Assembly (NCBI GenBank): GCA_003220685.1
Contig: QHTE01000065.1
Location: 25,906 to 89,905, forward strand
DNA length: 64,000 bases
Reading direction: 5' to 3'
Source of the DNA: Candidatus Rokuibacteriota bacterium
Lineage (GTDB): Bacteria; Methylomirabilota; Methylomirabilia; Rokubacteriales; CSP1-6
Shown here piece after piece: positions 1 through 64,000 of the stretch. Both the position numbers and the translations under genes were made by a program. Position 1 is the stretch's first letter. The number at the start of each line of letters is the position of its first letter. The notes beneath the pieces were generated by a model. That model was not told the origin of the DNA, searched no databases, and saw only the letters and a program-made list of their open reading frames with translations.

Positions 1-1
1 C

Positions 2-127
2 GCCTTCGGCGACTGGCTCGTCGAGACCCGCGCGCGGCGCGCGATCCCGGATGGCGGTGCGCGCTGCAGGCCGTCGCGGGGCTGGGGCCCCGCCGGCCGA
101 GGCGCGCCATATGGAGGACGCTCGTGA
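2..127 (+). CDS. 3' end of an unidentified protein (partial)
   Basis: An open frame runs in from the window edge and stops at a TGA that overlaps the GTG start of the next gene (GTGA), a typical translational coupling. The first 16 or so residues (AFGDWLVETRARRAIPD) look like ordinary coding sequence. The rest is Gly/Arg-rich because the last part of the frame lies on a copy of a palindromic intergenic repeat (positions 55-104). The native stop may therefore have been displaced by the repeat. The family cannot be named from so short a tail. Confidence 0.35.
   Translation, partial: AFGDWLVETRARRAIPDGGARCRPSRGWGPAGRGAPYGGRS
55..104 (-). repeat. 50-bp palindromic intergenic repeat, copy 1
   Basis: The reverse complement reads CGCCTCGG, then a 26-bp GC-rich core able to fold into a hairpin, then CCTGCAGCGCGCACCG. 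It matches the copy at 49256-49305 with only two differences over about 56 bp. It is also recognisably related to the copy at 25871-25920. It sits just before the GH3-family gene. Confidence 0.75.
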
Positions 128-1686
128 TCGAGCGCATCGGCGGCGCGGCGCTCCGCGTCTACGCGGCGCACCGTCGCCGGACGCTCGAGGGCGTCGCTCG
201 CGACGCCGGTCGCGTCCAGGAGGCGGCGTTGCTCGATCTGGTGAACGCCGCGCGCTCCACCGCGTTCGGACGCTCCCACCGCTTCGAGCAGATCCGCTCC
301 GTCGCCGACTATCAGTCGCGCACGCCCCTCGGCGACTATCTTCGCTTCCAGCCGCTCTGGACCCGCGTCATCAACGGCGAGCGGGATCTCGCGTGGCCGG
401 GGCGGCCGCGCTACTGGGTGAAGACGTCGGGAACTACCGCCGGCGACAAAGTGATCCCGGTGACCTCCGAGGCGTTCCGCTCCCACCGGAAGGGAGGCTG
501 GGACGCGCTGTTGATCGCCGCCGAGCGCGCCGGCTTCGAGACAATCGCGGGCGGGCCGCTACTGTTTCTCGGCGGATGCACGACCCTGAAGCCGATTGGG
601 CAGGGGGTGCTGGGTCGGCGATCTCTCGGGCCTCATGGTCCAGGACCTGCCCCCCGGCTTCCGCTCGCGCTACTCGCCAGGGCGCGACGTCGCCTCGATC
701 CCGGACTGGGACCAGCGGATCAACGCCGTGGCGGAGCGAATCCGGGCCCAGGACCTCCGGCTCATCTCGGGGATGCCGTCCTGGCTCTTGATCCTCTTCG
801 AGCGCGTGGCCCGGGCGCGCCGCGCGGCCGGCCGCCCGTCGCGAGCCTGGGTGAGTGCTGGGCGAACCTGGGCGCGCTCATCCACGGGGGCGTCTCGTTT
901 GCGCCCTACCGCGCCACTGTCGAGGAATGGATGGGTCGCCCGATCGAGTACGTCGAGGTGTACCCGGCCTCGGAAGGCTTCGTCGGGCTCCAGACCGAGC
1001 GCGCCGGCGGGCTGACGCTCATGCTCGACTACGGGATCTTCTACGAGTTCGTTCCGGTCGAGGACCTCGGGCGCGCGCGCCCGCGGCGCCATACCGTCGC
1101 CGACGTCGAGCTCGATCGGCCGTACGCGGTGGCGTTGACGACACCCGGCGGGCTCTGGTCCTATCTGCTCGGCGACACCGTCCGCTTCACGGCGCGCAAC
1201 CCGCTCCGCCTCGTGATCACCGGCCGGACGCGCCACTTCGTCAACGCGTTCGGCGAGAACGTCATCATCGAGGAAGTCGAGCAGGCGCTGGTGGTCGCCT
1301 GCCGCCGGACGGGCGCCGAGCCGGCCGAGTTCACGGTCGCGCCGCGCTACCCGTCGGCCGGCGAGGCGCGGGGCGGCCACCAGTGGCTGGTCGAGTTCCG
1401 CGTTCCGCCCCGCGACCGCGAGGCCTTCGTGCGTGAGCTCGACGAGGCGCTCGCCGCCCTCAACACCGACTACCGTACCAAGCGGAACGACGACGTCGGC
1501 ATGGTGGCGCCGCGGCTCGTCGAGATGCCGCCCGGCTCGTTCCACCGATGGATGCGCGAGAGAGGCAGGCTGGGCGACCAGCACAAGGTCCCCCGCGTCC
1601 TGAACGATCGCGCGGTCGCCGAGGCCCTGCTGACCTCGATCGGCTCACACGAGAGGGAGCCGCTCGTTCACCCCGTAGGCTCCTGA
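124..1686 (+). CDS. GH3 auxin-responsive promoter family protein (acyl-adenylate-forming), with two compensating frameshifts
   Basis: GH3 proteins are members of the ANL adenylating superfamily that form acyl-adenylates and conjugate them; the bacterial substrate is unknown. The frame opens at GTG 124. The ATP-binding P-loop-like motif SGTTAGDK is near residue 101, YPASEG (the YxxSEG motif) near residue 280, and FGENVI follows towards the C-terminal domain. Between about 600 and 840 the family sequence (GCWVGDLSGLM, PDWDQRINAVAERI, SGMPSWLLILFERV) is found one frame over (+2). It returns to the original frame near SLGECWANLGALIHGG. So there is one extra base near the run of five G at 603-607 and one missing base near 830-840. 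The 520-residue frame stays open but about 80 residues are scrambled. Sequencing error or two real indels are both possible. Confidence 0.8.
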   Translation: MIERIGGAALRVYAAHRRRTLEGVARDAGRVQEAALLDLVNAARSTAFGRSHRFEQIRSVADYQSRTPLGDYLRFQPLWTRVINGERDLAWPGRPRYWVKTSGTTAGDKVIPVTSEAFRSHRKGGWDALLIAAERAGFETIAGGPLLFLGGCTTLKPIGQGVLGRRSLGPHGPGPAPRLPLALLARARRRLDPGLGPADQRRGGANPGPGPPAHLGDAVLALDPLRARGPGAPRGRPPVASLGECWANLGALIHGGVSFAPYRATVEEWMGRPIEYVEVYPASEGFVGLQTERAGGLTLMLDYGIFYEFVPVEDLGRARPRRHTVADVELDRPYAVALTTPGGLWSYLLGDTVRFTARNPLRLVITGRTRHFVNAFGENVIIEEVEQALVVACRRTGAEPAEFTVAPRYPSAGEARGGHQWLVEFRVPPRDREAFVRELDEALAALNTDYRTKRNDDVGMVAPRLVEMPPGSFHRWMRERGRLGDQHKVPRVLNDRAVAEALLTSIGSHEREPLVHPVGS

Positions 1687-1923
1687 GGAGACGGCGCCGG
1701 GGGACGCGTACTCCCGACGCGTCCTCCGGGCCGATCTCGTCGCCTCGCGGAAGTCCCGGTCGCACCCGTCCGGCTCGAATCCTCGTCCCGAACCCTGGCC
1801 CGAGTCGAAAACCCGTGAGGTCGTCGATCGGCGAGCGCGGCCGTGCCCGCGTTGAGAGGACGGGGCAAGCGTGCTATCGTTCGGGCTCCGGGAGCCCCTG
1901 GGCGGCCAGGAGAAGAGACAAGC

Positions 1924-2529
1924 TTGTCCACGCCGGATCGCGGGACCTTCGAAGTGATCGCCATCGCGACGTCCGCGGGCGGCCTCAAGGCATTGAGCCA
2001 GGTCCTCGCGGCGCTCCCGCACGACTTTCCGGCGGCGATCGTGGTCGTGCAGCACCTCGACCCGCGCCACCGGAGCCTCATGGCCGACATTCTGAGCCGG
2101 CGCAGCACCTTGCCCGTCAAGCAGGCCGAGGAAAGCGACAAGCTTCAGCCGGGGACGGTGTACATCGCCCCGCCCAACAAGCACCTGCTCGTGAACCCCG
2201 ACGGCTCGCTCTCGCTGACGCAATCCGAGCTCGTCCACTTCGTCCGGCCTTCCGCCGATCTCCTGTTCGAGTCGGTCGCCGGGAGCTTCAAGAACCGGGC
2301 GATCGCCGTCGTCCTCACCGGCACCGGGAGCGACGGCTCGATGGGCGTGCAGGCCATCAAGAAGATGGGGGGGACGGTGCTCGCGCAGGACGAGTCGTCG
2401 TCCGAGTTCTACGGGATGCCGAGCGCGGCCATCCAGACGGGCTGCGTCGATTTCGTCCTTTCGCTCAGCGAGATCCCGCCCGCCCTGATCACCCTGGTGA
2501 AGACCGGAGAGGTCGATGAACTCGGATGA
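1924..2529 (+). CDS. cheB: CheB-type protein-glutamate methylesterase, catalytic domain only
   Basis: Removes methyl groups from chemoreceptor-like glutamates. The catalytic triad is visible: Ser17 in ATSAGG, His44 in VVVQHLDP and Asp137 in GTGSDGSMG. At 201 residues it is only the esterase domain; the usual N-terminal receiver domain is missing, so it is not controlled by its own phosphorylation. Start TTG 1924 is chosen for the AGGAGA at 1908-1913; upstream in-frame codons (from 1843) lack family similarity. It overlaps the following cheR by 14 bp. Paired CheB/CheR without che receptors or CheA suggests an alternative signalling system rather than classical chemotaxis. Confidence 0.88.
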   Translation: MSTPDRGTFEVIAIATSAGGLKALSQVLAALPHDFPAAIVVVQHLDPRHRSLMADILSRRSTLPVKQAEESDKLQPGTVYIAPPNKHLLVNPDGSLSLTQSELVHFVRPSADLLFESVAGSFKNRAIAVVLTGTGSDGSMGVQAIKKMGGTVLAQDESSSEFYGMPSAAIQTGCVDFVLSLSEIPPALITLVKTGEVDELG

Positions 2530-4351
2530 CGACCGGTTCGAGGCTCTGCTCGACTATCTGAAGGGCACCCGCGGCTTCGATTTCACCGCCTACAAGCGGT
2601 CGAGCCTCATGCGCCGTATCCAGAAGCGCCTGCAGGCGATCGGCATCGAGTCGTACGACGCGTATCAGGCCTACCTCGCGGCGCACCCCGAGGAGTTCGG
2701 CCTGCTCTTCAACACCATTCTCATCAACGTCACGAGCTTCTTTCGTGATCCGGAGGCGTGGGGATACCTGACGTCGCAGATCCTCCCGCGCATCCTGACC
2801 GGCGGCCGGCCCGACAGCGCCATCCGAGTCTGGAGCACCGGCTGCGCGTCGGGCGAGGAGGCCTACACGCTCGCCATGATCCTGGCCGAGCATCTCGGGA
2901 TCGAGGCGTTCCGCCGGCGGGTGAAGATCTACGCCTCGGACGTCGACGAGGACGCGTTGATGCAGGCGCGCCACGCTACCTATGGCGCAACGCAGGTGGA
3001 GGACGTCCCGCCGGAGCTCCTCTCGAAGTACTTCGAGCGCGTCGACGACCGGTATCTCTTCCACAAGGACATCCGCCGCTCGATCATCTTCGGACGCCAC
3101 GATCTCATCCAGGATGCGCCGATCTCGCGCGTCAATCTTCTCGTGTGTCGCAACACGCTCATGTACTTCACCCGCGAGACCCAGGCCAAGGTCTTGAACC
3201 GGTTCCACTTCGCCCTGCGAAACGGCGGCTTCCTGTTCATGGGGCGGGCCGAGCTACTGCTCACGCACGGCGAGCTGTTCACGCCAGTCGAGCTGAAGTG
3301 GCGAGTCTTCGGCAAGACGCTGGCGCAGGATGTTCGCGACGCGGTGCCGCCGCCCGAGCGCGAGGAGGAGAGGCCCCCGATGTCCAATGACGATCGCCTC
3401 CAGGTCCTTTCGCTGGAGACCGACCCGGTCGCGCGCGTCGTGGTTCGCGCAGACGGCACCCTGAGCTTCGCCAACGGGCGAGCCCGGACGCTCTTTTGCC
3501 TGACGCACCAGGAGGTAGGCAAGCGTCTTCAAGACCTGGAGATGTCGTTCCGGCCCATCGAGCTCCGCTCGCTGATCCAGGACGCATTGACGCAGCATCG
3601 CGCGATCGCGCGCAAGGACATCCTCTGGCCGACCGACGCCGGCGAGTCCCGCTACTTCGATCTCGAGGTGGTGCCGCTGACCGACGCCTCCGGCGAGACC
3701 CTCGGCGTGCAGCTCACCTTCAACGACGTCAGCCGCTATCGCCGCCTCCAGGAGGAGCTCGAGCGCTCCAAGAACGAGCTGGAGACCGCCTACGAGGAGC
3801 TCCAGTCCTCGAACGAGGAGCTGGAGACGACCAACGAGGAGCTCCAGTCGACCAACGAGGAGCTGGAGACGACCAACGAGGAGCTCCAGTCGACCAACGA
3901 GGAGCTGGAGACGATGAACGAGGAGCTCCAGTCGACCAACGAGGAGCTCGAGACCACCAACACCGAGCTCCGCATGCGGAGCGACGAGCTCAACACCGCC
4001 AACGCCTTCCTCGCCTCGATCCTGACCGGGCTCGAGGTCGCGGTCGTCGTCGTGGACCCGAAGCTTCAGGTGCTCGCGTGGAACCATCGCGCCGAGGATC
4101 TGTGGGGCTTGCGCGCCGGCGAGGTGCAGGGCCGCCACCTGATGAATCTCGACATCGGGCTCCCGGTCGAGCAGCTCCGGCAGCCCATCCGTGCGGTGCT
4201 CGCCGGCGAGACCGGGCTGGCCGAGCTCACGCTCGATTGCCGGAACCGTCGCGGCAAGTCGGTCCGCTGCCCGATTCGATGCACGCAGCTCACGGGCGGG
4301 AACGGCGAAACGCTCGGTGCTATCATTCTGATGGACGAGATCCCGGTCTAA
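2516..4351 (+). CDS. cheR: CheR methyltransferase with PAS domains and a repetitive coiled coil
   Basis: S-adenosylmethionine-dependent protein-glutamate methyltransferase. Residues 1-60 form the helical CheR N-domain and about 65-265 the SAM-binding domain (STGCASGEEAY near residue 112, CRNTLMYF near 215). A PAS-like segment follows at about 295-400. Next is a coiled coil with heptad-like EELQSTNEELETTN units (about 425-480) and a second PAS domain (about 500-611). At 611 residues it is more than twice a classical CheR. In related multi-domain CheB/CheR proteins the coil and PAS parts link methylation to a downstream kinase, consistent with the hybrid kinase that starts 35 bp later. Confidence 0.88.
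   Translation: MNSDDDRFEALLDYLKGTRGFDFTAYKRSSLMRRIQKRLQAIGIESYDAYQAYLAAHPEEFGLLFNTILINVTSFFRDPEAWGYLTSQILPRILTGGRPDSAIRVWSTGCASGEEAYTLAMILAEHLGIEAFRRRVKIYASDVDEDALMQARHATYGATQVEDVPPELLSKYFERVDDRYLFHKDIRRSIIFGRHDLIQDAPISRVNLLVCRNTLMYFTRETQAKVLNRFHFALRNGGFLFMGRAELLLTHGELFTPVELKWRVFGKTLAQDVRDAVPPPEREEERPPMSNDDRLQVLSLETDPVARVVVRADGTLSFANGRARTLFCLTHQEVGKRLQDLEMSFRPIELRSLIQDALTQHRAIARKDILWPTDAGESRYFDLEVVPLTDASGETLGVQLTFNDVSRYRRLQEELERSKNELETAYEELQSSNEELETTNEELQSTNEELETTNEELQSTNEELETMNEELQSTNEELETTNTELRMRSDELNTANAFLASILTGLEVAVVVVDPKLQVLAWNHRAEDLWGLRAGEVQGRHLMNLDIGLPVEQLRQPIRAVLAGETGLAELTLDCRNRRGKSVRCPIRCTQLTGGNGETLGAIILMDEIPV
3794..3961 (+). repeat. four tandem 42-bp repeats inside cheR
   Basis: Four consecutive 42-bp units encode the 14-residue unit EELQSTNEELETTN with minor changes (SS in the first, TM in the third). 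The third bases are nearly the same from copy to copy, so the DNA itself is repetitive and not only the protein. The unit forms a long parallel coiled coil typical of CheR-linked PAS proteins. Confidence 0.9.
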
Positions 4352-4386
4352 AGTCCTGGAACCGGGCGCGAGAGTGGTTCGTGACC

Positions 4387-6651
4387 ATGACACAGCGCTC
4401 AGAGCACGCAGAGGAGCTCCGGTCGAGCGTCGAGCGTGTGTGCCGCCTCGTTGCGACCGAAAACCTGGAAATGCTGGGCCTCGAGCGCCGAAGACTCGAG
4501 CAGGCGCTCGCCGGTCTGACCGCGGAGCGCAACGGTCTTCGCGCCGAGCGGGACGAGGCCCGCAGCGAGACGCGGCGGGCCGAGCTCAACCTTACCGCGG
4601 CGCGTCAGGTCCTCGACGACGGCCCGGATGGATTCATCGTCACCGACAAGGCCGGGGTCATCCTGCAGGCCAATCGCGCCGCGACCCAGATGCTCGGAGT
4701 CTCGAGCCGCTTCCTCGTCCGCAAGCCTCTCGCGCTGTTCATCGACGAGGCCGATGTGCGGACCTTCCGCTGGCTCGTCAACAATGCGCACGTATGGAAG
4801 CAGGGTGAGTGGCCCGTGCGCGTGCGCCCGCGCGACGGGACTTCGTTCATGGCCGGTCTCACGGTCACCGCGTTCACCGGGGGCGACGGCAAGACGTCGG
4901 ACCTCCGCTGGTTCCTGCGCGACATCGGAACGCGCCAGCGCGCGGAAGAGCTGGCGGCGGCCCACGAGTTCACACGTCAGATGCTGGAGAGCGAGCAGGC
5001 CGCACGAGCCGCGGCCGAGGCCGCGCGACGCGCCTCGGAGCTGCAGGGCGAGGTGGGCGGCCTTCTGGCGGCGTCGCTCGACTACCCGTCCGCGCTGTCG
5101 CGGATCGCCCCGCTGATCGTGCCGGAGACCGCCGACGTCTTTCTCATCGATGTGCTCGTCGACCGATCGCTCGAGCAGACCGCGATGGCCTGCGTCGACG
5201 CGCTCGGAGCCGAGCGGCTCGCGACGCGCGAGCCGCCGGATCCGGCGAGCGATCATCCGATCGCGCAGGTGGTCCGGACCGGCGACGCGCTCCTCGTGCC
5301 GGAGGTCTCGGGGCCTTGGCTGGCGAGGTGGGCGGTCTCGCCGGCGGCGGGCGAGGTCTGGAGGCAGATCGGGCTCGCGTCAGTGGTGGTCGTGCCGATC
5401 CAGTCCCATCGGCAAACGCACGGCGCGCTGACCTTCGGCTTCGGTCCGTCAGGGCGCCGCTACGGCGACGCCGATATGCGCCTCCTCCGGGACATCGCCC
5501 TGCGCATCGCGTTCGCCCTCGACACCGCGCGACTGTTCAGGGCGCTCGAGGCCGAGCAGCGCCATCGCGACGAGTTTCTCGCCATGCTCGCCCACGAGCT
5601 ACGCAATCCGCTCGGCGCCGTGACCAACGGGCTCGAGGCGCTCGAGCGCGCGAGCCCGTCGGACCGCGCCCTCCTGCTCCAGATCCTGAACCGGCAGTCG
5701 AGGCATCTGGCCCGGCTGCTCAACGACCTGCTCGACGTGTCGGGCGTCCGCTTCGGACGGCTCACGCTGCAACAGAAGCGCCTCGACCTGCGTGACCTCG
5801 CCCGCCAGTCGCTCGATGTGCTGCGGACGGCCGGCAAGAACCAGCCGACCATCACGCTGCGGGTCGATGCCGAGCCGGTCACTGTGGTGGGAGACGCCGA
5901 TCGGCTGATGCAGGTGATCGCCAATCTCCTCGACAACGCAGTCAAGTACACGCCCGGCGACGGCTCGATCGAGCTCTCGGTGGAGGCCGAAGGCCGCGAC
6001 GCCGTGGTGCGTGTGCGTGATTCGGGCGTCGGGATCGCGCGTGAGTTCCTCCCGCGGATCTTCGACGTGTTCTCGCGGGGCCGTGCGCTTCCCGAGCAGT
6101 CGAGACCGGGGCTCGGGCTCGGACTCTCGGTGGTCCGGGAGCTGGTCGTGAAGCATGGCGGCAGCGTGGAGGCCGGCAGTCCCGGACCCGGGCGGGGAAG
6201 CGAGTTCGTGATCCGCCTGCCGCTCCAGGACGATCAGAAGCTCCCGGCGTTCTCGGCGACCGTGTCGACTCCCGTCGCCGAGCGGTCCATCCTGATCGTC
6301 GAGGACCATGCGGACGCGGCGGAGGTGCTGCGCATGGCCCTCGAGCTGAACGGGCATCGCGTGAGAACGGCGAGCAACGGCCGGCAGGGGATCGAACAGG
6401 CGCTGGCCGAGCCGCCCGACGTCGCGCTCGTCGACCTCGGCCTTCCCGACATCGACGGCTGCGAGGTGGGCCGGACGGTTCGCGATCAGCCGGGCGGCGA
6501 CGGCGTGTACCTGGTCGCGCTCACCGGGCACAGCGGGGCAGCGGACCGCGACCGCGCGATGCGCTCGGGATTCGATGCCTACCTGATCAAGCCGGTCGCC
6601 CCCGACGCCCTGCGGGACGTCATCGCTCAGGCTCCTGCCCACCATAGGTGA
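4387..6651 (+). CDS. hybrid sensor histidine kinase (PAS-GAF-HisKA-HATPase-REC)
   Basis: Signal-transducing kinase of about 754 residues with no membrane segment. An N-terminal coiled coil (1-70) precedes a PAS domain (about 75-190), a short linker helix, and a GAF domain (about 215-375). The HisKA dimerisation domain has phospho-acceptor His403 in LAHELRNPLG. The ATPase domain shows NLLDNAVKYT, DSGVGIA and GLGLGLSVV. A C-terminal receiver has Asp683 in ALVDLGLPD and Lys in LIKPV. ATG 4387 is used; GTG 4381, two codons earlier, is possible. It directly follows cheB/cheR, so it is probably the kinase of that pathway. The output regulator is not in the window. Confidence 0.88.
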   Translation: MTQRSEHAEELRSSVERVCRLVATENLEMLGLERRRLEQALAGLTAERNGLRAERDEARSETRRAELNLTAARQVLDDGPDGFIVTDKAGVILQANRAATQMLGVSSRFLVRKPLALFIDEADVRTFRWLVNNAHVWKQGEWPVRVRPRDGTSFMAGLTVTAFTGGDGKTSDLRWFLRDIGTRQRAEELAAAHEFTRQMLESEQAARAAAEAARRASELQGEVGGLLAASLDYPSALSRIAPLIVPETADVFLIDVLVDRSLEQTAMACVDALGAERLATREPPDPASDHPIAQVVRTGDALLVPEVSGPWLARWAVSPAAGEVWRQIGLASVVVVPIQSHRQTHGALTFGFGPSGRRYGDADMRLLRDIALRIAFALDTARLFRALEAEQRHRDEFLAMLAHELRNPLGAVTNGLEALERASPSDRALLLQILNRQSRHLARLLNDLLDVSGVRFGRLTLQQKRLDLRDLARQSLDVLRTAGKNQPTITLRVDAEPVTVVGDADRLMQVIANLLDNAVKYTPGDGSIELSVEAEGRDAVVRVRDSGVGIAREFLPRIFDVFSRGRALPEQSRPGLGLGLSVVRELVVKHGGSVEAGSPGPGRGSEFVIRLPLQDDQKLPAFSATVSTPVAERSILIVEDHADAAEVLRMALELNGHRVRTASNGRQGIEQALAEPPDVALVDLGLPDIDGCEVGRTVRDQPGGDGVYLVALTGHSGAADRDRAMRSGFDAYLIKPVAPDALRDVIAQAPAHHR

Positions 6652-6984
6652 GTACCGCGCATATCGCACCGGTAGTTTCTACCATCACCACCTTTTCTAC
6701 ACGGTAGGTCGTTCGGTCGCACGGACCAGGGCCTCCGCGCGGCCCCGTGTGCTCGCATCATGCTGGCGGAATCGTTCGCGGCGGCGATCACCGGCAAAGG
6801 AGGGCTGTCCATCGCTCAGCAGCCCGAGCAGGCGCGCCCGCCGTCTATGCCCGTGAACGCGATCCGAGAGGACGACGTGGATGCCGTGCTGCGGCTGCAC
6901 GAGATCGCGGCAATCCTGCCTTTGCTGGCGGCCGGGCGCTCGGTCGAGCTGCCACGGTCTCCCCACGCCGGACTGACGACCGGG

Positions 6985-7176
6985 CTAGGAGCGGGCTCGC
7001 CCCACGAGTCGGCGGGCGTGAACGACCAGGCCGCGGCTGCGCTCGATGGCTCTGCGGGACCGAGCAATGAGGTCGGCTGTGTTGTCGCAGAGGATCGCGC
7101 CTCTGGCGCGGAGCCGTTGCAAGCGCGGCTCGGCCACAAGGCCGGATCTCCGTCTTTCGCGCGCGTCGCCCCCCAT
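6985..7176 (-). CDS. possible small helical protein of unknown function
   Basis: A 63-residue minus-strand frame whose second half shows a regular amphipathic pattern (LIARSRRAIERSRGLVVHARRLV), which looks more protein-like than its surroundings. I do not recognise a family and no clear ribosome site precedes it. The rest of 6652-7467 shows no convincing gene on either strand; the other frames there are low-complexity shadows. Confidence 0.25.
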   Translation of the reverse strand: MGGDARERRRSGLVAEPRLQRLRARGAILCDNTADLIARSRRAIERSRGLVVHARRLVGRARS

Positions 7177-7268
7177 TTCGCCGATGGTAGGGGGGCCCGG
7201 CCGTGTCGAACAACCCGGTAAACACCTTAAGGGGCTATCGGTAAGAACCTTCTCGCTCCGTGTGCTCA

Positions 7269-7297
7269 ATCGTTACCCGTCGTAATCAATCGGCAAC
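7269..7297 (+). promoter_or_regulatory. weak Pho-box-like direct repeats
   Basis: Three 7-bp units at 11-bp spacing: ATCGTTA (7269-7275), TCGTAAT (7280-7286) and CGGCAAC (7291-7297). The middle unit is close to the units of the stronger Pho boxes in this window (CCGTCAT, TCGTAAC) but the outer two are poor. It lies about 200 bp before the transhydrogenase gene, so any role is uncertain. Confidence 0.25.
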
Positions 7298-7500
7298 GAA
7301 GATTGGCTAGCGTTCTGGGAGTTCGTGGCCGGCCGATCAACGCGGGCACCTTCGACGTCAAGCCGGCGTAGAGGGCGCCCACCACCACCCACCACGTGCT
7401 CAGCGGGCGAGCGGAGTTTCAGAAGCGGCGCGTCGTCGGAGACCTTGTCGGCACCTAGCGGCCCGTTGTGTCAAAATCGCTTCTTGCGGGAGGGGCCCCG

Positions 7501-8901
7501 TTGGCGCCGGACTACGACTTCGACCTGGTGGCGATCGGCAGCGGCCCGGCCGGGCAGCGCGCGGCCGTCCAGGCGGCCAAGCTCGGCCGCCGGGCCGCCG
7601 TGATCGAGAAGCGGCGCTGCGTCGGCGGCGTGTGCATCGACACCGGCACGATCCCGAGCAAGACCATGCGCGAGGCGATCCTCGCGTACGCCGGCAGCAG
7701 CACCCGCGGCGACCGGCTGCCCTGGGCGCGGCCGGCCAGCCGGCCGTCCGCCCAGCAGCTCCTCGCGGGCGTCGATGCGGTCATCAGTCGCGAGATCGAG
7801 GTGATCGAGCAGCAGCTGCGCCGCAACGATGTCACGCTCATCCAGGGCGAGGCGTCCTTCCTCGATCCGAGCACGCTGACCGTCCGTACCGAGGCCGGTA
7901 CCAGCCGGGTGAGCGCGCGCTACATCGTTATCGCGGTCGGCACGCGCCCGGCGCCGCCTCCCGGCGTGGAGGCCGACGGCGAGATCGTCCTCAACTCGGA
8001 CCAGCTCGTGAATCTGAAGACCCTGCCCCGGACCCTGGCGGTGGTCGGCGCCGGCGTCGTCGGCATCGAATACGCTTCGATGTTCGCCGCCGTGGGCGTG
8101 CAGGTGACCCTGGTCGAGCGTCGCGACCGGCCGTTGGAGTTCGTCGACCGCGAGATCATCGACGAGCTCATGCACCAGCTGCGCCAGCGCAACGTCACGT
8201 TCCGGCTCGGCGAAGCGGTGGAGTCGCTGGCCGTCACCGAAAGCACGCCGCTTCGCGCGGTCCTGAACCTCGAGTCCGGCAAGCGGCTCGTCGCGGACGC
8301 CGTGCTCTTCTCGGCGGGGCGCCTGGCGGCCACCGACAGCCTCAATCTCGAGGCGGCGGGTCTGTCCGCGGACGATCGCGGCCGGTTGAAGGTCGACGAG
8401 AGCTTCCGCACGAGGGTGCCGCACATCTTCGCGGCGGGCGACGTCATCGGCTATCCGAGTCTCGCGGCGACGTCCTCGGAGCAGGGCCGGCTGGCCGCGT
8501 GCCAGGCGTTCGGCGTCGAAGCGCGACCCATGGCCCGCCACTTCCCCATCGGGATCTACGCGATTCCCGAGATCTCGATGGTGGGACCGCCCGAGCACGA
8601 GCTGACCGCCGCGCGCGTGCCGTACGAGACCGGCGTCGCGCGGTATCGTGAGATCGCGCGCGGTCAGATCCTCGGCGACGGGAGCGGGTTCATCAAGATG
8701 CTCTTCCATCGCAAGGATCGGCGGCTGCTGGCCGTGCACTGCCTGGGCACGGGCGCGACCGAGCTGGTCCACGTCGGCCAGGCCGTCCTGGGGCTCGGCG
8801 GCGGGCTCGACTACTTTCTCGAGACGGTCTTCAACTATCCGACGCTCGCGGAGTGCTACAAGGTCGCCGCGCTCGACGCCTCGAACAAGCTGCGCGGCTG
8901 A
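7501..8901 (+). CDS. sthA: soluble (Si-specific) NAD(P)+ transhydrogenase
   Basis: FAD-dependent pyridine nucleotide-disulfide oxidoreductase family enzyme that exchanges hydride between NADPH and NAD+. GSGPAG near residue 12 binds FAD. The segment VGGVCIDTGTIPSK keeps the single Cys and GTIPSK typical of SthA rather than the CxxxxC redox pair of lipoamide dehydrogenase. The NAD-binding GAGVVGIEYA and the second FAD motif (FAAGDVIGYPSLA) follow, then the dimerisation domain. Start TTG 7501 is chosen because GGGAGGGG lies at 7488-7495; an in-frame GTG at 7468 would add 11 residues without family support. Length about 466 residues is normal. It stands alone. Confidence 0.88.
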   Translation: MAPDYDFDLVAIGSGPAGQRAAVQAAKLGRRAAVIEKRRCVGGVCIDTGTIPSKTMREAILAYAGSSTRGDRLPWARPASRPSAQQLLAGVDAVISREIEVIEQQLRRNDVTLIQGEASFLDPSTLTVRTEAGTSRVSARYIVIAVGTRPAPPPGVEADGEIVLNSDQLVNLKTLPRTLAVVGAGVVGIEYASMFAAVGVQVTLVERRDRPLEFVDREIIDELMHQLRQRNVTFRLGEAVESLAVTESTPLRAVLNLESGKRLVADAVLFSAGRLAATDSLNLEAAGLSADDRGRLKVDESFRTRVPHIFAAGDVIGYPSLAATSSEQGRLAACQAFGVEARPMARHFPIGIYAIPEISMVGPPEHELTAARVPYETGVARYREIARGQILGDGSGFIKMLFHRKDRRLLAVHCLGTGATELVHVGQAVLGLGGGLDYFLETVFNYPTLAECYKVAALDASNKLRG

Positions 8902-8958
8902 AGGCGCGCGTCCGCGCGGCCGGGGTCGAGCGCCGGGTCCGCGAGGCCCACGGGTCGA

Positions 8959-8987
8959 ATTTCACGGTTCCGTCATCATTTCGTAAC
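8959..8987 (+). promoter_or_regulatory. Pho box upstream of the ABC-ATPase-like gene
   Basis: Direct repeats at 11-bp spacing: ATTTCAC (8959-8965), CCGTCAT (8970-8976) and TCGTAAC (8981-8987), separated by 4-bp gaps. This is the architecture of the PhoB site (CTGTCAT, four bases, CTGTAAC in E. coli). The last unit is identical to one in front of pstS. It ends 14 bp before the ATG at 9002. Confidence 0.65.
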
Positions 8988-9001
8988 GATCCGTGTGGAC
9001 C

Positions 9002-9493
9002 ATGCCGGCCATGATCGAGCAGCTCGGGATCGGCGCTCCGCGGGAAGACGGCGGCTGGCGGCTGCACCGCGTCTGCGCGACCTTCGGGCGCGGTGAAGTG
9101 ACCCTGGTGGTCTCGTATCTGCCCGAGGAGCGGGACGCGCTGCTCGAGCGCGTCGGCCTGGGCGGCCGCGAGCTCGAGACCGCCTCCCGCCTCGGCACGG
9201 TCGATCGGGCACGGCTTGCGATCGCGAGCGCGCTCGTCAGCGCGCCCGGTGTGCTGGTGGTGCGCGAGGTCGATCGGGGGTTCGACGGCACCGAGGCGCT
9301 GAGCCTGCGCTCCGTGCTCCAGTCGCTCGCCCGCCGCGAGCGGCTGGCGGTCCTGGCCGGCGCGGCCACGCCGGCGGCGGCGATCGGATTCGCCGATCGG
9401 CTCGTGGCGATCGCCGACGGCCTCCTGGTCTTCGATGGCCCGCCGACCGACTTCCGCGATCAGCGGGTCGCGTGGCGCTTCGGCACCGCGTAG
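9002..9493 (+). CDS. degenerate ABC-transporter ATPase-like protein without Walker A
   Basis: A protein of about 163 residues that reads like an ABC ATPase with its ATP-binding parts removed. The C-terminal half keeps the register of the signature-to-Walker-B segment: LGTVDRARLAIASALVSAP, then GVLVVREVDRG where LLLDEP is expected. Then comes a D-loop/H-loop-like stretch and FADRLVAIADG. No GxxGxGKS and no Q-loop are present, and the switch His is lost (VLAGAATP). It cannot hydrolyse ATP in the normal way. It follows a Pho box and precedes the phosphate gene block, so a regulatory or structural role in phosphate stress is a guess. Alternative starts are GTG 8993 and ATG 9011. Confidence 0.6.
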   Translation: MPAMIEQLGIGAPREDGGWRLHRVCATFGRGEVTLVVSYLPEERDALLERVGLGGRELETASRLGTVDRARLAIASALVSAPGVLVVREVDRGFDGTEALSLRSVLQSLARRERLAVLAGAATPAAAIGFADRLVAIADGLLVFDGPPTDFRDQRVAWRFGTA

Positions 9494-9523
9494 CCCGCCC
9501 GGCATCTTCCGAGAAGTTTTTAC

Positions 9524-9722
9524 TTATCCCCACTGTCCACAGGGCAACCAACCGTCTATCCCCAGCAACACACTATTTGCGGCCCTGTAATACGAAAGCA
9601 ACAATATATTGGGTACGCTGGGCCATATTGGGTACGCTGGGCCGGTGCTCGCGAGCACGGCCGCTTCGCTTCGGGTTGGTGGTCGTTTTGCAGTGTGGAT
9701 GGCTGTGGATCACTGTGGATAA
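9524..9722. other. cluster of DnaA boxes (candidate replication-origin or DnaA-titration site)
   Basis: Left side: TTATCCCCA (9524-9532), CTGTCCACA (9533-9541) and CTATCCCCA (9556-9564). Right side, opposite orientation: TGTGGATGG (9694-9702), TGTGGATCA (9704-9712) and TGTGGATAA (9714-9722), three boxes exactly 10 bp apart, the last a perfect DnaA box. Between them lies a locally AT-richer stretch (about 9570-9630). The inward-facing arrangement and even spacing are unlike the surrounding DNA. No dnaA, dnaN, parAB or rnpA gene is near, so whether this is oriC is open. Confidence 0.5.
9606..9643. repeat. 19-bp direct repeat, two copies
   Basis: ATATTGGGTACGCTGGGCC occurs twice in perfect tandem (9606-9624 and 9625-9643) inside the DnaA-box cluster. 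It is immediately followed by a perfect 14-bp palindrome, GTGCTCGCGAGCAC (9645-9658). Confidence 0.9.
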
Positions 9723-9740
9723 GCTCCGAACCTCGGCCGC

Positions 9741-10203
9741 ATGATCCGCATGGCCCGACGGGTCGGGCTCGACGGTCTGTCGCTCACCGAGCACTTTCAC
9801 GCGACTGGTGTTTCGCCCGAAGAAGGAGCTCGGGAAATTCCGCACGGACGATCTGCGCCGGCTTCACGCCCTCGAGGTGAACGGCAAGGACTTCGAGACG
9901 GAAGTCATGCTGCTCGCCCAGGCGCGCGCGCTCGGCTTGCCGATCGTCGCCGGCAGCGACGCCCATCACTGGCTCCAGCTCGGGGTGCGCCACACGCTCA
10001 TGCACCTGGACCAGATCCGCATCGCCATTGTGCTGACGACGATCAGAGAGGGCCTGACGGGCTTTGCAACATTCCCCTATACTCCGCTCCGCGTCAGGGG
10101 CGCTAAGTCCCTGAAAACTATTACGAAACTGTTACGAAAATGTTACGGCAGAGTGTTCGACGGCGGTACCCCGCGGCCTGCAGTGTCGACCGCAAGCAGC
10201 TGA
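9741..10203 (+). pseudogene. remnant of a PHP-domain phosphoesterase
   Basis: Two pieces of a PHP-family metal-dependent phosphoesterase lie in different frames. The first (from 9741) has RVGLDGLSLTEHFH. The second (frame of 9808) has FRPKKELG, then LHALEVNGKD and GLPIVAGSDAHHW near the C-terminus. The N-terminal HxH metal motif and roughly 70-100 residues between the two pieces are absent. The protein cannot be functional as written. The DnaA-box cluster abuts its 5' end, and a Pho box lies over its 3' end. Confidence 0.65.
10120..10148 (-). promoter_or_regulatory. Pho box in reverse orientation before the amphi-Trp genes
   Basis: On the minus strand three units, CCGTAAC (10148-10142), TCGTAAC (10137-10131) and TCGTAAT (10126-10120), are spaced exactly 11 bp with 4-bp gaps. 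These are the best-matching units in the window. The only downstream intact genes are on the plus strand (from 10218), so the site would work in reversed orientation, or it belonged to a gene now lost. Confidence 0.65.
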
Positions 10204-10217
10204 TCTGCCGGTAACAG

Positions 10218-10628
10218 ATGCCCCGGGTTGCGACGGGCCGGGGCGCCATCGTAGCGAAGCCGCTCGCAGTGCGTCAGTCGCGCACCGCCGGCCCCAAGGC
10301 CGTGGCGGTCGCGCCGGAGACGCCGCTGGCGCAGCCGGCTCAGAGGGAACAGCAGGTGAGTGCCGCGATTCCGGCGAAGTTCCACGCGCGCGCGCGCCGG
10401 GACGCGGCCGCGTTCTATCTCACGCAGCTGGCCAAAGGCGTCCTGGCGGGCGAGCTCGCGATCGCGGTCGGAGAGCAGCACATTCAGCTCGCGACGTCCG
10501 AGTTCGTGATTCTCAAGATCGAGGCCAAGCAGAGGAAGCGTGCGAACCACGTCAGCGTGAAGCTTCGATGGCCGAGACGTCCATTGATCCGGATCGCGAC
10601 GGCCGGAGGGAATCGTGATGGGAGATAG
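10218..10628 (+). CDS. amphi-Trp domain protein 1
   Basis: Small protein of 136 residues. The first 60 are Ala/Pro/Gln-rich and variable. The rest (AAFYLTQLAKGVLAGELAIAVG, then VILKIEAK, then VSVKLRWPRR) matches the two following proteins in order and spacing, ending with the conserved Trp. This is the amphi-Trp domain known from TIGRFAM/NCBIfam, whose function is not known. The true start may be the GTG at 10353 if the N-terminal extension is not translated. The 3' end overlaps the next gene. Confidence 0.65.
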   Translation: MPRVATGRGAIVAKPLAVRQSRTAGPKAVAVAPETPLAQPAQREQQVSAAIPAKFHARARRDAAAFYLTQLAKGVLAGELAIAVGEQHIQLATSEFVILKIEAKQRKRANHVSVKLRWPRRPLIRIATAGGNRDGR

Positions 10629-10869
10629 CGGGGAGTTCGAGTTCGAGGGAGCCGCAACGCCCTCCGAAGCCGCGGATGCGCTGAATCGCATCGCGGACGG
10701 GATCCGGGCACGCTCGCTGTCGCTCTCGATGGGCGAGGAGGAGATCACCGTCTATCCCGACGGCGACCTCGCGATGGAGATCGAGGCCAGCGAGAAGAAG
10801 GGGAAGGCGAAGATCGAGATCGCCATCGCCTGGAAGCGCGCCAAGAGCGACGACGACGACGAGGACTAG
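10618..10869 (+). CDS. amphi-Trp domain protein 2
   Basis: 83 residues comprising nearly only the domain: ALNRIADGIRARSLSLSMGEEEI, then DLAMEIEASEKKGKAKIEIAIAW, with the conserved Trp before an acidic tail (KSDDDDED). ATG 10618 has GGAGGG at 10605-10610; GTG 10615 is the alternative. It overlaps the previous gene by about 11 bp, a sign of coupled translation. It is the second of three tandem paralogues. Confidence 0.75.
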   Translation: MGDSGEFEFEGAATPSEAADALNRIADGIRARSLSLSMGEEEITVYPDGDLAMEIEASEKKGKAKIEIAIAWKRAKSDDDDED

Positions 10870-10889
10870 AGGCCGAAAGGGGCCCACGA

Positions 10890-11171
10890 ATGGCAAAGAA
10901 CAGTGTTCAGTTCGCCCGGATCGCGTCGCCCGAGGAAATCGCGGAATATCTCACGTCGCTGGCCGTCGGGCTCAAGCGCGGTGAGATCAGCCTCGAATCG
11001 GGCGAGCGCTCGCTCCATCTTTCTCCTGCCAGCGACGTCAAGCTCGAGCTGAAGGCGGGACAGAAGGAGCACAAGGGACGTATCGAGCTCGAGATCGGCT
11101 GGACGCGCTCGACGGCGGCGAAGACGTCGGAGCTCCGCGTCGCCGTCGGGCCCCGTCCCGGTCGCGCGTAA
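10890..11171 (+). CDS. amphi-Trp domain protein 3
   Basis: 93 residues with the canonical domain: IAEYLTSLAVGLKRGEISLESG, then DVKLELKAG and GRIELEIGWTRS. The alternating hydrophobic/charged strands and terminal Trp are as in the two preceding proteins. AAAGGGG about 7 bp before ATG 10890 serves as ribosome site. The gene lies 51 bp before the PhoU-phosphotransferase gene, in the order seen for GAK-type clusters. Confidence 0.78.
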   Translation: MAKNSVQFARIASPEEIAEYLTSLAVGLKRGEISLESGERSLHLSPASDVKLELKAGQKEHKGRIELEIGWTRSTAAKTSELRVAVGPRPGRA

Positions 11172-11222
11172 CCGCTTCCGCTCCCGCTCACGACCGGGAT
11201 TCCGGATCGGACGCAGAGATCC

Positions 11223-12596
11223 GTGACTAGCGTCCTGCGCGAAGACCTGGGCCAGGACCTCGCCATGATGGCGCGGCTCGTCCAGTCGCAGCTCATCCGC
11301 GGCATGACGGCCTTCTTCCAGCGCGACGCGCGGCTGGCGGAGCAGGTCACGCAGAAGGACGACCAGGTCGACAACCTGCTCGGCCTCATCGAGGTGAAGT
11401 GCTTCGAGCGCATCGCCGGCGATGAGCCCAACGGCGTCCGCTCGCGCCAGCTCCGCGGCGTCTTCCGCGTGGCCCTGAACCTCGAGAAGCTCGGCGACTA
11501 CGCCGTCAACATCGCCGAGCAGGCGGTCCACGTCTCCCGCCTCAAGGCCCGCCCGATCCCGTTCGACCTGGCCGGACCGGCGCGCGTCGCGCTCGCCGCG
11601 CTCGACGAGGTCATCACCGCGTTCACCGACGCGAGCGCCGACCTGGCCAAGCACGCCTGCCGCTGCGAGCTCGACCTCGACCGCCAGTATCGCGAGGCGT
11701 TGCAGGAGACGTTCCGTCGCCTCGGCCAGCCGCACCCGGATCCGGCGTTCGTCATCACCAACCTGTTCGTCGCGAAGTTCCTCGAGCGCATCGGCGACTC
11801 CATCCTGAACATCGGCGAGACGACGCTCTTCATCCTGACCGGCGAGCGGCTCAAGCTGCACCAGTATCTCCACCTGGAGCAGGTGGCCGGCACCGTCGCG
11901 CCGCACGCCGAGGGCGCCCTCGACTTCCGCCAGATCTGGGGCGGCATCAGCGGCGCGCGCGTCGGGATGGTCGCGGTCGGCCAGAGCGAGCCCTTGATCT
12001 GGAAGGAGGGCGACGAGCGGAAGATCGACGAGGAGATCCGAGAGATGGAAGCGTGGAACCGGATCGTCCCCGGCCTCGTCCCCGACGTGAAGGCCCGCCA
12101 CCGCGAGGACGGCCGGCTCTCCTTCCTCGGCCAGTTCCTGCGCGGCAGCCTGCTGCGCGACGTCTACATCACGCGCGGCTGGGAGGAGAAGGTCCGCGCC
12201 ACCCGGCGCCTGCTCGAGACCGTCCGCGACATCTGGTCGGCGACGCTCGTGAAGGAAGCACCCCGGATCGACTATGCGCGCCAGATCCGGGATCGGCTGC
12301 CCGAGCTCTTCGCGCTCCATCCCAAGCTCGAGTCGTTGCGCGGCGGCGAGAGCCGGGTGTTCGGGATCGCCCACGGCTCGCTCGCCGACCTGCTCGAGCG
12401 CGCCGCCGACCTCGAAGCCTCGCTGGCGCCCCCGGTGTCGGTCAGGCTGCACGGCGACTTCAACGCCAACAACATCGTCTACGACCCCGAGCAGGATCGC
12501 GTGCACTTCATCGACGTCCACCGCAGCGGGCACGGCGACTATCTGCAAGACATCGGCGTGCTGGCCACCTCGAGGCCTCGGGCGTTCCGGTGCTGA
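11223..12596 (+). CDS. PhoU domain fused to an APH-type phosphotransferase, C-terminus clipped
   Basis: Residues 1-215 form a PhoU-type helical bundle with the repeated E/D-rich helices (FRVALNLEKLGDYAVNIAEQ, FVAKFLERIGDSILNIGE). After a linker, residues about 240-445 form an aminoglycoside-phosphotransferase-fold domain with the catalytic HGDFNANN (His410, Asp412) and the metal-binding Asp in VHFIDVHRSG. The family sequence ends abruptly at DYLQDIGVL and the frame then runs eight odd residues to a stop. The next gene's family similarity begins in another frame within 15 bp. So the C-terminal part of the kinase appears deleted (or lost in assembly). The fusion suggests phosphate sensing tied to phosphorylation of a small molecule. 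Confidence 0.78.
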   Translation: MTSVLREDLGQDLAMMARLVQSQLIRGMTAFFQRDARLAEQVTQKDDQVDNLLGLIEVKCFERIAGDEPNGVRSRQLRGVFRVALNLEKLGDYAVNIAEQAVHVSRLKARPIPFDLAGPARVALAALDEVITAFTDASADLAKHACRCELDLDRQYREALQETFRRLGQPHPDPAFVITNLFVAKFLERIGDSILNIGETTLFILTGERLKLHQYLHLEQVAGTVAPHAEGALDFRQIWGGISGARVGMVAVGQSEPLIWKEGDERKIDEEIREMEAWNRIVPGLVPDVKARHREDGRLSFLGQFLRGSLLRDVYITRGWEEKVRATRRLLETVRDIWSATLVKEAPRIDYARQIRDRLPELFALHPKLESLRGGESRVFGIAHGSLADLLERAADLEASLAPPVSVRLHGDFNANNIVYDPEQDRVHFIDVHRSGHGDYLQDIGVLATSRPRAFRC

Positions 12597-13216
12597 GCAG
12601 TCCGGACCGTCTGCACGTCGCCGTGAACCGCTACCGGATGACGTGCGAGCTCGTCCGCGCGGGCCTGCCGGTGCCGCCGACCACGATCACCGAGGACCTC
12701 CACGAGGCCGCCGACGCCGTCGGGCGCTTCGGCACCGCCGTGCTCAAGCCGCTCTTCACCTCGAAGGGCCGCGGGATGCGGCGGCTCGAGCCGACACGCG
12801 ACCTCCGGGGCGAGCTCGAGTCGCACCGCGACGGCGGGCTCGGCCCCTTCTATCTCCAGCGGTTCGTGAAGCACCCGGGTCGGGACCTCGGCGTGGCCGT
12901 GCTCGACGGCCGGTGCATCGGCGCCTACTGGCGCGTCGCGGGCGCCGAGCAGTGGATGACGACGATCCTCTCCGGCGGCCGCTACGAGAAGGCGGAGATC
13001 GCGCCGGAGACGGCGGCGATGGCGGCGGCGGCCGCGCGCCACTTCGGCCTTGTCTTCACGGGCGTGGATCTCATCGAGGGCTCGGACGGACGCTTCAGCG
13101 TCCTCGAGGTGAGCGCGTTCGGCGGATTCCGCGGGCTGCTGAACGGCTGCGGCGTCGACGCAGCGCCGATGCTCGCCGAGGTGGTGCTCCGACGATTCCG
13201 CGAGGCGCGGGCATGA
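12590..13216 (+). CDS. ATP-grasp protein (GAK-type), N-terminus missing
   Basis: About 208 residues of a RimK-like ATP-grasp ligase: SSPDRLHVAVNRYRMTCELV, GLPVPPTTIT, VLKPLFTSKGRGM (ATP-binding loop), FYLQRFVKHPGRD, and the metal-binding end VLEVSAFGGFRG. GAK-type ATP-grasp proteins are about 300 residues. Here family similarity starts at LEASGVPV, upstream of the GTG at 12590, and the preceding N-terminal domain of roughly 90 residues is gone at the same junction that clips the upstream phosphotransferase. It ends in ATGA overlap with the HprK-related gene. ATP-grasp enzymes make amide or ester bonds; the substrate here is unknown. Confidence 0.72.
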   Translation: MLSSPDRLHVAVNRYRMTCELVRAGLPVPPTTITEDLHEAADAVGRFGTAVLKPLFTSKGRGMRRLEPTRDLRGELESHRDGGLGPFYLQRFVKHPGRDLGVAVLDGRCIGAYWRVAGAEQWMTTILSGGRYEKAEIAPETAAMAAAAARHFGLVFTGVDLIEGSDGRFSVLEVSAFGGFRGLLNGCGVDAAPMLAEVVLRRFREARA

Positions 13217-14265
13217 CGCCCGAGACGCGCGTGAAGGAGCTCGACACTCCCCACCGCCTTGCGCTCCGTTTCGCCGACGTGCCGATCGGGGTGCGGACCA
13301 ACGATCCCGAGATCCGGGCGCGCCTGGCGTCGTACTTCCGACCATATGTAATAGGCGGACCATCTCGGCCCCTGGCCGAGGTCGCTCTCATCCAGGGCGC
13401 GCTGCCCGTCTCGGATGACTTCGTCGACGTCCCCCGGGACGGCGGCCGCCGGCCGAAGGAGGCGACCAGAGAGGTCGCCGGCGGACGCCTGGTCATCAAG
13501 CGGGCGACCGGAGTCTTCATCGGGCTCTGGGCGGGAGGCGCGTTCGCGGTGGGCGACCTCCGCACGCACCTGAATCAGGGCATCAATCTCGTCAACAACT
13601 GCTACGCCAAGGTCGTGCTCCGCCGCGGCCACGTGCTGCTCCACGCCTCAGCGGTCACGCGCAAGGACCGCACCGCCGTGCTCGCGGGCCCGCCCGGGGC
13701 GGGGAAATCCACCTCGGCGCTCCATCTCGTCGAGGCCGGCTTTCGCTGCCTGTCCAACGACCGCGTCCTCGCCAAGCCGCTGCCCGACATGGTCGAGGCG
13801 CTAGGCTATCCCAAGCAGCCACGCGTGAACCCGGGCACGCTCCTCGGCCATCCGCGGCTCTCGACCCTGCTCGATCCGGCCGACCGCGACGCGCTGAGCG
13901 CGCTGCCGGCGCGCGAGCTCTGGGATTTCGAGCGCAAGTCTGACGTGGACCTGGACCGTATCTACGGGGACGGCACGGTCGAGCTCAGGGGACGCATGGA
14001 GGCTCTGGTCCTCTTGAAATGGCGCCGGGACGGCCGGGGCCTCGACGTCCGCCGTCTGTCGGTCGACGAGGCTCTCGCGGCGCTGCCGCTCGTCTACAAG
14101 AACCTCGGTGCCTTCGACCTCGACCGTACCCCTGGCTCCGGCATCACCGATGCGGAGCGCAAGTGCTACCGCGAGCTCTTCGCTCGGGTCACGGTGGCCG
14201 AGGTCACGGGTCGCGTCGATTTCTCGGGGCTCGTCCCCGTCATCGACCAGCTGCTGTCGAGATAG
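13213..14265 (+). CDS. HprK-related kinase B
   Basis: 350-residue relative of HPr kinase/phosphorylase. The P-loop GPPGAGKST is at residues 159-167, preceded by HVLLHASAV. It is followed by RCLSNDRVLAK, where HprK has its catalytic Asp, and later by LVLLKW. HPr kinase phosphorylates HPr on serine, but no HPr or PTS gene is near and this branch is known only by genome context with amphi-Trp and ATP-grasp proteins. It overlaps the ATP-grasp gene by 4 bp (ATGA), so the two are translated together. A Pho box follows 25 bp after the stop. Confidence 0.82.
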   Translation: MTPETRVKELDTPHRLALRFADVPIGVRTNDPEIRARLASYFRPYVIGGPSRPLAEVALIQGALPVSDDFVDVPRDGGRRPKEATREVAGGRLVIKRATGVFIGLWAGGAFAVGDLRTHLNQGINLVNNCYAKVVLRRGHVLLHASAVTRKDRTAVLAGPPGAGKSTSALHLVEAGFRCLSNDRVLAKPLPDMVEALGYPKQPRVNPGTLLGHPRLSTLLDPADRDALSALPARELWDFERKSDVDLDRIYGDGTVELRGRMEALVLLKWRRDGRGLDVRRLSVDEALAALPLVYKNLGAFDLDRTPGSGITDAERKCYRELFARVTVAEVTGRVDFSGLVPVIDQLLSR

Positions 14266-14289
14266 GATCGCCCCGGCCGGCTCTGGCCC

Positions 14290-14329
14290 ATGTCACCCAA
14301 GATTTACCCGACCGTCATCGTCCCGTAAC
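14290..14329 (+). promoter_or_regulatory. Pho box upstream of phoB (four half-sites)
   Basis: Four 7-bp units at exact 11-bp spacing: ATGTCAC (14290-14296), GATTTAC (14301-14307), CCGTCAT (14312-14318) and CCGTAAC (14323-14329). This equals two adjacent PhoB-dimer sites. It ends about 50 bp before the phoB start and implies autoregulation. Confidence 0.75.
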
Positions 14330-14380
14330 CCGCCCGCGTCAACACTCCTGCTCGGGATGGGCGCCCCACGGGAGGCCAAC

Positions 14381-15139
14381 ATGATGACCACGGATCGGCG
14401 CCGGGCTCTGCCGGGGGCCGGTCAGCCAGGCCGTCCGCGTCTGGGACGGGTGCTCCTCGTCGAGGACGAGCAGGACGTTGCCGAGTTGATTCGCTACAAC
14501 CTCACGAAAGAGGGCTACGACGTGATCCTGAGCGCCAACGGAAACGAGGCGCTCCGGCTCGCCCGCGAGCACCGGCCGGACGTGCTCCTGCTCGACATCA
14601 TGGTTCCCCAGCTCAATGGCTGGGAGGTATGCCGGCGGCTGAAGAAGGATCCCGATCTGTCGCAGATCCCCGTGATCATGGTCAGTGGGCGCGTGGAGGA
14701 GGGCGACAAGGTCCTCGGCTTCGAGGTCGGAGCCGACGATTACGTGACCAAGCCGTTCTCGCCCCGCGAGCTGATCGCGCGGATCCGCGCCGTGCTCCGC
14801 CGAGGCCGGCCGGCCGACGCCAAGGAAAAGAAGGCCAGCCTCAAGGCCGGCGATCTGGAGATCGACCGCTACCGGTTCGAGGTCCGGATGAAGGGGCGCC
14901 AGGTCGAGCTGACGCCGAAAGAGTTCGAGCTCCTGGCCACCCTGGTCGGGACTCCCGGTCGCGTGTTCGGGCGCGAGGAGCTGCTGGACATAGTCTGGGG
15001 CCGCGACGGCTTCGTGGAGCCCCGGACGGTGGACGTTCACGTGGCTCGGCTGCGGGGAAAGTTCGCCGCCGCGAAGCTCGAGGAGCCTGGAATCGAGACC
15101 GTGAGAGGGGTCGGCTACCGCTTCAAGGACAAGCCGTAG
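14381..15139 (+). CDS. phoB: phosphate regulon response regulator PhoB
   Basis: OmpR/PhoB-family regulator of 252 residues. The receiver domain (about 23-140) has the acidic pair in LLVEDEQD, phospho-acceptor Asp72 in LLLDIMVPQ, Thr/Ser in MVSG and Lys in VTKPFSP. The winged-helix DNA-binding domain (about 150-250) has VELTPKEFELL and TVDVHVARLRGK. ATG 14381 has GGGAGG at about 14369-14374; ATG 14357 would add eight residues. Preceded by a Pho box and followed by pstS, it is the obvious activator of this regulon. No PhoR kinase gene accompanies it. Confidence 0.85.
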   Translation: MMTTDRRRALPGAGQPGRPRLGRVLLVEDEQDVAELIRYNLTKEGYDVILSANGNEALRLAREHRPDVLLLDIMVPQLNGWEVCRRLKKDPDLSQIPVIMVSGRVEEGDKVLGFEVGADDYVTKPFSPRELIARIRAVLRRGRPADAKEKKASLKAGDLEIDRYRFEVRMKGRQVELTPKEFELLATLVGTPGRVFGREELLDIVWGRDGFVEPRTVDVHVARLRGKFAAAKLEEPGIETVRGVGYRFKDKP

Positions 15140-15142
15140 CGC

Positions 15143-15195
15143 GTGTCGCAGATTCGTAACAGCACCGAAACTTTCGCGCAACACCGTACTGTAAC
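15143..15195 (+). promoter_or_regulatory. Pho box array upstream of pstS
   Basis: Direct repeats at 11-bp spacing: GTGTCGC (15143-15149), TCGTAAC (15154-15160), CCGAAAC (15165-15171) and GCGCAAC (15176-15182), then CTGTAAC (15189-15195, 13 bp on). A -10-like CATAGAT follows at once. The pstS ribosome site and ATG are 15-28 bp further on. Confidence 0.75.
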
Positions 15196-15222
15196 CATAG
15201 ATACGACTGAGGAGGAGAGTGG

Positions 15223-16269
15223 ATGAAGACTGCGTGGCTCACGGCGCTGGCGTTACTCGCGACGAGCGCGTTCGCGCAGCCGGCCGCGGCCCAGACGCTG
15301 ATCAACGGCGCCGGCGCGACGTTCCCGTACCCGATCTACTCGAAGTGGTTCGACGAGTACACGAAGGTCGATCCGGAGGTGCGCTTCAACTACCAGTCGA
15401 TCGGGAGCGGCGGCGGCATCAAGCAGGTGACCGCACGCACAGTCGACTTCGGCGCCACCGACGGCCCGATGAGCGACGAGCAGCTCAAGGCGGCGCCGTC
15501 CGAGCTGTTGCACATCCCGACCGTGATGGGCGCGGTCGTCGCGACCTATAACCTGCCGAGCTCGCCGAAGCTCAAGTTCACCGGGGACATCCTCGCCGAC
15601 ATCTTCCTCGGGAAGATCACGAAGTGGAGCGACCCGAAGATCGCCTCGCTCAACGCTGGCGTGTCGCTACCGGATCAGCCGATCGTGGTCGTGCACCGGT
15701 CGGACGGGAGCGGCACCACCTACATCTGGGTGGACTACCTCTCGAAGATCAGCTCCGAGTGGGACAAGAAGGTCGGCCGCGGCACGTCCGTGAACTGGCC
15801 CGTCGGGCTCGGCGGCAAGGGCAACGAAGGCGTCTCGGGGCAGGTGAAGAGTCAGCCGGGCGCGCTCGGCTACGTCGAGCTCGCCTACGCGGTGAAGAAC
15901 AATCTTCCGGTCGCCTCGGTGAAGAACGCGGCCGACAAGTTCGTCACGCCCGTGATCGCCTCCACGACGGCAGCGGCGGCCGGAGCCGCCAGGAGCATGC
16001 CCGACGATTTTCGTGTCTCGCTCACGAACCCGGCGGGTGACGAAGCGTACCCGATCGCCAGCTTCACGTGGCTGCTCGTCTACCGCGACCAGCCCAACGA
16101 GCTGAAGGGACGGGCGCTCGCCAAGTTTCTCTGGTGGATGAGCCACGAGGGGCAGAAGTACGCCGACGACCTGCTCTACGCGCCGCTGCCCGCGCCGGTG
16201 GTCAAGCAGATCGAGGCGAAGATCAAGCAGATCACCTACCAGGGCAAACCGCTGCTGGCGGCCCGCTAG
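15223..16269 (+). CDS. pstS: phosphate ABC transporter substrate-binding protein PstS
   Basis: Periplasmic phosphate-binding protein of 348 residues with a Sec signal peptide (about 1-24, cleavage near AAAQT). Family motifs: NGAGATFPYPIYSKW, YQSIGSGGGI, DFGATDGPM and the phosphate-contacting HRSDGSGTT. The strong ribosome site GGAGGAGAG ends 4 bp before ATG 15223. First gene of pstSCAB-phoU, directly behind a Pho box array. Confidence 0.93.
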   Translation: MKTAWLTALALLATSAFAQPAAAQTLINGAGATFPYPIYSKWFDEYTKVDPEVRFNYQSIGSGGGIKQVTARTVDFGATDGPMSDEQLKAAPSELLHIPTVMGAVVATYNLPSSPKLKFTGDILADIFLGKITKWSDPKIASLNAGVSLPDQPIVVVHRSDGSGTTYIWVDYLSKISSEWDKKVGRGTSVNWPVGLGGKGNEGVSGQVKSQPGALGYVELAYAVKNNLPVASVKNAADKFVTPVIASTTAAAAGAARSMPDDFRVSLTNPAGDEAYPIASFTWLLVYRDQPNELKGRALAKFLWWMSHEGQKYADDLLYAPLPAPVVKQIEAKIKQITYQGKPLLAAR

Positions 16270-16275
16270 CGTCCG

Positions 16276-17241
16276 ATGGCCGTCGTCGCGGCGGTTCCGC
16301 GGGTCGAAGCGCAGGCAGCGCCGAGGAACCTCGGCGATCAGGTGCTGCGCCTCGTCCTGCGCGCCGCCGCGCTGACGCTCGTCCTGCTCGTCCTCGCGAT
16401 GGTCGTCTCGATGGTCCGCGCGTCGTGGCCCGCGATGCGGGCCTTCGGCTGGCGTTTCCTCGCCACCTCGACGTGGGATCCAGTGGCCGAGCAGTTCGGC
16501 GCGATCCCGTTCGTGTACGGTACCTTGCTCTCGTCGCTGCTCGCGCTGCTCATCGCGGTGCCGCTCGGCATCGGCGCAGCGATCTATCTCGCCGAGCTGG
16601 CGCCGGCGTGGATTCGTCCGCCGATCGCGTTCCTCGTGGAGCTGGTGGCCGCGGTGCCGAGCGTGATCTACGGACTGTGGGGCATCTTCGTCCTCGCGCC
16701 CCTCTTGAGGGTCTGGGTCCAGCCGGCCCTCGGCAAGACGCTGGGCTTCCTGCCGCTATTCCAGGGGCCTCCGTACGGCGTCGGCATGCTTGCCGCGGGC
16801 ATCATCCTGGCGATCATGGTCGTGCCGTACATCACGGCCGTGAGTCGTGAGGTGCTCCTGGCCGTGCCGACCAGCCAGCGCGAGGCGGCGCTGGCGCTCG
16901 GCGCCACGCGCTGGGAGACCACCCGCATCGCGGTACTGCGCTACGGCCGCTCGGGCCTGGTCGGGGCGATCCTGCTGGGCCTCGGCCGAGCGCTGGGCGA
17001 GACGATGGCCGTGACGATGGTCATCGGCAATCGGCCGGAGGTCGCCGTCTCGCTGTTCGCGCCGGGCTATACGATGGCCAGCGTCGTCGCCAACGAGTTC
17101 GCGGAGGCGACGTCCGATCTCTATCTGGCGGCGCTGATCGAGATCGGTCTCCTGCTCTTCGTCGTGACCGTCATCGTCAACGCGCTGGCGCGACTGCTCG
17201 TGTGGTCCGTCGGCGGCCCGGTCAAGGCGGTGCGCGAGTGA
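16276..17241 (+). CDS. pstC: phosphate ABC transporter permease PstC
   Basis: Inner-membrane permease of 321 residues with six or so hydrophobic segments. The ABC permease EAA loop reads REAALALGATRWE, and GLGRALGETMAVTMVIGN is the PstC-type signature. It starts 6 bp after pstS and its stop overlaps the GTG of pstA, giving tight coupling. Confidence 0.93.
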   Translation: MAVVAAVPRVEAQAAPRNLGDQVLRLVLRAAALTLVLLVLAMVVSMVRASWPAMRAFGWRFLATSTWDPVAEQFGAIPFVYGTLLSSLLALLIAVPLGIGAAIYLAELAPAWIRPPIAFLVELVAAVPSVIYGLWGIFVLAPLLRVWVQPALGKTLGFLPLFQGPPYGVGMLAAGIILAIMVVPYITAVSREVLLAVPTSQREAALALGATRWETTRIAVLRYGRSGLVGAILLGLGRALGETMAVTMVIGNRPEVAVSLFAPGYTMASVVANEFAEATSDLYLAALIEIGLLLFVVTVIVNALARLLVWSVGGPVKAVRE

Positions 17242-18080
17242 CGCCGAGGGCGCGCCGCGGCGTGAACGTCCTGATGTCCTGGCTGGCCGCCCTCGCCGCC
17301 GGCCTCGTCGTGCTCCCGCTGCTCATGATCTTCGCGTTCCTGCTCTGGCAGGGCGCGTCGGCGGTGAACCTCGATTTCTTCACCCATCTCCCCAAGCCGG
17401 TCGGTGAGGTGGGCGGAGGCATGGCGAACGCGATCGTCGGCACCCTGATGCTTCTCGCCCTGGCGGCAGTCCTCGGGCTGCCCGTGGGAATCCTCGGTGG
17501 GCTCTACCTCGCCGAGTCTCGCGACCGGCGGCTGCCCTGGCTGGCCCGGTTCCTGGCCGACGTGCTCAACGGCGTGCCCTCGATCGTCATCGGGATCTTC
17601 GCCTACTCGGTCATCGTGCTGCCGATGCGGCGCTTCTCGGCGCTGGCCGGCGCGTTCGCGCTGGCGGTGATCATGCTCCCGATCGTGGTGCGGACGAGCG
17701 AGGAGCTCGTGCGGCTCGTCCCGGCCTCGCTGCGCGAGGCGGCGCTGGCGCTCGGCATCCCCCAGTGGAAAGTGCTGCTGCGCGTCGTCCTGCCGACAGC
17801 CCGCGCGGGCATCATCACGGGCGTCATGGTGGCGATCGCTCGCGTCGCGGGCGAAACCGCGCCGCTCCTGTTCACGGCGTTCGGCAACCGCTTCTGGCAC
17901 CAGGGGCTCGATCAGCCGATCGCGGCCCTGCCGCTGCAGATCTTCGCCTACGCAATCGCACCCTATGACGACTGGCACCGTCAGGCCTGGGCCGGGGCCC
18001 TCGTGCTCATCGGCCTGGTGTTCGTGGTGAGCTTCGCAGCGCGCCTGGCGACCAGCGGCCGCTTCACGGGGGTAAGATAA
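17238..18080 (+). CDS. pstA: phosphate ABC transporter permease PstA
   Basis: 280-residue inner-membrane partner of PstC. The EAA loop REAALALGIPQWK, the ARVAGETAPLLFTAFGN signature and six predicted membrane segments fit PstA. GTG 17238 overlaps the pstC stop (GTGA) and is preferred over the longer in-frame GTG at 17202, which lies inside pstC. Confidence 0.92.
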   Translation: MTPRARRGVNVLMSWLAALAAGLVVLPLLMIFAFLLWQGASAVNLDFFTHLPKPVGEVGGGMANAIVGTLMLLALAAVLGLPVGILGGLYLAESRDRRLPWLARFLADVLNGVPSIVIGIFAYSVIVLPMRRFSALAGAFALAVIMLPIVVRTSEELVRLVPASLREAALALGIPQWKVLLRVVLPTARAGIITGVMVAIARVAGETAPLLFTAFGNRFWHQGLDQPIAALPLQIFAYAIAPYDDWHRQAWAGALVLIGLVFVVSFAARLATSGRFTGVR

Positions 18081-18086
18081 AACGCC

Positions 18087-18845
18087 ATGGCTGACGGTAT
18101 CGTCGTCCGCGACCTCAACGCCTGGTTCGGCAACGCGCACGTGCTGCACGGGATCGGCGTGACGATTGCGCCGAAGGCGGTCACCGCGGTCATCGGCCCG
18201 TCCGGCTGCGGCAAATCCACGTTCATCCGGTGTCTCAATCGGATGCACGAGGTCGTGCCCGGTGCCAGGGTGACGGGCAGCGTGCGGGTCGAGGGCCTGG
18301 ACGTGTACGCGCCCGGGATCGATCCGGTGCAGGTCCGCCGCAAGATCGGTATGGTCTTCCAGAAGCCGAACCCATTCCCGACGATGTCGGTGTTCGACAA
18401 CGTGGTGGCCGGGCTGCGGCTCGGCGGCGTCCGCGAGCGGTCGGTCATCGACGAGGCCGCGGAACGGGCGCTCCGACAGGCCGCGCTCTGGGACGAGGTG
18501 AAGGATCAGCTCGGCAAGTCGGGCGTGAGCCTCTCCGGCGGCCAGCAGCAGCGCGTGTGCATCGCGCGGGCGCTGGCGGTCGAGCCCGAGGTGCTGTTGA
18601 TGGACGAGCCCTGCTCGGCCCTCGATCCGATCGCCACCGCCAAGATCGAGGAGCTGATCCTCGAGCTGCGCAGCACGCTGACCATCGTGATCGTCACGCA
18701 CAATATGCAGCAGGCGGCGCGCGTGTCCGAGTCGACAGGCTTCTTCCTCCTCGGTGAGCTCGTCGAATTCGACGTGACGCGGCAGCTGTTCACGAATCCG
18801 CGCGACAAGCGGACCGAGGACTACATCACCGGCCGGTTCGGCTGA
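18087..18845 (+). CDS. pstB: phosphate ABC transporter ATP-binding protein PstB
   Basis: 252-residue ATPase energising PstCA. Walker [10 protein letters not shown] near residue 36, the PstB-specific FQKPNPFP (Q-loop), signature LSGGQQQR, Walker [14 protein letters not shown] and switch His in [11 protein letters not shown] are all intact. It lies 6 bp after pstA. Confidence 0.95.
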
Positions 18846-18859
18846 GAGCGGAGAACACG

Positions 18860-19516
18860 ATGCAGCGCCATTTTCACGAGGAGCTGGACGCGCTCAAGCA
18901 GACTGTGCTGGCCATGGGCGGCCTGGTCGAGGACCAGATCCGCCGCGTGATGCGCGCGCTCCTGGAGCGGGACAGCGACCTGGCCCAGGAGGTTATCGAC
19001 CGCGACCGGCAGGTGAACGCCTACGACGTCGAGATCGACGAGAAGTGCGTCGAGCTGCTGGCGCTCCATCAGCCGGCCGCCGGCGACCTGCGCTTCATCA
19101 CGACCGCGATGAAGATCGTCACCGACCTCGAGCGTATCGGCGACCAGGCCGTCAACATCGCCCAGCGCACGCTCGAGCTGAATCCGGAGCCGCAGCTCAA
19201 ACCCTACGTGGACCTGCCGCGGATGGCGGAGAAGGCCCAGCGCATGGTGAAGGAGAGTCTCGACGCGTTCGTGAGCCGGGACACCGAGCTGGCGCGGCGG
19301 GTGTGCGGCGAGGACTCCGACGTCGACGCGCTGAAGGAGCAGATCTTCCGCGAGCTCCTGACCTACATGATGGAGGACCCGAAGACCATCCCCCGCGCCA
19401 TCCGGCTCATCCTGGTCTCGCGCTTCCTCGAGCGCGTGGCCGACCACGCGACCAACATCGCCGAGATGGTCGTGTACATGGTGGAGAGCAAGATGGTGCG
19501 CCACATGCTCGCGTAG
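18860..19516 (+). CDS. phoU: phosphate signalling protein PhoU
   Basis: 218-residue two-fold helical-bundle protein that represses Pho signalling through the Pst transporter when phosphate is sufficient. Each half carries the metal-binding type motif: AMKIVTDLERIGDQAVNIAQ and SRFLERVADHATNIAEM. It is the last gene of the pst operon, 14 bp after pstB. A second PhoU domain is fused to a phosphotransferase at 11223, so the genome has at least two. Confidence 0.93.
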   Translation: MQRHFHEELDALKQTVLAMGGLVEDQIRRVMRALLERDSDLAQEVIDRDRQVNAYDVEIDEKCVELLALHQPAAGDLRFITTAMKIVTDLERIGDQAVNIAQRTLELNPEPQLKPYVDLPRMAEKAQRMVKESLDAFVSRDTELARRVCGEDSDVDALKEQIFRELLTYMMEDPKTIPRAIRLILVSRFLERVADHATNIAEMVVYMVESKMVRHMLA

Positions 19517-19580
19517 TCTGGTCGCGACGGCTCCGCGCCGCACCCCGGTCGCCGACCCCGGTCGCGCCGGCCGCGACCTC

Positions 19581-20012
19581 TCAGTCGCGCAGCACCAGGG
19601 TCGGGACCGGCGCTTCCTGCACCACGCGCTCGGCCACTCCGGGACGCAGCGCACTGCCCAAACGGCTTCGGCGGCTCGTCGCCAGGGTCACCAGATCGGC
19701 GTTGAAGGCCTCCGCCTCGAGCCGGATCTCTTCAGCCGGCTCACCGAACCGCACGACGCGCTCGACCGGAACGCCTTCGAGCTCGGCTTCCACGTGCGCG
19801 AGCTCGTCCAGGCCGAGCGCGGTGAGACGCGCCATCTCCTGGTCGACGTACGCGATCGTGCGCCCGTGCGGGCCCATCACGCGCTCCGGTACCGGGAACA
19901 CTCGTAGCAGACGCACCGTCGAGCCAGCACCGCGCGCGAGCGCGGCCACCACCGGAACGAGCGTGGTGCTCGCCTCAGAACCATCGATAGGTGCCAAGAT
20001 CCTCTTGGCCAT
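19581..20012 (-). CDS. universal stress protein family protein
   Basis: 143-residue UspA-fold protein: KRILAPIDGSEAS at the N-terminus, a middle region VDQEMARL, then ADLVTLATSRRSRLGSALRPGVAERVVQEAPVPTLVL (split here by GxxGxxG-like ATP-loop spacing). The start ATG at 20012 is preceded by GGGGAGG on the minus strand; the much longer open frame upstream has no family similarity. It is convergent with phoU and separated by 64 bp. Confidence 0.82.
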   Translation of the reverse strand: MAKRILAPIDGSEASTTLVPVVAALARGAGSTVRLLRVFPVPERVMGPHGRTIAYVDQEMARLTALGLDELAHVEAELEGVPVERVVRFGEPAEEIRLEAEAFNADLVTLATSRRSRLGSALRPGVAERVVQEAPVPTLVLRD

Positions 20013-20303
20013 CGTCGTCGTCCTCCCCTCGCGATTCATCCTCATGTTGGTTGGGACGTGGGCGCCCGGGCCAACGATTCTCGCGCGCGTCGCCCGGCGG
20101 AATCTTTTCATCCACGAGTGACATCCCAACATCAGCGGTGATGTGTGGCGGGTGGCGGCCGCCCAACCGCACCCGGAAACGCGCGTGCCGCTCCAGCCCG
20201 CCTGTTCAGCTTCTGAGCGCTCTGATCCTGGCCATCGCTCCGCGCCCCGGAGCTTCATGCCGGCGAGAGGCTTGATCGACGGATATTTGGAAGACTCCGA
20301 CCC

Positions 20304-20741
20304 GTGGTGCGGGTTTTGCAGCCTCATCGGGTCGTGGGTTTCTGGAGCGGACGGCGAGAGACCCCGGAAGAGGCTCGACAGAGACGGCTCTGCCGCTACA
20401 TGCTCGAGCTTCCGCCCGAGACCGTGTACAGCCACGTGTACGAAGGCTGGGCCGCCGTGGCCGGGCTGTGTGTCGTGCTCTTCAGCGCGGTCGCGTGGCG
20501 GTCGGGCTACTTGGAGACGCTTGCGCCCCTCCTCGTCAGTGGGGTGCTGCTCGCCGTTCTAACCCCTACAGTTCTTGTCATGAGGCGGCGCTACCGGCAC
20601 GTCATGACCGGTGTCCTCGTGCTCGCCGTGATGCTCGGGCTCCTCGCGGCCGCGATCAATCGTTATGGCAGTCCGGCCGTCATCGCCTTCGTCGTCGGTC
20701 CGACGCGCTCGGCGAGCGCAGACGGCGTGTCGCCGCGCTGA
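20304..20741 (+). CDS. small membrane protein of unknown function
   Basis: Up to 145 residues with three hydrophobic segments (about 48-64, 72-91 and 100-117 from the first GTG). A shorter start at ATG 20400 (MLELPPETVYSHVYEGW) is equally possible and gives about 113 residues. No family recognised. The 290 bp between it and the divergent universal stress gene show no gene. Confidence 0.45.
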   Translation: MVRVLQPHRVVGFWSGRRETPEEARQRRLCRYMLELPPETVYSHVYEGWAAVAGLCVVLFSAVAWRSGYLETLAPLLVSGVLLAVLTPTVLVMRRRYRHVMTGVLVLAVMLGLLAAAINRYGSPAVIAFVVGPTRSASADGVSPR

Positions 20742-20793
20742 CCGCCGCCCGATCGGCGGCCGACCGCCCTGGCGCCTGTGTTAGCCTCTGGGC

Positions 20794-21846
20794 ATGTCGC
20801 AGGCCGACTCCGATCCGGACGCGGACGCGATCGAGCGTCTGTTCGACCGCGGCGTCACCGACGGCCTGCCGGTCGTGCCGCCCACCCGTCGCCTGGTCGA
20901 CCGCGCCGTCGCGGCGTCGGGGCGGGACGCCGATGAGCTGATCGCGCTCGTCCCGCCCAACTACGGCCGCGCGACCGTCGAGAAGATCGCGGTCAACGCG
21001 GTCATGGCCGGGTGCCGCGCGGAGTACCTGCCGGTCGTGCTCGCCGCCGTCGAGGCGATCTGCGACGAGGCGTTCGACCTGCACGGCGTGTCGGCGACGA
21101 CCAACGCGCCGGCGCCGCTCGTGATCGTCAACGGTCCGGTCCGCGCGGAGCTCGAGATCAACTCGGGAGCAGGCGTGTTCGGCCCGGGATGGCGGGCCAA
21201 CGCGACGATCGGCCGCGCGGTCCGCCTCGTGTGCGTGAACCTCGGCGGGGCGAGACCGGGCGACGTCAGCATGTCCACGCTGGCTCACCCCGGCCGCTAC
21301 GCGTACTGCATCGGCGAGCACGAGGAAGCCAGTCCGTGGGAGTCGCTGGCGGTCGAGCACGGATTCGGTCCCGACGAGAGCACCGTGGCGCTTCTCGCCG
21401 CCGACGCGCCGCTGGGCGTCTATGCGCATCGCAGCCGCACGCCCGAGGACCTCATGCCGACGCTCGCCGCGAGCATGGCCGTCATCTCCCACCACCGGAT
21501 GACGCACTGGGGCGACACCCTGCTCGTGCTCTCGCCGGAGCACGCGAAGATCCTGGGCGATGCCGGGTGGAAGAAGGGCGACGTCCGGCGCTGGCTGCAC
21601 GACAAGCTGCAGTGGCCGGTGCGGGAGCTCATCCCCGGGCGCGACGGCGGCGAAGGGCTGCCCGAGCACGTGCTCGCGAAGTACCGCGATCCGGATCGCG
21701 AGGCCACGCTGATTCCGAAGTTCCGTGCGGCCGAGCACATCAAGGTGGTGGTGGCGGGCGGCACCGCCGGACGCTTCTCCGCGATCGTGCCGGGCTGGAC
21801 GTTCTCGAAGGGCTCGAATCTCGTCTTCAGGAGGATCCCTCGATGA
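20794..21846 (+). CDS. conserved protein paired with the UGSC selenoprotein
   Basis: 350-residue soluble protein of unknown biochemical role. It starts with LFDRGVTDGLPVVPPT and contains VNAVMAGCRAEYLPVVLAAVEAI, a NAPAPLVIVNGPVR strand-turn region and GARPGDVSMSTLAHPGRYAYCIGE. It overlaps the ATG of the selenoprotein gene by 4 bp, so the two are made together. Several Cys residues are present but no metal-site motif is clear. From its neighbour one may infer a role in thiol or selenol chemistry. Confidence 0.6.
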   Translation: MSQADSDPDADAIERLFDRGVTDGLPVVPPTRRLVDRAVAASGRDADELIALVPPNYGRATVEKIAVNAVMAGCRAEYLPVVLAAVEAICDEAFDLHGVSATTNAPAPLVIVNGPVRAELEINSGAGVFGPGWRANATIGRAVRLVCVNLGGARPGDVSMSTLAHPGRYAYCIGEHEEASPWESLAVEHGFGPDESTVALLAADAPLGVYAHRSRTPEDLMPTLAASMAVISHHRMTHWGDTLLVLSPEHAKILGDAGWKKGDVRRWLHDKLQWPVRELIPGRDGGEGLPEHVLAKYRDPDREATLIPKFRAAEHIKVVVAGGTAGRFSAIVPGWTFSKGSNLVFRRIPR

Positions 21847-22361
21847 CCGAGTACCTCGACCCCACCGATTCCGTCGCGGTGCCCCGAAAGACGGCGTCGC
21901 GGCCCTCGAGCCTCGACGGCAAGGTCATCACCTTGCTCGACATCTCGAAGGCGCAGGGCAACCACCTGCTCGACCGTCTCGAGGAGCTCCTGCGCGAGCG
22001 CACGACGCCGAAGGCCATCATCCGCAAGAAGAAGCCGACCTTCGCGCGCCCCGCCCCCGACGCTCTCCGAAAAGAGATCGTCGGCGCCACCGACGTCCTC
22101 GTCGAGGGTCTCGCCGACTGAGGGTCGTGCACAACGTGCAGTGTGCACGACGGCGTGTTCTTCGAGGACAACGGCATCCCGGTGGCGACGGTCATCTCGT
22201 CCGAATTCGTGCGGGCCGCGCGCGCCCAGGCCGATGCCCTCGGCGCGGCCGACTATCGGACGGTCGTGGTAGCGCACCCGATCCAGCCGCTCACGCGCGA
22301 AGAGGTGCGGGCGCTCGCCGATCGCGCATTCGACGAGATCGTGAGGCGAATCACCGCGTGA
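21843..22361 (+). CDS. UGSC-family selenoprotein (in-frame UGA read as selenocysteine)
   Basis: A 172-residue protein if the TGA at 22119-22121 (codon 93) is read as selenocysteine. The frame continues without a gap: GLAD-U-GSCTTCSVHDGVFFEDNGIPVATV. The motif UGSC followed by SVHD and the IPVATVISSEFV strand is diagnostic of the UGSC (seleno)protein family, whose Cys homologues carry DCGSC at the same place. The two halves alone would be meaningless 92- and 73-residue fragments. A perfect hairpin directly after the UGA supports recoding. The biochemical role of the family is not established; a redox role is likely. selABCD genes are outside the window. Confidence 0.9.
22124..22151 (+). promoter_or_regulatory. 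bacterial SECIS-like hairpin
   Basis: GTCGTGCACA (22124-22133) pairs perfectly with TGTGCACGAC (22142-22151) around an 8-nt loop. It starts two bases after the UGA, which is the place of a bacterial SelB-binding SECIS element. The stem lies within coding sequence. Confidence 0.75.
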
Positions 22362-22400
22362 TCACCGCGCGGACCCGGGCGGCGGTCGAGGGCTGACGCG

Positions 22401-23186
22401 ATGCTCGTCGGCGCGTTCGCGTGCGCCCATACGCCCCAGCTCCTGGCGCGCCCGTCGACCGAGGACCGCGATCTCGTCCTGCGCGTCCACGGCGCCTTCG
22501 CCCGGGTGAAGCGCCGGCTCGAGACGCTCCGGGCCGACGCGATCGCGGTCGTCGCCGGCGACCACGTCGAGGCGTTCTTCCTCGACGCCGTGCCGGCGCT
22601 CGGGGTGTACGTCGGCTCTGAGTGCGCGGGGACGTTCGGGCGCTATCGCTACCGGTTCCCGATCCACGAGCCGCTGGCTCGAGCCGTCGTCGAGCAGGGC
22701 GTCGAGCGCGGCTTCGACCTCTTCTATACACAGCACGCGCCGCTCGACTACGCGTTCTACGTCCCGCTCCACTTCACGATGCCCGAGCCGGGCGTGCCCA
22801 TCGTCCCGCTCCACGTGAACGTCTACCTGCCGCCCCAGCCCACGCCGCGCCGCTGCTACGACTGGGGCCGCACGCTCGGCGAGATCCTCCAGGCGCGGCC
22901 GGAGCGAGTGGTGCTGATGGCCTCGGGCGGCATGTCGCACTTCCCCGGGACGGACCGCTACGCGTCCCCCGAGTTCGAGTACGATCGCCGGCTGCTGGAC
23001 GCGCTGAAGGCGGGCCACGGCCGCGAGCTGGCCGCGATCACCGGGGAGGAGCTGGACAAGATGGGCAACATCGAGCTCCGGACGTGGGCGGTGCTCCTCG
23101 GCGCCGTCGGCGAGGCCAGGGCCGACGTGTACTGCTACGAGCCCTCCTGGCATCACGGCAACGCCGTCGTCGAGTGGCCGGTGTGA
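22401..23186 (+). CDS. class III extradiol dioxygenase, catalytic (LigB-type) subunit
   Basis: 261-residue LigB-fold protein that would open an aromatic ring with Fe(II). Expected metal ligands lie in FACAHTPQLL (His near residue 9-11) and AVVAGDHVEAFF; MASGGMSHFPG carries the conserved active-site His. It ends in a GTGA overlap with the LigA-type gene, so the two subunits are coupled. Substrate cannot be told; protocatechuate or gallate-like compounds are typical. Confidence 0.8.
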   Translation: MLVGAFACAHTPQLLARPSTEDRDLVLRVHGAFARVKRRLETLRADAIAVVAGDHVEAFFLDAVPALGVYVGSECAGTFGRYRYRFPIHEPLARAVVEQGVERGFDLFYTQHAPLDYAFYVPLHFTMPEPGVPIVPLHVNVYLPPQPTPRRCYDWGRTLGEILQARPERVVLMASGGMSHFPGTDRYASPEFEYDRRLLDALKAGHGRELAAITGEELDKMGNIELRTWAVLLGAVGEARADVYCYEPSWHHGNAVVEWPV

Positions 23187-23461
23187 ACGAGACGTCCCAC
23201 TATCGATTCCCGCCTGCCTCGGCCTACCGGCTCAATCGGTGTCTCTTCGCGCTCAAGTCGGATGACGCGTTCCGCGCGCGGTTCCTGGAGGACGCAGACG
23301 CGGCGATGAGCGAGCTCGAGCTCGACGCCGAGGACGCGGCCGCCGTCGTCCGCGGCGACCGTGACGCGCTCCTGGCCCGCGGCGCGCACCCGTATCTCGT
23401 CTTCATGGCCGACCTGCGCCTCCGGATTGAGCGCGAGCCCGTGTCGTTCGAGTTTTTTTGA
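23183..23461 (+). CDS. LigA-type small subunit of the extradiol dioxygenase
   Basis: 92 residues, all-helical LigA fold: YRLNRCLFALKSDDAFRARFL and the terminal GAHPYLVFMADLRL that covers the LigB active site in LigAB enzymes. Start GTG 23183 overlaps the LigB stop. Its stop TGA overlaps the TTG of the truncated cyclase, so the three form one transcript. Confidence 0.8.
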   Translation: MNETSHYRFPPASAYRLNRCLFALKSDDAFRARFLEDADAAMSELELDAEDAAAVVRGDRDALLARGAHPYLVFMADLRLRIEREPVSFEFF

Positions 23462-23796
23462 TCAACATCGGGGGGAGCGAGCCGCGCAATCCGGGCCGGG
23501 ACGGCTCGCCGGCCGCCCACGTGGCCTCGATGCCGTGGTTCCGCGCCCGCGACATCGCTATGCTCGGGAGCGACACCCACAACGACGTGAGCCCGCCGAG
23601 CCATCCGGGGCTCGGCAACGTCGTGCACATCGTGGGCCTCGTCGGCATGGGGCTCTGGCTGATCGACAACGGCAATCTCGAGGAGCTGGCGCAGGCGTGC
23701 GCCGCGCGGCGCCGCTGGGAGTTCTGGCTCACCGTCGCACCGCTGCGCCTGCAGCACACGACGGGCTCGCCGGTCAACCCGATCGCGCTGTTCTGA
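23458..23796 (+). pseudogene. cyclase-family (kynurenine formamidase-like) protein, N-terminal half missing
   Basis: 112 residues that match only the C-terminal half of cyclase-family metal hydrolases: PWFRARDIAMLGSDTHNDVSP, then VHIVGLVGMGLWLIDNGNLEELA, RRRWEFWLTVAPL and TGSPVNPIALF. The family's N-terminal HxGTHxD metal site and about 150 residues are absent. The frame begins at a TTG inside the LigA stop. A 5' deletion joining the fragment to the dioxygenase gene is the simplest reading. Confidence 0.65.
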
Positions 23797-24220
23797 GCTC
23801 CGGCCGGGCCGCCGCGCGCGGCGCCACGCCGATCCGCGACTTGATCCGGACGCGCACGGAGAGCTCCGCGGCGGCCGTGTGCTTGACGCGGAGGAGCGCG
23901 GCGCGCTTGAGCTCCTTCGACGGCACCTCGCCGATGACGCGGATGGTGACCGGCGAGCCGATCCAGAGCGGCACGCGCACCGTCGCCGTGAGCGGCCACG
24001 CGAGCAGCTCGGGGTCGTGGCCGAGCGCGTCGACGACCATGCCCCTCACCGCCACCGCCTCGCCGTCGCGCTTGAGCCGCAGGGCGCTGACCTTGCCGAC
24101 GAGAGCCAGGACCAGCAGGAGTCCGGCCGCCAGGAGCAGGACGAGCGCGATCGGGTCGTCGAGCCGAGACGCCACCAGCGTCGCCTCCTCGCCGTCCAGG
24201 TGAGGCAAGCCGGATGCCAC
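23774..24220 (-). CDS. membrane-anchored protein of unknown function
   Basis: 148 residues from a GTG start. One strong hydrophobic segment (about 24-42, ALVLLLAAGLLLVLALVG) is followed by a soluble part with beta-strand-like sequence (VTIRVIGEVPSKELKRAALLRVKHTAAAELSVRV), possibly a tail-exposed domain. It overlaps the cyclase remnant by 23 bp on the opposite strand. Family not recognised. Confidence 0.45.
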   Translation of the reverse strand: MASGLPHLDGEEATLVASRLDDPIALVLLLAAGLLLVLALVGKVSALRLKRDGEAVAVRGMVVDALGHDPELLAWPLTATVRVPLWIGSPVTIRVIGEVPSKELKRAALLRVKHTAAAELSVRVRIKSRIGVAPRAAARPELRTARSG

Positions 24221-24335
24221 CGCCGAAAACGCCGCGGCGAGCGGAAGATGAAACGCGGCGCGCCCGCCGCAGCGGCAGGAGCGCGGTAAGACTTACACGC
24301 GCGTCGTGTAGTTCCTGCGCCCCCGGGGACGACGG

Positions 24336-25346
24336 CTAGCTCGAGAGGAACTTCAGCAGTACTTTCTGGCCGAGCAGCCGGATCGAGCGCAGGACCTTCT
24401 CCTGCTCCATCCCGGGCCACTGGACGCGGAAGATCAGCGTCGTGACGCCGAGCCGCTCCCGGCATCGCGCAATCTCCTCCACCACGCGAGCGGGGTCGCC
24501 GATGATGAAGCGGTCGCGCGCGAGCTCTGCGAAGGTCGCGTCGAAGGTCTCGCCGGGCGGCAGCGCCTTGTCCTGCTCCCAGGTGCGGTACGCGCGGTAC
24601 TTGGGCCCGATGAGCGACGCCGCCTCCGCGAACGCGATCGCCGCGTCGGGCGCGACGTAGCACTCCTTGATCAGAGGGGTCTCGACGGCCGGAGGCCGTC
24701 CAAGCTCACGGCGCGTCGCCCGGAAGAGCTCGAGCTGGCGCTCGAGCGTCGACAGGGTCGCGTGGGGGTTCATCAGCCACGCGTCGCCCAGGCGAGCCGC
24801 ACGCCGAACGCCGCTGTCGCTGTTGGCGGCCAGCCAGATCGGTGGCCGCGGACTCTGCATCGGACGCATCGAGATCCGAGCCGAGCGTAGCTTGAAGTGC
24901 CGGCCCTCGTAGTCGACCGGCTCGCCGCTCCACAGGCGCTGAACGGCCTCGAGCCCCTCGACGAGGCGTCCGACTCGATCCTTCGGGTCCTGCCCGAGCG
25001 CCTGGTTCTCGACGTCGCGATAGCCGAGGCCCACGCCGAAGATCAGACGGCCGTCGGCGATGACGTCGAGCGTGGCGAGCTGCTCGGCGATCTCGACGGG
25101 GTGGTGCAGGGGCAGCAGGAGGACGCCGGTGCCCAGGAGCATGCCGCGTGCCTCGGCGGCGATCCGCGCGAGGGTCGGGATCGGCTGGAAGTACGTGAAC
25201 GGATCGGAGAGATAGTGCTGACTCGCCCACACCGAGCTGAAGCCCACGGCGCGGGCGAGCCGCACCTGCTCGACGTGCTCGCGGAAGCGAACGGCCTGCG
25301 GCTCCTCCGGCAGATGCTGGACGGAGAGGCCGAGGCCGAACCTCAC
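24336..25346 (-). CDS. LLM-class flavin-dependent oxidoreductase
   Basis: 336-residue luciferase-like monooxygenase fold (FMN or F420 enzyme). N-terminal FGLGLSVQHL, then GFSSVWASQHYLSDPFTYFQPIPTLA, VLLLPLHHPVEIAEQLATLD and FGVGLGYR are the classic LLM motifs. RFIIGDPARVVEEIARC lies near the end. The GTG start at 25346 overlaps the stop of the upstream OB-fold gene. The substrate is unknown. Confidence 0.85.
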   Translation of the reverse strand: MRFGLGLSVQHLPEEPQAVRFREHVEQVRLARAVGFSSVWASQHYLSDPFTYFQPIPTLARIAAEARGMLLGTGVLLLPLHHPVEIAEQLATLDVIADGRLIFGVGLGYRDVENQALGQDPKDRVGRLVEGLEAVQRLWSGEPVDYEGRHFKLRSARISMRPMQSPRPPIWLAANSDSGVRRAARLGDAWLMNPHATLSTLERQLELFRATRRELGRPPAVETPLIKECYVAPDAAIAFAEAASLIGPKYRAYRTWEQDKALPPGETFDATFAELARDRFIIGDPARVVEEIARCRERLGVTTLIFRVQWPGMEQEKVLRSIRLLGQKVLLKFLSS

Positions 25347-25849
25347 TCGGGCAGTCTCCAGACGCGACCGACCGGCGGCTCGTCGGTCAGCCCGAACTGG
25401 GGCAGCGCCATGTGATCGGCGAGGTCCTGGAACACGACGCGCACGCGCCGCCCGATCGCGACGTTCGCCTCCGCCTCGGGCGTGAAGTCCGGCTTGACCA
25501 GATTCGCGATGACCCGCAGCGCCTCGTCCGGTGTCGGCTGGCCGCGCTGCTCGTCGAGCTCGACTAGGACCACCGCGTAGGGGGTCATCTCCTTGAATCC
25601 GGGCTGGATCGCATGCGCGACGATCTCGTAGGAGTAGATCGTGCCGCTCCCCGAGACTTCGTGCCACGTCCAGCCGAGCTCCATGCACCACGGGCACGCG
25701 TGGGTCGGCGGATAGCGCATCAGGCCACAGGCCTTGCACTTGCGCACGACGAGCCGGTGGGCGCGCGCGTGCTCGTAGAACTCCTTCCACTCGCTGTCGT
25801 TGTCGGGAACGATCAGCGCCATGCCGCGGTACTGCACTGGCTGGGGCAT
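25343..25849 (-). CDS. Zn-ribbon OB-fold protein (DUF35 type)
   Basis: 168 residues. A rubredoxin-like zinc ribbon KCKACGLMRYPPTHACPWC (about 37-55) is followed by an OB-fold (SGSGTIYSYEIVAH, TPYAVVLVEL, IGRRVRVVF). These small proteins bind acyl-CoA thiolases of the lipid-transfer type and channel their substrate. The thiolase gene is next upstream. ATG 25849 has AAGGAGCC. Confidence 0.85.
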   Translation of the reverse strand: MPQPVQYRGMALIVPDNDSEWKEFYEHARAHRLVVRKCKACGLMRYPPTHACPWCMELGWTWHEVSGSGTIYSYEIVAHAIQPGFKEMTPYAVVLVELDEQRGQPTPDEALRVIANLVKPDFTPEAEANVAIGRRVRVVFQDLADHMALPQFGLTDEPPVGRVWRLPE

Positions 25850-25870
25850 CGGGGCTCCTTGTCTTAGGCT

Positions 25871-25920
25871 CGCCTCGGACGCGGGGGCCCGAGCCCCCGG
25901 GCGTCCTGCGGCCCGCACTG
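25871..25920 (+). repeat. 50-bp palindromic intergenic repeat, copy 3
   Basis: Flanks CGCCTCGG and CCTGCGGCCCGCACTG match the other two copies. The 26-bp core differs in sequence but keeps the same length and folds as GACGC-GGGGGC / GCCCCC-GG-GCGTC (25878-25905). Sits between the OB-fold and thiolase genes. Confidence 0.6.
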
Positions 25921-27147
25921 CTAGCGCCGCATGATCAGGGCGCTGCCCGTGGCGGGCATGGCCCAGCCTAGGTTCATCGTGATCTCGGCGTCCTTGACCT
26001 GGCGGCAGCGGCCCGGCGAGTAGTCGTAGGTGTGCACGCCCTCGGCGGCGCGGGGGCAGTAGTCGTCCACGGTGCCGCGCAGCTGGCGCACGTTCTCGAT
26101 CACCATCGACATGCCGTGGGTGTAGCCCTCGCAGAGGTGGCTGCCCGAGGTGTTGTTCGGGCGCTTGCCGCCGAGTTCGATGATGCCGCTCGAGACGTAG
26201 GCGCCGCCCTCGCCCTTCTTGCAGAACCCGTACTCCTCGAGCTGCAGCATCGTGGTGAACGTGAACGCGTCGTACGAGCCGGTGACGTGGACGTCCTCGG
26301 GCCCGATCCCCGCCTGGGGGAAGATGATGTCCTTCGCGTAGTAGCCGGCCACCCGCGAGATCGGGCCGTGCGCCCAGTGGAAGTCGAGCCGCGGCTTCGA
26401 CACGCGGCCGGCGACACCCATGATGTAGACTGGCCGGTGCCGCAGATTGCGCGCGCGCTCGGCGGAGGTGACGATGACGCACGTCGCGTTGTCGGTCTCG
26501 AGACAGCAGTCGAGGAGGTGGAGCGGCTTGACGATCCAGCGCGAGGCCAGGACGTCCTGCACCGTCACGCGCTGCTTCAGGAGCGCCTTCGGATTCTGCG
26601 AGGCGTGCTTGCTGTGGGTGACCCGCACGTGGGCGACCTGCGCGGAGGTCGTCCCGTACTCGTACATGTGGCGCATGAAGGTCGGCGCGAAGTTCTGGCC
26701 GGCGCTTCGCATCCCGTACGGCACCTGCGCCAGGTCGAGGCCGCGCACCGGCTGGGCGGCGCGCGCGCCGGTGCCGCCGATGCGGAACTCCGAGTAGCCG
26801 TTCATCGAGCGGTAGATCGCGACGGTGTTGCACATGCCCGCCTCGATCGCGCCCATCGCGAGGCCGACCAGCGCCTCCGTGGACGAGCCGCCGCCCATCA
26901 CGTCCATATAGAAGTTGAAGCGGATGCCGAGATCGGACGCGACGCTGTTGGCCAGGGTCGAGTCGCCGCCCTGGTAGTCGAGCATCCCGTCGACGTCGGC
27001 GGCCTTGAGCCCGGCGTCGAGGATCGCCTTGCGGATCGCTTCGACGGCCATGGCGCGCGTCGTGCGCCCCGAGGCGCGCGAGTACTCCGTCTCTCCGACG
27101 CCGACGATGCAGTATCTGTCACGAAGCCCGCGACTCTGGACGACCAT
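25921..27147 (-). CDS. thiolase family protein (lipid-transfer/SCPx type)
   Basis: 408 residues. VGVGETEYSRASGRTTRAMAVEA, ILDAGLKAADVDGML and VMGGGSSTEALVGLAMGAIEAG are thiolase-superfamily features. In the C-terminal half come ETDNATCVIVTSAERA, DAFTFTTMLQLEEYGFC, GSHLCEGYTHG and CPRAAEG. Usually forms a complex with the adjacent OB-fold protein and acts in acyl-CoA or side-chain degradation; aldolase activity is known for some members. The repeat at 25871 separates it from its partner. Confidence 0.82.
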   Translation of the reverse strand: MVVQSRGLRDRYCIVGVGETEYSRASGRTTRAMAVEAIRKAILDAGLKAADVDGMLDYQGGDSTLANSVASDLGIRFNFYMDVMGGGSSTEALVGLAMGAIEAGMCNTVAIYRSMNGYSEFRIGGTGARAAQPVRGLDLAQVPYGMRSAGQNFAPTFMRHMYEYGTTSAQVAHVRVTHSKHASQNPKALLKQRVTVQDVLASRWIVKPLHLLDCCLETDNATCVIVTSAERARNLRHRPVYIMGVAGRVSKPRLDFHWAHGPISRVAGYYAKDIIFPQAGIGPEDVHVTGSYDAFTFTTMLQLEEYGFCKKGEGGAYVSSGIIELGGKRPNNTSGSHLCEGYTHGMSMVIENVRQLRGTVDDYCPRAAEGVHTYDYSPGRCRQVKDAEITMNLGWAMPATGSALIMRR

Positions 27148-27278
27148 CTCCCGGGTGCCTCCTCGCCGATTCGGGGCGCTGCGTCCTCTCGACCGCGATC
27201 CCGTGGCCGCGAGATGCTACCACTTTGCCGCCGACCCTGTCATCGCGGGCTGGGGACCGCCGGCCGAGGGGTGCGCGG

Positions 27279-27872
27279 CTACCGGTCGGGTTCCGAGGGC
27301 GGGTCTTTGCGCAGTCGGGAATGGAGGTCGGTCACGACTTCGATCGCGCGGCTGAGGCTCCCGTCCAGCTCGGCGAGCTCGTTCGACGAGCGGCCGATCG
27401 CGGCGCGCAGCCGCTCGTTTTCCTGCGTGAGCGCTCGCGCTTCGTGCTGGAGCCGCTCATGTGCCTGCCTGACCGCCGCCGCCTCGTGCTGGAGCCGATC
27501 GTGGTCGTCGAGCACGGCGCGAACAGCGTTCACCCCGCGCCGCATGGCCTCGACCCACCGTCGCGCTTCGGTCGTGCTTGTCTCTCCCGCGAGCGTTTCT
27601 CGCGCGGGTGTCTCTCGCGCGGGCGCCTCTCCCGCGAGATTGGCCGCCGTCTTCGGCGCAGTCACCACGGCGAGCGAGGTCGCGCGGATCTGCTCGTCGA
27701 TCTCAGGGCGCGCGCGCCGCTCGCCGCGCCGGCGCTCGGCCGCCGCGGGAAGCGCCCGCCGCCGGCGCGGCGCGAATCGGCGATCGAGGACGACCGCCAC
27801 GCCCGCGTCGTCGGCGAAGCGCGCGCTCAGGTAGTCGTAGAGCTCGGGATGACGGCGGGCGATGATGAACAT
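27279..27872 (-). CDS. coiled-coil protein of unknown function
   Basis: 197 residues. The conserved-looking N-terminus (MFIIARRHPELYDYLSARF, then VAVVLDRR) is followed by an Arg-rich linker and an imperfect ETPARETLAGE repeat. The C-terminal coiled coil is HDRLQHEAAAVRQAHERL and QENERLRAAI. The start lies 21 bp after the uvrA stop, so it may be co-transcribed. Not a recognised family; a role with DNA or a partner kinase is only a guess. Confidence 0.6.
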   Translation of the reverse strand: MFIIARRHPELYDYLSARFADDAGVAVVLDRRFAPRRRRALPAAAERRRGERRARPEIDEQIRATSLAVVTAPKTAANLAGEAPARETPARETLAGETSTTEARRWVEAMRRGVNAVRAVLDDHDRLQHEAAAVRQAHERLQHEARALTQENERLRAAIGRSSNELAELDGSLSRAIEVVTDLHSRLRKDPPSEPDR

Positions 27873-27892
27873 GGCGCGTTCCACGGTGCGGT

Positions 27893-30679
27893 CTAGTGAT
27901 GGCCGTTCTTGCCGTTGGGCCTTGGAAGCACCTCGGCGAGAAATTTGCCCGTGTACGAGCCGGGGGTCTGGGCGATCGCCTCGGGCGGCCCCTCGGCGAC
28001 GATCTCGCCGCCCTCCTCGCCGCCCTCGGGGCCGAGGTCGATCACGTAATCCGCCGACTTGATCACGTCGAGATGGTGCTCGACCACGAGCACCGTGTTG
28101 CCGGCGTCGACCAGGCGGTTGAGCACGCCGAGGAGCTTCTTGACGTCGTCGAGGTGGAGACCGGTGGTCGGCTCGTCGAGGATGTAGAGCATCTCCCCGG
28201 TCGCGCGGGCGCCGAGCTCGGCGGCGATCTTGAGACGCTGGGCCTCGCCGCCCGACAGGGTCGTCGCCGCCTGGCCCAGCCGCAGATAGCCGAGCCCCAC
28301 GGCCTGCAAGGTCGCGAGCCGCCGGGCGAGCCCGTTCTGCGACGCGAAGAAGTCGACCGACTCGTCCACCGTCATCTGGAGCACGTCGCTGATGGACCGG
28401 TTGCGGAGCTTCACGCCGAGCACGTCGGGCCGGTAGCGGCGCCCCTCGCACTCCTGGCAGGCGACGTACACATCCTCGAAGAAGTACATCTCCAGCTTCT
28501 GGAACCCGTCTCCCTGACACGACTCGCAGCGGCCGCCCTGGACGTTGAACGAGAACGCGCCCGAGTCGAGCCCGAGCGCCTTGGCCCGCGGGAGCGCGGC
28601 GAACAGCTTGCGGATCTCGTCGAACGCCTTCACGTACGTGATGGGGTTCGAGCGCGGTGTCCGCCCGATCGGCTCCTGGTCGATGAGCCGCACGCCCTTG
28701 AGATACTCGAGACCCGTCAGCGTGTCGTACTCGCCGGGCGGCGCGAACTCGGTCTTGAAGGCGCGCGCCACGACGCGATAGAGCGTGTCGTGGATCAGGG
28801 TGGACTTCCCGGAGCCCGACACGCCCGAGACGGCCGTCAGCGTGTGCAGCGGCACGTGGAGCGTCACGTCCTTGAGGTTGTGCTGGCGCGCGCCCGTCAG
28901 GGTCAGCACGCGCCGACCGCTGCGGCGGAACGCCGGCACCGGGATCGACTCGCGGCCGGAGACGTAGCGCGCGGTGAGCGAGTGCGTCGCCTTCTGGAAC
29001 TCGGCCTGCGACCCGCTGAAGACGATCTCGCCGCCGCGCTCGCCGGAGCCCGGTCCGAGCTCCACGATGTGGTCGGCCGCGGCGATGAACTCGCGGTCGT
29101 GCTCGACCACCACGACGGTGTTGCCGGCCTGGGCGAGCTCCCGGCAGAGATCGGTGAGCCGCGCGGTGTCGCGCATGTGCAGGCCGATCGACGGCTCGTC
29201 GAGCACGTAGAGCGTCCCGACCAGCTGCGAGCCCAGCTGGTTCGCCAGGTTGATCCGCTGCGCCTCGCCGCCCGACAGGGTACGCGTCTGCCGGGAGAGC
29301 GTGAGGTAGCCCAGCCCGACGCGCAGCAGGAAGGTGAGCTTGGCGTTCAGCTGGCGCAGGATCTCGCGGGCGACGACTGACTCCCACGCGGTGAGGCCGA
29401 GGTCGCCGAGGAGCCGGGCGGCCGCGTCGATCGTGAGCACGGCGAACTCGGCGATGGTCAGGCCGGCGACGCTCACGGCGAGCGCGGCGGGCTTGAGCCG
29501 CGCCCCGTGGCAGACGCGACAGACGGACTGGCTGCGATAGCGCGAGAGGAAGACGCGGACGTGGAGCTTGTAGCGGTACGACTCCACCTCCTCGAAGAAC
29601 CCGTGGATGCCCGGGAAGCTCCCGGCGCCGGCGTAGACGAACTCGCGCGCGGCCGCCGGCAGCTTCTCCCACGGTGTCTCGGTGTCGACCTTCAGCCGGC
29701 GGGCGGCCTTCATCAGCTCGCGCTGGTACCAGCGGCCGGACGGATGGGTCCACGGCTCGACGGCGCCCGCGGCCAGGCTCCGCGTGCGGTCCGGCACCAC
29801 CCGGGCCTCGTCGTACTTGAGCACGTTGCCGAAGCCCTTGCACTCCGGGCACGCGCCGAGCGGATGGTTGAACGAGAACAGGAGCGGCTGCGGGCGCTCG
29901 AGCGCGGCGCCGCAACCGCTGCAGCGGAAGTCCTCGCCGAACTCGCGGACGGTGCCGCCGACGATCTCCACCGCGAGCTGGCCGCCGCCCTCGCGCAGCG
30001 CCGACTCGACCGACTCGACGAGGCGCGCGCGATGGGCCGCCTCGAGCACGACGCGGTCGAGAACGACCGCGATCGCCCGGCGGTCGCCGAAATCGGCCGG
30101 CGGCGGTCCGGCGACGTCGAGGATGTCTCCGCCGACGCGAACGCGGGCGAAGCCGCGCCGCGTGAGATTCGCCCACAGCTCCACGGGCGGCAGGCCGGCG
30201 GGGACGACGAGCCGGAACGTGATCATCGCGCGCGCGCCCGGGTGCGCCTCGAGCAGCGCGTCCACGATCGACTCCGGCGAGTGCGAGACGGCCGGCGCGC
30301 CGCAGGCGGGGCAGTGCACGCGGCCGATCTTCGCGTAGAGCAGCCGCAGGTAGTCGTAGATCTCGGTCGCGGTGCCGACGGTGGAGCGGGCGGTCCGGAC
30401 CGGATTCTTCTGCTCGAGCGCGACGGCCGGCCGGATCTGCTCGATTCGGTCCACGTCGGGGCGGTCGACCCGGTCGAGGAACATTCGAGCGTACGTGGAC
30501 AGTGATTCGATGTACCGCCACTGCCCCTCGGCGAAGAGCGTGTCGAAGGCCAGCGAGGACTTGCCGGAGCCGGACACCCCGGTCACGACGGTGAGACGGT
30601 CGTGCGGGATCTCGAGCGAGACGTTCTTGAGATTGTTCTGTCGGGCTCCCTGAATCCGGAGCCCGGGGGGCCGAGCCAT
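27893..30679 (-). CDS. uvrA: excinuclease ABC subunit A
   Basis: DNA damage recognition ATPase of nucleotide excision repair, 928 residues. First Walker [10 protein letters not shown] near residue 35 and second near 625; signatures LSGGEAQR in both halves. The zinc fingers are CSGCG...CPEC and CESCQGDG...CQEC. The insertion after the first Walker A ([27 protein letters not shown]) is shaped like that of UvrA-family proteins. Some lineages carry a second paralogue (UvrA2), which I cannot exclude. Confidence 0.9.
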
Positions 30680-30744
30680 TCGAACGGTCCTCCTGAGGTG
30701 GGTAGTCTACTGGAAGTCATCGGGGCGCGCCAGATGGCCGGCGC

Positions 30745-30812
30745 TTGACACGCGCCGGCCGCCGTAGGTACTCTTCGACCCGGGTCATAATTGATAATGA
30801 TTACTAACAAGT
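30745..30812 (+). promoter_or_regulatory. fur promoter with Fur-box-like operator over the start
   Basis: TTGACA at 30745-30750 and TACTCT at about 30769-30774 (18-bp gap) form a promoter. GATAATGATTACTAAC (30794-30809) resembles the Fur consensus GATAATGATAATCATTATC and covers the ATG at 30797. The region is notably AT-rich for this genome, consistent with autoregulation. Confidence 0.5.
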
Positions 30813-31234
30813 CGATCGACACGCTGCGCGACCGCGGGCTCCGCCTGACGCGGCCCCGCCGGATCATCCTTGACGTCGTTCGCGCCACCGACGCGCATCC
30901 GACCGCGGCGTTCGTCTACCGGCGCGTCCGGCGCCGCCTGCCGCGCGTGAGCCTCGCGACGGTCTATCGGAATCTCCGCATGCTGGCCGCCGAGGGGTTC
31001 CTGGCCGAGCGCGCCGACACGGCCGGCATGCGCTTCGACGGCAACATCGGCCCGCACGACCACTTCACGTGTCTGGCGTGCGGCCGGATCGACGATGTGC
31101 CGGCGCCCGCCCAGCGGACCGATCGCCGGCTCCCGGCGCGCACCGGCTTCGAGGTCCTCGATCATCGAACCGAATACTACGGCCGCTGCCGTGTCTGCCG
31201 CCGGCCGGGCGGTCGCTCATCTCGCACCCGTTAA
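30797..31234 (+). CDS. Fur/PerR family transcriptional regulator
   Basis: 145-residue metal-responsive repressor. The DNA-binding part has LTRPRRIILDVVRAT and SLATVYRNLRMLAAEGF. The metal site has GPHDHFTCLACGRIDDV and a C-terminal CRVC, giving the two CxxC pairs of the structural zinc. Followed at once by a rubrerythrin remnant and Fe-S/cytochrome genes, a PerR-like peroxide role is more likely than iron uptake control. An in-frame TTG lies at 30791; ATG 30797 is used. Confidence 0.85.
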   Translation: MITNKSIDTLRDRGLRLTRPRRIILDVVRATDAHPTAAFVYRRVRRRLPRVSLATVYRNLRMLAAEGFLAERADTAGMRFDGNIGPHDHFTCLACGRIDDVPAPAQRTDRRLPARTGFEVLDHRTEYYGRCRVCRRPGGRSSRTR

Positions 31235-31244
31235 AGGAGGAGTA

Positions 31245-31325
31245 ATGGCAAGCCTCAAGGGCAGTAAGTATGGCGAGTCTGGATATTCGGAGTCCGGAGT
31301 TCTGGGATCTTGGTGCGGTCGATAA
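31245..31325 (+). pseudogene. rubrerythrin stub
   Basis: A strong ribosome site (AAAGGAGGAG) and ATG 31245 are followed by MASLKGSK, the typical rubrerythrin N-terminus. The reading then departs at once and stops after 26 residues. The Fe-S protein frame starts at 31270, inside it. The diiron rubrerythrin body (about 130 residues) is absent. Its expected position between Fur and the Fe-S protein fits a deletion. Confidence 0.6.
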
Positions 31326-31912
31326 GGAGCTGCGGCGGGTCTACGACATTTGCGGTGGGTGCCGGCGGTGTCTGCCGCTGTGCCCGTCGTTCAAGGTGCT
31401 GTTCGATCGCAGGGATGTGGAGGCGGTCGACGGCTCTGCTTCAACCACTGTGGGAAGGCTCGGCGCCCTCGCGGCGCCGCTCTCGAACTGGATGAACGAG
31501 CTCGCCGTGCACCGCGCCTTTATGCAGGCGGTGGTGGGCATCCATAGGCAGCGGAACCTGCCGAAGTTCGCGCGCCCGACCTTCTCGGCGTGGTTCGCGG
31601 GGCGCGCGGCGTCGCCGAGCGCCCGGAGGGCGCCCGCCGGTTGCGCGCCATCGGGCCGCAAGGTTGCGCTGTTCGTGACGTGCAGTGTCGAGTACTACGA
31701 GACGTCGACCGGCCGACACCTGGGGATTCAAGAAGGAATACTACGAGCTGTCGGTGAAGCTCGCGAAGCCGCTCTTCGACGCGGTGACGACGGGCGCGCC
31801 GGTGGCCGCGACGGACTGCCCGCTGGCGGCGCTCCAGATCGAGCAAGGCACGGGCCGCAAGCCGAAGCGCCCGGTCGAGGTGCTCGCCGCGGCCTACGGG
31901 TTCGAGGAGTAA
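31270..31912 (+). pseudogene. (Fe-S)-binding heterodisulfide-reductase-like protein with several internal deletions
   Basis: Pieces of one CCG/Fe-S protein occur in order but in different frames. Frame of 31270 has EFWDLGAVDKELRRVYDICG and CRRCLPLCPSF (first cluster site). CFNHC of the second 4Fe-4S site is at about 31438-31452 in another frame. Next come RLGALAAPLSNWMNELA and KVALFVTCSVEYYE. The C-terminus (GFKKEYYELSVKLAKPLFDAV, then TDCPLAALQIEQGTG) is in a third frame, ending at 31912. The full family length is about 430 residues; here 640 bp remain. At least three deletions are needed, so no working protein is made. Confidence 0.7.
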
Positions 31913-31938
31913 AACGTGGCCGTGAGGGGTGATGCGTG

Positions 31939-32475
31939 ATGGAACTGCTGGATCAGTCGGACATCCTGAACCTGGTCGAGTACGAAAGAGTCCGCGCCGA
32001 GCGGCGGCGCGAGATCGTCGAGCTGAAGCGGGCGCGCCGGGTATCGGTCGGCCGGTACCTCACGTTCGTGTTCGAGAACCGCGCGACGGTGTGGTTCCAG
32101 ATCCAGGAGGAGGTCGAGGTGTACAACGCCCTCCTCCCGCGGCCGGGCGAGCTGGCGGCGACCTTGATGATCGAGACCGACGAGGCCTCGGAAATCAAGC
32201 CGGTGCTCGACCGGCTGCTCGGCATCGACACGCGCGACTACGTGAAGCTGACAGTCGGCCCGCACGTGATCGTGGGCGAGTTCGAGAGCGGCCACTCGGA
32301 CGAGGAGCGCGGCAAGCTCAGCGCGGTACACTTCGTGCGGTTCGCGCTGCCTCCGGACGCGTGGGCGCGGTTCGGCGCGAGCGAGGTCACGCTGGTCGTT
32401 GAGCACCCGAACCAGCGCGCCCACACCGTCTTGTCTGACGGGACGAAGCGGAGTCTGCTGGACGACCTGGCGTGA
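31939..32475 (+). CDS. DUF3501 family protein
   Basis: 178 residues: YERVRAERRREIVELKRARRV, then FENRATVWFQIQEE, IETDEASEIKPVLDRLLGID and FVRFALPPDAWARF. This family regularly follows rubrerythrin and heterodisulfide-reductase-like genes; its biochemical role is not known. ATG 31939 is preferred over GTG 31936. It is intact while the two upstream genes are broken. The stop overlaps the cytochrome gene (GTGA). Confidence 0.8.
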   Translation: MELLDQSDILNLVEYERVRAERRREIVELKRARRVSVGRYLTFVFENRATVWFQIQEEVEVYNALLPRPGELAATLMIETDEASEIKPVLDRLLGIDTRDYVKLTVGPHVIVGEFESGHSDEERGKLSAVHFVRFALPPDAWARFGASEVTLVVEHPNQRAHTVLSDGTKRSLLDDLA

Positions 32476-32786
32476 GGGGCGCACCGCTGGCGCTGCTCGC
32501 GCTGGCCGTCGCGGCGGCCGGCTGCTCCGAGGGCGGGCTTTCGCCGGCCGCCGAGCGCGGGCGGCAGGTCTATCTCGCCCATTGCGTCGCCTGCCACAAC
32601 CCGGATCCGGCGCAGGCGGGGCCGGTGGGTCCGCCGGTCAAGGGCTCGTCGCGCGAGCTGCTCGAGGCGAAGGTGCTGCACGGAACCTATCCGCCCGGCT
32701 ACACGCCGAAGCGGCCGACGAAGGTGATGGTCCCGATCCCGGCGGTGGCCCCGGAGATCGGCGCGCTCGCCGAGTACCTGCGCTGA
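32472..32786 (+). CDS. lipoprotein c-type cytochrome
   Basis: 104 residues. The N-terminal lipoprotein signal LALAVAAAGC has the lipid-anchor Cys at residue 17. Heme-binding CVACH is near residue 37 and the likely axial Met is in TKVMVPIP. A small class I monoheme cytochrome facing the periplasm. Start GTG 32472 overlaps the DUF3501 stop. A strong terminator follows. Confidence 0.82.
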   Translation: MRGAPLALLALAVAAAGCSEGGLSPAAERGRQVYLAHCVACHNPDPAQAGPVGPPVKGSSRELLEAKVLHGTYPPGYTPKRPTKVMVPIPAVAPEIGALAEYLR

Positions 32787-32807
32787 CGGCGGCACCGATG
32801 AACGTCG

Positions 32808-32835
32808 AAGGCCCGGCGGGGATCCGCCGGGCCTT
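32808..32835. terminator. bidirectional hairpin terminator
   Basis: AAGGCCCGGCGG (32808-32819) pairs perfectly with CCGCCGGGCCTT (32824-32835) over a 4-nt loop. It lies between two convergent genes (stops at 32786 and 32856); the A/T ends give short U-tracts on both strands. Confidence 0.75.
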
Positions 32836-32855
32836 GGCGTCGAGCGAGCCGCCGA

Positions 32856-33575
32856 TCAGGCGAAGATGATCTTGATCACGACCACGAAGATCGCGCTGAG
32901 CACGAAGCCCGCCCAGAACGTGCCCTTGACGGTGGCGAGGAGCTTCTTGCCGGCGCTCGCCTTGTCCGGGGTCGCCGGACCGACGACCGCGTTGGCCTCG
33001 ACGATCGCCAGGATGACCAGGAAGACGACGAGCATCGCGATCTTCGCCCCGCGCGCGGTCGGCGTGAAGAACGCGTAGTGGCTCGCCGAGCCCATGAAGA
33101 ACAGCATCGGGATCGACAGCATGGTGTTCGTGCGCGAGGCGACGCCGCTGCGCGCGCCGCGGGCCGCGGCTTCGGGGATCGCCTGGCCGCCTTCCTTGAC
33201 CCGGGCCGTCGACGCCATCACCACCTGCTGCGCCGGCCAGATGATGAACCAGACGTTGAACCACATCAGGCTGCCGATGACGCCGCCCATGAAGATCGCC
33301 CAGCCGTAGGAAGTGGCGAAGAACGGCTGGACGCCGAACTGGGCCATGCGGTGCAGCAGATAGAGCCAGCCCGTGATGAACGTGAGCATCGCGCCCCACC
33401 GGAACCACCAGAGCGCCCGGCTGACCAGCCCGCCCGCGATCATGCCGGTCCTCACGGCCGGCTCGGCCCCCGCGAAGAACGGGACCTGCACGAAGTTGAA
33501 GTAGTACAACATCCCGATCCAGGTGATGCCGGCCAGAAAGTGAAACCAGCGCAGTAGGAACAGCCAAGCATCCAT
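32856..33575 (-). CDS. urate hydroxylase PuuD-type membrane domain protein
   Basis: 239 residues with about six membrane helices: WLFLLRWFHFLAGITWIGMLYYFNFVQVP, then FRWGAMLTFITGWLYLL, GWAIFMGGVIGSLMWFNVWFIIWP, and NTMLSIPMLFFMGSASHYAF. This is the urate-oxidase N-terminal domain (DUF989). The soluble cytochrome c domain of full-length PuuD is lacking. Several His in helices may bind heme. Urate oxidation is not proven for such short versions; an electron-transfer role is possible. Confidence 0.7.
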   Translation of the reverse strand: MDAWLFLLRWFHFLAGITWIGMLYYFNFVQVPFFAGAEPAVRTGMIAGGLVSRALWWFRWGAMLTFITGWLYLLHRMAQFGVQPFFATSYGWAIFMGGVIGSLMWFNVWFIIWPAQQVVMASTARVKEGGQAIPEAAARGARSGVASRTNTMLSIPMLFFMGSASHYAFFTPTARGAKIAMLVVFLVILAIVEANAVVGPATPDKASAGKKLLATVKGTFWAGFVLSAIFVVVIKIIFA

Positions 33576-33610
33576 TCTCGCCGCCTCCTCGTCGCGTGGT
33601 GGGCTACCGG

Positions 33611-33868
33611 CTACTCGTCTTCGTCATCCTCCTCAGAATCGCCCTCGTCGCCATCGTCGGGGGCGTCCTCGTCCAGGTCGTCGAGATCGTCGTCGTCGAG
33701 ATCTTCGTCATCGAGATCGTCATCGTCGAAGTCGTCGTCATCCTCGAAGTCGTCGTCGTCGTCCTCGTCGTCGTCCTTGTCGTCGTCCTTGTCGGCGTCG
33801 TCGTCCTCGGCCGTATCGTGCTGGCGCAGCTCGACGTCCTCGTGCCACGGGTGTTTCCGAAACTGCAT
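33611..33868 (-). CDS. extremely Asp-rich small protein
   Basis: 85 residues. After a short ordinary start (MQFRKHPWHEDVELRQHD) the rest is almost only Asp/Glu with occasional Leu, Phe and Lys. ATG 33868 has GAAGGAGT 6-8 bp ahead and a -10 box TATAAT on the minus strand, so it is probably expressed. Function unknown; calcium or metal binding or nucleic-acid mimicry are possible. The codons make the plus strand a run of GTC/ATC/CTC triplets. Confidence 0.6.
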   Translation of the reverse strand: MQFRKHPWHEDVELRQHDTAEDDDADKDDDKDDDEDDDDDFEDDDDFDDDDLDDEDLDDDDLDDLDEDAPDDGDEGDSEEDDEDE

Positions 33869-33901
33869 GTGCAGACTCCTTCGGATGAATTGTCCCGGCG
33901 G

Positions 33902-33907
33902 ATTATA
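33902..33907 (-). promoter_or_regulatory. -10 box of the Asp-rich protein gene
   Basis: Minus strand TATAAT about 35 bp before the ATG, within an AT-richer island; no good -35 is seen 17 bp further up. Confidence 0.45.
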
Positions 33908-33997
33908 GCAAAACGTTTCGCCGCGCATGTTTTCGGACGCGGCTCTGGGGTCCGCGGTAGAATTCCGTCCTGCACCTGTTCTCGAGCTCCCCGGATC

Positions 33998-34072
33998 GGC
34001 GGTGTAGCTCAGCGGCAGAGCAGGGGTCTCATAAGCCCCGTGTCGGAGGTTCAATTCCTCCCACCGCCACCA
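33998..34072 (+). tRNA. tRNA with anticodon CAT (Met, or Ile2)
   Basis: Complete cloverleaf: acceptor GGCGGTG pairs with CACCGCC; the D arm is GCTC AGCGGC AGAGC; the anticodon stem GGGGT/GCCCC encloses loop CTCATAA (anticodon CAT); the T arm is GGAGG TTCAATT CCTCC. The discriminator A is followed by encoded CCA (34070-34072). The acceptor starts with a G-C pair, so it is not initiator tRNA. It is elongator tRNA-Met, or the tRNA-Ile that TilS would modify. Confidence 0.92.
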
Positions 34073-34091
34073 CTTCACGCCGCGATGGCGG

Positions 34092-34724
34092 TCAGCTCGG
34101 ATCCGTGACGATCAGCCGAATCGGCGTCGGGTGGAAGCCGTTGCACGGGTTGCGCGTCTGCGGGCAGTTGGAGATCACCGCCAGCACCTCCATCTCGGCG
34201 CGCAGGTCCACGTAGTCGCCCGGCGTCGAGAGCCCGTCGACGATGCCCATGCTCCCGTCCCCCGCGACCGGCACGTTCATGAAGAAGTTGAGGTTGGCGA
34301 CGATGTCCGTCTTGCCCAGCCCGAAGGGCGCCAGCGCGCGCAGGAAGTTCGCCCGGCAGCTCGGCGTATCCTTGACGCCGTAGCGGAGCTCGTTGCTCTC
34401 CGCGCTGCAGCAGCCCCCGATCGTGTCGTGGCGGCCGCAGGTGTCCTCGACGATCGTCAGCAGGCGCCGGCCGAGGTCCGAGTAGATGCCGTGGCCGCGT
34501 GTGAGGAAGATCGTCTTGGCGTACTTCATCGTGTCGGCCGCGTTGTAGCGCTCCTCGGGATTCGCCGCGTTGTAGCAGAGGAAGTCCACGGCCTGCTGGC
34601 CTTCGAGGTCGACGATCCGAAGCGTCTGCCCCGGCTTGAGCACGCGCGCCCAGGGCTCGCCGGCCGGGACCACCCGGTCCTCGACCACGCGCCCCACGAG
34701 GTTGCCGACGGCTCCGGAGCCCAT
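34092..34724 (-). CDS. urea carboxylase-associated family protein (DUF1989)
   Basis: 210 residues: VVPAGEPWARVLKPGQTLRIVDLEGQQAVDFLCYNA, then GHGIYSDLGRRLLTIVEDTCGRHDTIGGCCS, NFFMNVPV and ISNCPQTRNPCNGFHPTPIRL (segments noted separately). These are hallmarks of the UAAP family next to urea amidolyase or nitrogen transport genes. Two Cys-rich motifs suggest a metal site. No urea carboxylase is near, and the protein stands alone beside the tRNA. Confidence 0.8.
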   Translation of the reverse strand: MGSGAVGNLVGRVVEDRVVPAGEPWARVLKPGQTLRIVDLEGQQAVDFLCYNAANPEERYNAADTMKYAKTIFLTRGHGIYSDLGRRLLTIVEDTCGRHDTIGGCCSAESNELRYGVKDTPSCRANFLRALAPFGLGKTDIVANLNFFMNVPVAGDGSMGIVDGLSTPGDYVDLRAEMEVLAVISNCPQTRNPCNGFHPTPIRLIVTDPS

Positions 34725-34781
34725 GGACCGTGAGTATAGCCGTGGTAATGTTGCTCACTCAATCCTCGTCGAGGTGGACGC

Positions 34782-35564
34782 ATGACGGACATCCTGGTGG
34801 AGCACGACGGGCCGATCGCCACGGTCGTCATCAACCGGCCGGCAATGCGCAACGCGATCAGCCTCGCGATGTGGACCGAGCTCGCGCGCACGACCGAGGA
34901 GCTCGGCAAGACTGACTCGGTCCGCGCGATCGTCTATCGCGGCGCGGGCACCGTGGCGTTCGCCTCGGGCGCCGACATCTCGGAGTTCGAGGAGCAGCGC
35001 AAGGACGCCGCCAGCGCCTCGCGCTACAACGCCGCGACCGGCGCGGCGTACTCGACGATTCGCGAGTGCCCCACGCCGACGGTCGCGATGATCTTCGGAT
35101 TCTGCATGGGCGGGGCGATGGCGGTCGCGATGGCGTGCGACGTGCGGTTCGCCGCCGAGGGCTCGAAGTTCGGCATCCCGGCGGCGCGCCTGTCGATCAT
35201 CTACGGCGCGGACTCCGTCGGCCAGCTCGTCGACCTCGTCGGCCCCGCCTACGCGAAGGATATCCTGTACTCGGCGCGGACGGTCGACGACCGGGAAGCG
35301 CTCGCGATGGGCTTCGTCCAGCGCCTGCTGCCGGCGGCCGAGCTCGAGGCTTACACCTATGATTACCTCCGAAAGGTCTCCGACAACGCGCCACTCTCGG
35401 TACGCGGCGCCAAGGCGACGGTCGAGTCGTACCTGCTCGGGCTCACGGACGAGCGGCGCCGACGGCTCCGGGCGCTCGCGGTCGAGGCGACCGAGAGCGA
35501 GGACTACAAGGAGGGGACCCGCGCCTTCCTCGAGAAGCGCGCGGCCAGGTTCCTGGGGCGCTAG
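34782..35564 (+). CDS. enoyl-CoA hydratase/isomerase family protein
   Basis: 260-residue crotonase fold. ASGADISEFEEQ forms the first oxyanion-hole region, and GFCMGGAMAVAMACDVRFAAEG supplies the second and the hexamer interface; GIPAARLSIIYG follows. In place of the usual catalytic Glu pair the region PAARLSIIYG-ADSVG lacks one Glu, so the exact reaction (hydratase, isomerase or other) is uncertain. ATG 34782, stand-alone gene. Confidence 0.82.
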   Translation: MTDILVEHDGPIATVVINRPAMRNAISLAMWTELARTTEELGKTDSVRAIVYRGAGTVAFASGADISEFEEQRKDAASASRYNAATGAAYSTIRECPTPTVAMIFGFCMGGAMAVAMACDVRFAAEGSKFGIPAARLSIIYGADSVGQLVDLVGPAYAKDILYSARTVDDREALAMGFVQRLLPAAELEAYTYDYLRKVSDNAPLSVRGAKATVESYLLGLTDERRRRLRALAVEATESEDYKEGTRAFLEKRAARFLGR

Positions 35565-35573
35565 CTCCGGGTC

Positions 35574-36626
35574 GTGCGCTTCGAGCTCCTCACGTCGACG
35601 CCGCTCTCTCCGACGGAGGGCAGCGGGACGTTCGTCGCCATCGACGGTCTCGTTCGCGGCTTGGTGCTCCTCGGCCACACGGTCGCCGTCCGACCGCTCG
35701 ACACCCGCACGGGCTTCCACACCCTGGACCGTTGGCTCTACAACGCGAAGGTCGCGCTGGCGCCGCCGACCGCCGACGTCACGATCGGCATCGACCTCGA
35801 CGGGTTTCTCTGGGCGCGGCGGCGGAGCGGTCCGTTCGTCGTGATGCTGAAGGGGATCATCGCCGACGAGCTCCGAAACGAGCGCGGCCTGGTGAAGGCA
35901 CTCCTCGGCGTTCAGGCGCGCTGGGAGCGGTCCAACACCGCGCGCGCCGATCGCGTCGTCGTCCCGAGCCGGTACTCCGCCTCGGTCGCGCACGAGGCCT
36001 ACGACATTCCGCGCTCGAAGCTCGCGGTCGTTCCGGAGCCGATCGATCTCGCCGACTGGCGTCGCCGCTTCGCCGACGCGGCCGCGCCACGCGCGGCCCG
36101 GCCCACGGTGCTGTCGGTCGCGCGCATGTACCCCCGCAAGCGGCTGGAGGACCTGCTGCGCGCCGCCGCGATCCTCCGCGCGCGCATCCCCGACGTGCAG
36201 GTCCGCATCGTAGGGGAGGGGCCCGAGTCGCGGCGCCTGCACGCGCTGCATCGAGAGCTTCGGCTGGGAGACGCGGCGGTCCTGCTCGGCGAGGTGACCC
36301 GCGGGACGCTCGCGGTAGAATATATGAGCGCCCACTGCTTCTGCCTTCCGACCGTCCAGGAAGGATTCGGGCTGGTCTTCGCCGAAGCGATGGCGGCCGG
36401 GTTGCCTGTGGTAGCCTGTCGCGCCGCGGCGGTCCCGGAGATCGTCGAGGACCGGCGGACCGGCTTTCTCGTCAATCCGCGAAGCCCGGACGAGCTGGCG
36501 GCGGCGCTGGAGACGACGTTGACGGACACGAAGCTCAGCGAAGAGTTCGGAAGGACCGCGACCCGGCGCGTCGAGGCGTTCGGCCTCGAGCCGGTGGCGC
36601 GCCGCTTCCTCGAGGCGTTGCCATGA
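35574..36626 (+). CDS. glycosyltransferase family 4 protein
   Basis: 350 residues, GT-B fold. N-terminal STPLSPTEGSGTFVAIDGLVRGLVLLGH, central LSVARMYPRKRLEDLLRAAAIL and IVGEGPESRRL (nucleotide-sugar domain), and PTVQEGFGLVFAEAMAAGLPVVACRAAAVPEIV with the catalytic E-x7-E. GTG 35574 is used. It ends in ATGA overlap with the first pterin synthase gene, so it is part of a pterin operon. A pterin-glycosylating role is therefore possible, though lipid or carotenoid targets cannot be excluded. Confidence 0.82.
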   Translation: MRFELLTSTPLSPTEGSGTFVAIDGLVRGLVLLGHTVAVRPLDTRTGFHTLDRWLYNAKVALAPPTADVTIGIDLDGFLWARRRSGPFVVMLKGIIADELRNERGLVKALLGVQARWERSNTARADRVVVPSRYSASVAHEAYDIPRSKLAVVPEPIDLADWRRRFADAAAPRAARPTVLSVARMYPRKRLEDLLRAAAILRARIPDVQVRIVGEGPESRRLHALHRELRLGDAAVLLGEVTRGTLAVEYMSAHCFCLPTVQEGFGLVFAEAMAAGLPVVACRAAAVPEIVEDRRTGFLVNPRSPDELAAALETTLTDTKLSEEFGRTATRRVEAFGLEPVARRFLEALP

Positions 36627-37036
36627 CCGACCATGCCGCCAGCACGCGACGCTTCACGTTCTCCGCCGGTCACCGCTACTGGGTGGAAAGCTGGTCCCCG
36701 GAGGAAAACGACCGCTTCTTCGGCCGGCTCACGGTCCCGCACGGCCACAACTACACGCTCGACGTCACCGTGCGCGGATCCATCGATCCGCGCACCGGCA
36801 TGGTCATCGATCTCGCCGAGCTCAAGCGCGTGGTGGGGGAGACCGTGGTGGAGCGCTTCGACCACGCGGATCTGAACGCCGACCCACTGTTCCGCGGCCG
36901 CGTCCCCACGACCGAGAATCTCGCGATCGCCGTGTGGGAGCTCCTGGCCCCGAAGCTCGGCGCGGACCGGCTCTGGCAGGTTCGCGTGTGGGAGGATCCC
37001 ACCCTGTTCGTGGACTATCGAGGGCCCGATGCTTGA
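36623..37036 (+). CDS. 6-pyruvoyl-tetrahydropterin synthase-like protein 1 (catalytic Cys replaced)
   Basis: 137 residues with the zinc site FSAGH and PHGHNY (three His) and the downstream DPRTGMVIDLAELK and DHADLN. In active PTPS and QueD a Cys lies a few residues before HGH; here the segment is FFGRLTVPHGH with no Cys. It may have another reaction, or work only with the next protein. ATG overlaps the glycosyltransferase stop. Overlaps the next gene by 8 bp. Confidence 0.82.
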   Translation: MTDHAASTRRFTFSAGHRYWVESWSPEENDRFFGRLTVPHGHNYTLDVTVRGSIDPRTGMVIDLAELKRVVGETVVERFDHADLNADPLFRGRVPTTENLAIAVWELLAPKLGADRLWQVRVWEDPTLFVDYRGPDA

Positions 37037-37433
37037 GCTCACGCGCGTCTATCACTTCAGCGCGGGCCATCGTCTGGCCGATCCGGCCCTCTCGGACGAA
37101 GCGAACGAGGCGCTCTACGGCGCCTGCTTCCGCCCGCACGGCCACAACTACTATCTGGAAGTCACCGTGGCCGGTCGGCCCGATCCGGTGACCGGGATGT
37201 CGGTGGATCTCGAGCAGATCGACGGCGCCGTACGCCAGCGAGTGCTCGAGCGCGTCGACCACCGGACGCTGGAGGAGGTCCCAGCGCTGGCCGGCGTGGT
37301 GACGACGGGCGAGGGGCTGGCGCGCGCGTTCTGGCGCCTGCTGGCGCCGGCCGTTCCGGCGGGCGCGCTCCGGCGCGTCACTGTCGTCGAGACGGCCAAG
37401 AATCGATTCCAGTACGAAGGCGAGGCGGCATGA
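37029..37433 (+). CDS. 6-pyruvoyl-tetrahydropterin synthase-like protein 2
   Basis: 134 residues with [23 protein letters not shown] (Cys followed by the His pair), [22 protein letters not shown] and the C-terminal [12 protein letters not shown]. Its order and spacing resemble eukaryotic PTPS, which makes 6-pyruvoyl-tetrahydropterin from dihydroneopterin triphosphate. QueD activity (queuosine route) is the alternative. Paralogue of the preceding gene; couples to folE through ATGA. Confidence 0.82.
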
Positions 37434-38011
37434 TGAGCGAAGACGAAACCGTCGCGAACCTGGTCTCGAAGATCCTGGACGAGCTCGGCGAGGACGTCGA
37501 CCGCGAAGGTCTCGAGCGCACACCCGAGCGCGTCGCGAAGGCGCTGCGCTATCTGACCTCCGGGTACGGCAAGGACGCCAAGGAGATCCTCAACGGCGCC
37601 ATGTTCGTCGAAGACTACGACGAGATGGTGATCGTGAAGGACATCGACTTCAGCTCGCTCTGCGAGCATCATCTGCTGCCCTTCATCGGCAAGTGCCACG
37701 TCGCGTACCTGCCCGGCCGCAAGATCGTCGGCCTGTCCAAGATCCCGCGGCTGGTCGAGATGTTCAGCCGGCGGCTGCAAGTCCAGGAGCGGCTGACGAC
37801 CCAGATCGCGAGCACGATCAACGAGGTGCTGCAGCCGCGCGGCGTCGCCGTCGTGATGGAGGCGGTCCACCTGTGCATGTTGATGCGCGGCGTGGAGAAG
37901 CAGAACTCGAAGGCGATCACCTCGGCCATGCTCGGCTCGTTTCGCGACCGGCCGGAGACCCGCGCCGAGTTCATGGACCTGATCAAGTCGAGCCGGGGGC
38001 TTCAGATTTGA
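37430..38011 (+). CDS. folE: GTP cyclohydrolase I
   Basis: 193 residues. Converts GTP to dihydroneopterin triphosphate, the substrate of the two preceding proteins. Zinc/active-site motifs: [36 protein letters not shown] and [11 protein letters not shown]. Length normal. Start overlaps the preceding stop; the stop TGA overlaps the TTG of the SDR gene. Confidence 0.94.
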
Positions 38012-38736
38012 GCGGCCGGGGCGCGCTGCAGGGCCAGGTCGCGATCGTCACCGGCGCCGGGCGCGGCATCGGCCACGCGGTGGCGATGGCGCTCGCGCGG
38101 GAAGAGGCCACGGTGGTGCTCGCCGCCCGGACGCGCCAGCAGCTGGCCGCGACCGCGGCGGCCATCCGCGAGGGCGGGGGGTTGGCGCTCGCCATCCCGA
38201 CCGACGTCACGCAGGATGCAGCCGTCGAGGCGATGGTCGAGCAGGCCATGGCCGAGCTCGGGCGCGTCGACATTCTCGTCACGGCAGCCGGGGTCGCGTC
38301 GTTCGGCCCGGTCACGAGCACCAAGCCCGCCGACTGGGACGGGATGCTCGCGGTCAATCTTCGCGCGGTGATGGTGACCTGCCGCGCCGTGCTTCCGATC
38401 ATGATCCGCCAGCGCCGGGGCACCATCATCAATGTCGCGTCGGTGGCCGCCCAGCGGCCGATTCCCGGAGCCGCCGTCTATACGGCGACCAAGGCCGGGG
38501 TGATCGGCTTCAGCCGCGTGCTGGCCGAGGAGCTTCGCGCGGAAGGGGTCCGAGTGGGGGTGCTGGTTCCCGGGGCCGTAGATACGCCACTTTGGGACAC
38601 GATTCCGAATTCTCCGGACCGTGGCCGCATGCTCCGCCCCGAGGACGTCGCGCGCGCGGCGGTGCTCATGGCCGCACTCCCGCAAGGCGCCTCGCTCGAG
38701 GAGCTGACCCTCCTGCCCCAGGGCGGCATACTGTGA
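38008..38736 (+). CDS. short-chain dehydrogenase/reductase
   Basis: 242 residues. [15 protein letters not shown] binds NAD(P), TAAG corresponds to NNAG, Ser in NVASVAAQ and the YTATK catalytic Tyr/Lys are present. TTG 38008 overlaps the folE stop, and this is the last gene of the pterin operon. Position suggests reduction of a pterin side chain, as sepiapterin reductase does; fatty-acid or sugar substrates cannot be excluded. Confidence 0.8.
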
Positions 38737-38793
38737 TACGATGACATCGAATCGGGTCGAATCCGGAAACGCCCGCTAGATCGGGAGGATCGC

Positions 38794-39120
38794 ATGGTTA
38801 CGATGACCGAAACGGCCGCGAAGAAAGTCTCCGAGCTTCGCCTCGAGGAAGGCAAGCCCGAATGGGGCCTTCGGATCCGCGTGGTCGGTGGAGGCTGCTC
38901 GGGCATGTCCTACGAGCTCGGTTGGGAAGACCAGGCCGCGGCCGACGACGACGTGGTCGACGCCCAGGGCATCAAGGTCTACATCGACAAGCACAGCGCG
39001 CCCTATCTCGCCGGTAGCGAGATCGACTTCGTCGACAACAACATGATGGGCGCCGGATTCGCGATCAAGAATCCGAACGTGAAGTCGAGCTGCGGCTGCG
39101 GTCAGTCGCACCGCTTCTAA
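38794..39120 (+). CDS. iron-sulfur cluster insertion protein, HesB/IscA (ErpA-like)
   Basis: 108 residues, A-type Fe-S carrier. Conserved Cys in VVGGGCSGMSYEL and in the C-terminal SSCGCGQS give the three-Cys cluster site. MVTMTETAAKKVSEL is the family N-terminus. GGGAGG lies before ATG 38794. It is upstream of molybdopterin and tRNA-modification genes whose pathways use Fe-S enzymes. Confidence 0.9.
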   Translation: MVTMTETAAKKVSELRLEEGKPEWGLRIRVVGGGCSGMSYELGWEDQAAADDDVVDAQGIKVYIDKHSAPYLAGSEIDFVDNNMMGAGFAIKNPNVKSSCGCGQSHRF

Positions 39121-39133
39121 GCTCGCGTCCAGC

Positions 39134-39805
39134 GTGCGCGTCCGGGTTCGTCTCTTCGCCCGGTACCGAGAGGCGCTCGGACGCGAACAGCTCGAGGTCG
39201 ATCTGCCCGAAGGCGGAACCGTCGAGTCCGCCTGGTCGGCCATCGCCGACCGCCATCCCGAGCTCGCGCGGTTTCGTCCCTTCACCCTGTTCGCGGTGGG
39301 CCACGACTACGTCGCTCCCGACCATCGCCTGGCGGCCGACGACGAGCTCTGTCTCTTCCCGCCCGTGAGCGGCGGCGCCGCGCCCGACATCTTTTGCGTC
39401 GTGACCGAGCCGCTGTCGCCCGACGCGATCGCCGCCGAGGTGGACGATCCGGGCGCCGGCGGCATCGTGATCTTCTCGGGGGTGGTGCGAAACCAGACCG
39501 ACGGCCGCCCGGTCAAGTACCTGGAGTACGAGGCGCACGCGCCGATGGCCGAGGTGAAGATGCGCGAGATCGGTCAGACCGTGCGCTCGCGCTGGCCCGG
39601 CGTCCGGCGCATCGCGATACTCCACCGCACCGGGCGGCTCGAGATCGGCGAGGCAAGCGTGCTGATCGCCGTCTCCGCCCAGCACCGCGGCGACGCCTTC
39701 GAGGCGTGCCGGTACGCGATCGACACGCTCAAGCGCACCGTGCCGGTGTGGAAGAAGGAGTATTTCGAGGACGGCGAGGTCTGGGTGGGCCTCCAGGGCG
39801 GCTAG
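39134..39805 (+). CDS. fused molybdopterin synthase MoaD-MoaE
   Basis: 223 residues. Residues 1-80 are a MoaD ubiquitin-like domain ending in PPVSGG. Residues 85-223 are MoaE (GGIVIFSGVVRNQT, LEYEAHAPMAEVKM, HRTGRLEIGEASVLIAVSA, VWKKEYF). MoaD normally needs a free C-terminal Gly-Gly to carry sulfur. In fused forms such as mycobacterial MoaX, cleavage after GG is reported. Start GTG 39134, 14 bp after the IscA-type gene. Confidence 0.85.
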   Translation: MRVRVRLFARYREALGREQLEVDLPEGGTVESAWSAIADRHPELARFRPFTLFAVGHDYVAPDHRLAADDELCLFPPVSGGAAPDIFCVVTEPLSPDAIAAEVDDPGAGGIVIFSGVVRNQTDGRPVKYLEYEAHAPMAEVKMREIGQTVRSRWPGVRRIAILHRTGRLEIGEASVLIAVSAQHRGDAFEACRYAIDTLKRTVPVWKKEYFEDGEVWVGLQGG

Positions 39806-39808
39806 GCG

Positions 39809-41182
39809 TTGGCGCTGCGCGAGCAGATTGAGCGCACCATTCGCCGCCACGCGATGCTCGCAGGCGGCGAAACCGTTTTAGTGGCCGTGTCGGGCGGCGC
39901 CGATTCCGTAGCGCTGCTCCACCTCCTGTCGGGGCTGGCCGCGGATTGGCGGCTTCGGCTCCACGTCCTTCACGTCGACCACCAGCTGCGCGCCGAGTCG
40001 GCCGCCGACGCCGACTTCGTCCGCGCGCTCGGGGCGCGCCTCGGCATTCCGGTCGATGTCGCGACGGTCGCGGTGGACCGGCGCGGCTCGCTCGAGGCCG
40101 CGGCGCGCTCGGCGCGCTACGCCGCGCTCGAGGCCTGCGCCACGCGGATCGGCGCCGAGCGCATCGCGCTCGGCCACACCGCCGACGATCAGGCCGAGAC
40201 CGTCTTGATGCGGCTCGTACAGGGCGCGGGTGTGCGCGGCCTGTCCGGGATCCCGCCGGTGCGGGGAGCGATCATCCGGCCGCTCATCGAGCTTCGACGA
40301 TCGGCGCTCGAGCCCGAGCTCGAGCGCGCGGGGCTCGCGTGGGTCGAGGACGCGAGCAACCGGGATCCGAAGTTTCTCCGCAATCGGATCCGGCACGAGC
40401 TGCTCCCGCTCCTCTCCGACTCGTACAACCCCGAGATCGCGACAGCGCTCGTGCGCCTGTCATCCCTCGCGCGCGAGACCGTCGGCGCGCTCGACCGGGC
40501 GGCGGAAGCCGAGCTCGACCGGTTGGCCGTCTGGGGCGACCGCGCCGCCACCTTGCGGCTCGAGGCCCTGCGCGCCTTGCCGCGCCCGGTCGCCGCCGAG
40601 GTACTGCGTCAGGCCGCGGCGCGTCTGGGCAGCCGAGCGCCGCTGCGCGCGTGGGCGCATCGCGGGCTCAAACGCGTCTTCGCGGTCCCGGCGCCGCGCC
40701 GGCCGTTCAAGCTGGGCGGCGTGACCGTCGAAGTCAGTGGCGCGCTCGCGCGCCTGGCGACTGCTCCGCCGCCCACGCTGATCGAGCGGGCCGTCGTCGT
40801 GCCCGGGCGCACCGAGCTGCCCGAGATCGGGCAGGCGCTCGAGGCGCGGCTGGTCGGCGCCGACGCGTACGCGATCCCACGCGAGTCGGGCCGCGTGGCT
40901 TTCGACGCCGACGGTCTCGCGACCCCGCTCGTCGTCCGCCCCCGGCGGCGCGGCGACCGCTTCGTCGCGTTCGGCGGGGTCGAGCGGCGCCTCAAGACGC
41001 TCCTGATCGAAGCCAAGGTGCCGCGCTGGGAGCGCGGCCGGGTGCCGGTGGTCGAAGCCGGCGGCACGATCGTCTGGATCGGTCGCCTGCGTCGGGGGGC
41101 CGCGGCCCGCGTGACGGCGCGCACCCGGCGTGTCATCGAGCTGGCGCTCGTGCCGCTGGCGCAGCCCGCCCGCCCCCAGTAG
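39809..41182 (+). CDS. tilS: tRNA(Ile)-lysidine synthetase TilS
   Basis: 457 residues. The N-type ATP pyrophosphatase loop SGGADS is near residue 29; HVDHQLRAES, GHTADDQAETVLMRLVQG and RNRIRHELLPLL follow, then the C-terminal substrate-binding domains. It turns the wobble C of tRNA-Ile(CAU) into lysidine, which is essential. Start TTG 39809, immediately after moaDE. An anticodon-CAT tRNA is encoded at 33998. Confidence 0.9.
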   Translation: MALREQIERTIRRHAMLAGGETVLVAVSGGADSVALLHLLSGLAADWRLRLHVLHVDHQLRAESAADADFVRALGARLGIPVDVATVAVDRRGSLEAAARSARYAALEACATRIGAERIALGHTADDQAETVLMRLVQGAGVRGLSGIPPVRGAIIRPLIELRRSALEPELERAGLAWVEDASNRDPKFLRNRIRHELLPLLSDSYNPEIATALVRLSSLARETVGALDRAAEAELDRLAVWGDRAATLRLEALRALPRPVAAEVLRQAAARLGSRAPLRAWAHRGLKRVFAVPAPRRPFKLGGVTVEVSGALARLATAPPPTLIERAVVVPGRTELPEIGQALEARLVGADAYAIPRESGRVAFDADGLATPLVVRPRRRGDRFVAFGGVERRLKTLLIEAKVPRWERGRVPVVEAGGTIVWIGRLRRGAAARVTARTRRVIELALVPLAQPARPQ

Positions 41183-41202
41183 AGTAGGAGGCCGAACCGC
41201 TG

Positions 41203-44150
<2,948 letters not shown>

Positions 44151-44160
44151 AGGCGACGAC

Positions 44161-45510
44161 ATGCCCGACGACACCGCGATCGAGACCCAGGCCACCGAGC
44201 TGCTCCGCACCCTGATCCGCAACGCCTGCGTCAACACCGGCCAGGCCGCCTCCGGCCACGAGGAGCGCAGTGTGGCCGCCCTGGAGGATTTTTTCGCCGG
44301 CAGCGGCCTTTCCTGCGAGCGCTACACCTCGGAGCCGGGACGGATGAGCCTCATCACGCGGATCGAGGGCCGTGATCCCAAGGCGCCGACCTTGCTGCTG
44401 ATGGGCCACACCGACGTGGTGCCGGTGAGCCTGTCGGGCTGGCAGCGCGATCCGTTCGCGGCCGAGCTGGTGGACGGCATCGTCTGGGGGCGCGGCGCCA
44501 TCGACATGCTGAACCTGACCGCCACGATGGCGGTCGCCACCCGGCGGCTCGCCACCAGCGGCTGGCGTCCGCGCGGCACCCTCATCTATCTGGCCGTGGC
44601 CGACGAGGAAGCGGGGGGCTTCCTGGGGGCGGGCCATCTGGTCGAGCATCACGCGGACGCCGTGAAGTGCGACTACGTCATCACCGAGAGCGGCGGCGTG
44701 CCGATCCCGACCAAGGCCGGTCATACGCTCAAGGTGACGGTGGGCGAGAAGGGCGGCAACTGGCGACGGCTGGTCGTGCACGGCACGCCCGGCCACGGCT
44801 CGCGGCCGTTCAAGACGGACAACGCTCTCGTCACCGCGGCCAAGGTCGTGCAGCGCCTGGCCGAGTACCGGCCGCAGGCACGGATCCTCGACGCCTGGCG
44901 CGGCTACGTGCAGTCGCTGCATCTCGAGCCGGGACTGACCGAGGCGCTCACCGATCCCGATCGCGTCTACGACGCGGTCTGCGATCTCGACAACCTGGCA
45001 CTCGCCCGCGAGGCGCACGCGTGCACGCACACGACGTTCTCCCCCAACATCGCCCACGGCGGCACGAAGGTGAACGTGATCCCCGATCGCGTCGACATCG
45101 ACGTCGACATCCGCTCGCTCCCCGGCGTCGAGCAGCACGAGGTCGAGGCGATGATCAAGGAGGCGCTGGGCCCGTTCGTGTCCAAGGTGACGATCGAAAC
45201 GCTGTCCGACCGCCGGCGTGGCGGGAGCGTGTCGCCGACCGACACGCCGTTGATCGCGGCGATCCGGCGCGTGACCAAGCAAATGATGCCGGACAGCACG
45301 GTGGTGCCTGCCATCACGACCGGCGGCACCGACGCGAAGTTCTTCCGCTGGAGGGGGATCCCGGCCTACGGCTTCGGGCTGCACTCGCTGCGCATCCCGT
45401 ACACCGAGTATCCGGTGATGTTCCACGGCCACAACGAGCGCGTGGACACCGAGAGCCTGAAGCTCTCGGCGATGATGTGGGAAGCGCTCTGCCGCGAGTT
45501 CCTGGGCTGA
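44161..45510 (+). CDS. M20/M25/M40-family metallo-hydrolase
   Basis: 449 residues. Zinc motifs: LLLMGHTDVVP, GAIDMLNLTATMAVA, AVADEEAGGFLGA and the dimerisation domain at about 200-320. The ITTGGTDAKFFR segment and FHGHNERV with the last zinc His complete the family pattern. Amidohydrolase on peptides or N-acyl amino acids; exact substrate unknown. Stand-alone gene 10 bp after the regulator. Confidence 0.86.
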   Translation: MPDDTAIETQATELLRTLIRNACVNTGQAASGHEERSVAALEDFFAGSGLSCERYTSEPGRMSLITRIEGRDPKAPTLLLMGHTDVVPVSLSGWQRDPFAAELVDGIVWGRGAIDMLNLTATMAVATRRLATSGWRPRGTLIYLAVADEEAGGFLGAGHLVEHHADAVKCDYVITESGGVPIPTKAGHTLKVTVGEKGGNWRRLVVHGTPGHGSRPFKTDNALVTAAKVVQRLAEYRPQARILDAWRGYVQSLHLEPGLTEALTDPDRVYDAVCDLDNLALAREAHACTHTTFSPNIAHGGTKVNVIPDRVDIDVDIRSLPGVEQHEVEAMIKEALGPFVSKVTIETLSDRRRGGSVSPTDTPLIAAIRRVTKQMMPDSTVVPAITTGGTDAKFFRWRGIPAYGFGLHSLRIPYTEYPVMFHGHNERVDTESLKLSAMMWEALCREFLG

Positions 45511-45537
45511 GCCTCCTGCCTCCGGCGGGGAAGCAGC

Positions 45538-46122
45538 CTACCAGGTGAAGAGGTTCGTGAAGAAGTCCTTCACGCGCTGAGTGAAGGACGGATCGCTCTT
45601 CGGCGGCGCCGTCTGAGTTTCCGGCACCATCCCGGGCTCCAGATTCGCCGACGTTTTCGCGGGGCTCGCAGCCTTCGGCTCTTCCACGCCCGTGGAGAGC
45701 TCGGCGGGCGGCGTGTCGCTCCCCGTCTGTACCGGCGCGGGCGGCAGGACCTGGGAGGCGCTGAGCGCGAGATAGGTGTACCAGAGCCCCTCGTAGATGT
45801 GCACGTCGAGTGCGCTCCCATCCTTCTCGTAGACCTGACGCACCCCATCGTTGGCCGTGCTCGTTCGGGAGACCTGACGCCAGCCGCTGGACTCGAGCCG
45901 CGCGCGCATCGCGTCGCCGAGGGTGATCGGCTCCAGGCGCCCGCGGTACACGAGCTGCGCCGCCTTGACGGTCGGCGACTCGATCACGATCGAATCTCCG
46001 GGCCGATAGGCCAGACCCGAAGGCAGATCGATGTCGTCGAACTGGCGGCGAGCCGTCGTCGTCGTCGTGCACCCGGTGGCGAAGAGCATGATGGCGGCGG
46101 TCGCGAAAATTCTTGTATTCAT
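45538..46122 (-). CDS. putative lipoprotein of unknown function
   Basis: 194 residues. The signal peptide ends in the lipobox LFATGC (Cys18). A soluble middle domain (LVYRGRLEPITLGDAM, then DVHIYEGLWYTYLALSAS) is followed by a Pro/Thr/Glu-rich, low-complexity linker and a short aromatic tail. No family recognised. Convergent with the M20 hydrolase. Confidence 0.6.
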   Translation of the reverse strand: MNTRIFATAAIMLFATGCTTTTTARRQFDDIDLPSGLAYRPGDSIVIESPTVKAAQLVYRGRLEPITLGDAMRARLESSGWRQVSRTSTANDGVRQVYEKDGSALDVHIYEGLWYTYLALSASQVLPPAPVQTGSDTPPAELSTGVEEPKAASPAKTSANLEPGMVPETQTAPPKSDPSFTQRVKDFFTNLFTW

Positions 46123-46173
46123 GCGCGCAGCCTAGCAGGGCCCTCCCGGAGGAACCAAGAAATTTGACGAGCG

Positions 46174-47169
46174 TCACGCGCCGAGCAACGCGTACATCGC
46201 CCGCCAGAGCGCGAGCAGGTCCCGGGCCTCCGACCAGCCTCGCCCGCGCGCGCCCTCGACGTGCTCCACGAGCCCGACCAGGACGAGCGTGGTCCGGTCG
46301 GGTCGTGCCGCCGCCAGCCGCAGACTCTCGGTGTAGGGCACGGCGCGGTCGGCGCGACCGTGAACCAGGATGAGACGCGCGCCGATGCTCGGCGCCACCC
46401 GGATGGGCGAGAGCGCGTCAAGGTATCGCGAGAGATCGGGCGGCGGCGCAGCGAGCAGTCGGTCGAGGGCCTCTCGATGGGCGGTGTCGAGGGCCCCGCG
46501 CGAGGCCGGGTCGAGCCGGTCGGCGTTGGCGCGGAGGAACGTCCGCACGAGCTCCGGGTCGTGATCGACCCGACCGCGGATGCCCTCGTAGGCGTACGAT
46601 CCGGTGAGCCAGAAGCGCACGACCTCGAGGGCGGACGCGTAGCCCCCGAGGCTCAGGACCGCGCTCACCCGGTCGCGGACCCGCGGATCCGCGGCCGCGA
46701 GGAGCGCCGGGCCCGCCCCGACGCTGACCGCGACGAGGACGGTCGGTCCGTCGCGCGCGGCGAGCGCGCCGACCACGGGCTCGACGTCCTCGGGTCCGAG
46801 CCGGCCGCGCGTGAGCCCGGGAATCGTCGGGACCGCGACGTCGAATCCGGCCCTCGCCAGGAGCGCCGCCGCGTCGCGCACCCGCGGGTCGTCCTTGCCC
46901 GCGCGCGCGAAGCCGTGAGCGAGCACCAGCGGCCGGCCGGCGTCGAGCCCGGCGTGCACGTAGAGATCGGCTCCGGCCTCGCGGAGGGCGCCGGGCCGGC
47001 GGACGGGCGGGTCGGTCAGAGCCGAAAGGACGGCGGGACGTCCCTGAGTCAGGAACTCGACGAGAAACGCGGCCGCGAGCAGCGCGGTCCGTCCGGCGCA
47101 GGCGACCGGCGCGACGACGACGAGCGCCAGGACGAGGAGGGAGAGCCGGGCTACTTCCGGTTGACGCAC
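46174..47169 (-). CDS. alpha/beta hydrolase-fold protein with N-terminal membrane helix
   Basis: 331 residues. An N-terminal hydrophobic segment (about 9-40) precedes an alpha/beta hydrolase domain: VLAHGFARAGKDDPRV (oxyanion region), a nucleophile elbow VAVSVGAGPA (Ser in AVSVG, first Gly replaced by Ala), and LILVHGRADRAVPY. The late His is in VEHVEGARG. GTG 47169 is chosen; it overlaps the methyltransferase gene by 19 bp on the same strand. Substrate unknown. Confidence 0.68.
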   Translation of the reverse strand: MRQPEVARLSLLVLALVVVAPVACAGRTALLAAAFLVEFLTQGRPAVLSALTDPPVRRPGALREAGADLYVHAGLDAGRPLVLAHGFARAGKDDPRVRDAAALLARAGFDVAVPTIPGLTRGRLGPEDVEPVVGALAARDGPTVLVAVSVGAGPALLAAADPRVRDRVSAVLSLGGYASALEVVRFWLTGSYAYEGIRGRVDHDPELVRTFLRANADRLDPASRGALDTAHREALDRLLAAPPPDLSRYLDALSPIRVAPSIGARLILVHGRADRAVPYTESLRLAAARPDRTTLVLVGLVEHVEGARGRGWSEARDLLALWRAMYALLGA

Positions 47170-47780
47170 TTCACGAGGCGCCACCCCTTGAACATGTTGA
47201 CGTGGGTGATCGACTCGGGAACCAGCCCGACCTGCTCGAGCAAGGGCTCCAACATGAGGTTCGACTTCCAGCCCAGGCGCGTGCACACCGGCGCCATCAG
47301 ATCCTCGGCCCAGCCGGTGACCCGGCGCTGGCTCCTGAAGTGGTTCAGGATGACGATGATGCCGCCGGGCTTCACCACGCGGCGCATCTCGCGCAGCACG
47401 GCCACGGGATCCGGCACCGCCGAGATGGTGTAGGTCGCCGCCGCCTTGTCGAACTCGTTGTCGCCGAAGTCCAGCGACGTGGCGTCCATGACCTTCAGCA
47501 CGACGTTGGGCATGGCTAGGCTCTGGACGCGCTCGACCGCCTTGTCCAGCATCTCCTGGGAGAGATCGATCCCCGTGAGGTGGCAGGACCACGGATAGAG
47601 GGGCAGGTTCAGTCCAGTGCCGATGCCGACCTCGAGCACCGAATCGCCGCGCCGGATAGCCAGCTCGTTGATCGCGGCAGAACGCCCCGGAGCGAAGATC
47701 CAGTCGAAGATGAAGTCGTAAACCGGAGCTAACAACTCGTACGCGCGCTCGACCTGCCTCTTTTCTAACGCTACGTCCAC
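47151..47780 (-). CDS. class I SAM-dependent methyltransferase (phospholipid N-methyltransferase-like)
   Basis: 209 residues. ELLAPVYDFIFDWIFAPGR, the SAM loop VLEVGIGTGLNLPLY, GIDLSQEMLDKA and YTISAVPDPVAVLREM resemble bacterial phosphatidylethanolamine N-methyltransferase (PmtA, Rhodobacter type). UbiE-like enzymes are the alternative. Upstream of the hydrolase and overlapping it, so both are transcribed together. Confidence 0.75.
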   Translation of the reverse strand: MDVALEKRQVERAYELLAPVYDFIFDWIFAPGRSAAINELAIRRGDSVLEVGIGTGLNLPLYPWSCHLTGIDLSQEMLDKAVERVQSLAMPNVVLKVMDATSLDFGDNEFDKAAATYTISAVPDPVAVLREMRRVVKPGGIIVILNHFRSQRRVTGWAEDLMAPVCTRLGWKSNLMLEPLLEQVGLVPESITHVNMFKGWRLVKCVNRK

Positions 47781-47894
47781 TCAGAGCCCTCCGGCGGTGT
47801 CGATTTTGGGGGTGAGCCGGTCGAAGTCGAGAGCCGGCCGTATTTTAACCATGCCCGGCCGCCGTTGCCAAGTTACTTTTCGCCTGACGGCCCC

Positions 47895-49241
47895 TTAAAG
47901 GAGAAACCGCATCAGGAGCGTCGCCAGCCCGAGAAACGAAAAGAATCCGAACACATCCGTGAACGTAGTAATGATCACGCTCGACGCGACAGCGGGATCG
48001 ACGCGGGAGGTCTTGAGCGCGATCGGGATCAGGGTGCCGACGACCGCGGCGACCATCATGTTGGCCACGAGGGCGACGGCGAGGATCAGCGAGAGGAGGA
48101 GCTGGCCCTTCCACATGTAGGCGATCGCCGCGATCACCAGGCCGTTCGCCGCCCCCGTGGTCAGCCCGAGCCAGAGCTCCTTCCAGAGTACGCGGCGCAG
48201 GACGCTCGCCGTCATGTCCCCGAGCGCGATGCCCCGCACCACCACCGTGGCGGTCTGGGTCGTCGCGATACCACCCATCGAGGCCACAATCGGCATGAAG
48301 ACCGCCAGGGTGGCCAGGGTCTGGATCGACGACTCAAAGAGCCCGATCACCGAGGCCGCCAGCACGGCCGTTCCCAGATTGATCAGCCGCCAGAGGTTGC
48401 GCTTGGGGAAGACCGCCCGCGGCGGGTCCAGCACCGTCTCGTCGCCGGCGACGCCGCCGAGACGCTGGATGTCCTCGGTCGCCTCCTCGCGGATGACGTC
48501 GATCACGTCGTCGACGCCGATCGTGCCGAGCAGGCGGCGATTGACGTCCACCACCGGGATCTGGATCAGGTTGTAGTGCTGGACCAGGCGCGCGACTTCC
48601 TCTTGATCCGTGTCGACCCGCACGCTCTCGACCTCGTCGGTGCGGATGGCGCGGATCGGCGTCGCTGCGTCGGCGGCCAGGAGCCGGTGCAGCGGGACGA
48701 CGCCGACGAGGTGATCGTGGTCGTCCACAACGTACAGGTAGAACGCACCCTCGCCGGACGCCGCCTTGCGGATGTGCTCGATCGCCTCCGCGACGTTCGC
48801 GTCTTCACGCACGGCGACGAACTCGGGCGACATGAGGCGCCCGGCCGTGCCCTCGCGGTACTCGAGGAGCTCCTGGACCTCCTCGGACTTCTCCTCCTCC
48901 ATGAGCTCGAGGATTTCGTCTGCCCGCTCCTTGGGCAGCTCCTCGACGACGTCGACGACCTGCTCCGGAGGCATGCGGTCGAGGACCCGCGAGACCTCGG
49001 CCTCCGGCAGCGAGCCCACCAGCTCGCGCACGGTCGGGTCGTCGAGCTCGGCGAGCACCTCACCGGCGTGCTGCGGGCTGAGCAACCGGAAGAGGCGAAC
49101 CTGATCGTCGCGCGGCAGCTCGCGGATCACGCGCGACAGGTCTGCCGGGTGGGCGTCCTCGACGAGGTCGGAGAGTCGCTCGTCTCGACCCTCGACGAGG
49201 AGCAGCTTGATCGATTCTCTCAGGCGCTCGAGCTCTTCCAT
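47895..49241 (-). CDS. mgtE: magnesium transporter MgtE
   Basis: 448 residues. Cytosolic N-domain (about 1-130) of helical repeats, a tandem CBS pair (about 130-255) that senses Mg2+, then five membrane helices starting near 280 (NLGTAVLAASVIGLF, VFMPIVASMGGIATTQTATVVVRG). The Asp in SRVDPAVASSVIITTFTD lines the pore. Complete and intact, ATG 49241. The region upstream carries an intergenic repeat copy; no M-box riboswitch is seen. Confidence 0.92.
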   Translation of the reverse strand: MEELERLRESIKLLLVEGRDERLSDLVEDAHPADLSRVIRELPRDDQVRLFRLLSPQHAGEVLAELDDPTVRELVGSLPEAEVSRVLDRMPPEQVVDVVEELPKERADEILELMEEEKSEEVQELLEYREGTAGRLMSPEFVAVREDANVAEAIEHIRKAASGEGAFYLYVVDDHDHLVGVVPLHRLLAADAATPIRAIRTDEVESVRVDTDQEEVARLVQHYNLIQIPVVDVNRRLLGTIGVDDVIDVIREEATEDIQRLGGVAGDETVLDPPRAVFPKRNLWRLINLGTAVLAASVIGLFESSIQTLATLAVFMPIVASMGGIATTQTATVVVRGIALGDMTASVLRRVLWKELWLGLTTGAANGLVIAAIAYMWKGQLLLSLILAVALVANMMVAAVVGTLIPIALKTSRVDPAVASSVIITTFTDVFGFFSFLGLATLLMRFLL

Positions 49242-49255
49242 GGAATTCCCGTGCG

Positions 49256-49305
49256 CGCCTCGGCCGGCGGGGCCCCGGCCCCGCGACGGCCTGCAGCGCG
49301 CACTG
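49256..49305 (+). repeat. 50-bp palindromic intergenic repeat, copy 2
   Basis: CGCCTCGG, a core with GCGGGGC-CCCG-GCCCCGC hairpin (49267-49284), and CCTGCAGCGCGCACTG. It is the best partner of copy 1 (two differences in 56 bp) and lies in the short gap between mgtE and the phosphoglycerate mutase gene. Confidence 0.8.
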
Positions 49306-49348
49306 CCACTACGAAGTATGACGCCGCCCGGACGCCGGGCAAGGGAAT

Positions 49349-50563
49349 TTACGCGCCGAACTTCGTGAGCCGGAGCGCGTTCGCCATCACGAGCGGCATG
49401 AGGTGCTGGGAGGGGATGACGCCGAGGCTTCCGGCACCGCACGCGCGCTCGGTGAACGCGGTCACGCCGTCGGCGCCGCAGTAGCGGCTCCAGATCACGA
49501 CCGGGACCGGCTGCCAGCCGTGGCCGGCCAGCACGGAGGGGGTCGCGTGGTCTCCGGAGACGATCAAGACGTCGGGCTTGAGCGCGCGGATCTCCGGGAT
49601 CGCCCGGTCGAGGCGTTCGAGCGCCCGCACCTTCGCGTCGAAGTCGCCGTCCTCGCCCGCCTTGTCCGTGTCCTTGTAATGGACGAAGAAGAAGTCGTGC
49701 GTGTCCCAGTGCTCGCGCAGCGTCGCGAGCTCGTCGTCGAAAGTGGCGCCGGTCTTGAGGACTTCCATGCCGACCAGCTTCGCGAGCCCGCGGTACATCG
49801 GGTACGCCGCGATCGCGGCGCTCCGGAGCCCGAAGACCTCGGGAAACCGCGGGAGCTTCGGCAGCTGGTCGAAGCCGCGCAGGAGGACCATGTTCGCGGG
49901 CCCCGCGTCGGCGAGCAGACGTCGGGCTTCTGTGACGAAGCGATTCACGAGCGCGGCGGTCGCCTTCGCGCGCGGATTGAGCGCCTTCACCGGGAGCGGC
50001 GGCTGTCCGGTCGCCTGCGGGTCGGTCTCCGACAGCCCGGCGGCCAGGTGGGCGCCGCCCCGCGCGCGCGCGCGCAGGACGAGAACGAAGCGGTACTCCT
50101 TCACGGTCTCGACGAACGCCTCGACGCCGGGCAGGCGGATCTTCCGGAGGCGCTCGGTGAGGCGCAGGTTGATCTCGGTCGCGAGCCGGCCCGCGCGGCG
50201 GTCGGTGATGCGGCCGGCGCCGTCGATCGTGCAGAAGTTTCCGCGCGCGGCGACGTCCCCCGCGCGCAGATCGAACTCGATGCCGAGCGCCTCGAGGACG
50301 CCGCGCCCGACCTGATAGTGCAGCGGGTCGTAGCCGAAGAGCCCGAGGTGGCCGGGGCCACTTCCCGGCGTGATCCCGGGCGCCACGTGACGGATGAGGC
50401 CGCAGGCGGCCTCGGTGGCGAGCTGGGAGAGATTCGGCAGGTGTGCCGTCTCGAGCTCCGAGCGGCCGGTCTCGAGTCGGGGCAGCCCGCCCAGACCGTC
50501 GAGTGAAACGAGGACGATCTTCGTCGTGTTCTGAATGACGAGCGGCGCAATGACGTCGAGCAT
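49349..50563 (-). CDS. 2,3-bisphosphoglycerate-independent phosphoglycerate mutase, archaeal type
   Basis: 404 residues, alkaline-phosphatase-like fold. IVLVSLDGLGGLP at the N-terminus, APGITPGSGPGHLGLFGYDP (the catalytic Ser lies in this metal-site region), FFFVHYKDTDKAGEDGDF, and IVSGDHATPSVLAGH give the two-metal site. Interconverts 3- and 2-phosphoglycerate. ATG 50563 with GGAGAC; the long open frame upstream is a shadow of the next gene. Confidence 0.88.
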   Translation of the reverse strand: MLDVIAPLVIQNTTKIVLVSLDGLGGLPRLETGRSELETAHLPNLSQLATEAACGLIRHVAPGITPGSGPGHLGLFGYDPLHYQVGRGVLEALGIEFDLRAGDVAARGNFCTIDGAGRITDRRAGRLATEINLRLTERLRKIRLPGVEAFVETVKEYRFVLVLRARARGGAHLAAGLSETDPQATGQPPLPVKALNPRAKATAALVNRFVTEARRLLADAGPANMVLLRGFDQLPKLPRFPEVFGLRSAAIAAYPMYRGLAKLVGMEVLKTGATFDDELATLREHWDTHDFFFVHYKDTDKAGEDGDFDAKVRALERLDRAIPEIRALKPDVLIVSGDHATPSVLAGHGWQPVPVVIWSRYCGADGVTAFTERACGAGSLGVIPSQHLMPLVMANALRLTKFGA

Positions 50564-50577
50564 CGTCCTGGTCTCCT

Positions 50578-51480
50578 TCAGGCCTCCTTCACGGGGTTCT
50601 CGATCCGACCGAGCCCGGTGATCTCGAGCCGGCACGTGTCGCCCGGCTGGAGGAAGACCGGCGGCTTGCGGGCGAAGCCCACGCCCGGCGGAGTGCCGGT
50701 GGCGATGAGATCGCCGGGCGAGAGCGTCATCAGCCCCGAGAGGTAGCTCACGATGTAACGGACATCGAAGATGAACGTCTTGGTGTTGCCGCTCTGCATC
50801 TGCTTTCCGTTGACCCAGAGCTTCAGCTCGAGCGAGTGCGGATCCGGGATCTCGGCACGGTCGGCGATGTAGGGGCCGACCGGCGCGAACGTTTCGGGGA
50901 TCTTGCCGGCCATCCACTGGCTGCCGATGAACTGGAAGTCGCGGGCGCTCACGTCGTTGATGATCGTGTAGCCCCAGACGTAGTCGAGCGCCTTCTCCTT
51001 GCTGACGAAGCGCGCGGTCTTGCCGATGACGACGCCGAGCTCGACTTCCCAGTCGAGCTGATTCGAGCCGCGCGGTCTCAGGATCGGCTCGTTCGGGTCG
51101 AGGATCGCGTTCGACCACTTCGCGAAAATCGGCGGCTCCTTCGGGATCGGCTGATTGGCTTCCTCCGCGTGGTCGCGGTAGTTGAGCCCGATACAGATGA
51201 ACTTGCCAGGATCCGCGATCGGCGCGTGCAGGCGCGCGGAATTGGCGGGGATCGTCACCCATTCCTTGATGCCCGCAACCGTCTCCTCGACCAGCGGGCC
51301 GCCCTCGAGGAACGCGCGGGTGCTGCCAGGGACGAGAGCCGCGGCGATCTCGGCGGCTCGGGTTACGCCGCGCCGCGTCAGAGAGGCGGCGACGCTGGCC
51401 TGAAGGTCGGCGATGCGGTCGCCCTGGAGGACGCCGAGCCGAGGGGCCTGGCCGTTGGTGGAGAAGCGCACGAGCTTCAT
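50578..51480 (-). CDS. fumarylacetoacetate hydrolase family protein
   Basis: 300 residues. The C-terminal FAH domain shows ICIGLNYRDHAEEA, PIFAKWSNAILDP, DWEVELGVVIGK (metal-binding E-x-E), YTIINDVSARDFQ and GDLIATGTPPGVGF. Such enzymes hydrate or hydrolyse acylpyruvates and 2-oxo acids of aromatic breakdown. A TATAAT (minus strand, 51515-51520) lies about 35 bp ahead of ATG 51480. Confidence 0.87.
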   Translation of the reverse strand: MKLVRFSTNGQAPRLGVLQGDRIADLQASVAASLTRRGVTRAAEIAAALVPGSTRAFLEGGPLVEETVAGIKEWVTIPANSARLHAPIADPGKFICIGLNYRDHAEEANQPIPKEPPIFAKWSNAILDPNEPILRPRGSNQLDWEVELGVVIGKTARFVSKEKALDYVWGYTIINDVSARDFQFIGSQWMAGKIPETFAPVGPYIADRAEIPDPHSLELKLWVNGKQMQSGNTKTFIFDVRYIVSYLSGLMTLSPGDLIATGTPPGVGFARKPPVFLQPGDTCRLEITGLGRIENPVKEA

Positions 51481-51533
51481 GGTTAGCGGGCCTCCTGGGA
51501 GTGAATGTGCCGCCGATTATAGCGTTTGTCGAG

Positions 51534-51563
51534 TTTACGCATCGCCTAGCCGTTTGCTATGAT
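51534..51563 (+). promoter_or_regulatory. promoter of the 51645 gene
   Basis: TTTACG (51534-51539) and TATGAT (51558-51563) with an 18-bp gap, opposite to the promoter for the FAH-family gene; the two overlap in one AT-richer island. Confidence 0.45.
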
Positions 51564-51644
51564 CGAAGTCTGCCGGAATGTTGTGGTGGGGCGCCCCTTG
51601 GGGCGGACAATGACTCCCTGAGGCCTGTAGGGAGGAGGATCCTG

Positions 51645-52070
51645 ATGAAGATCGTAAGCCGAGTCCTCGCCGTCGTGGTGGCGCTCGCGATGCTCGCCAC
51701 CGGTCCGCTCGCCCCGCTCGCGACAGCCCAGCAACCGGCTCAGACTCCGCCGCCGCCCGCGCCGCCCATGCCCCAGCCGGCGGCGCCGCCGCAGGATCTC
51801 CCTGAGCAGGAGTCGCATCTCGCCGAGTACACCGCGTACAACGTCGGCGCCGGCATCGCCAACGTGTTCTATATTCCCGGCAAGGTGCTCCTTTGCGGTT
51901 TGGGCGGCGGGGTAGGAATCTTCATCCTGTTCATCAGCCTCGGGTCGGCGCCCAAGCCGGCTGCCTACTTCGCGCGCGAGGGATGCGGCGGCAAGTGGAT
52001 CCTCACCGGCGACGACCTGCGGCCCGATTCCGAGGTCAGGTTCGACTGGGAGCGGGATAGCCGGTACTAG
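51645..52070 (+). CDS. secreted or membrane protein of unknown function
   Basis: 141 residues. Signal peptide (about 1-28), a Pro/Gln-rich linker, then a hydrophobic glycine-rich segment (VLLCGLGGGVGIFILFISLG, about 82-101) and a charged C-terminus with CGGKWILTGDDLRP. ATG 51645 has GGAGGAGGA. Family not recognised. Confidence 0.65.
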   Translation: MKIVSRVLAVVVALAMLATGPLAPLATAQQPAQTPPPPAPPMPQPAAPPQDLPEQESHLAEYTAYNVGAGIANVFYIPGKVLLCGLGGGVGIFILFISLGSAPKPAAYFAREGCGGKWILTGDDLRPDSEVRFDWERDSRY

Positions 52071-52110
52071 GTTCGTCTCACATCGCACCGTAGCCGTCCT
52101 CCTCTTCGTC

Positions 52111-52392
52111 GTGCTGCTCGCGGCGTTCGCCGCGGGTATCTGGGGAACGGTCATCCGTCCAGCGGCCTACGAGGTGCGCGGGACGATCGCCGCGCGCCCC
52201 GCCTCGGACATGCTCCTCGTTCGGCACGAGCCCGTGGCGGCGCTCGGCATGAACGCCATGGAGCTGATGGCGATCTCCGCGAGCCCGGCGCTTCTCGATC
52301 CGGTCGACCCCAGGCCGGGCGACCGGGTGAAGCTCGCGGTGCGCCAGCGAGACGATCAGCTTGTCTTGATCCGGATCGAGAAGCTCCCCTGA
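52111..52392 (+). CDS. CusF-like copper-binding domain protein
   Basis: 93 residues. The N-terminal hydrophobic segment (about 1-17) is a signal anchor. The rest resembles the CusF beta-barrel: VRHEPVAALGMNAMELM (metal-site region), RPGDRVKLAVRQ and LVLIRIEKL. CusF binds Cu(I) with one His, two Met and a Trp; here the His and Met residues are kept and Trp is replaced by Met. Next to a cytochrome c gene of opposite strand. GTG 52111 is the only start available. Confidence 0.62.
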   Translation: MLLAAFAAGIWGTVIRPAAYEVRGTIAARPASDMLLVRHEPVAALGMNAMELMAISASPALLDPVDPRPGDRVKLAVRQRDDQLVLIRIEKLP

Positions 52393-52393
52393 G

Positions 52394-52774
52394 TCACCGC
52401 GCGCGGGAGAGCGCGCGCACATAAGCGACCAGTTCGGCGATCTCGTCGTCGGTGAGCGTCGAGCCGAAGGCGGGCATCCCCGGCCGACCGATGGGCGCGC
52501 CGCCGTACTTGATGATGTCGAAGAGATATTGATCCGAGCGCCGGTCGAGCGTCGCGGCATCGTTCAGCCTGCCGGGCCGGACCAGGAAGAGCGCCGCGCG
52601 CCACGAGCCCCGTCCGTCCGGTCCGTGGCAGGTCGCGCAGAGGCCGAGGTAGAGGCGCTCGGCCCTCGACGCGCCGGCCGGTGGTCTCGGGGTGTCCAGG
52701 AGCCACGCCAGCCCGCCCGTGAAGGCCCCGATCGCGGTGAGAACCACCGCGAGAGCCAGAAGCGGTCGGCGCAT
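52394..52774 (-). CDS. membrane-anchored c-type cytochrome
   Basis: 126 residues. N-terminal membrane segment (about 4-25), heme motif CATCH near residue 49, axial Met in GRPGMPAFG and the class I ending IAELVAYVRAL. Single heme, periplasmic side. ATG 52774 chosen; longer frames add unrelated residues. It is convergent with the CusF-like gene with a 1-bp gap. Confidence 0.82.
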   Translation of the reverse strand: MRRPLLALAVVLTAIGAFTGGLAWLLDTPRPPAGASRAERLYLGLCATCHGPDGRGSWRAALFLVRPGRLNDAATLDRRSDQYLFDIIKYGGAPIGRPGMPAFGSTLTDDEIAELVAYVRALSRAR

Positions 52775-52806
52775 GGGCGCGAGGATACACCGGGGGCAAG
52801 ACCCAC

Positions 52807-52849
52807 TTGACAACTGGCGGCAAGGCAGCATAAAGAATCTAATTCTTTA
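52807..52849 (+). promoter_or_regulatory. promoter with palindromic operator for the ABC transporter genes
   Basis: TTGACA (52807-52812) and a -10-like TAAAGA at 52831 (18-bp gap). The -10 is overlapped by the perfect palindrome TAAAGAATCTAATTCTTTA (52831-52849), an operator-like site in a very AT-rich stretch for this genome. Confidence 0.5.
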
Positions 52850-52907
52850 CGAGGGTTGCCAGCTGCCAACCCCCCATAGCGCTCAGGACCGCTCAAGGAG
52901 GCCTACG

Positions 52908-54242
52908 ATGATGGACCCGCAACCGGCCAAGCCCGCAGCGTCGATCGTCAATCGAAGGAAATTCCTCGCGACCGCCGGTGCCGGGGTCGCGGGAAGCTCG
53001 CTTCTGACGATGCTCGACGCACGGCAGGCTCCCGCGCAGATCAAGGGAACGACGTTGCGCATCCTGCAGTGGAGTCATTTCATCCCGGCGTACGACGCCT
53101 GGTACGACAAGTTCGCCAAGGAATGGGGCGACAAGAACGGGGTTAAGGTGCGCGTCGACCACATTCCGCACCTCGACATTCCCGCGCGCATGGCGGCCGA
53201 GTTCGCCGCCGGCGCCGGCCACGACATCATCTACAACGGCTCGTCCATCTTGACCCGGCTCTACTACAAGAATCTCGTGGATCTCAGCGACGTCGCCGAT
53301 GCGGCGGGGAAGAAGTACGGCGGCTGGATTCCCGCGGCCCGGTCGCTCGTCGAGGTCGAGGGGCGCTGGTACGGCCTGCCGATCTTCTACATCCTGGCGC
53401 CGATGCTCTATCGCAAGGATCTGTTCGACGCCAACAATCTCAAGTATCCGGACACGTGGGAGCTGGCGCGGGTGGCGGCGCGCACGCTCAAGCCCAAGGG
53501 ACATCCGACGGGTATCGCGCTGTCCCAGTGCGCCGACGCGAACCTCTTCTGGCGCTCGATGTTCTGGAGCCACGGCGGCATCGAGGCGACGCCCTCCGGC
53601 GATGCGCCCACGATCGACTCCAAGGAGCTGCGCGAGTTCCTCAAGTTCGCCAAGGCACTCTTCGAGGAAGGCATGACCCCGGAGGTCTTCTCCTGGGACG
53701 ATGCGTCCGACAATCGCTACCTGGCCTCGGGCATCGCGTGCTGGGTGCACGACGCGATTTCGGCCTACCGTACGACCGAGGACACCAATCCGCCCGTGTT
53801 CCAGAACACGTTCCTCGGACTCGAGCCCCAGGGGCAGCCCGGCAAGCGGGTCAGCGCCGCGGCGCCGAACGTCTGGATGGTGTGGAAGTTCTCCAAGAAC
53901 CAGCAAGCGGCGAAGGAGTGGCTCTCGTATCTCATCGACAACGACCTCGAGGGCATGGTGCAGAGCCGTGGCTACAACATGCCGTATCTCAACGACCGCT
54001 ACAAGAAGCCCATGCCCGTCATCGGCGCCGACCCGAAGCTGCAGATCCTCCAGGACTTCCCGAAGTTCGTGGCGTTCTATGGATATCCTGGGCCGTCGAC
54101 CACGCCGATCCAGGAGATCGTCAACACGTTCGTCTTCCCCGACATGATCACGAAGTTCTGTCGCGGCATGGCCCTGGAAGACGCGGTCAAGTGGGGCGTG
54201 GGAGAGTACCGCCGGATCTACGCCAAGTACAAGCAGGCATGA
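52908..54242 (+). CDS. sugar-type ABC transporter substrate-binding protein 1
   Basis: About 444 residues. A twin-arginine signal (NRRKFLATAGAGVAGSS, residues 16-32) and the extracellular family 1 binding-protein fold: LRILQWSHFIPAYDAWY, a hinge and the C-terminal lobe. ATG 52908 has AAGGAGG at 52895-52901. Start of an operon with two permeases; substrate (sugar, glycerol phosphate or polyamine-like) cannot be told. Confidence 0.85.
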   Translation: MMDPQPAKPAASIVNRRKFLATAGAGVAGSSLLTMLDARQAPAQIKGTTLRILQWSHFIPAYDAWYDKFAKEWGDKNGVKVRVDHIPHLDIPARMAAEFAAGAGHDIIYNGSSILTRLYYKNLVDLSDVADAAGKKYGGWIPAARSLVEVEGRWYGLPIFYILAPMLYRKDLFDANNLKYPDTWELARVAARTLKPKGHPTGIALSQCADANLFWRSMFWSHGGIEATPSGDAPTIDSKELREFLKFAKALFEEGMTPEVFSWDDASDNRYLASGIACWVHDAISAYRTTEDTNPPVFQNTFLGLEPQGQPGKRVSAAAPNVWMVWKFSKNQQAAKEWLSYLIDNDLEGMVQSRGYNMPYLNDRYKKPMPVIGADPKLQILQDFPKFVAFYGYPGPSTTPIQEIVNTFVFPDMITKFCRGMALEDAVKWGVGEYRRIYAKYKQA

Positions 54243-55228
54243 CGGCAAGCTCGTCAAGCAGCGGCCCGGACGCCGCAGGCGCCCGGGCCGCTGCCGTTTC
54301 GATCGCTGTTCGGGCGCGCCCTCGGCGGTGGTTCGCGAGCCAGACGTCCCGACGGCTCGCCTTCGGCTATCTGCTGCTCGCGCCCGCCGTTCTCTATGTC
54401 CTTCTCCTCGTCGGAGCGCCGTTCCTGTTCTCGCTCTTCCTGGCATTGAGCGACGCTTCGGTCGCGGACAACACCGCCAGCTTCGTCGGGTTGGAGAACT
54501 TCCGAGCCGCCTTCGAGAGCGACGTCTTCTACATCGCGCTCCGCAACAGCATCGGCTTCACCCTGGTGGCCGCCGTCTTCAAGGGCCTGCTCGGGACCAG
54601 CCTCGCGTTTCTCCTGCTGCAGCCGTTCTGGGGCCGGAAGTTCATCCGCGGCCTCGTCGTGATCCCGTTCACGCTCCCGATCAGTATCAGCGTGCTCGGC
54701 TGGAAGTGGATGTACGACTCGCAGTTCAGCGTCATCAACTGGTTCCTGAGCCAGATCGGGGCGATCGGGAGCTACGGCTCTGCGGACTGGCCCGTGTGGC
54801 TGGGCGAGCCCCATCTGGCGCTGGCCGCGTGCATCATGGTGAACGTGTGGCGCAACTTTCCGTTCTCGGCCATCGTGCTGCTCGCGGGCTTCACGTCCGT
54901 GCCGAACGAGATTCTGGACGCGGCGCGGGTCGACGGGACCAGCTTCTTTCAGCGCTTCCGCCACGTGGTCGTTCCGATGATCGCGCCGATCTTGTTGATC
55001 GGCTTCCTCTTCGACACGGTGTTCACCCTGTCCGATCTCGGCGTCGTGTACCTCCTGACCCAGGGCGGTCCGGCGAACGCCACGAAGATCTTGCCCGTGC
55101 TCGCCTACCAGGTCGGAATCCAGGCCGGAGCGCTCGGGCGTGGGGCGGCGATCGCCCTGTTCCTGTTTCCCCTGCTGCTGCCCCTGATGATCCTGATGCT
55201 CAGAAACCTGAAGCGCCGAGAGTATTAG
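54239..55228 (+). CDS. sugar-type ABC transporter permease 1 (MalF/UgpA-like)
   Basis: 329 residues with six membrane helices; EAA loop PNEILDAARVDGTSFFQRFRHVVVP. The N-terminal 35 residues are an Arg/Ser-rich cytoplasmic tail. ATG 54239 overlaps the binding-protein stop (ATGA). Confidence 0.85.
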   Translation: MTASSSSSGPDAAGARAAAVSIAVRARPRRWFASQTSRRLAFGYLLLAPAVLYVLLLVGAPFLFSLFLALSDASVADNTASFVGLENFRAAFESDVFYIALRNSIGFTLVAAVFKGLLGTSLAFLLLQPFWGRKFIRGLVVIPFTLPISISVLGWKWMYDSQFSVINWFLSQIGAIGSYGSADWPVWLGEPHLALAACIMVNVWRNFPFSAIVLLAGFTSVPNEILDAARVDGTSFFQRFRHVVVPMIAPILLIGFLFDTVFTLSDLGVVYLLTQGGPANATKILPVLAYQVGIQAGALGRGAAIALFLFPLLLPLMILMLRNLKRREY

Positions 55229-55231
55229 GCG

Positions 55232-56092
55232 ATGGCCGACGCGCCGCGCACTCGACGCCACAAGGAGATCCGACGCCACGCCTGGATCTACGCGGCGATC
55301 ACGCCCTACGTCATCATCGCCATCTTCCCCATCTACTGGATGGCGATCACGGCGTTGAAGCAGGACCCCGACCTCTACCGGATGGATCAGTTTCCGCTGT
55401 GGTTTCACCTGCCGCCCACGTGGAAGAACTTCTCCTATCTCTTCTACAGCACGAACTACGGCGCATGGATCGTCAACACGATGACCATCGCGGCCTGGGT
55501 CGCCGTCATCACCTTGCTCATCGCGGTGCCGGCGGGATACGCGCTGGCGCGGCTCCGCATCCCCGGGTCCGAGAACCTCGGCATCGCGGTGTTCATGACG
55601 TATCTGGTCCCGGGCATCATTCTCTTCATCCCGCTGGCACGAGTGGTCGCGATGCTCGGGCTGCAGGACACCTGGTGGGCGCTGGTGCTGGTCTACCCGA
55701 CCATCACCATCCCGTTCTGCACCTGGCTGCTCATGGGGTTCTTCAAGACCGTCCCTATGGAGATGGAAGAGGCGGCCCGGGTCGATGGGTGCGGCTACTT
55801 CGGCGCGCTTCTGCGTATCGTACTCCCCGTCAGCATTCCCGGGATCCTGACCGCCGTGATCTTCGCCTTCACGCTCTCGATGCAGGACTTCCTCTACGGG
55901 TTGGCCTTCGTCGCGCCGGGCGACCAGAAGCCGGTCACGGTCGGCGTGCCGACGGAGCTGATCCGGGGTGACGTGTACTACTGGGGCTCGCTGATGGCGG
56001 CGGCGCTGATGGTGGGGCTACCCGTGGCGATTCTCTACAACTTCTTCCTGGATCGGTTCATCCAGGGAATCACGGGCGGGGTCGGGAAGTAG
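55232..56092 (+). CDS. sugar-type ABC transporter permease 2 (MalG/UgpE-like)
   Basis: 286 residues, six membrane helices; EAA loop PMEMEEAARVDGCGYFGALLRIVLP. Starts 3 bp after permease 1. No ATPase gene closes this operon, so the subunit must be shared; the MalK-type ATPase at 59596 is a candidate. Confidence 0.85.
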   Translation: MADAPRTRRHKEIRRHAWIYAAITPYVIIAIFPIYWMAITALKQDPDLYRMDQFPLWFHLPPTWKNFSYLFYSTNYGAWIVNTMTIAAWVAVITLLIAVPAGYALARLRIPGSENLGIAVFMTYLVPGIILFIPLARVVAMLGLQDTWWALVLVYPTITIPFCTWLLMGFFKTVPMEMEEAARVDGCGYFGALLRIVLPVSIPGILTAVIFAFTLSMQDFLYGLAFVAPGDQKPVTVGVPTELIRGDVYYWGSLMAAALMVGLPVAILYNFFLDRFIQGITGGVGK

Positions 56093-56153
56093 CGAGCGTC
56101 GGCCGCACCCCGTCACCAACGCGGGCCGGGCCGATCGGCTAGGAGCGGCGAGC

Positions 56154-56618
56154 CTACTCTTTGTCTGGCCTCTGAATCGGATCCGGGCGACCGGGGTAAC
56201 CGAGATGGAGCATCAGGTACTTGACGGGTTTCTCCGAGCGGTTGACGAAGTTGTGCCACCAGCCGACGCCTCCGTTGTCCATGAAGGACTGCCCCGCCGC
56301 GTGGTACTGAGTGCCCTTGATCCCGATCGGCCCCGCCTCGTACTCGGTGATCAGTGTGCCCTCGATGACGAAGATATAAGTCGGGACACGAAACTCTTGG
56401 CGGCCGGTCTGCCCGCCGGGCGCCAGCTCGACCGTGGCTCCAGTGACGAAGAGCGGCGTGCTCACCGTGGCCGAGAACCCGCCAAGCGACGTGACCAGTC
56501 CCTTGACCGTGATGCCCTTCGGCTCGGCGACCGTGTCGGCCTGGGCGTACGCCGGCAGGCCCTCGAGGCCCATCACGAGCAGGCTCGCTGCCGCAGCGAT
56601 CAACGCCTTGGTGATCAT
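56154..56618 (-). CDS. secreted cupin-domain protein
   Basis: 154 residues. Signal peptide (about 1-26), then a single beta-barrel cupin: VELAPGGQTGRQEF and YIFVIEGTLITEY. The second motif is GGVGWWHNFVNRSEKPVKYLMLHLG with one His. Metal ligands are reduced relative to classic cupins, so enzyme activity is uncertain. Confidence 0.75.
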   Translation of the reverse strand: MITKALIAAAASLLVMGLEGLPAYAQADTVAEPKGITVKGLVTSLGGFSATVSTPLFVTGATVELAPGGQTGRQEFRVPTYIFVIEGTLITEYEAGPIGIKGTQYHAAGQSFMDNGGVGWWHNFVNRSEKPVKYLMLHLGYPGRPDPIQRPDKE

Positions 56619-56716
56619 CGGTGTACTCTCCAGGAGAAGGTGTGAATCGGGCCCTCCGCGCCGCTCAGCCGGCGAACGCGCAACGCCACGCGGAGGCTAG
56701 CAGAGCCCGTTCGAGA

Positions 56717-57757
56717 ATGTCAAGACTCACATGGTTTTCGGGCACGGTCAGACGCGCCGTGTTGCTGGCGTGCCTTTTCGCCTCGAATCCTGAACCAACG
56801 GCCGGCGCCGAAGTGGCGGCTGGCCTTCGAGTCGACGTGGTGGCCACCGCAGTTCCACGTCCGATCCAGCTCGCCCTCGATCCTCGCGGCCGGCTCGTGG
56901 TGCTGAGCGCCGGCTCGTCCGGAGACGCGGCCGGTGAGATCTACCGCCTCGACCTCCGCGCGCCCCTGCCGATCGACGCCTCGCGCGTGCCGCGCGTCGT
57001 CATCCCGTTTGCCGATCAGATTCGAAAGGCCGTGCTCGGGAGCCTCGCGGTCGACCCTCGGAGCGGGAGCGTCTTCCTCGGCGAGGAGAACGGCAATCGC
57101 ATCTATCGCCTGGGCGACGAGCCGCGGCTCCAGCCGGTCGCCGTCGGGCTGAACCATCTCCTCGGCGGGGCCGCGCTGACGCTCGACCGCCGCGGACACC
57201 TCGTCTTCGTCGACTACTCGGGCTCCGAGGCGCATCTTCGCTCGGAGACGCCCCTGCCGCCGTCGCTCAGCTTCCTCGTCGACGAAGGATATCGGGGCCC
57301 CCTGGTCTTCCGCATCGATCTCACCGAGGATCGGCCGCTTCCGCGACGGGCCGATCTGCTCGTCCCGATCTTTCCGCGAAAAGAAGCGACTCGCCCCGAC
57401 CGTGAGCCTCTGTGGCGACTCATCGGTGTGACCGCGACGCCGGGCGACGACCTCGTGTTCCTGAGCTCCGTCGGCGAAGTGCTTCGCCTCGGACCCGATG
57501 GCGAGCTCCGTCTCGTCGTCCGGCTCCCCGCCGGCCACTACCATCGCACCAACCTCACGACCGGCCCCGATGGGAGCATCTTCGTGTGCGCCGGCTATCA
57601 GATCCGGCAGATCTTCCGGATCTCGCCGGCCGGCCGGGTCAGCGTGGTGGCCAGCGAGCTCGGCGATCCTGGCGGCATCGTGCTCGACGCCAGGGGAGCC
57701 CTCTACGTTCCCGAGGCGGCGATTCACCGGATCATTCGTATCGCGCCCGATCCCTGA
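56717..57757 (+). CDS. secreted NHL/SMP-30-like beta-propeller protein
   Basis: 346 residues. Signal peptide (about 1-30) followed by repeated blades: RPIQLALDPRGRLVVLSAG, LGSLAVDPRSGSVFLGEENGNRIYRL, GGAALTLDRRGHLVFVDYSG, LTTGPDGSIFVCAGYQIRQIFRI and GGIVLDARGALYVPEAAIHRIIRI. A lactonase or sugar-binding role is possible but not shown; metal ligands of SMP-30 are not clear. Confidence 0.65.
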   Translation: MSRLTWFSGTVRRAVLLACLFASNPEPTAGAEVAAGLRVDVVATAVPRPIQLALDPRGRLVVLSAGSSGDAAGEIYRLDLRAPLPIDASRVPRVVIPFADQIRKAVLGSLAVDPRSGSVFLGEENGNRIYRLGDEPRLQPVAVGLNHLLGGAALTLDRRGHLVFVDYSGSEAHLRSETPLPPSLSFLVDEGYRGPLVFRIDLTEDRPLPRRADLLVPIFPRKEATRPDREPLWRLIGVTATPGDDLVFLSSVGEVLRLGPDGELRLVVRLPAGHYHRTNLTTGPDGSIFVCAGYQIRQIFRISPAGRVSVVASELGDPGGIVLDARGALYVPEAAIHRIIRIAPDP

Positions 57758-57819
57758 TCAACATCCCGCGAGCATTCCGCTCTACGGTTCCGGCTCGAGC
57801 GCCGGCTTCGCCGGCTTGA

Positions 57820-58692
57820 TCAGGCTCCCTCGATCATCGCCGCCGTGAGGCCGCGCACGAAGCCACGGGCGAGGAGGGCGGAAATCGTCACCACCGGAAT
57901 GGCGAGCAGGTTGACCCCCGCCACCGCGGCCAGCTCGTCGAGCGCCACGTCGAACGTACCGAGCCCGGCCGTGATCGTCTGATTGTTCGGGGTCAGAAGG
58001 AAGACGGAGGCGATCATGAAGTCGCTGGCGATGGTCCCGAGGGTGAAGATGCCCGCGGCGACCAGAACGGGGCGACTCATGGGCAGGATGATCCGGAAGA
58101 AGGCGGTCGCCCGACTCGCGCCCTCGATCAAGGCCGCCTCCTCGATCTCGCGCGGCAGGAGCTGGAAGTAGGCGGAAAGAATCCATACGCAGAAGGGCAA
58201 GGCCATCGTCGGGTAGATCAACAGAAGGGCCAGGAGGTTGTCGTCCAACCCGAGCGTGTGGACGACCTGGTAGAGCGGGATGAACAGCAAGGTCTGCGGG
58301 ATCACGTAGGCGGCGAAGATCCCGCGCCGCCACCAGCGGAACCCCGGTGGACGCAGCCGACCCAGAGCGTAGGCCGCCGCGACGCTTGCCACGAGGGTGG
58401 CCGCGACCGAGCCCGCAAAGACGACGATCGTGTTCACGAGCCAGTCCGCGAAGGGGTAGGAGCGGCGCAGCGCGGTCCCCACGAAGCCCCGGACCTCGCC
58501 CTCGCGGTCGAACAACTCCTGGAAGTTCTCGAGGGTGGGATCCATGACGATGAACGGATTGCCGAAGACATCCTCCTTGGGGGTCTTCAACGACTGCACC
58601 AGCATGAAGTAGATCGGAAAGACGCAGTAGATCGTGGCCAGGAGCATCAGGCTTCGATGGCCGACCTTCGCCCACCAGGGCTTCGGGTTCAT
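57820..58692 (-). CDS. sugar-type ABC transporter permease 3 (MalG-like)
   Basis: 290 residues, six membrane helices; EAA loop PREIEEAALIEGASRATAFFRIILP. ATG 58692 overlaps the stop of the upstream permease. Pairs with the following gene. Confidence 0.83.
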   Translation of the reverse strand: MNPKPWWAKVGHRSLMLLATIYCVFPIYFMLVQSLKTPKEDVFGNPFIVMDPTLENFQELFDREGEVRGFVGTALRRSYPFADWLVNTIVVFAGSVAATLVASVAAAYALGRLRPPGFRWWRRGIFAAYVIPQTLLFIPLYQVVHTLGLDDNLLALLLIYPTMALPFCVWILSAYFQLLPREIEEAALIEGASRATAFFRIILPMSRPVLVAAGIFTLGTIASDFMIASVFLLTPNNQTITAGLGTFDVALDELAAVAGVNLLAIPVVTISALLARGFVRGLTAAMIEGA

Positions 58693-59588
58693 GCCGTGCT
58701 CCGCTCCTGCGGGGGATCGAAGAGCCGGAACAGCACGAGGAGGACGGCCAGCAGGAACGGGACCAAGGTCAGCGACAGCGCCGAGGCCGGTCCATACTGA
58801 CCCGCCTTGATGACGAGCCAGTACGCGTGCGTGCCGATGACCGGAAACACGATGCGGCCGGCGGTGAGCATCCAGACATTGGAGAGGTCGGCGAAGGCGC
58901 TGGTGAGCGACAGAAATACTCCCAGTGCCAGAAATGGCTTGAGCAGCGGCACGGTCACCAGCCGGAAACGGCGCCACGCACTCCTGGATTCCAGCAGAGC
59001 GCACTCGAACAGCTCCTGTGGGATCGCATTGATGCCGGCCAGGAGCAGCACGGCGATGAAGGAGCTGCCGCGCCAGATGTTGAACAGCATGACGCTCGCG
59101 AAGGCCCAGGCCCCGATTCCGAAGGTGCCGTCGACCGCATACTTCAGCTGTCCCATGAACGGCGCGTAGGCGGTGATGGTCGGGGGGTTCAGGGTCCAGT
59201 ACCAACCGATCACGCTGACGCCCGCGGGATAAGCCCACGGCAGGAAGATCGCCAGGAAGACGAGGGCCCGACCCCGGAACGGCCGGGCCAGCAGCAGGGC
59301 GAAGCCGAGGCCGAGGGCCAGCTTGCCGGCACTCGTCACCGCGGCGTAGACGACGGTGACGAGCGCGGCCTGCCAGAACGTGGCGTCGGCCAGGAGGCGG
59401 CGATAGTTCGCGAGCCCGACGAAACCGGTGGAGCCGTCCTTGAGAGGTGAGAGGTCGGTGAGACTCGTCCACACTTCCCACCCGACGGGATACGCGATTA
59501 CGACGGCGAGGAGGAGCAGGGCAGGGGAGAGGAGTGCGTAGGCGAGCCGGATGTCCCCGGCTCGTCCGGCCGGCTTCACCGACACCAC
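58689..59588 (-). CDS. sugar-type ABC transporter permease 4 (MalF-like)
   Basis: 299 residues, six membrane helices; EAA loop PQELFECALLESRSAWRRFRLVTVP, where the usual AA-x-DGA is altered to CALLES. Begins 7 bp after the ATPase gene. The pair 3/4 has no own binding protein next to it. Confidence 0.83.
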   Translation of the reverse strand: MVSVKPAGRAGDIRLAYALLSPALLLLAVVIAYPVGWEVWTSLTDLSPLKDGSTGFVGLANYRRLLADATFWQAALVTVVYAAVTSAGKLALGLGFALLLARPFRGRALVFLAIFLPWAYPAGVSVIGWYWTLNPPTITAYAPFMGQLKYAVDGTFGIGAWAFASVMLFNIWRGSSFIAVLLLAGINAIPQELFECALLESRSAWRRFRLVTVPLLKPFLALGVFLSLTSAFADLSNVWMLTAGRIVFPVIGTHAYWLVIKAGQYGPASALSLTLVPFLLAVLLVLFRLFDPPQERSTA

Positions 59589-59595
59589 TACGCGA

Positions 59596-60687
<1,092 letters not shown>

Positions 60688-60698
60688 GGACGTCTCCT

Positions 60699-61550
60699 TT
60701 AGCCTTTCACCGAGCCGGTCAGGCCGGTGACATAGTACTCGACAAAGAACGAATAGACGAGGGCCACCGGGATCGAGCCGAGTAGCGCGCCCGCCATCAG
60801 CTGGCCCCAGAAGTAGATGTCGCCCCGGATCAGCTCCGACACGACGCCGACCGGGACGGTCTTGCGCTCGGGCGACGACAGGAAGATCAGCGCGTAGATG
60901 AACTCGTTCCACGACAGCGTGAACGCGAAGATGCCCGCGGAGAGGATTCCCGGCACCGCGATCGGGAAGATGATGCGCGTCATCGCGCCGAAGCGCGTGG
61001 CCCCGTCGATGCGCGCGCACTCCTCCAGCTCCTTGGGGATGGTCTTGAAGTAGCCCATCAGGAGCCACGTCGAGAACGGGATCAAGAACGTCGGATACGT
61101 GAGGATCAGCGCCCACGGCGTGTTGCCGAGCTGGAAGTCGCGGACGATGTCCGCGAGCGGAATGAACAGGAGCGTCGGCGGCACCAGATAGGTCACGAAG
61201 ATCGACGTCCCGAGGGCGCCGGCCATCGGGAACTTGAGCCGCGCCAGGGCGTAGCCGGCGAGCAGCCCGCAGGCGAGCGAGATGGCCGTGGAGATCACCG
61301 CGATAAAGAACGTGTTCCAGAGCCATTGCGGGAACATGGTCTTCGCCATCAGGTCGCGGAAGTGCTCGAGCGTCGGCTGGAGCGTCCAGAACGGCGCGTT
61401 GTTGACCGCCCGCCAGGAGCGATAGAGCTCGGCGTCGGGCCGGATCGCCGTCACGAACATCCAGTAGAACGGAAACAAGGTCCCGAGCACGAAGACGGTC
61501 AGTGGAATGTAAAAGAACACCCACTTCTTCCACCGCCGCTCGATGACCAT
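60699..61550 (-). CDS. sugar-type ABC transporter permease 5 (MalG-like)
   Basis: 283 residues, six membrane helices; EAA loop PKELEECARIDGATRFGAMTRIIFP, closely similar in pattern to permease 2. Located 11 bp upstream of the ATPase gene. Confidence 0.86.
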   Translation of the reverse strand: MVIERRWKKWVFFYIPLTVFVLGTLFPFYWMFVTAIRPDAELYRSWRAVNNAPFWTLQPTLEHFRDLMAKTMFPQWLWNTFFIAVISTAISLACGLLAGYALARLKFPMAGALGTSIFVTYLVPPTLLFIPLADIVRDFQLGNTPWALILTYPTFLIPFSTWLLMGYFKTIPKELEECARIDGATRFGAMTRIIFPIAVPGILSAGIFAFTLSWNEFIYALIFLSSPERKTVPVGVVSELIRGDIYFWGQLMAGALLGSIPVALVYSFFVEYYVTGLTGSVKG

Positions 61551-61675
61551 TTACCGAGTGCTCCAGGCCGGATCCAACCGCGGGTGGCCTGCTGTAGATG
61601 CTTGTGGCTCCGGTCCGCGGACAACCCTTTCGGCCGCCGGGACCACGCGTTCGGCTCTTCGTCTGGCTGTCGCCA

Positions 61676-62644
61676 TCACGCGCCCTCGAGTCTTCGCAAA
61701 TATCTGAGCTGGATCCAGACCACGATGAAGAGGACCGGCAGCATGCAGAGCGAGATCGCGGCCCCCTCGCCCAGGAGGCCGGTCGCGACGCCGATCTGGT
61801 ACGCGTAGGTCGCGAGCAGATGCGTCGAGTTCGCGGGCCCGCCGCCGGTCAGGACGTAGATCAGCTGGAAATCGGAGAACGTCTGGATGATCGAGAAGAC
61901 GACGACCACGACCGTGACCGGCTTCAGGAGCGGCCACGTCACGTGCCAGAACCGCTTCCAGCCGTTGGCGCCGTCCAGCGAGGCCGCCTCGTGAAGGTCG
62001 GTGTTGATCGTCTGCAGCCCGGCCAGGAGCGTGATCGCGAAGAACGGCATGCCGCGCCACGTGTTGACGGCGATCGCGCACCAGAGCGCCCAGTCGCCAT
62101 TGGAGAGGAACGGCAGCTTGGCGACGATGAAGCCCGTCTTGTAGAGGGTCCAGTTGAGGACGCTGAAGGTCGGATCGAACATCCACCGCCACGCGAAGGT
62201 CGAGAGCACCGTCGGCACGATGAACGGCAGGAGCATCGAGGCGCGCACGATCCGCTTGCCCCGGAAGTGCCGGTTGAGCAGGAGGGCCAGCCACATCCCG
62301 AGCGCTAGCTTGAAGATGGTAGCCCAGAACGTGTAGAAGCTCGTGTTCCAGAACGCGGTCCGGAAGATCGAGTCGTTCCAGGCCTTGACGAAGTTCCGCA
62401 GGCCGACGAAGTGGGCCGGGTTGCCGACGCTGATGTCGGAGAGCGAGAACCAGACGCCCATCACGAACGGATACGCGATGAACAGGCCGAGCAGGAGCAC
62501 CGTCGGCGCCAGGAGCACGAACGCCAGGAAGCGCTCGTTCTCGAGCAGACCCGTGAGCGCGCGGCGCTGCGAGGTACCCGAATGCGGCAGCGCCACCTCG
62601 ACGGGGGCGGCGCTCCCGGCGCCTCCCGCTATCGGCTTCTTCAC
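61676..62644 (-). CDS. sugar-type ABC transporter permease 6 (MalF-like)
   Basis: 322 residues, six membrane helices; the EAA-loop segment is INTDLHEAASLDGANGWKRFWHV. ATG 62644. It lies 13 bp after the binding-protein gene and 125 bp before permease 5; that gap holds no gene. Confidence 0.86.
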   Translation of the reverse strand: MKKPIAGGAGSAAPVEVALPHSGTSQRRALTGLLENERFLAFVLLAPTVLLLGLFIAYPFVMGVWFSLSDISVGNPAHFVGLRNFVKAWNDSIFRTAFWNTSFYTFWATIFKLALGMWLALLLNRHFRGKRIVRASMLLPFIVPTVLSTFAWRWMFDPTFSVLNWTLYKTGFIVAKLPFLSNGDWALWCAIAVNTWRGMPFFAITLLAGLQTINTDLHEAASLDGANGWKRFWHVTWPLLKPVTVVVVVFSIIQTFSDFQLIYVLTGGGPANSTHLLATYAYQIGVATGLLGEGAAISLCMLPVLFIVVWIQLRYLRRLEGA

Positions 62645-62657
62645 GCCCTGACTCTGA

Positions 62658-63950
62658 TCAGCCTTCGTAGATCTTCTTCAGCTCGCCCTCGGCCCACTTC
62701 ACGGCGTCCTCGGCCTTCGTGCCCTGGACGGCCTTGGCGTACATGTCGACGATGACGTACTTCGTGTACGCCTCGGTGGCCTTCGCCGATGCCGGGCCCG
62801 GATGCCCGAAGGCGCGCGTCAGCCGTGCGGCCTGCCGGAATACCTGCAGCGGCTTGTCGACCTTCGCCCACATCGGATGGTCTTCCCACTTCTTGGCGGC
62901 GCCGACGCTGTAACCCTCGTTGACCTCGAACCACTTTCCGTAGTTCGCGTCCTGGTGCAGCCACTTCAGGAAGTCCTTGGCGAGCTTCTGGTTCTTCGAG
63001 TACTTCATGATCGAGTGCTGGAAGGGCAGGTAGAGCGCGAACTGCCCGGCCGGTCCCTTCGGCATGAGCGCGGCGTGCTCGATGTCCTGGTAGAGCGGCT
63101 CGCCCTTGTCGTCCTTGATCTTGTCCTTCTGGCGCTTGGCGACGATGTAGATCGAGGCGCCGTTGAGCGTGGCGCTGATCTCGCCGGCGTGGAAGGCGCG
63201 ATTGTTGTTGGTGTCGTCCCAGGCCAGCCCGCCCTCGTCGCAGGCGTCCTTCCAGAAGTTTTGTAAGAATTTCACGGACTCGATCGTGCCCTTCGAGTTG
63301 ATCGCGACCTTCTTGCCGCTGGCGTCGACCTCGGCGCCGCCGAAATCCCAGAGGAACGCGTAGGCGAAGACCGGCGGATCGCCGAAGCTGTGGCCGAGCG
63401 CCTGCCCGATGGGCTTGCCCTTGGCCTTGAGCTTCTTGCCGATTTCGCGATACTCGTCCCAGGTGGCGGGGAACTCCTTGACGCCGATCTCGTTGAACCA
63501 CGACCGCCGATACGCGACGGCGTTTCCGCCGCAGCCGTGGGGCACGGCCAGCCACTTTCCGCCCACCTTGGCGCTCGCGTTGAAGACGTCGTAGTAGCCG
63601 CCCTGCGCCTTCCCGATCGGCTCGGCCACGTCGGAGACGTCGACGAGCGCGTTGGCGTAGAGGTGCGGCCAGTTCCAGAGCATCTGGATGATGTCGGCGC
63701 CGGAGCCCGACTGGATCGCGGCCGTGATGCGCGGCTGCAGGTCGTTGGCATTGATGAACTCGAAGGTGACTTCGGCGCCCAGCGCCTTCGAGGCCTCCGG
63801 GGCCTGGCGCTTGAGCTCGACGTCGGCCTCGGGAATGAAGTCGACCCACCGGACGATGTGGAGCTTGGTCCCCTGCGCGAACGCCGGCGCGCGGCCCGCC
63901 GCCAGGATGCCGGCCACGCCGGCCGATTTCAGGAACGTGCGTCGCTGCAT
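62658..63950 (-). CDS. sugar-type ABC transporter substrate-binding protein 2
   Basis: 430 residues with a twin-arginine signal (QRRTFLKSAGVAGILAAG). Binding-protein fold: LHIVRWVDFIPEAD, VTFEFINANDLQPRITAAIQSGSGADIIQML, and the C-terminal AVKWAEGELKKIYEG. ATG 63950, with GGGGGA before it, is preferred over the in-frame ATG 21 bp upstream. It is the first gene of the transporter set that holds permeases 6/5 and the ATPase. Confidence 0.86.
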   Translation of the reverse strand: MQRRTFLKSAGVAGILAAGRAPAFAQGTKLHIVRWVDFIPEADVELKRQAPEASKALGAEVTFEFINANDLQPRITAAIQSGSGADIIQMLWNWPHLYANALVDVSDVAEPIGKAQGGYYDVFNASAKVGGKWLAVPHGCGGNAVAYRRSWFNEIGVKEFPATWDEYREIGKKLKAKGKPIGQALGHSFGDPPVFAYAFLWDFGGAEVDASGKKVAINSKGTIESVKFLQNFWKDACDEGGLAWDDTNNNRAFHAGEISATLNGASIYIVAKRQKDKIKDDKGEPLYQDIEHAALMPKGPAGQFALYLPFQHSIMKYSKNQKLAKDFLKWLHQDANYGKWFEVNEGYSVGAAKKWEDHPMWAKVDKPLQVFRQAARLTRAFGHPGPASAKATEAYTKYVIVDMYAKAVQGTKAEDAVKWAEGELKKIYEG

Positions 63951-63970
63951 TCTGTCCCCCTGGAAAGCCA

Positions 63971-64000
63971 TCAGCCTTCGTAGATCTTCTTCAGCTCGCT
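63971..64000 (-). CDS. 3' end of a second, near-identical substrate-binding protein (partial)
   Basis: The last 30 bases encode SELKKIYEG and a stop on the minus strand. They match the end of the preceding binding-protein gene base for base over 29 bases (from 62658), so a tandem paralogue begins just beyond the window edge. Confidence 0.7.
   Translation of the reverse strand, partial: SELKKIYEG

Follow-up and report, generated by a model that had tools for sequence, protein, structure and literature searches.

A GAK gene cassette with a PhoU-kinase fusion beside the phosphate regulon of a Rokubacteria-type genome

Introduction

The GAK system has a name but no assigned function, and in open PMC full text no paper was found on GAK, on its parts, or on GAK combined with PhoU or the Pho regulon. 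The stretch of DNA analysed here (64,000 nucleotides, referred to as the window) belongs to a Rokubacteria-type MAG and carries a GAK cassette with phoB-pstSCAB-phoU downstream, all on one strand. The question raised by this locus is whether such a neighbourhood points to a function of GAK. The reading that we favour, at a probability of about 0.55, is that the locus represents a subtype of GAK cassette linked to the phosphate regulon.

Results and Discussion

Organization of the locus

The features of the locus are collected in Table 1. An earlier note had described three amphi-Trp genes, a PhoU-phosphotransferase fusion, an ATP-grasp gene and an HprK-related kinase gene, consecutive and followed by the phosphate genes; this content and order were found in the window and are more than chance. 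The NCBIfam GAK models that the note had named match the three amphi-Trp proteins (TIGR04354) and HprK-related kinase B (TIGR04355) over their cut-offs, and the ATP-grasp protein matches TIGR04356 under its cut-off. All six genes are present in order, but two of them are truncated by one deletion, and the cassette is larger than the note had it: a PHP phosphoesterase-like gene upstream also belongs to it. The gene order of the subtype is PHP, amphi-Trp (one to three genes), PhoU-APH, RimK/MptN-like ATP-grasp, HprK-related kinase B.

Table 1. Features of the cassette and of the adjacent phosphate genes (window positions).
Feature	Position	Strand	Remarks
PHP phosphoesterase-like gene remnant (PHP_C domain)	9808..10203	+	PF13263 27 bits, cut-off 21.3
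Pho-box-like site, three direct 11-bp units	10118..10150	+	68-100 bp before first amphi-Trp gene
Amphi-Trp protein 1 (136 aa)	10218..10628	+	TIGR04354 37.5 bits, cut-off 31; PF20068 19.3 bits, under cut-off 27
Amphi-Trp protein 2 (84 aa)	10615..10869	+	TIGR04354 63.7 bits, cut-off 31
Amphi-Trp protein 3 (93 aa)	10890..11171	+	TIGR04354 56.9 bits, cut-off 31
PhoU-APH fusion kinase, truncated	11223..12596	+	PF01895 111.9 bits, PF01636 34.1 bits
GAK ATP-grasp ligase without N-terminal part	12590..13216	+	TIGR04356 194 bits, profile 87-286 of 287, cut-off 300
HprK-related kinase B	13213..14265	+	TIGR04355 243 bits, cut-off 200
phoB response regulator	14381..15139	+	TIGR02154 265 bits, best model, under cut-off 296.2
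Pho-box-like site before pstS	15145..15162	-	score 13.3, third best of window, within shuffled range
pstS	15223..16269	+	TIGR00975 406.8 bits, cut-off 205
pstC	16276..17241	+	TIGR02138 308.4 bits, cut-off 196.45
pstA	17202..18080	+	TIGR00974 271.2 bits, cut-off 193.45
pstB	18087..18845	+	TIGR00972 379.2 bits, cut-off 343.2
phoU, stand-alone	18860..19516	+	TIGR02135 252.6 bits, cut-off 130.25

Two deletions are seen in the window copy by alignment with relatives. At junction 12563/12564, 492 bp are missing relative to the same-genus genome G050 (491 bp relative to G067); this removes the end of PhoU-APH and about 85 residues from the N-terminus of the ATP-grasp protein, so both genes are truncated. 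The other deletion (260 bp relative to G050, at 9807/9808) lies in the PHP gene, which is full length in G050 and G067. The cassette copy in this MAG is probably inactive as assembled. Whether both deletions arose in assembly, with the cassette intact in the genome itself, is separate from the question of function, and we give it an even chance: the sequence comes from a MAG, both deletions fall inside 3 kb and the halves of the broken genes are still under purifying selection relative to G050 (dN/dS 0.11 and 0.15), but a recent true deletion would look identical. The six cassette genes have dN/dS of 0.09-0.37 in three genome pairs, which indicates purifying selection.

Strong matches to the PHP gene occur among 57 family genomes only in the window genome (G000), G050 and G067; two further matches are weak (E about 5e-4). 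A PHP profile recovered six loci, four of which had supplied the sequences for building it.

The PhoU-APH fusion kinase

The window protein has two stretches that match PF01895, and its PF01636 match is confined to positions 145-216 of 239. The PhoU half (residues about 1-209) is intact and the APH half lacks about 80 residues at its C-terminal end; up to the deletion junction the protein is 94% identical to the G050 orthologue. The intact copies in G050 and G067 comprise 532 and 534 residues. The predicted structure of the G050 orthologue (pLDDT 90.8) overlays PhoU of Pseudomonas aeruginosa (4q25) at TM 0.92 and also APH(3') folds. The PhoU fold and two ExxxD motifs of the window family, read on this orthologue, are its likeness to PhoU; it differs in being fused to an APH-type kinase and in its score on the PhoU model TIGR02135 (109 bits for the window protein, under the cut-off of 130.25).

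The second half shares with the APH(3') aminoglycoside phosphotransferases and the choline kinase-like fold (PF01636) the kinase fold, the HGDxxxxN motif and a downstream Asp. Both of the latter are kept in 72/72 PhoU-APH proteins, the residues for this count having been chosen from invariant columns of the alignment, which include the catalytic residues of APH kinases. The identity to APH(3') structures is mostly 14-18%, the kinase scores far under cut-off with the listed NCBIfam APH models and, unlike the APH(3') enzymes, it has GAK and pst genes as neighbours.

Of the 80 HprK_B-encoding loci taken as the best of 260, 75 contain an APH-type gene of this family. All 72 full-length GAK kinases match APH, and 64 of them match PhoU. 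Within the window phylum the fusion was found in the same 3 genomes as HprK_B (94 and 95 genomes searched). From these sequences, the PhoU-phosphotransferase fusion belongs to the regular GAK gene set, which suggests that GAK takes part in responding to phosphate shortage. The PhoU half retains both ExxxD motifs in 16/16 proteins of group I and in 0/56 of group II; these groups were drawn by hand, and L102 was put in group I despite its basal branching position on the opposite side.

The other components

The best family of the ATP-grasp protein is grasp_GAK, with MptN and RimK next among the named families and RimK/LysX in the PDB. It belongs by sequence to the same family as these ligases but lies under their cut-offs; the intact protein of two relatives reaches 284 bits on TIGR04356 (cut-off 300). 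Compared with the GAK system as defined in NCBIfam (TIGR04354, TIGR04355 HprK_rel_B, TIGR04356 and TIGR04357 CofD_rel_GAK), the window has HprK_B and amphi-Trp over cut-off, an ATP-grasp protein with its best match there, and the order APH-type, ATP-grasp, HprK_B seen in most of the best 80 of 260 loci (ATP-grasp in 76 of them). It differs by an ATP-grasp protein that would be under cut-off even if intact, by having no CofD_GAK over cut-off and by the adjacent phoB-pst genes. Pseudomonadota GAK loci have a histidine phosphatase and a metallophosphoesterase; the window cassette has the PHP gene instead.

The earlier note had seen no CofD-like or XXXCH component in the locus. CofD is indeed over cut-off in none of the window-subclade genomes, which have the PHP gene upstream of the cassette (the best TIGR04357 match in the window genome scores 88.7 bits, cut-off 340), and the scans of the window proteins gave no match to the XXXCH family. 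By sequence comparison, a CofD-like protein is no universal feature of GAK genomes: among 16 tested genomes, all with an HprK_B match, CofD_GAK over cut-off is missing in 12 (the window genome and 11 of 15 others).

These components allow another reading, in which GAK makes a small cofactor or metabolite that is phosphorylated and conjugated to an amino acid (chemistry as for F420 or methanopterin), the phosphate link is merely regulatory and PhoU is a dimerisation module. The kinship of the ATP-grasp protein to MptN and RimK would suit it, as would the CofD-like protein found in 26 of the best 80 of 260 loci and the loss of the ExxxD motifs from Pseudomonadota PhoU halves. The frequent lack of CofD_GAK and the recurrence of pst linkage in separate lineages (see below) make this reading rather unlikely.

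The amphi-Trp 2 protein is predicted to fold into a helix and four strands (model pLDDT 84.5). The search of the PDB with this fold gave nothing at E<=0.001, and the best profile matches were designed proteins. A role of amphi-Trp as a carrier in the manner of LysW, modified at an acidic C-terminus, was set aside except within the wider proposal given below, as the acidic tails are not conserved; amphi-Trp 2 has them in all three Rokubacteria genomes, as do a few others (e.g. L101). It was also considered, following the earlier note, which had proposed a storage or peptide-like product, that GAK builds a phosphate- or amino-acid-rich storage polymer with amphi-Trp as granule or scaffold proteins. 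In most loci the enzymes are accompanied by one or several amphi-Trp genes, and a RimK-type ligase and a link to the phosphate regulon would fit a polymer; yet no polymerase or depolymerase appears among the genes that were annotated, and induction under phosphate shortage fits storage poorly. We regard a storage function as very unlikely.

Linkage to pst and phoB across lineages

In the window phylum the cassette precedes phoB and pst in 3/3 genomes with HprK_B over cut-off (95 genomes). G050 and G067 keep the order, although G050 has pstS, pstC and pstA of another type (33-38% identity over the best pieces). Linkage to pst was found in 3/5 GAK genomes of the G095 phylum, in 1/4 of FCPU426 (2 more lie beside a PhoB-like gene) and in 2/22 loci of Desulfobacterota, one being the chosen centre of that draw, G101; for the phyla of G095, G117 and G101, a linked locus already seen was the reason for the search. 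The other 20 Desulfobacterota loci have no pst genes in the stretch examined, some stretches being short. In 32 GAK genomes, hand-picked from 80 with already-linked loci included, PstB is over cut-off in 29 and lies within 15 kb of HprK_B in 5 (G095, G096, G100, G101, G117).

Outside Rokubacteria, the genome scan (best 80 of 260 loci) gave 5 pst-linked loci of 78 against roughly 0.5 expected, an estimate that uses rough genome sizes and takes loci as independent (L045 and L046 are close relatives). Excluded from this count are L097 (weak PstS-like match, 27.7% identity), L102 (only a PhoB-like gene) and L058, whose pst genes lie about 13 kb off and which is counted once as G101/L131. Linkage to pst or phoU occurs in five lineages, and the tree requires at least 5 changes (quick method, long branches flagged), which argues against a single old event. 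In this tree L058 is dropped as the same locus as L131, L066 is absent, L151 is labelled linked on phoU alone, L129 unlinked despite a PhoB-like neighbour, and 22 rows with a flank under 7.5 kb are unlabelled.

The GAK assignment and the phosphate link of the earlier note are supported by the model matches, by this gene order and by the PhoU-kinase being a regular part of GAK, and pst linkage recurs in other phyla. Co-occurrence with pst and phoB held in the window phylum, but most GAK loci elsewhere, above all in Pseudomonadota, have no pst genes next to them in the flanks examined.

Pho-box-like sites

The earlier note had placed reverse Pho-box units before the cassette; such units are present, but their orientation is forward. 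With the E. coli motif, the site at 10118-10150 contains the two best scores of the 64 kb (14.6 and 14.3, against maxima of 11.9, 12.5 and 13.5 in three mononucleotide shuffles of one strand). An IUPAC pattern with <=1 mismatch has 2 matches in the window, both before the cassette (0.38 expected; 4/100 shuffles reach 2). The core of the site is conserved in G050 and G067, and the site overlaps PHP coding sequence near the 3' end of the ORF. The site before phoB (14312) scores 11.7, within the shuffled range; its G050 counterpart, at 12.7, is the top site of the 20 kb analysed from that genome.

Usable promoter regions were obtained from 72/83 loci (200 shuffles each, 100 for each control, the controls being other promoters of the same GAK loci). 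A signal at p<0.05 occurs in 11/72 GAK promoters against 19/226 controls (Fisher p 0.11, Rokubacteria included) and, at a looser threshold, in 15/72 against 22/226 (p 0.02); one of five scrambled motifs gave 10/72 GAK promoters.

It could be supposed that a degraded GAK cassette stands beside pst by chance and that the Pho box is a by-product of PHP coding. The two deletions, the position of the site within the PHP coding end and the mostly unlinked loci elsewhere are in line with such an accident. It is nevertheless highly improbable given the order shared with G050 and G067 despite the different pst type, the excess of linked loci in other phyla, dN/dS below 0.4 and PhoU inside the GAK kinase itself.

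Proposed function

We consider it somewhat better than even that the cassette encodes a PhoB-controlled, PhoU-gated kinase/ligase modification system. PhoB would turn the cassette on at low phosphate. The PhoU half may dock on the Pst/PhoU machinery, or bind its metal cluster, and gate the APH kinase, so that kinase activity would track phosphate status. The ATP-grasp enzyme would link an amino-acid-like group to a carboxylate; on the same substrate, either a small molecule or amphi-Trp itself, HprK_B would add and the PHP enzyme remove phosphate. The outcome would be a reversible, phosphate-gated modification.

A wider proposal is tentative and, in our estimate, rather doubtful: GAK in at least five lineages may be a phosphate-gated modification system with PhoU-APH as core enzyme and amphi-Trp as carriers of a reversibly phosphorylated amino-acid-like group added by ATP-grasp, forming a new output branch of Pst/PhoU that bypasses PhoR-PhoB.

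Since the GAK kinase carries PhoU and the cassette stands beside pst in several lineages, GAK obtains its first testable function, a part in the phosphate response. The fusion also hints at direct gating of an enzyme by PhoU, a point relevant to the way PhoU passes its signal.

PhoU-APH is a regular component of GAK

The GAK kinase gene PhoU-APH, which joins a PhoU half to an APH-type phosphotransferase half, is a regular component of the GAK system. Gene presence was scored in the best 80 loci of 260 relatives from a genome-contig scan with HprK-related kinase B (HprK_B), using profiles built in this analysis within the stretch of each locus examined. Among these best 80 an APH-type gene was found in 75, ATP-grasp in 76, amphi-Trp in 70, histidine phosphatase in 56, metallophosphoesterase in 54 and CofD in 26. 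Five loci have no APH-type gene: in L050, L056 and L070 HprK_B starts at most 1.05 kb from the stretch end, and L055 and L120 are either real exceptions or fragments. All 72 full-length APH-type proteins (69 from the 80 scan loci and 3 from plasmids) match APH at E≤0.001, and 64 of the 72 match PhoU. A phosphotransferase-type protein also precedes the ATP-grasp gene in three Rhodobacterales plasmid GAK loci. These proteins, annotated just as "aminoglycoside phosphotransferase family protein" or "phosphotransferase", align over their full length with PhoU-APH of G050 (a genome of the window's genus) at 27–30% identity; their PhoU domain is weak, at 25.1, 39.0 and 18.8 bits against a cut-off of 23.5. 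Within the window's phylum the fusion occurs in the same three genomes as HprK_B (94 and 95 genomes searched, respectively), and stand-alone PhoU is present in many genomes besides these. None of the NCBIfam models named GAK matched the four PhoU-APH-type proteins scanned.

The structure model of G050 PhoU-APH (pLDDT 90.8) superposes on P. aeruginosa PhoU with TM to target of 0.92 (208 columns) and 0.90 (202 columns), and also on APH(3') kinases; the halves were assigned to PhoU and APH by Pfam, the overlay giving no aligned ranges. Residues K261, E271, H410, D412, N414, N417 and D431, which we take to be the counterparts of the APH kinase catalytic residues, are invariant in the 72 APH-type proteins. 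The ExxxD motifs of PhoU are metal-binding. All 16 group I proteins (assigned by hand; those not in the main Pseudomonadota clade) keep both, and none of the 56 group II proteins does.

GAK itself has already been named by NCBIfam; new here is the recognition of PhoU-APH as its regular component. Searches of open PMC full text, which covers few subscription-journal papers, returned none on the GAK system, amphi-Trp or HprK-related kinase B, none on a PhoU-aminoglycoside phosphotransferase fusion or on these two together with ATP-grasp, and none on HprK-related with phosphate starvation or the Pho regulon with CofD.

The cassette of the window and its close relatives

The MAG holding the window comprises 6.09 Mb in 137 contigs. 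The order on the plus strand is PHP (a phosphoesterase-like gene) remnant, three amphi-Trp genes, PhoU-APH, ATP-grasp, HprK_B, phoB, pstS, pstC, pstA, pstB and phoU. The cassette also precedes phoB and pst in G050 and in G067 (same family), where a PF04185 phosphoesterase lies between HprK_B and phoB on the opposite strand. G050 has pstS, pstC and pstA of a different type (best pieces 33–38% identical to the window's; pstB 65%), and the cassette and phoB stand together despite this difference. PstC and PstA of G050 are long, unlike the window's type.

Coordinates of the features discussed
Feature	Sequence	Position	Strand
ORF resembling an ABC-type ATPase piece	window	8993-9493	
Weaker Pho-box-like pair with the ORF that follows it	window	8959-9493	
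260 bp missing relative to G050	window	9807/9808	
Overlapping Pho-box-like pair	window	10118 and 10129	
492 bp missing relative to G050	window	12563/12564	
pstS, pstC and pstA (long PstC and PstA)	G050, L036	3401-8268	-
Stand-alone phoU	L118	4786-5436	
NUDIX gene	L041	5928-6386	

Alignment with G050 reveals two gaps in the window copy; G050 and G067 copies are intact. At the smaller gap PHP is disrupted. The larger one takes the last ~80 residues of PhoU-APH, including several residues invariant in 72 aligned homologues (D485, R491, R498, S503, R505), together with the N-terminal part of the ATP-grasp enzyme; since the two genes are in different frames, the join makes no fusion of both. The halves flanking this break show purifying selection, with dN/dS of 0.11 and 0.15 vs G050, which points to either a recent loss or an assembly error.

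Pho-box-like sites were scored over 64 kb with the E. coli consensus. The overlapping pair at the PHP end gave the two best scores, 14.3 and 14.6, where three one-strand mononucleotide shuffles peaked at 11.9–13.5; the site before pstS was third best at 13.3, within the shuffle range. The core of the overlapping pair is kept in G050 and G067, but the same bases encode the PHP end, so conservation by itself is no proof. The ATPase-like ORF, without a Pfam match at E≤1, is preceded by another pair, scoring 12.2 and 11.4 and thus within the range of the shuffles; G050 has homologous DNA and a similar site (11.7). Beyond the Rokubacteria loci the Pho-box signal is ambiguous: with those loci included, 11 of 72 GAK promoters carry a site at p<0.05, against 19 of 226 control promoters (Fisher p 0.11).

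Linkage to the phosphate regulon

Linkage was counted as pst genes within the fetched flanks of GAK loci. In the window's phylum (95 genomes searched) all three genomes whose HprK_B exceeds the cut-off show it, as do 3/5 GAK genomes of the phylum of G095 (43 searched; HprK_B over cut-off in 4/5). The fourth of these five has phoU next to an HprK_B left incomplete by the contig end; the fifth, G492, has no pst genes in 20 kb. In the phylum of the FCPU426 MAG (45 genomes searched) pst adjoins GAK in one of four; two more have a PhoB-like gene there, scoring 254 and 262 bits against a cut-off of 296, and the remaining one has neither in the flank examined. Desulfobacterota show linkage at 2 of 22 loci from 20 of 297 genomes, in G259 and in G101, on which the sampling was centred, and phoU alone is beside GAK in G300. 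Across the non-Rokubacteria scan loci, pst occurs in the stretch examined in 5 of 78 (L045, L046, L051, L066, L099) against a rough chance expectation of ~0.5; the remaining loci show no pst genes in stretches of which many are shortened by contig ends. A tree of 91 PhoU-APH proteins, with 10 rows labelled linked and 59 unlinked, requires 6 state changes, at least 5 of them forced by well-supported branches. L097 branches among Gammaproteobacteria; its MAG, titled Halobacteria archaeon, is perhaps mis-binned or mislabelled.

In Nitratidesulfovibrio liaohensis (L133, G097:C162) a CofD_GAK gene scoring 435 bits against a cut-off of 340 adjoins phoU-pstB-phoB on a contig separate from that of the GAK locus. 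The gammaproteobacterial L118 holds a stand-alone phoU (182.6 bits) inside the GAK gene run; its position is between histidine phosphatase and metallophosphoesterase.

Subtypes and proposed chemistry

PHP lies directly upstream of amphi-Trp in L043, L044, L045, L046, L155 and L156, all six loci of the window's branch, and in 0 of 107 other loci searched (a few duplicates or pst-only contigs among them). Of the 16 genomes tested for CofD_GAK, G100, G101, G259 and G300 have a match over cut-off; the other 12, from the window's subtype and FCPU426, have none. The window's subtype thus pairs its kinases with PHP, most Pseudomonadota loci having histidine phosphatase and metallophosphoesterase instead. 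Profiles of these two and of PHP found no phosphatase in the Desulfobacterota and FCPU426 types. G447 (L135/L153) and G383 (L136/L152) each carry two partial, complementary loci: the first combines ATP-grasp, HprK_B and CofD, the second amphi-Trp, PhoU-APH and HprK_B. In the Qingshengfaniella locus L041 a NUDIX gene separates CofD from PhoU-APH.

Judged by family resemblance, the system would combine phosphoryl transfer of the APH type, under the control of PhoU, with carboxylate-amine ligation by an ATP-grasp enzyme resembling RimK, LysX and MptN. With them would work HprK_B, a P-loop kinase and distant relative of HPr kinase (PDB 1jb1, 18 bits), and a phosphoesterase. The modelled fold of amphi-Trp, a helix and four strands, had no match in the PDB at E≤0.001, and one Trp is invariant in 43 aligned proteins. 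Being the most regular non-enzymatic part of GAK, the amphi-Trp proteins are candidate targets of the modification.
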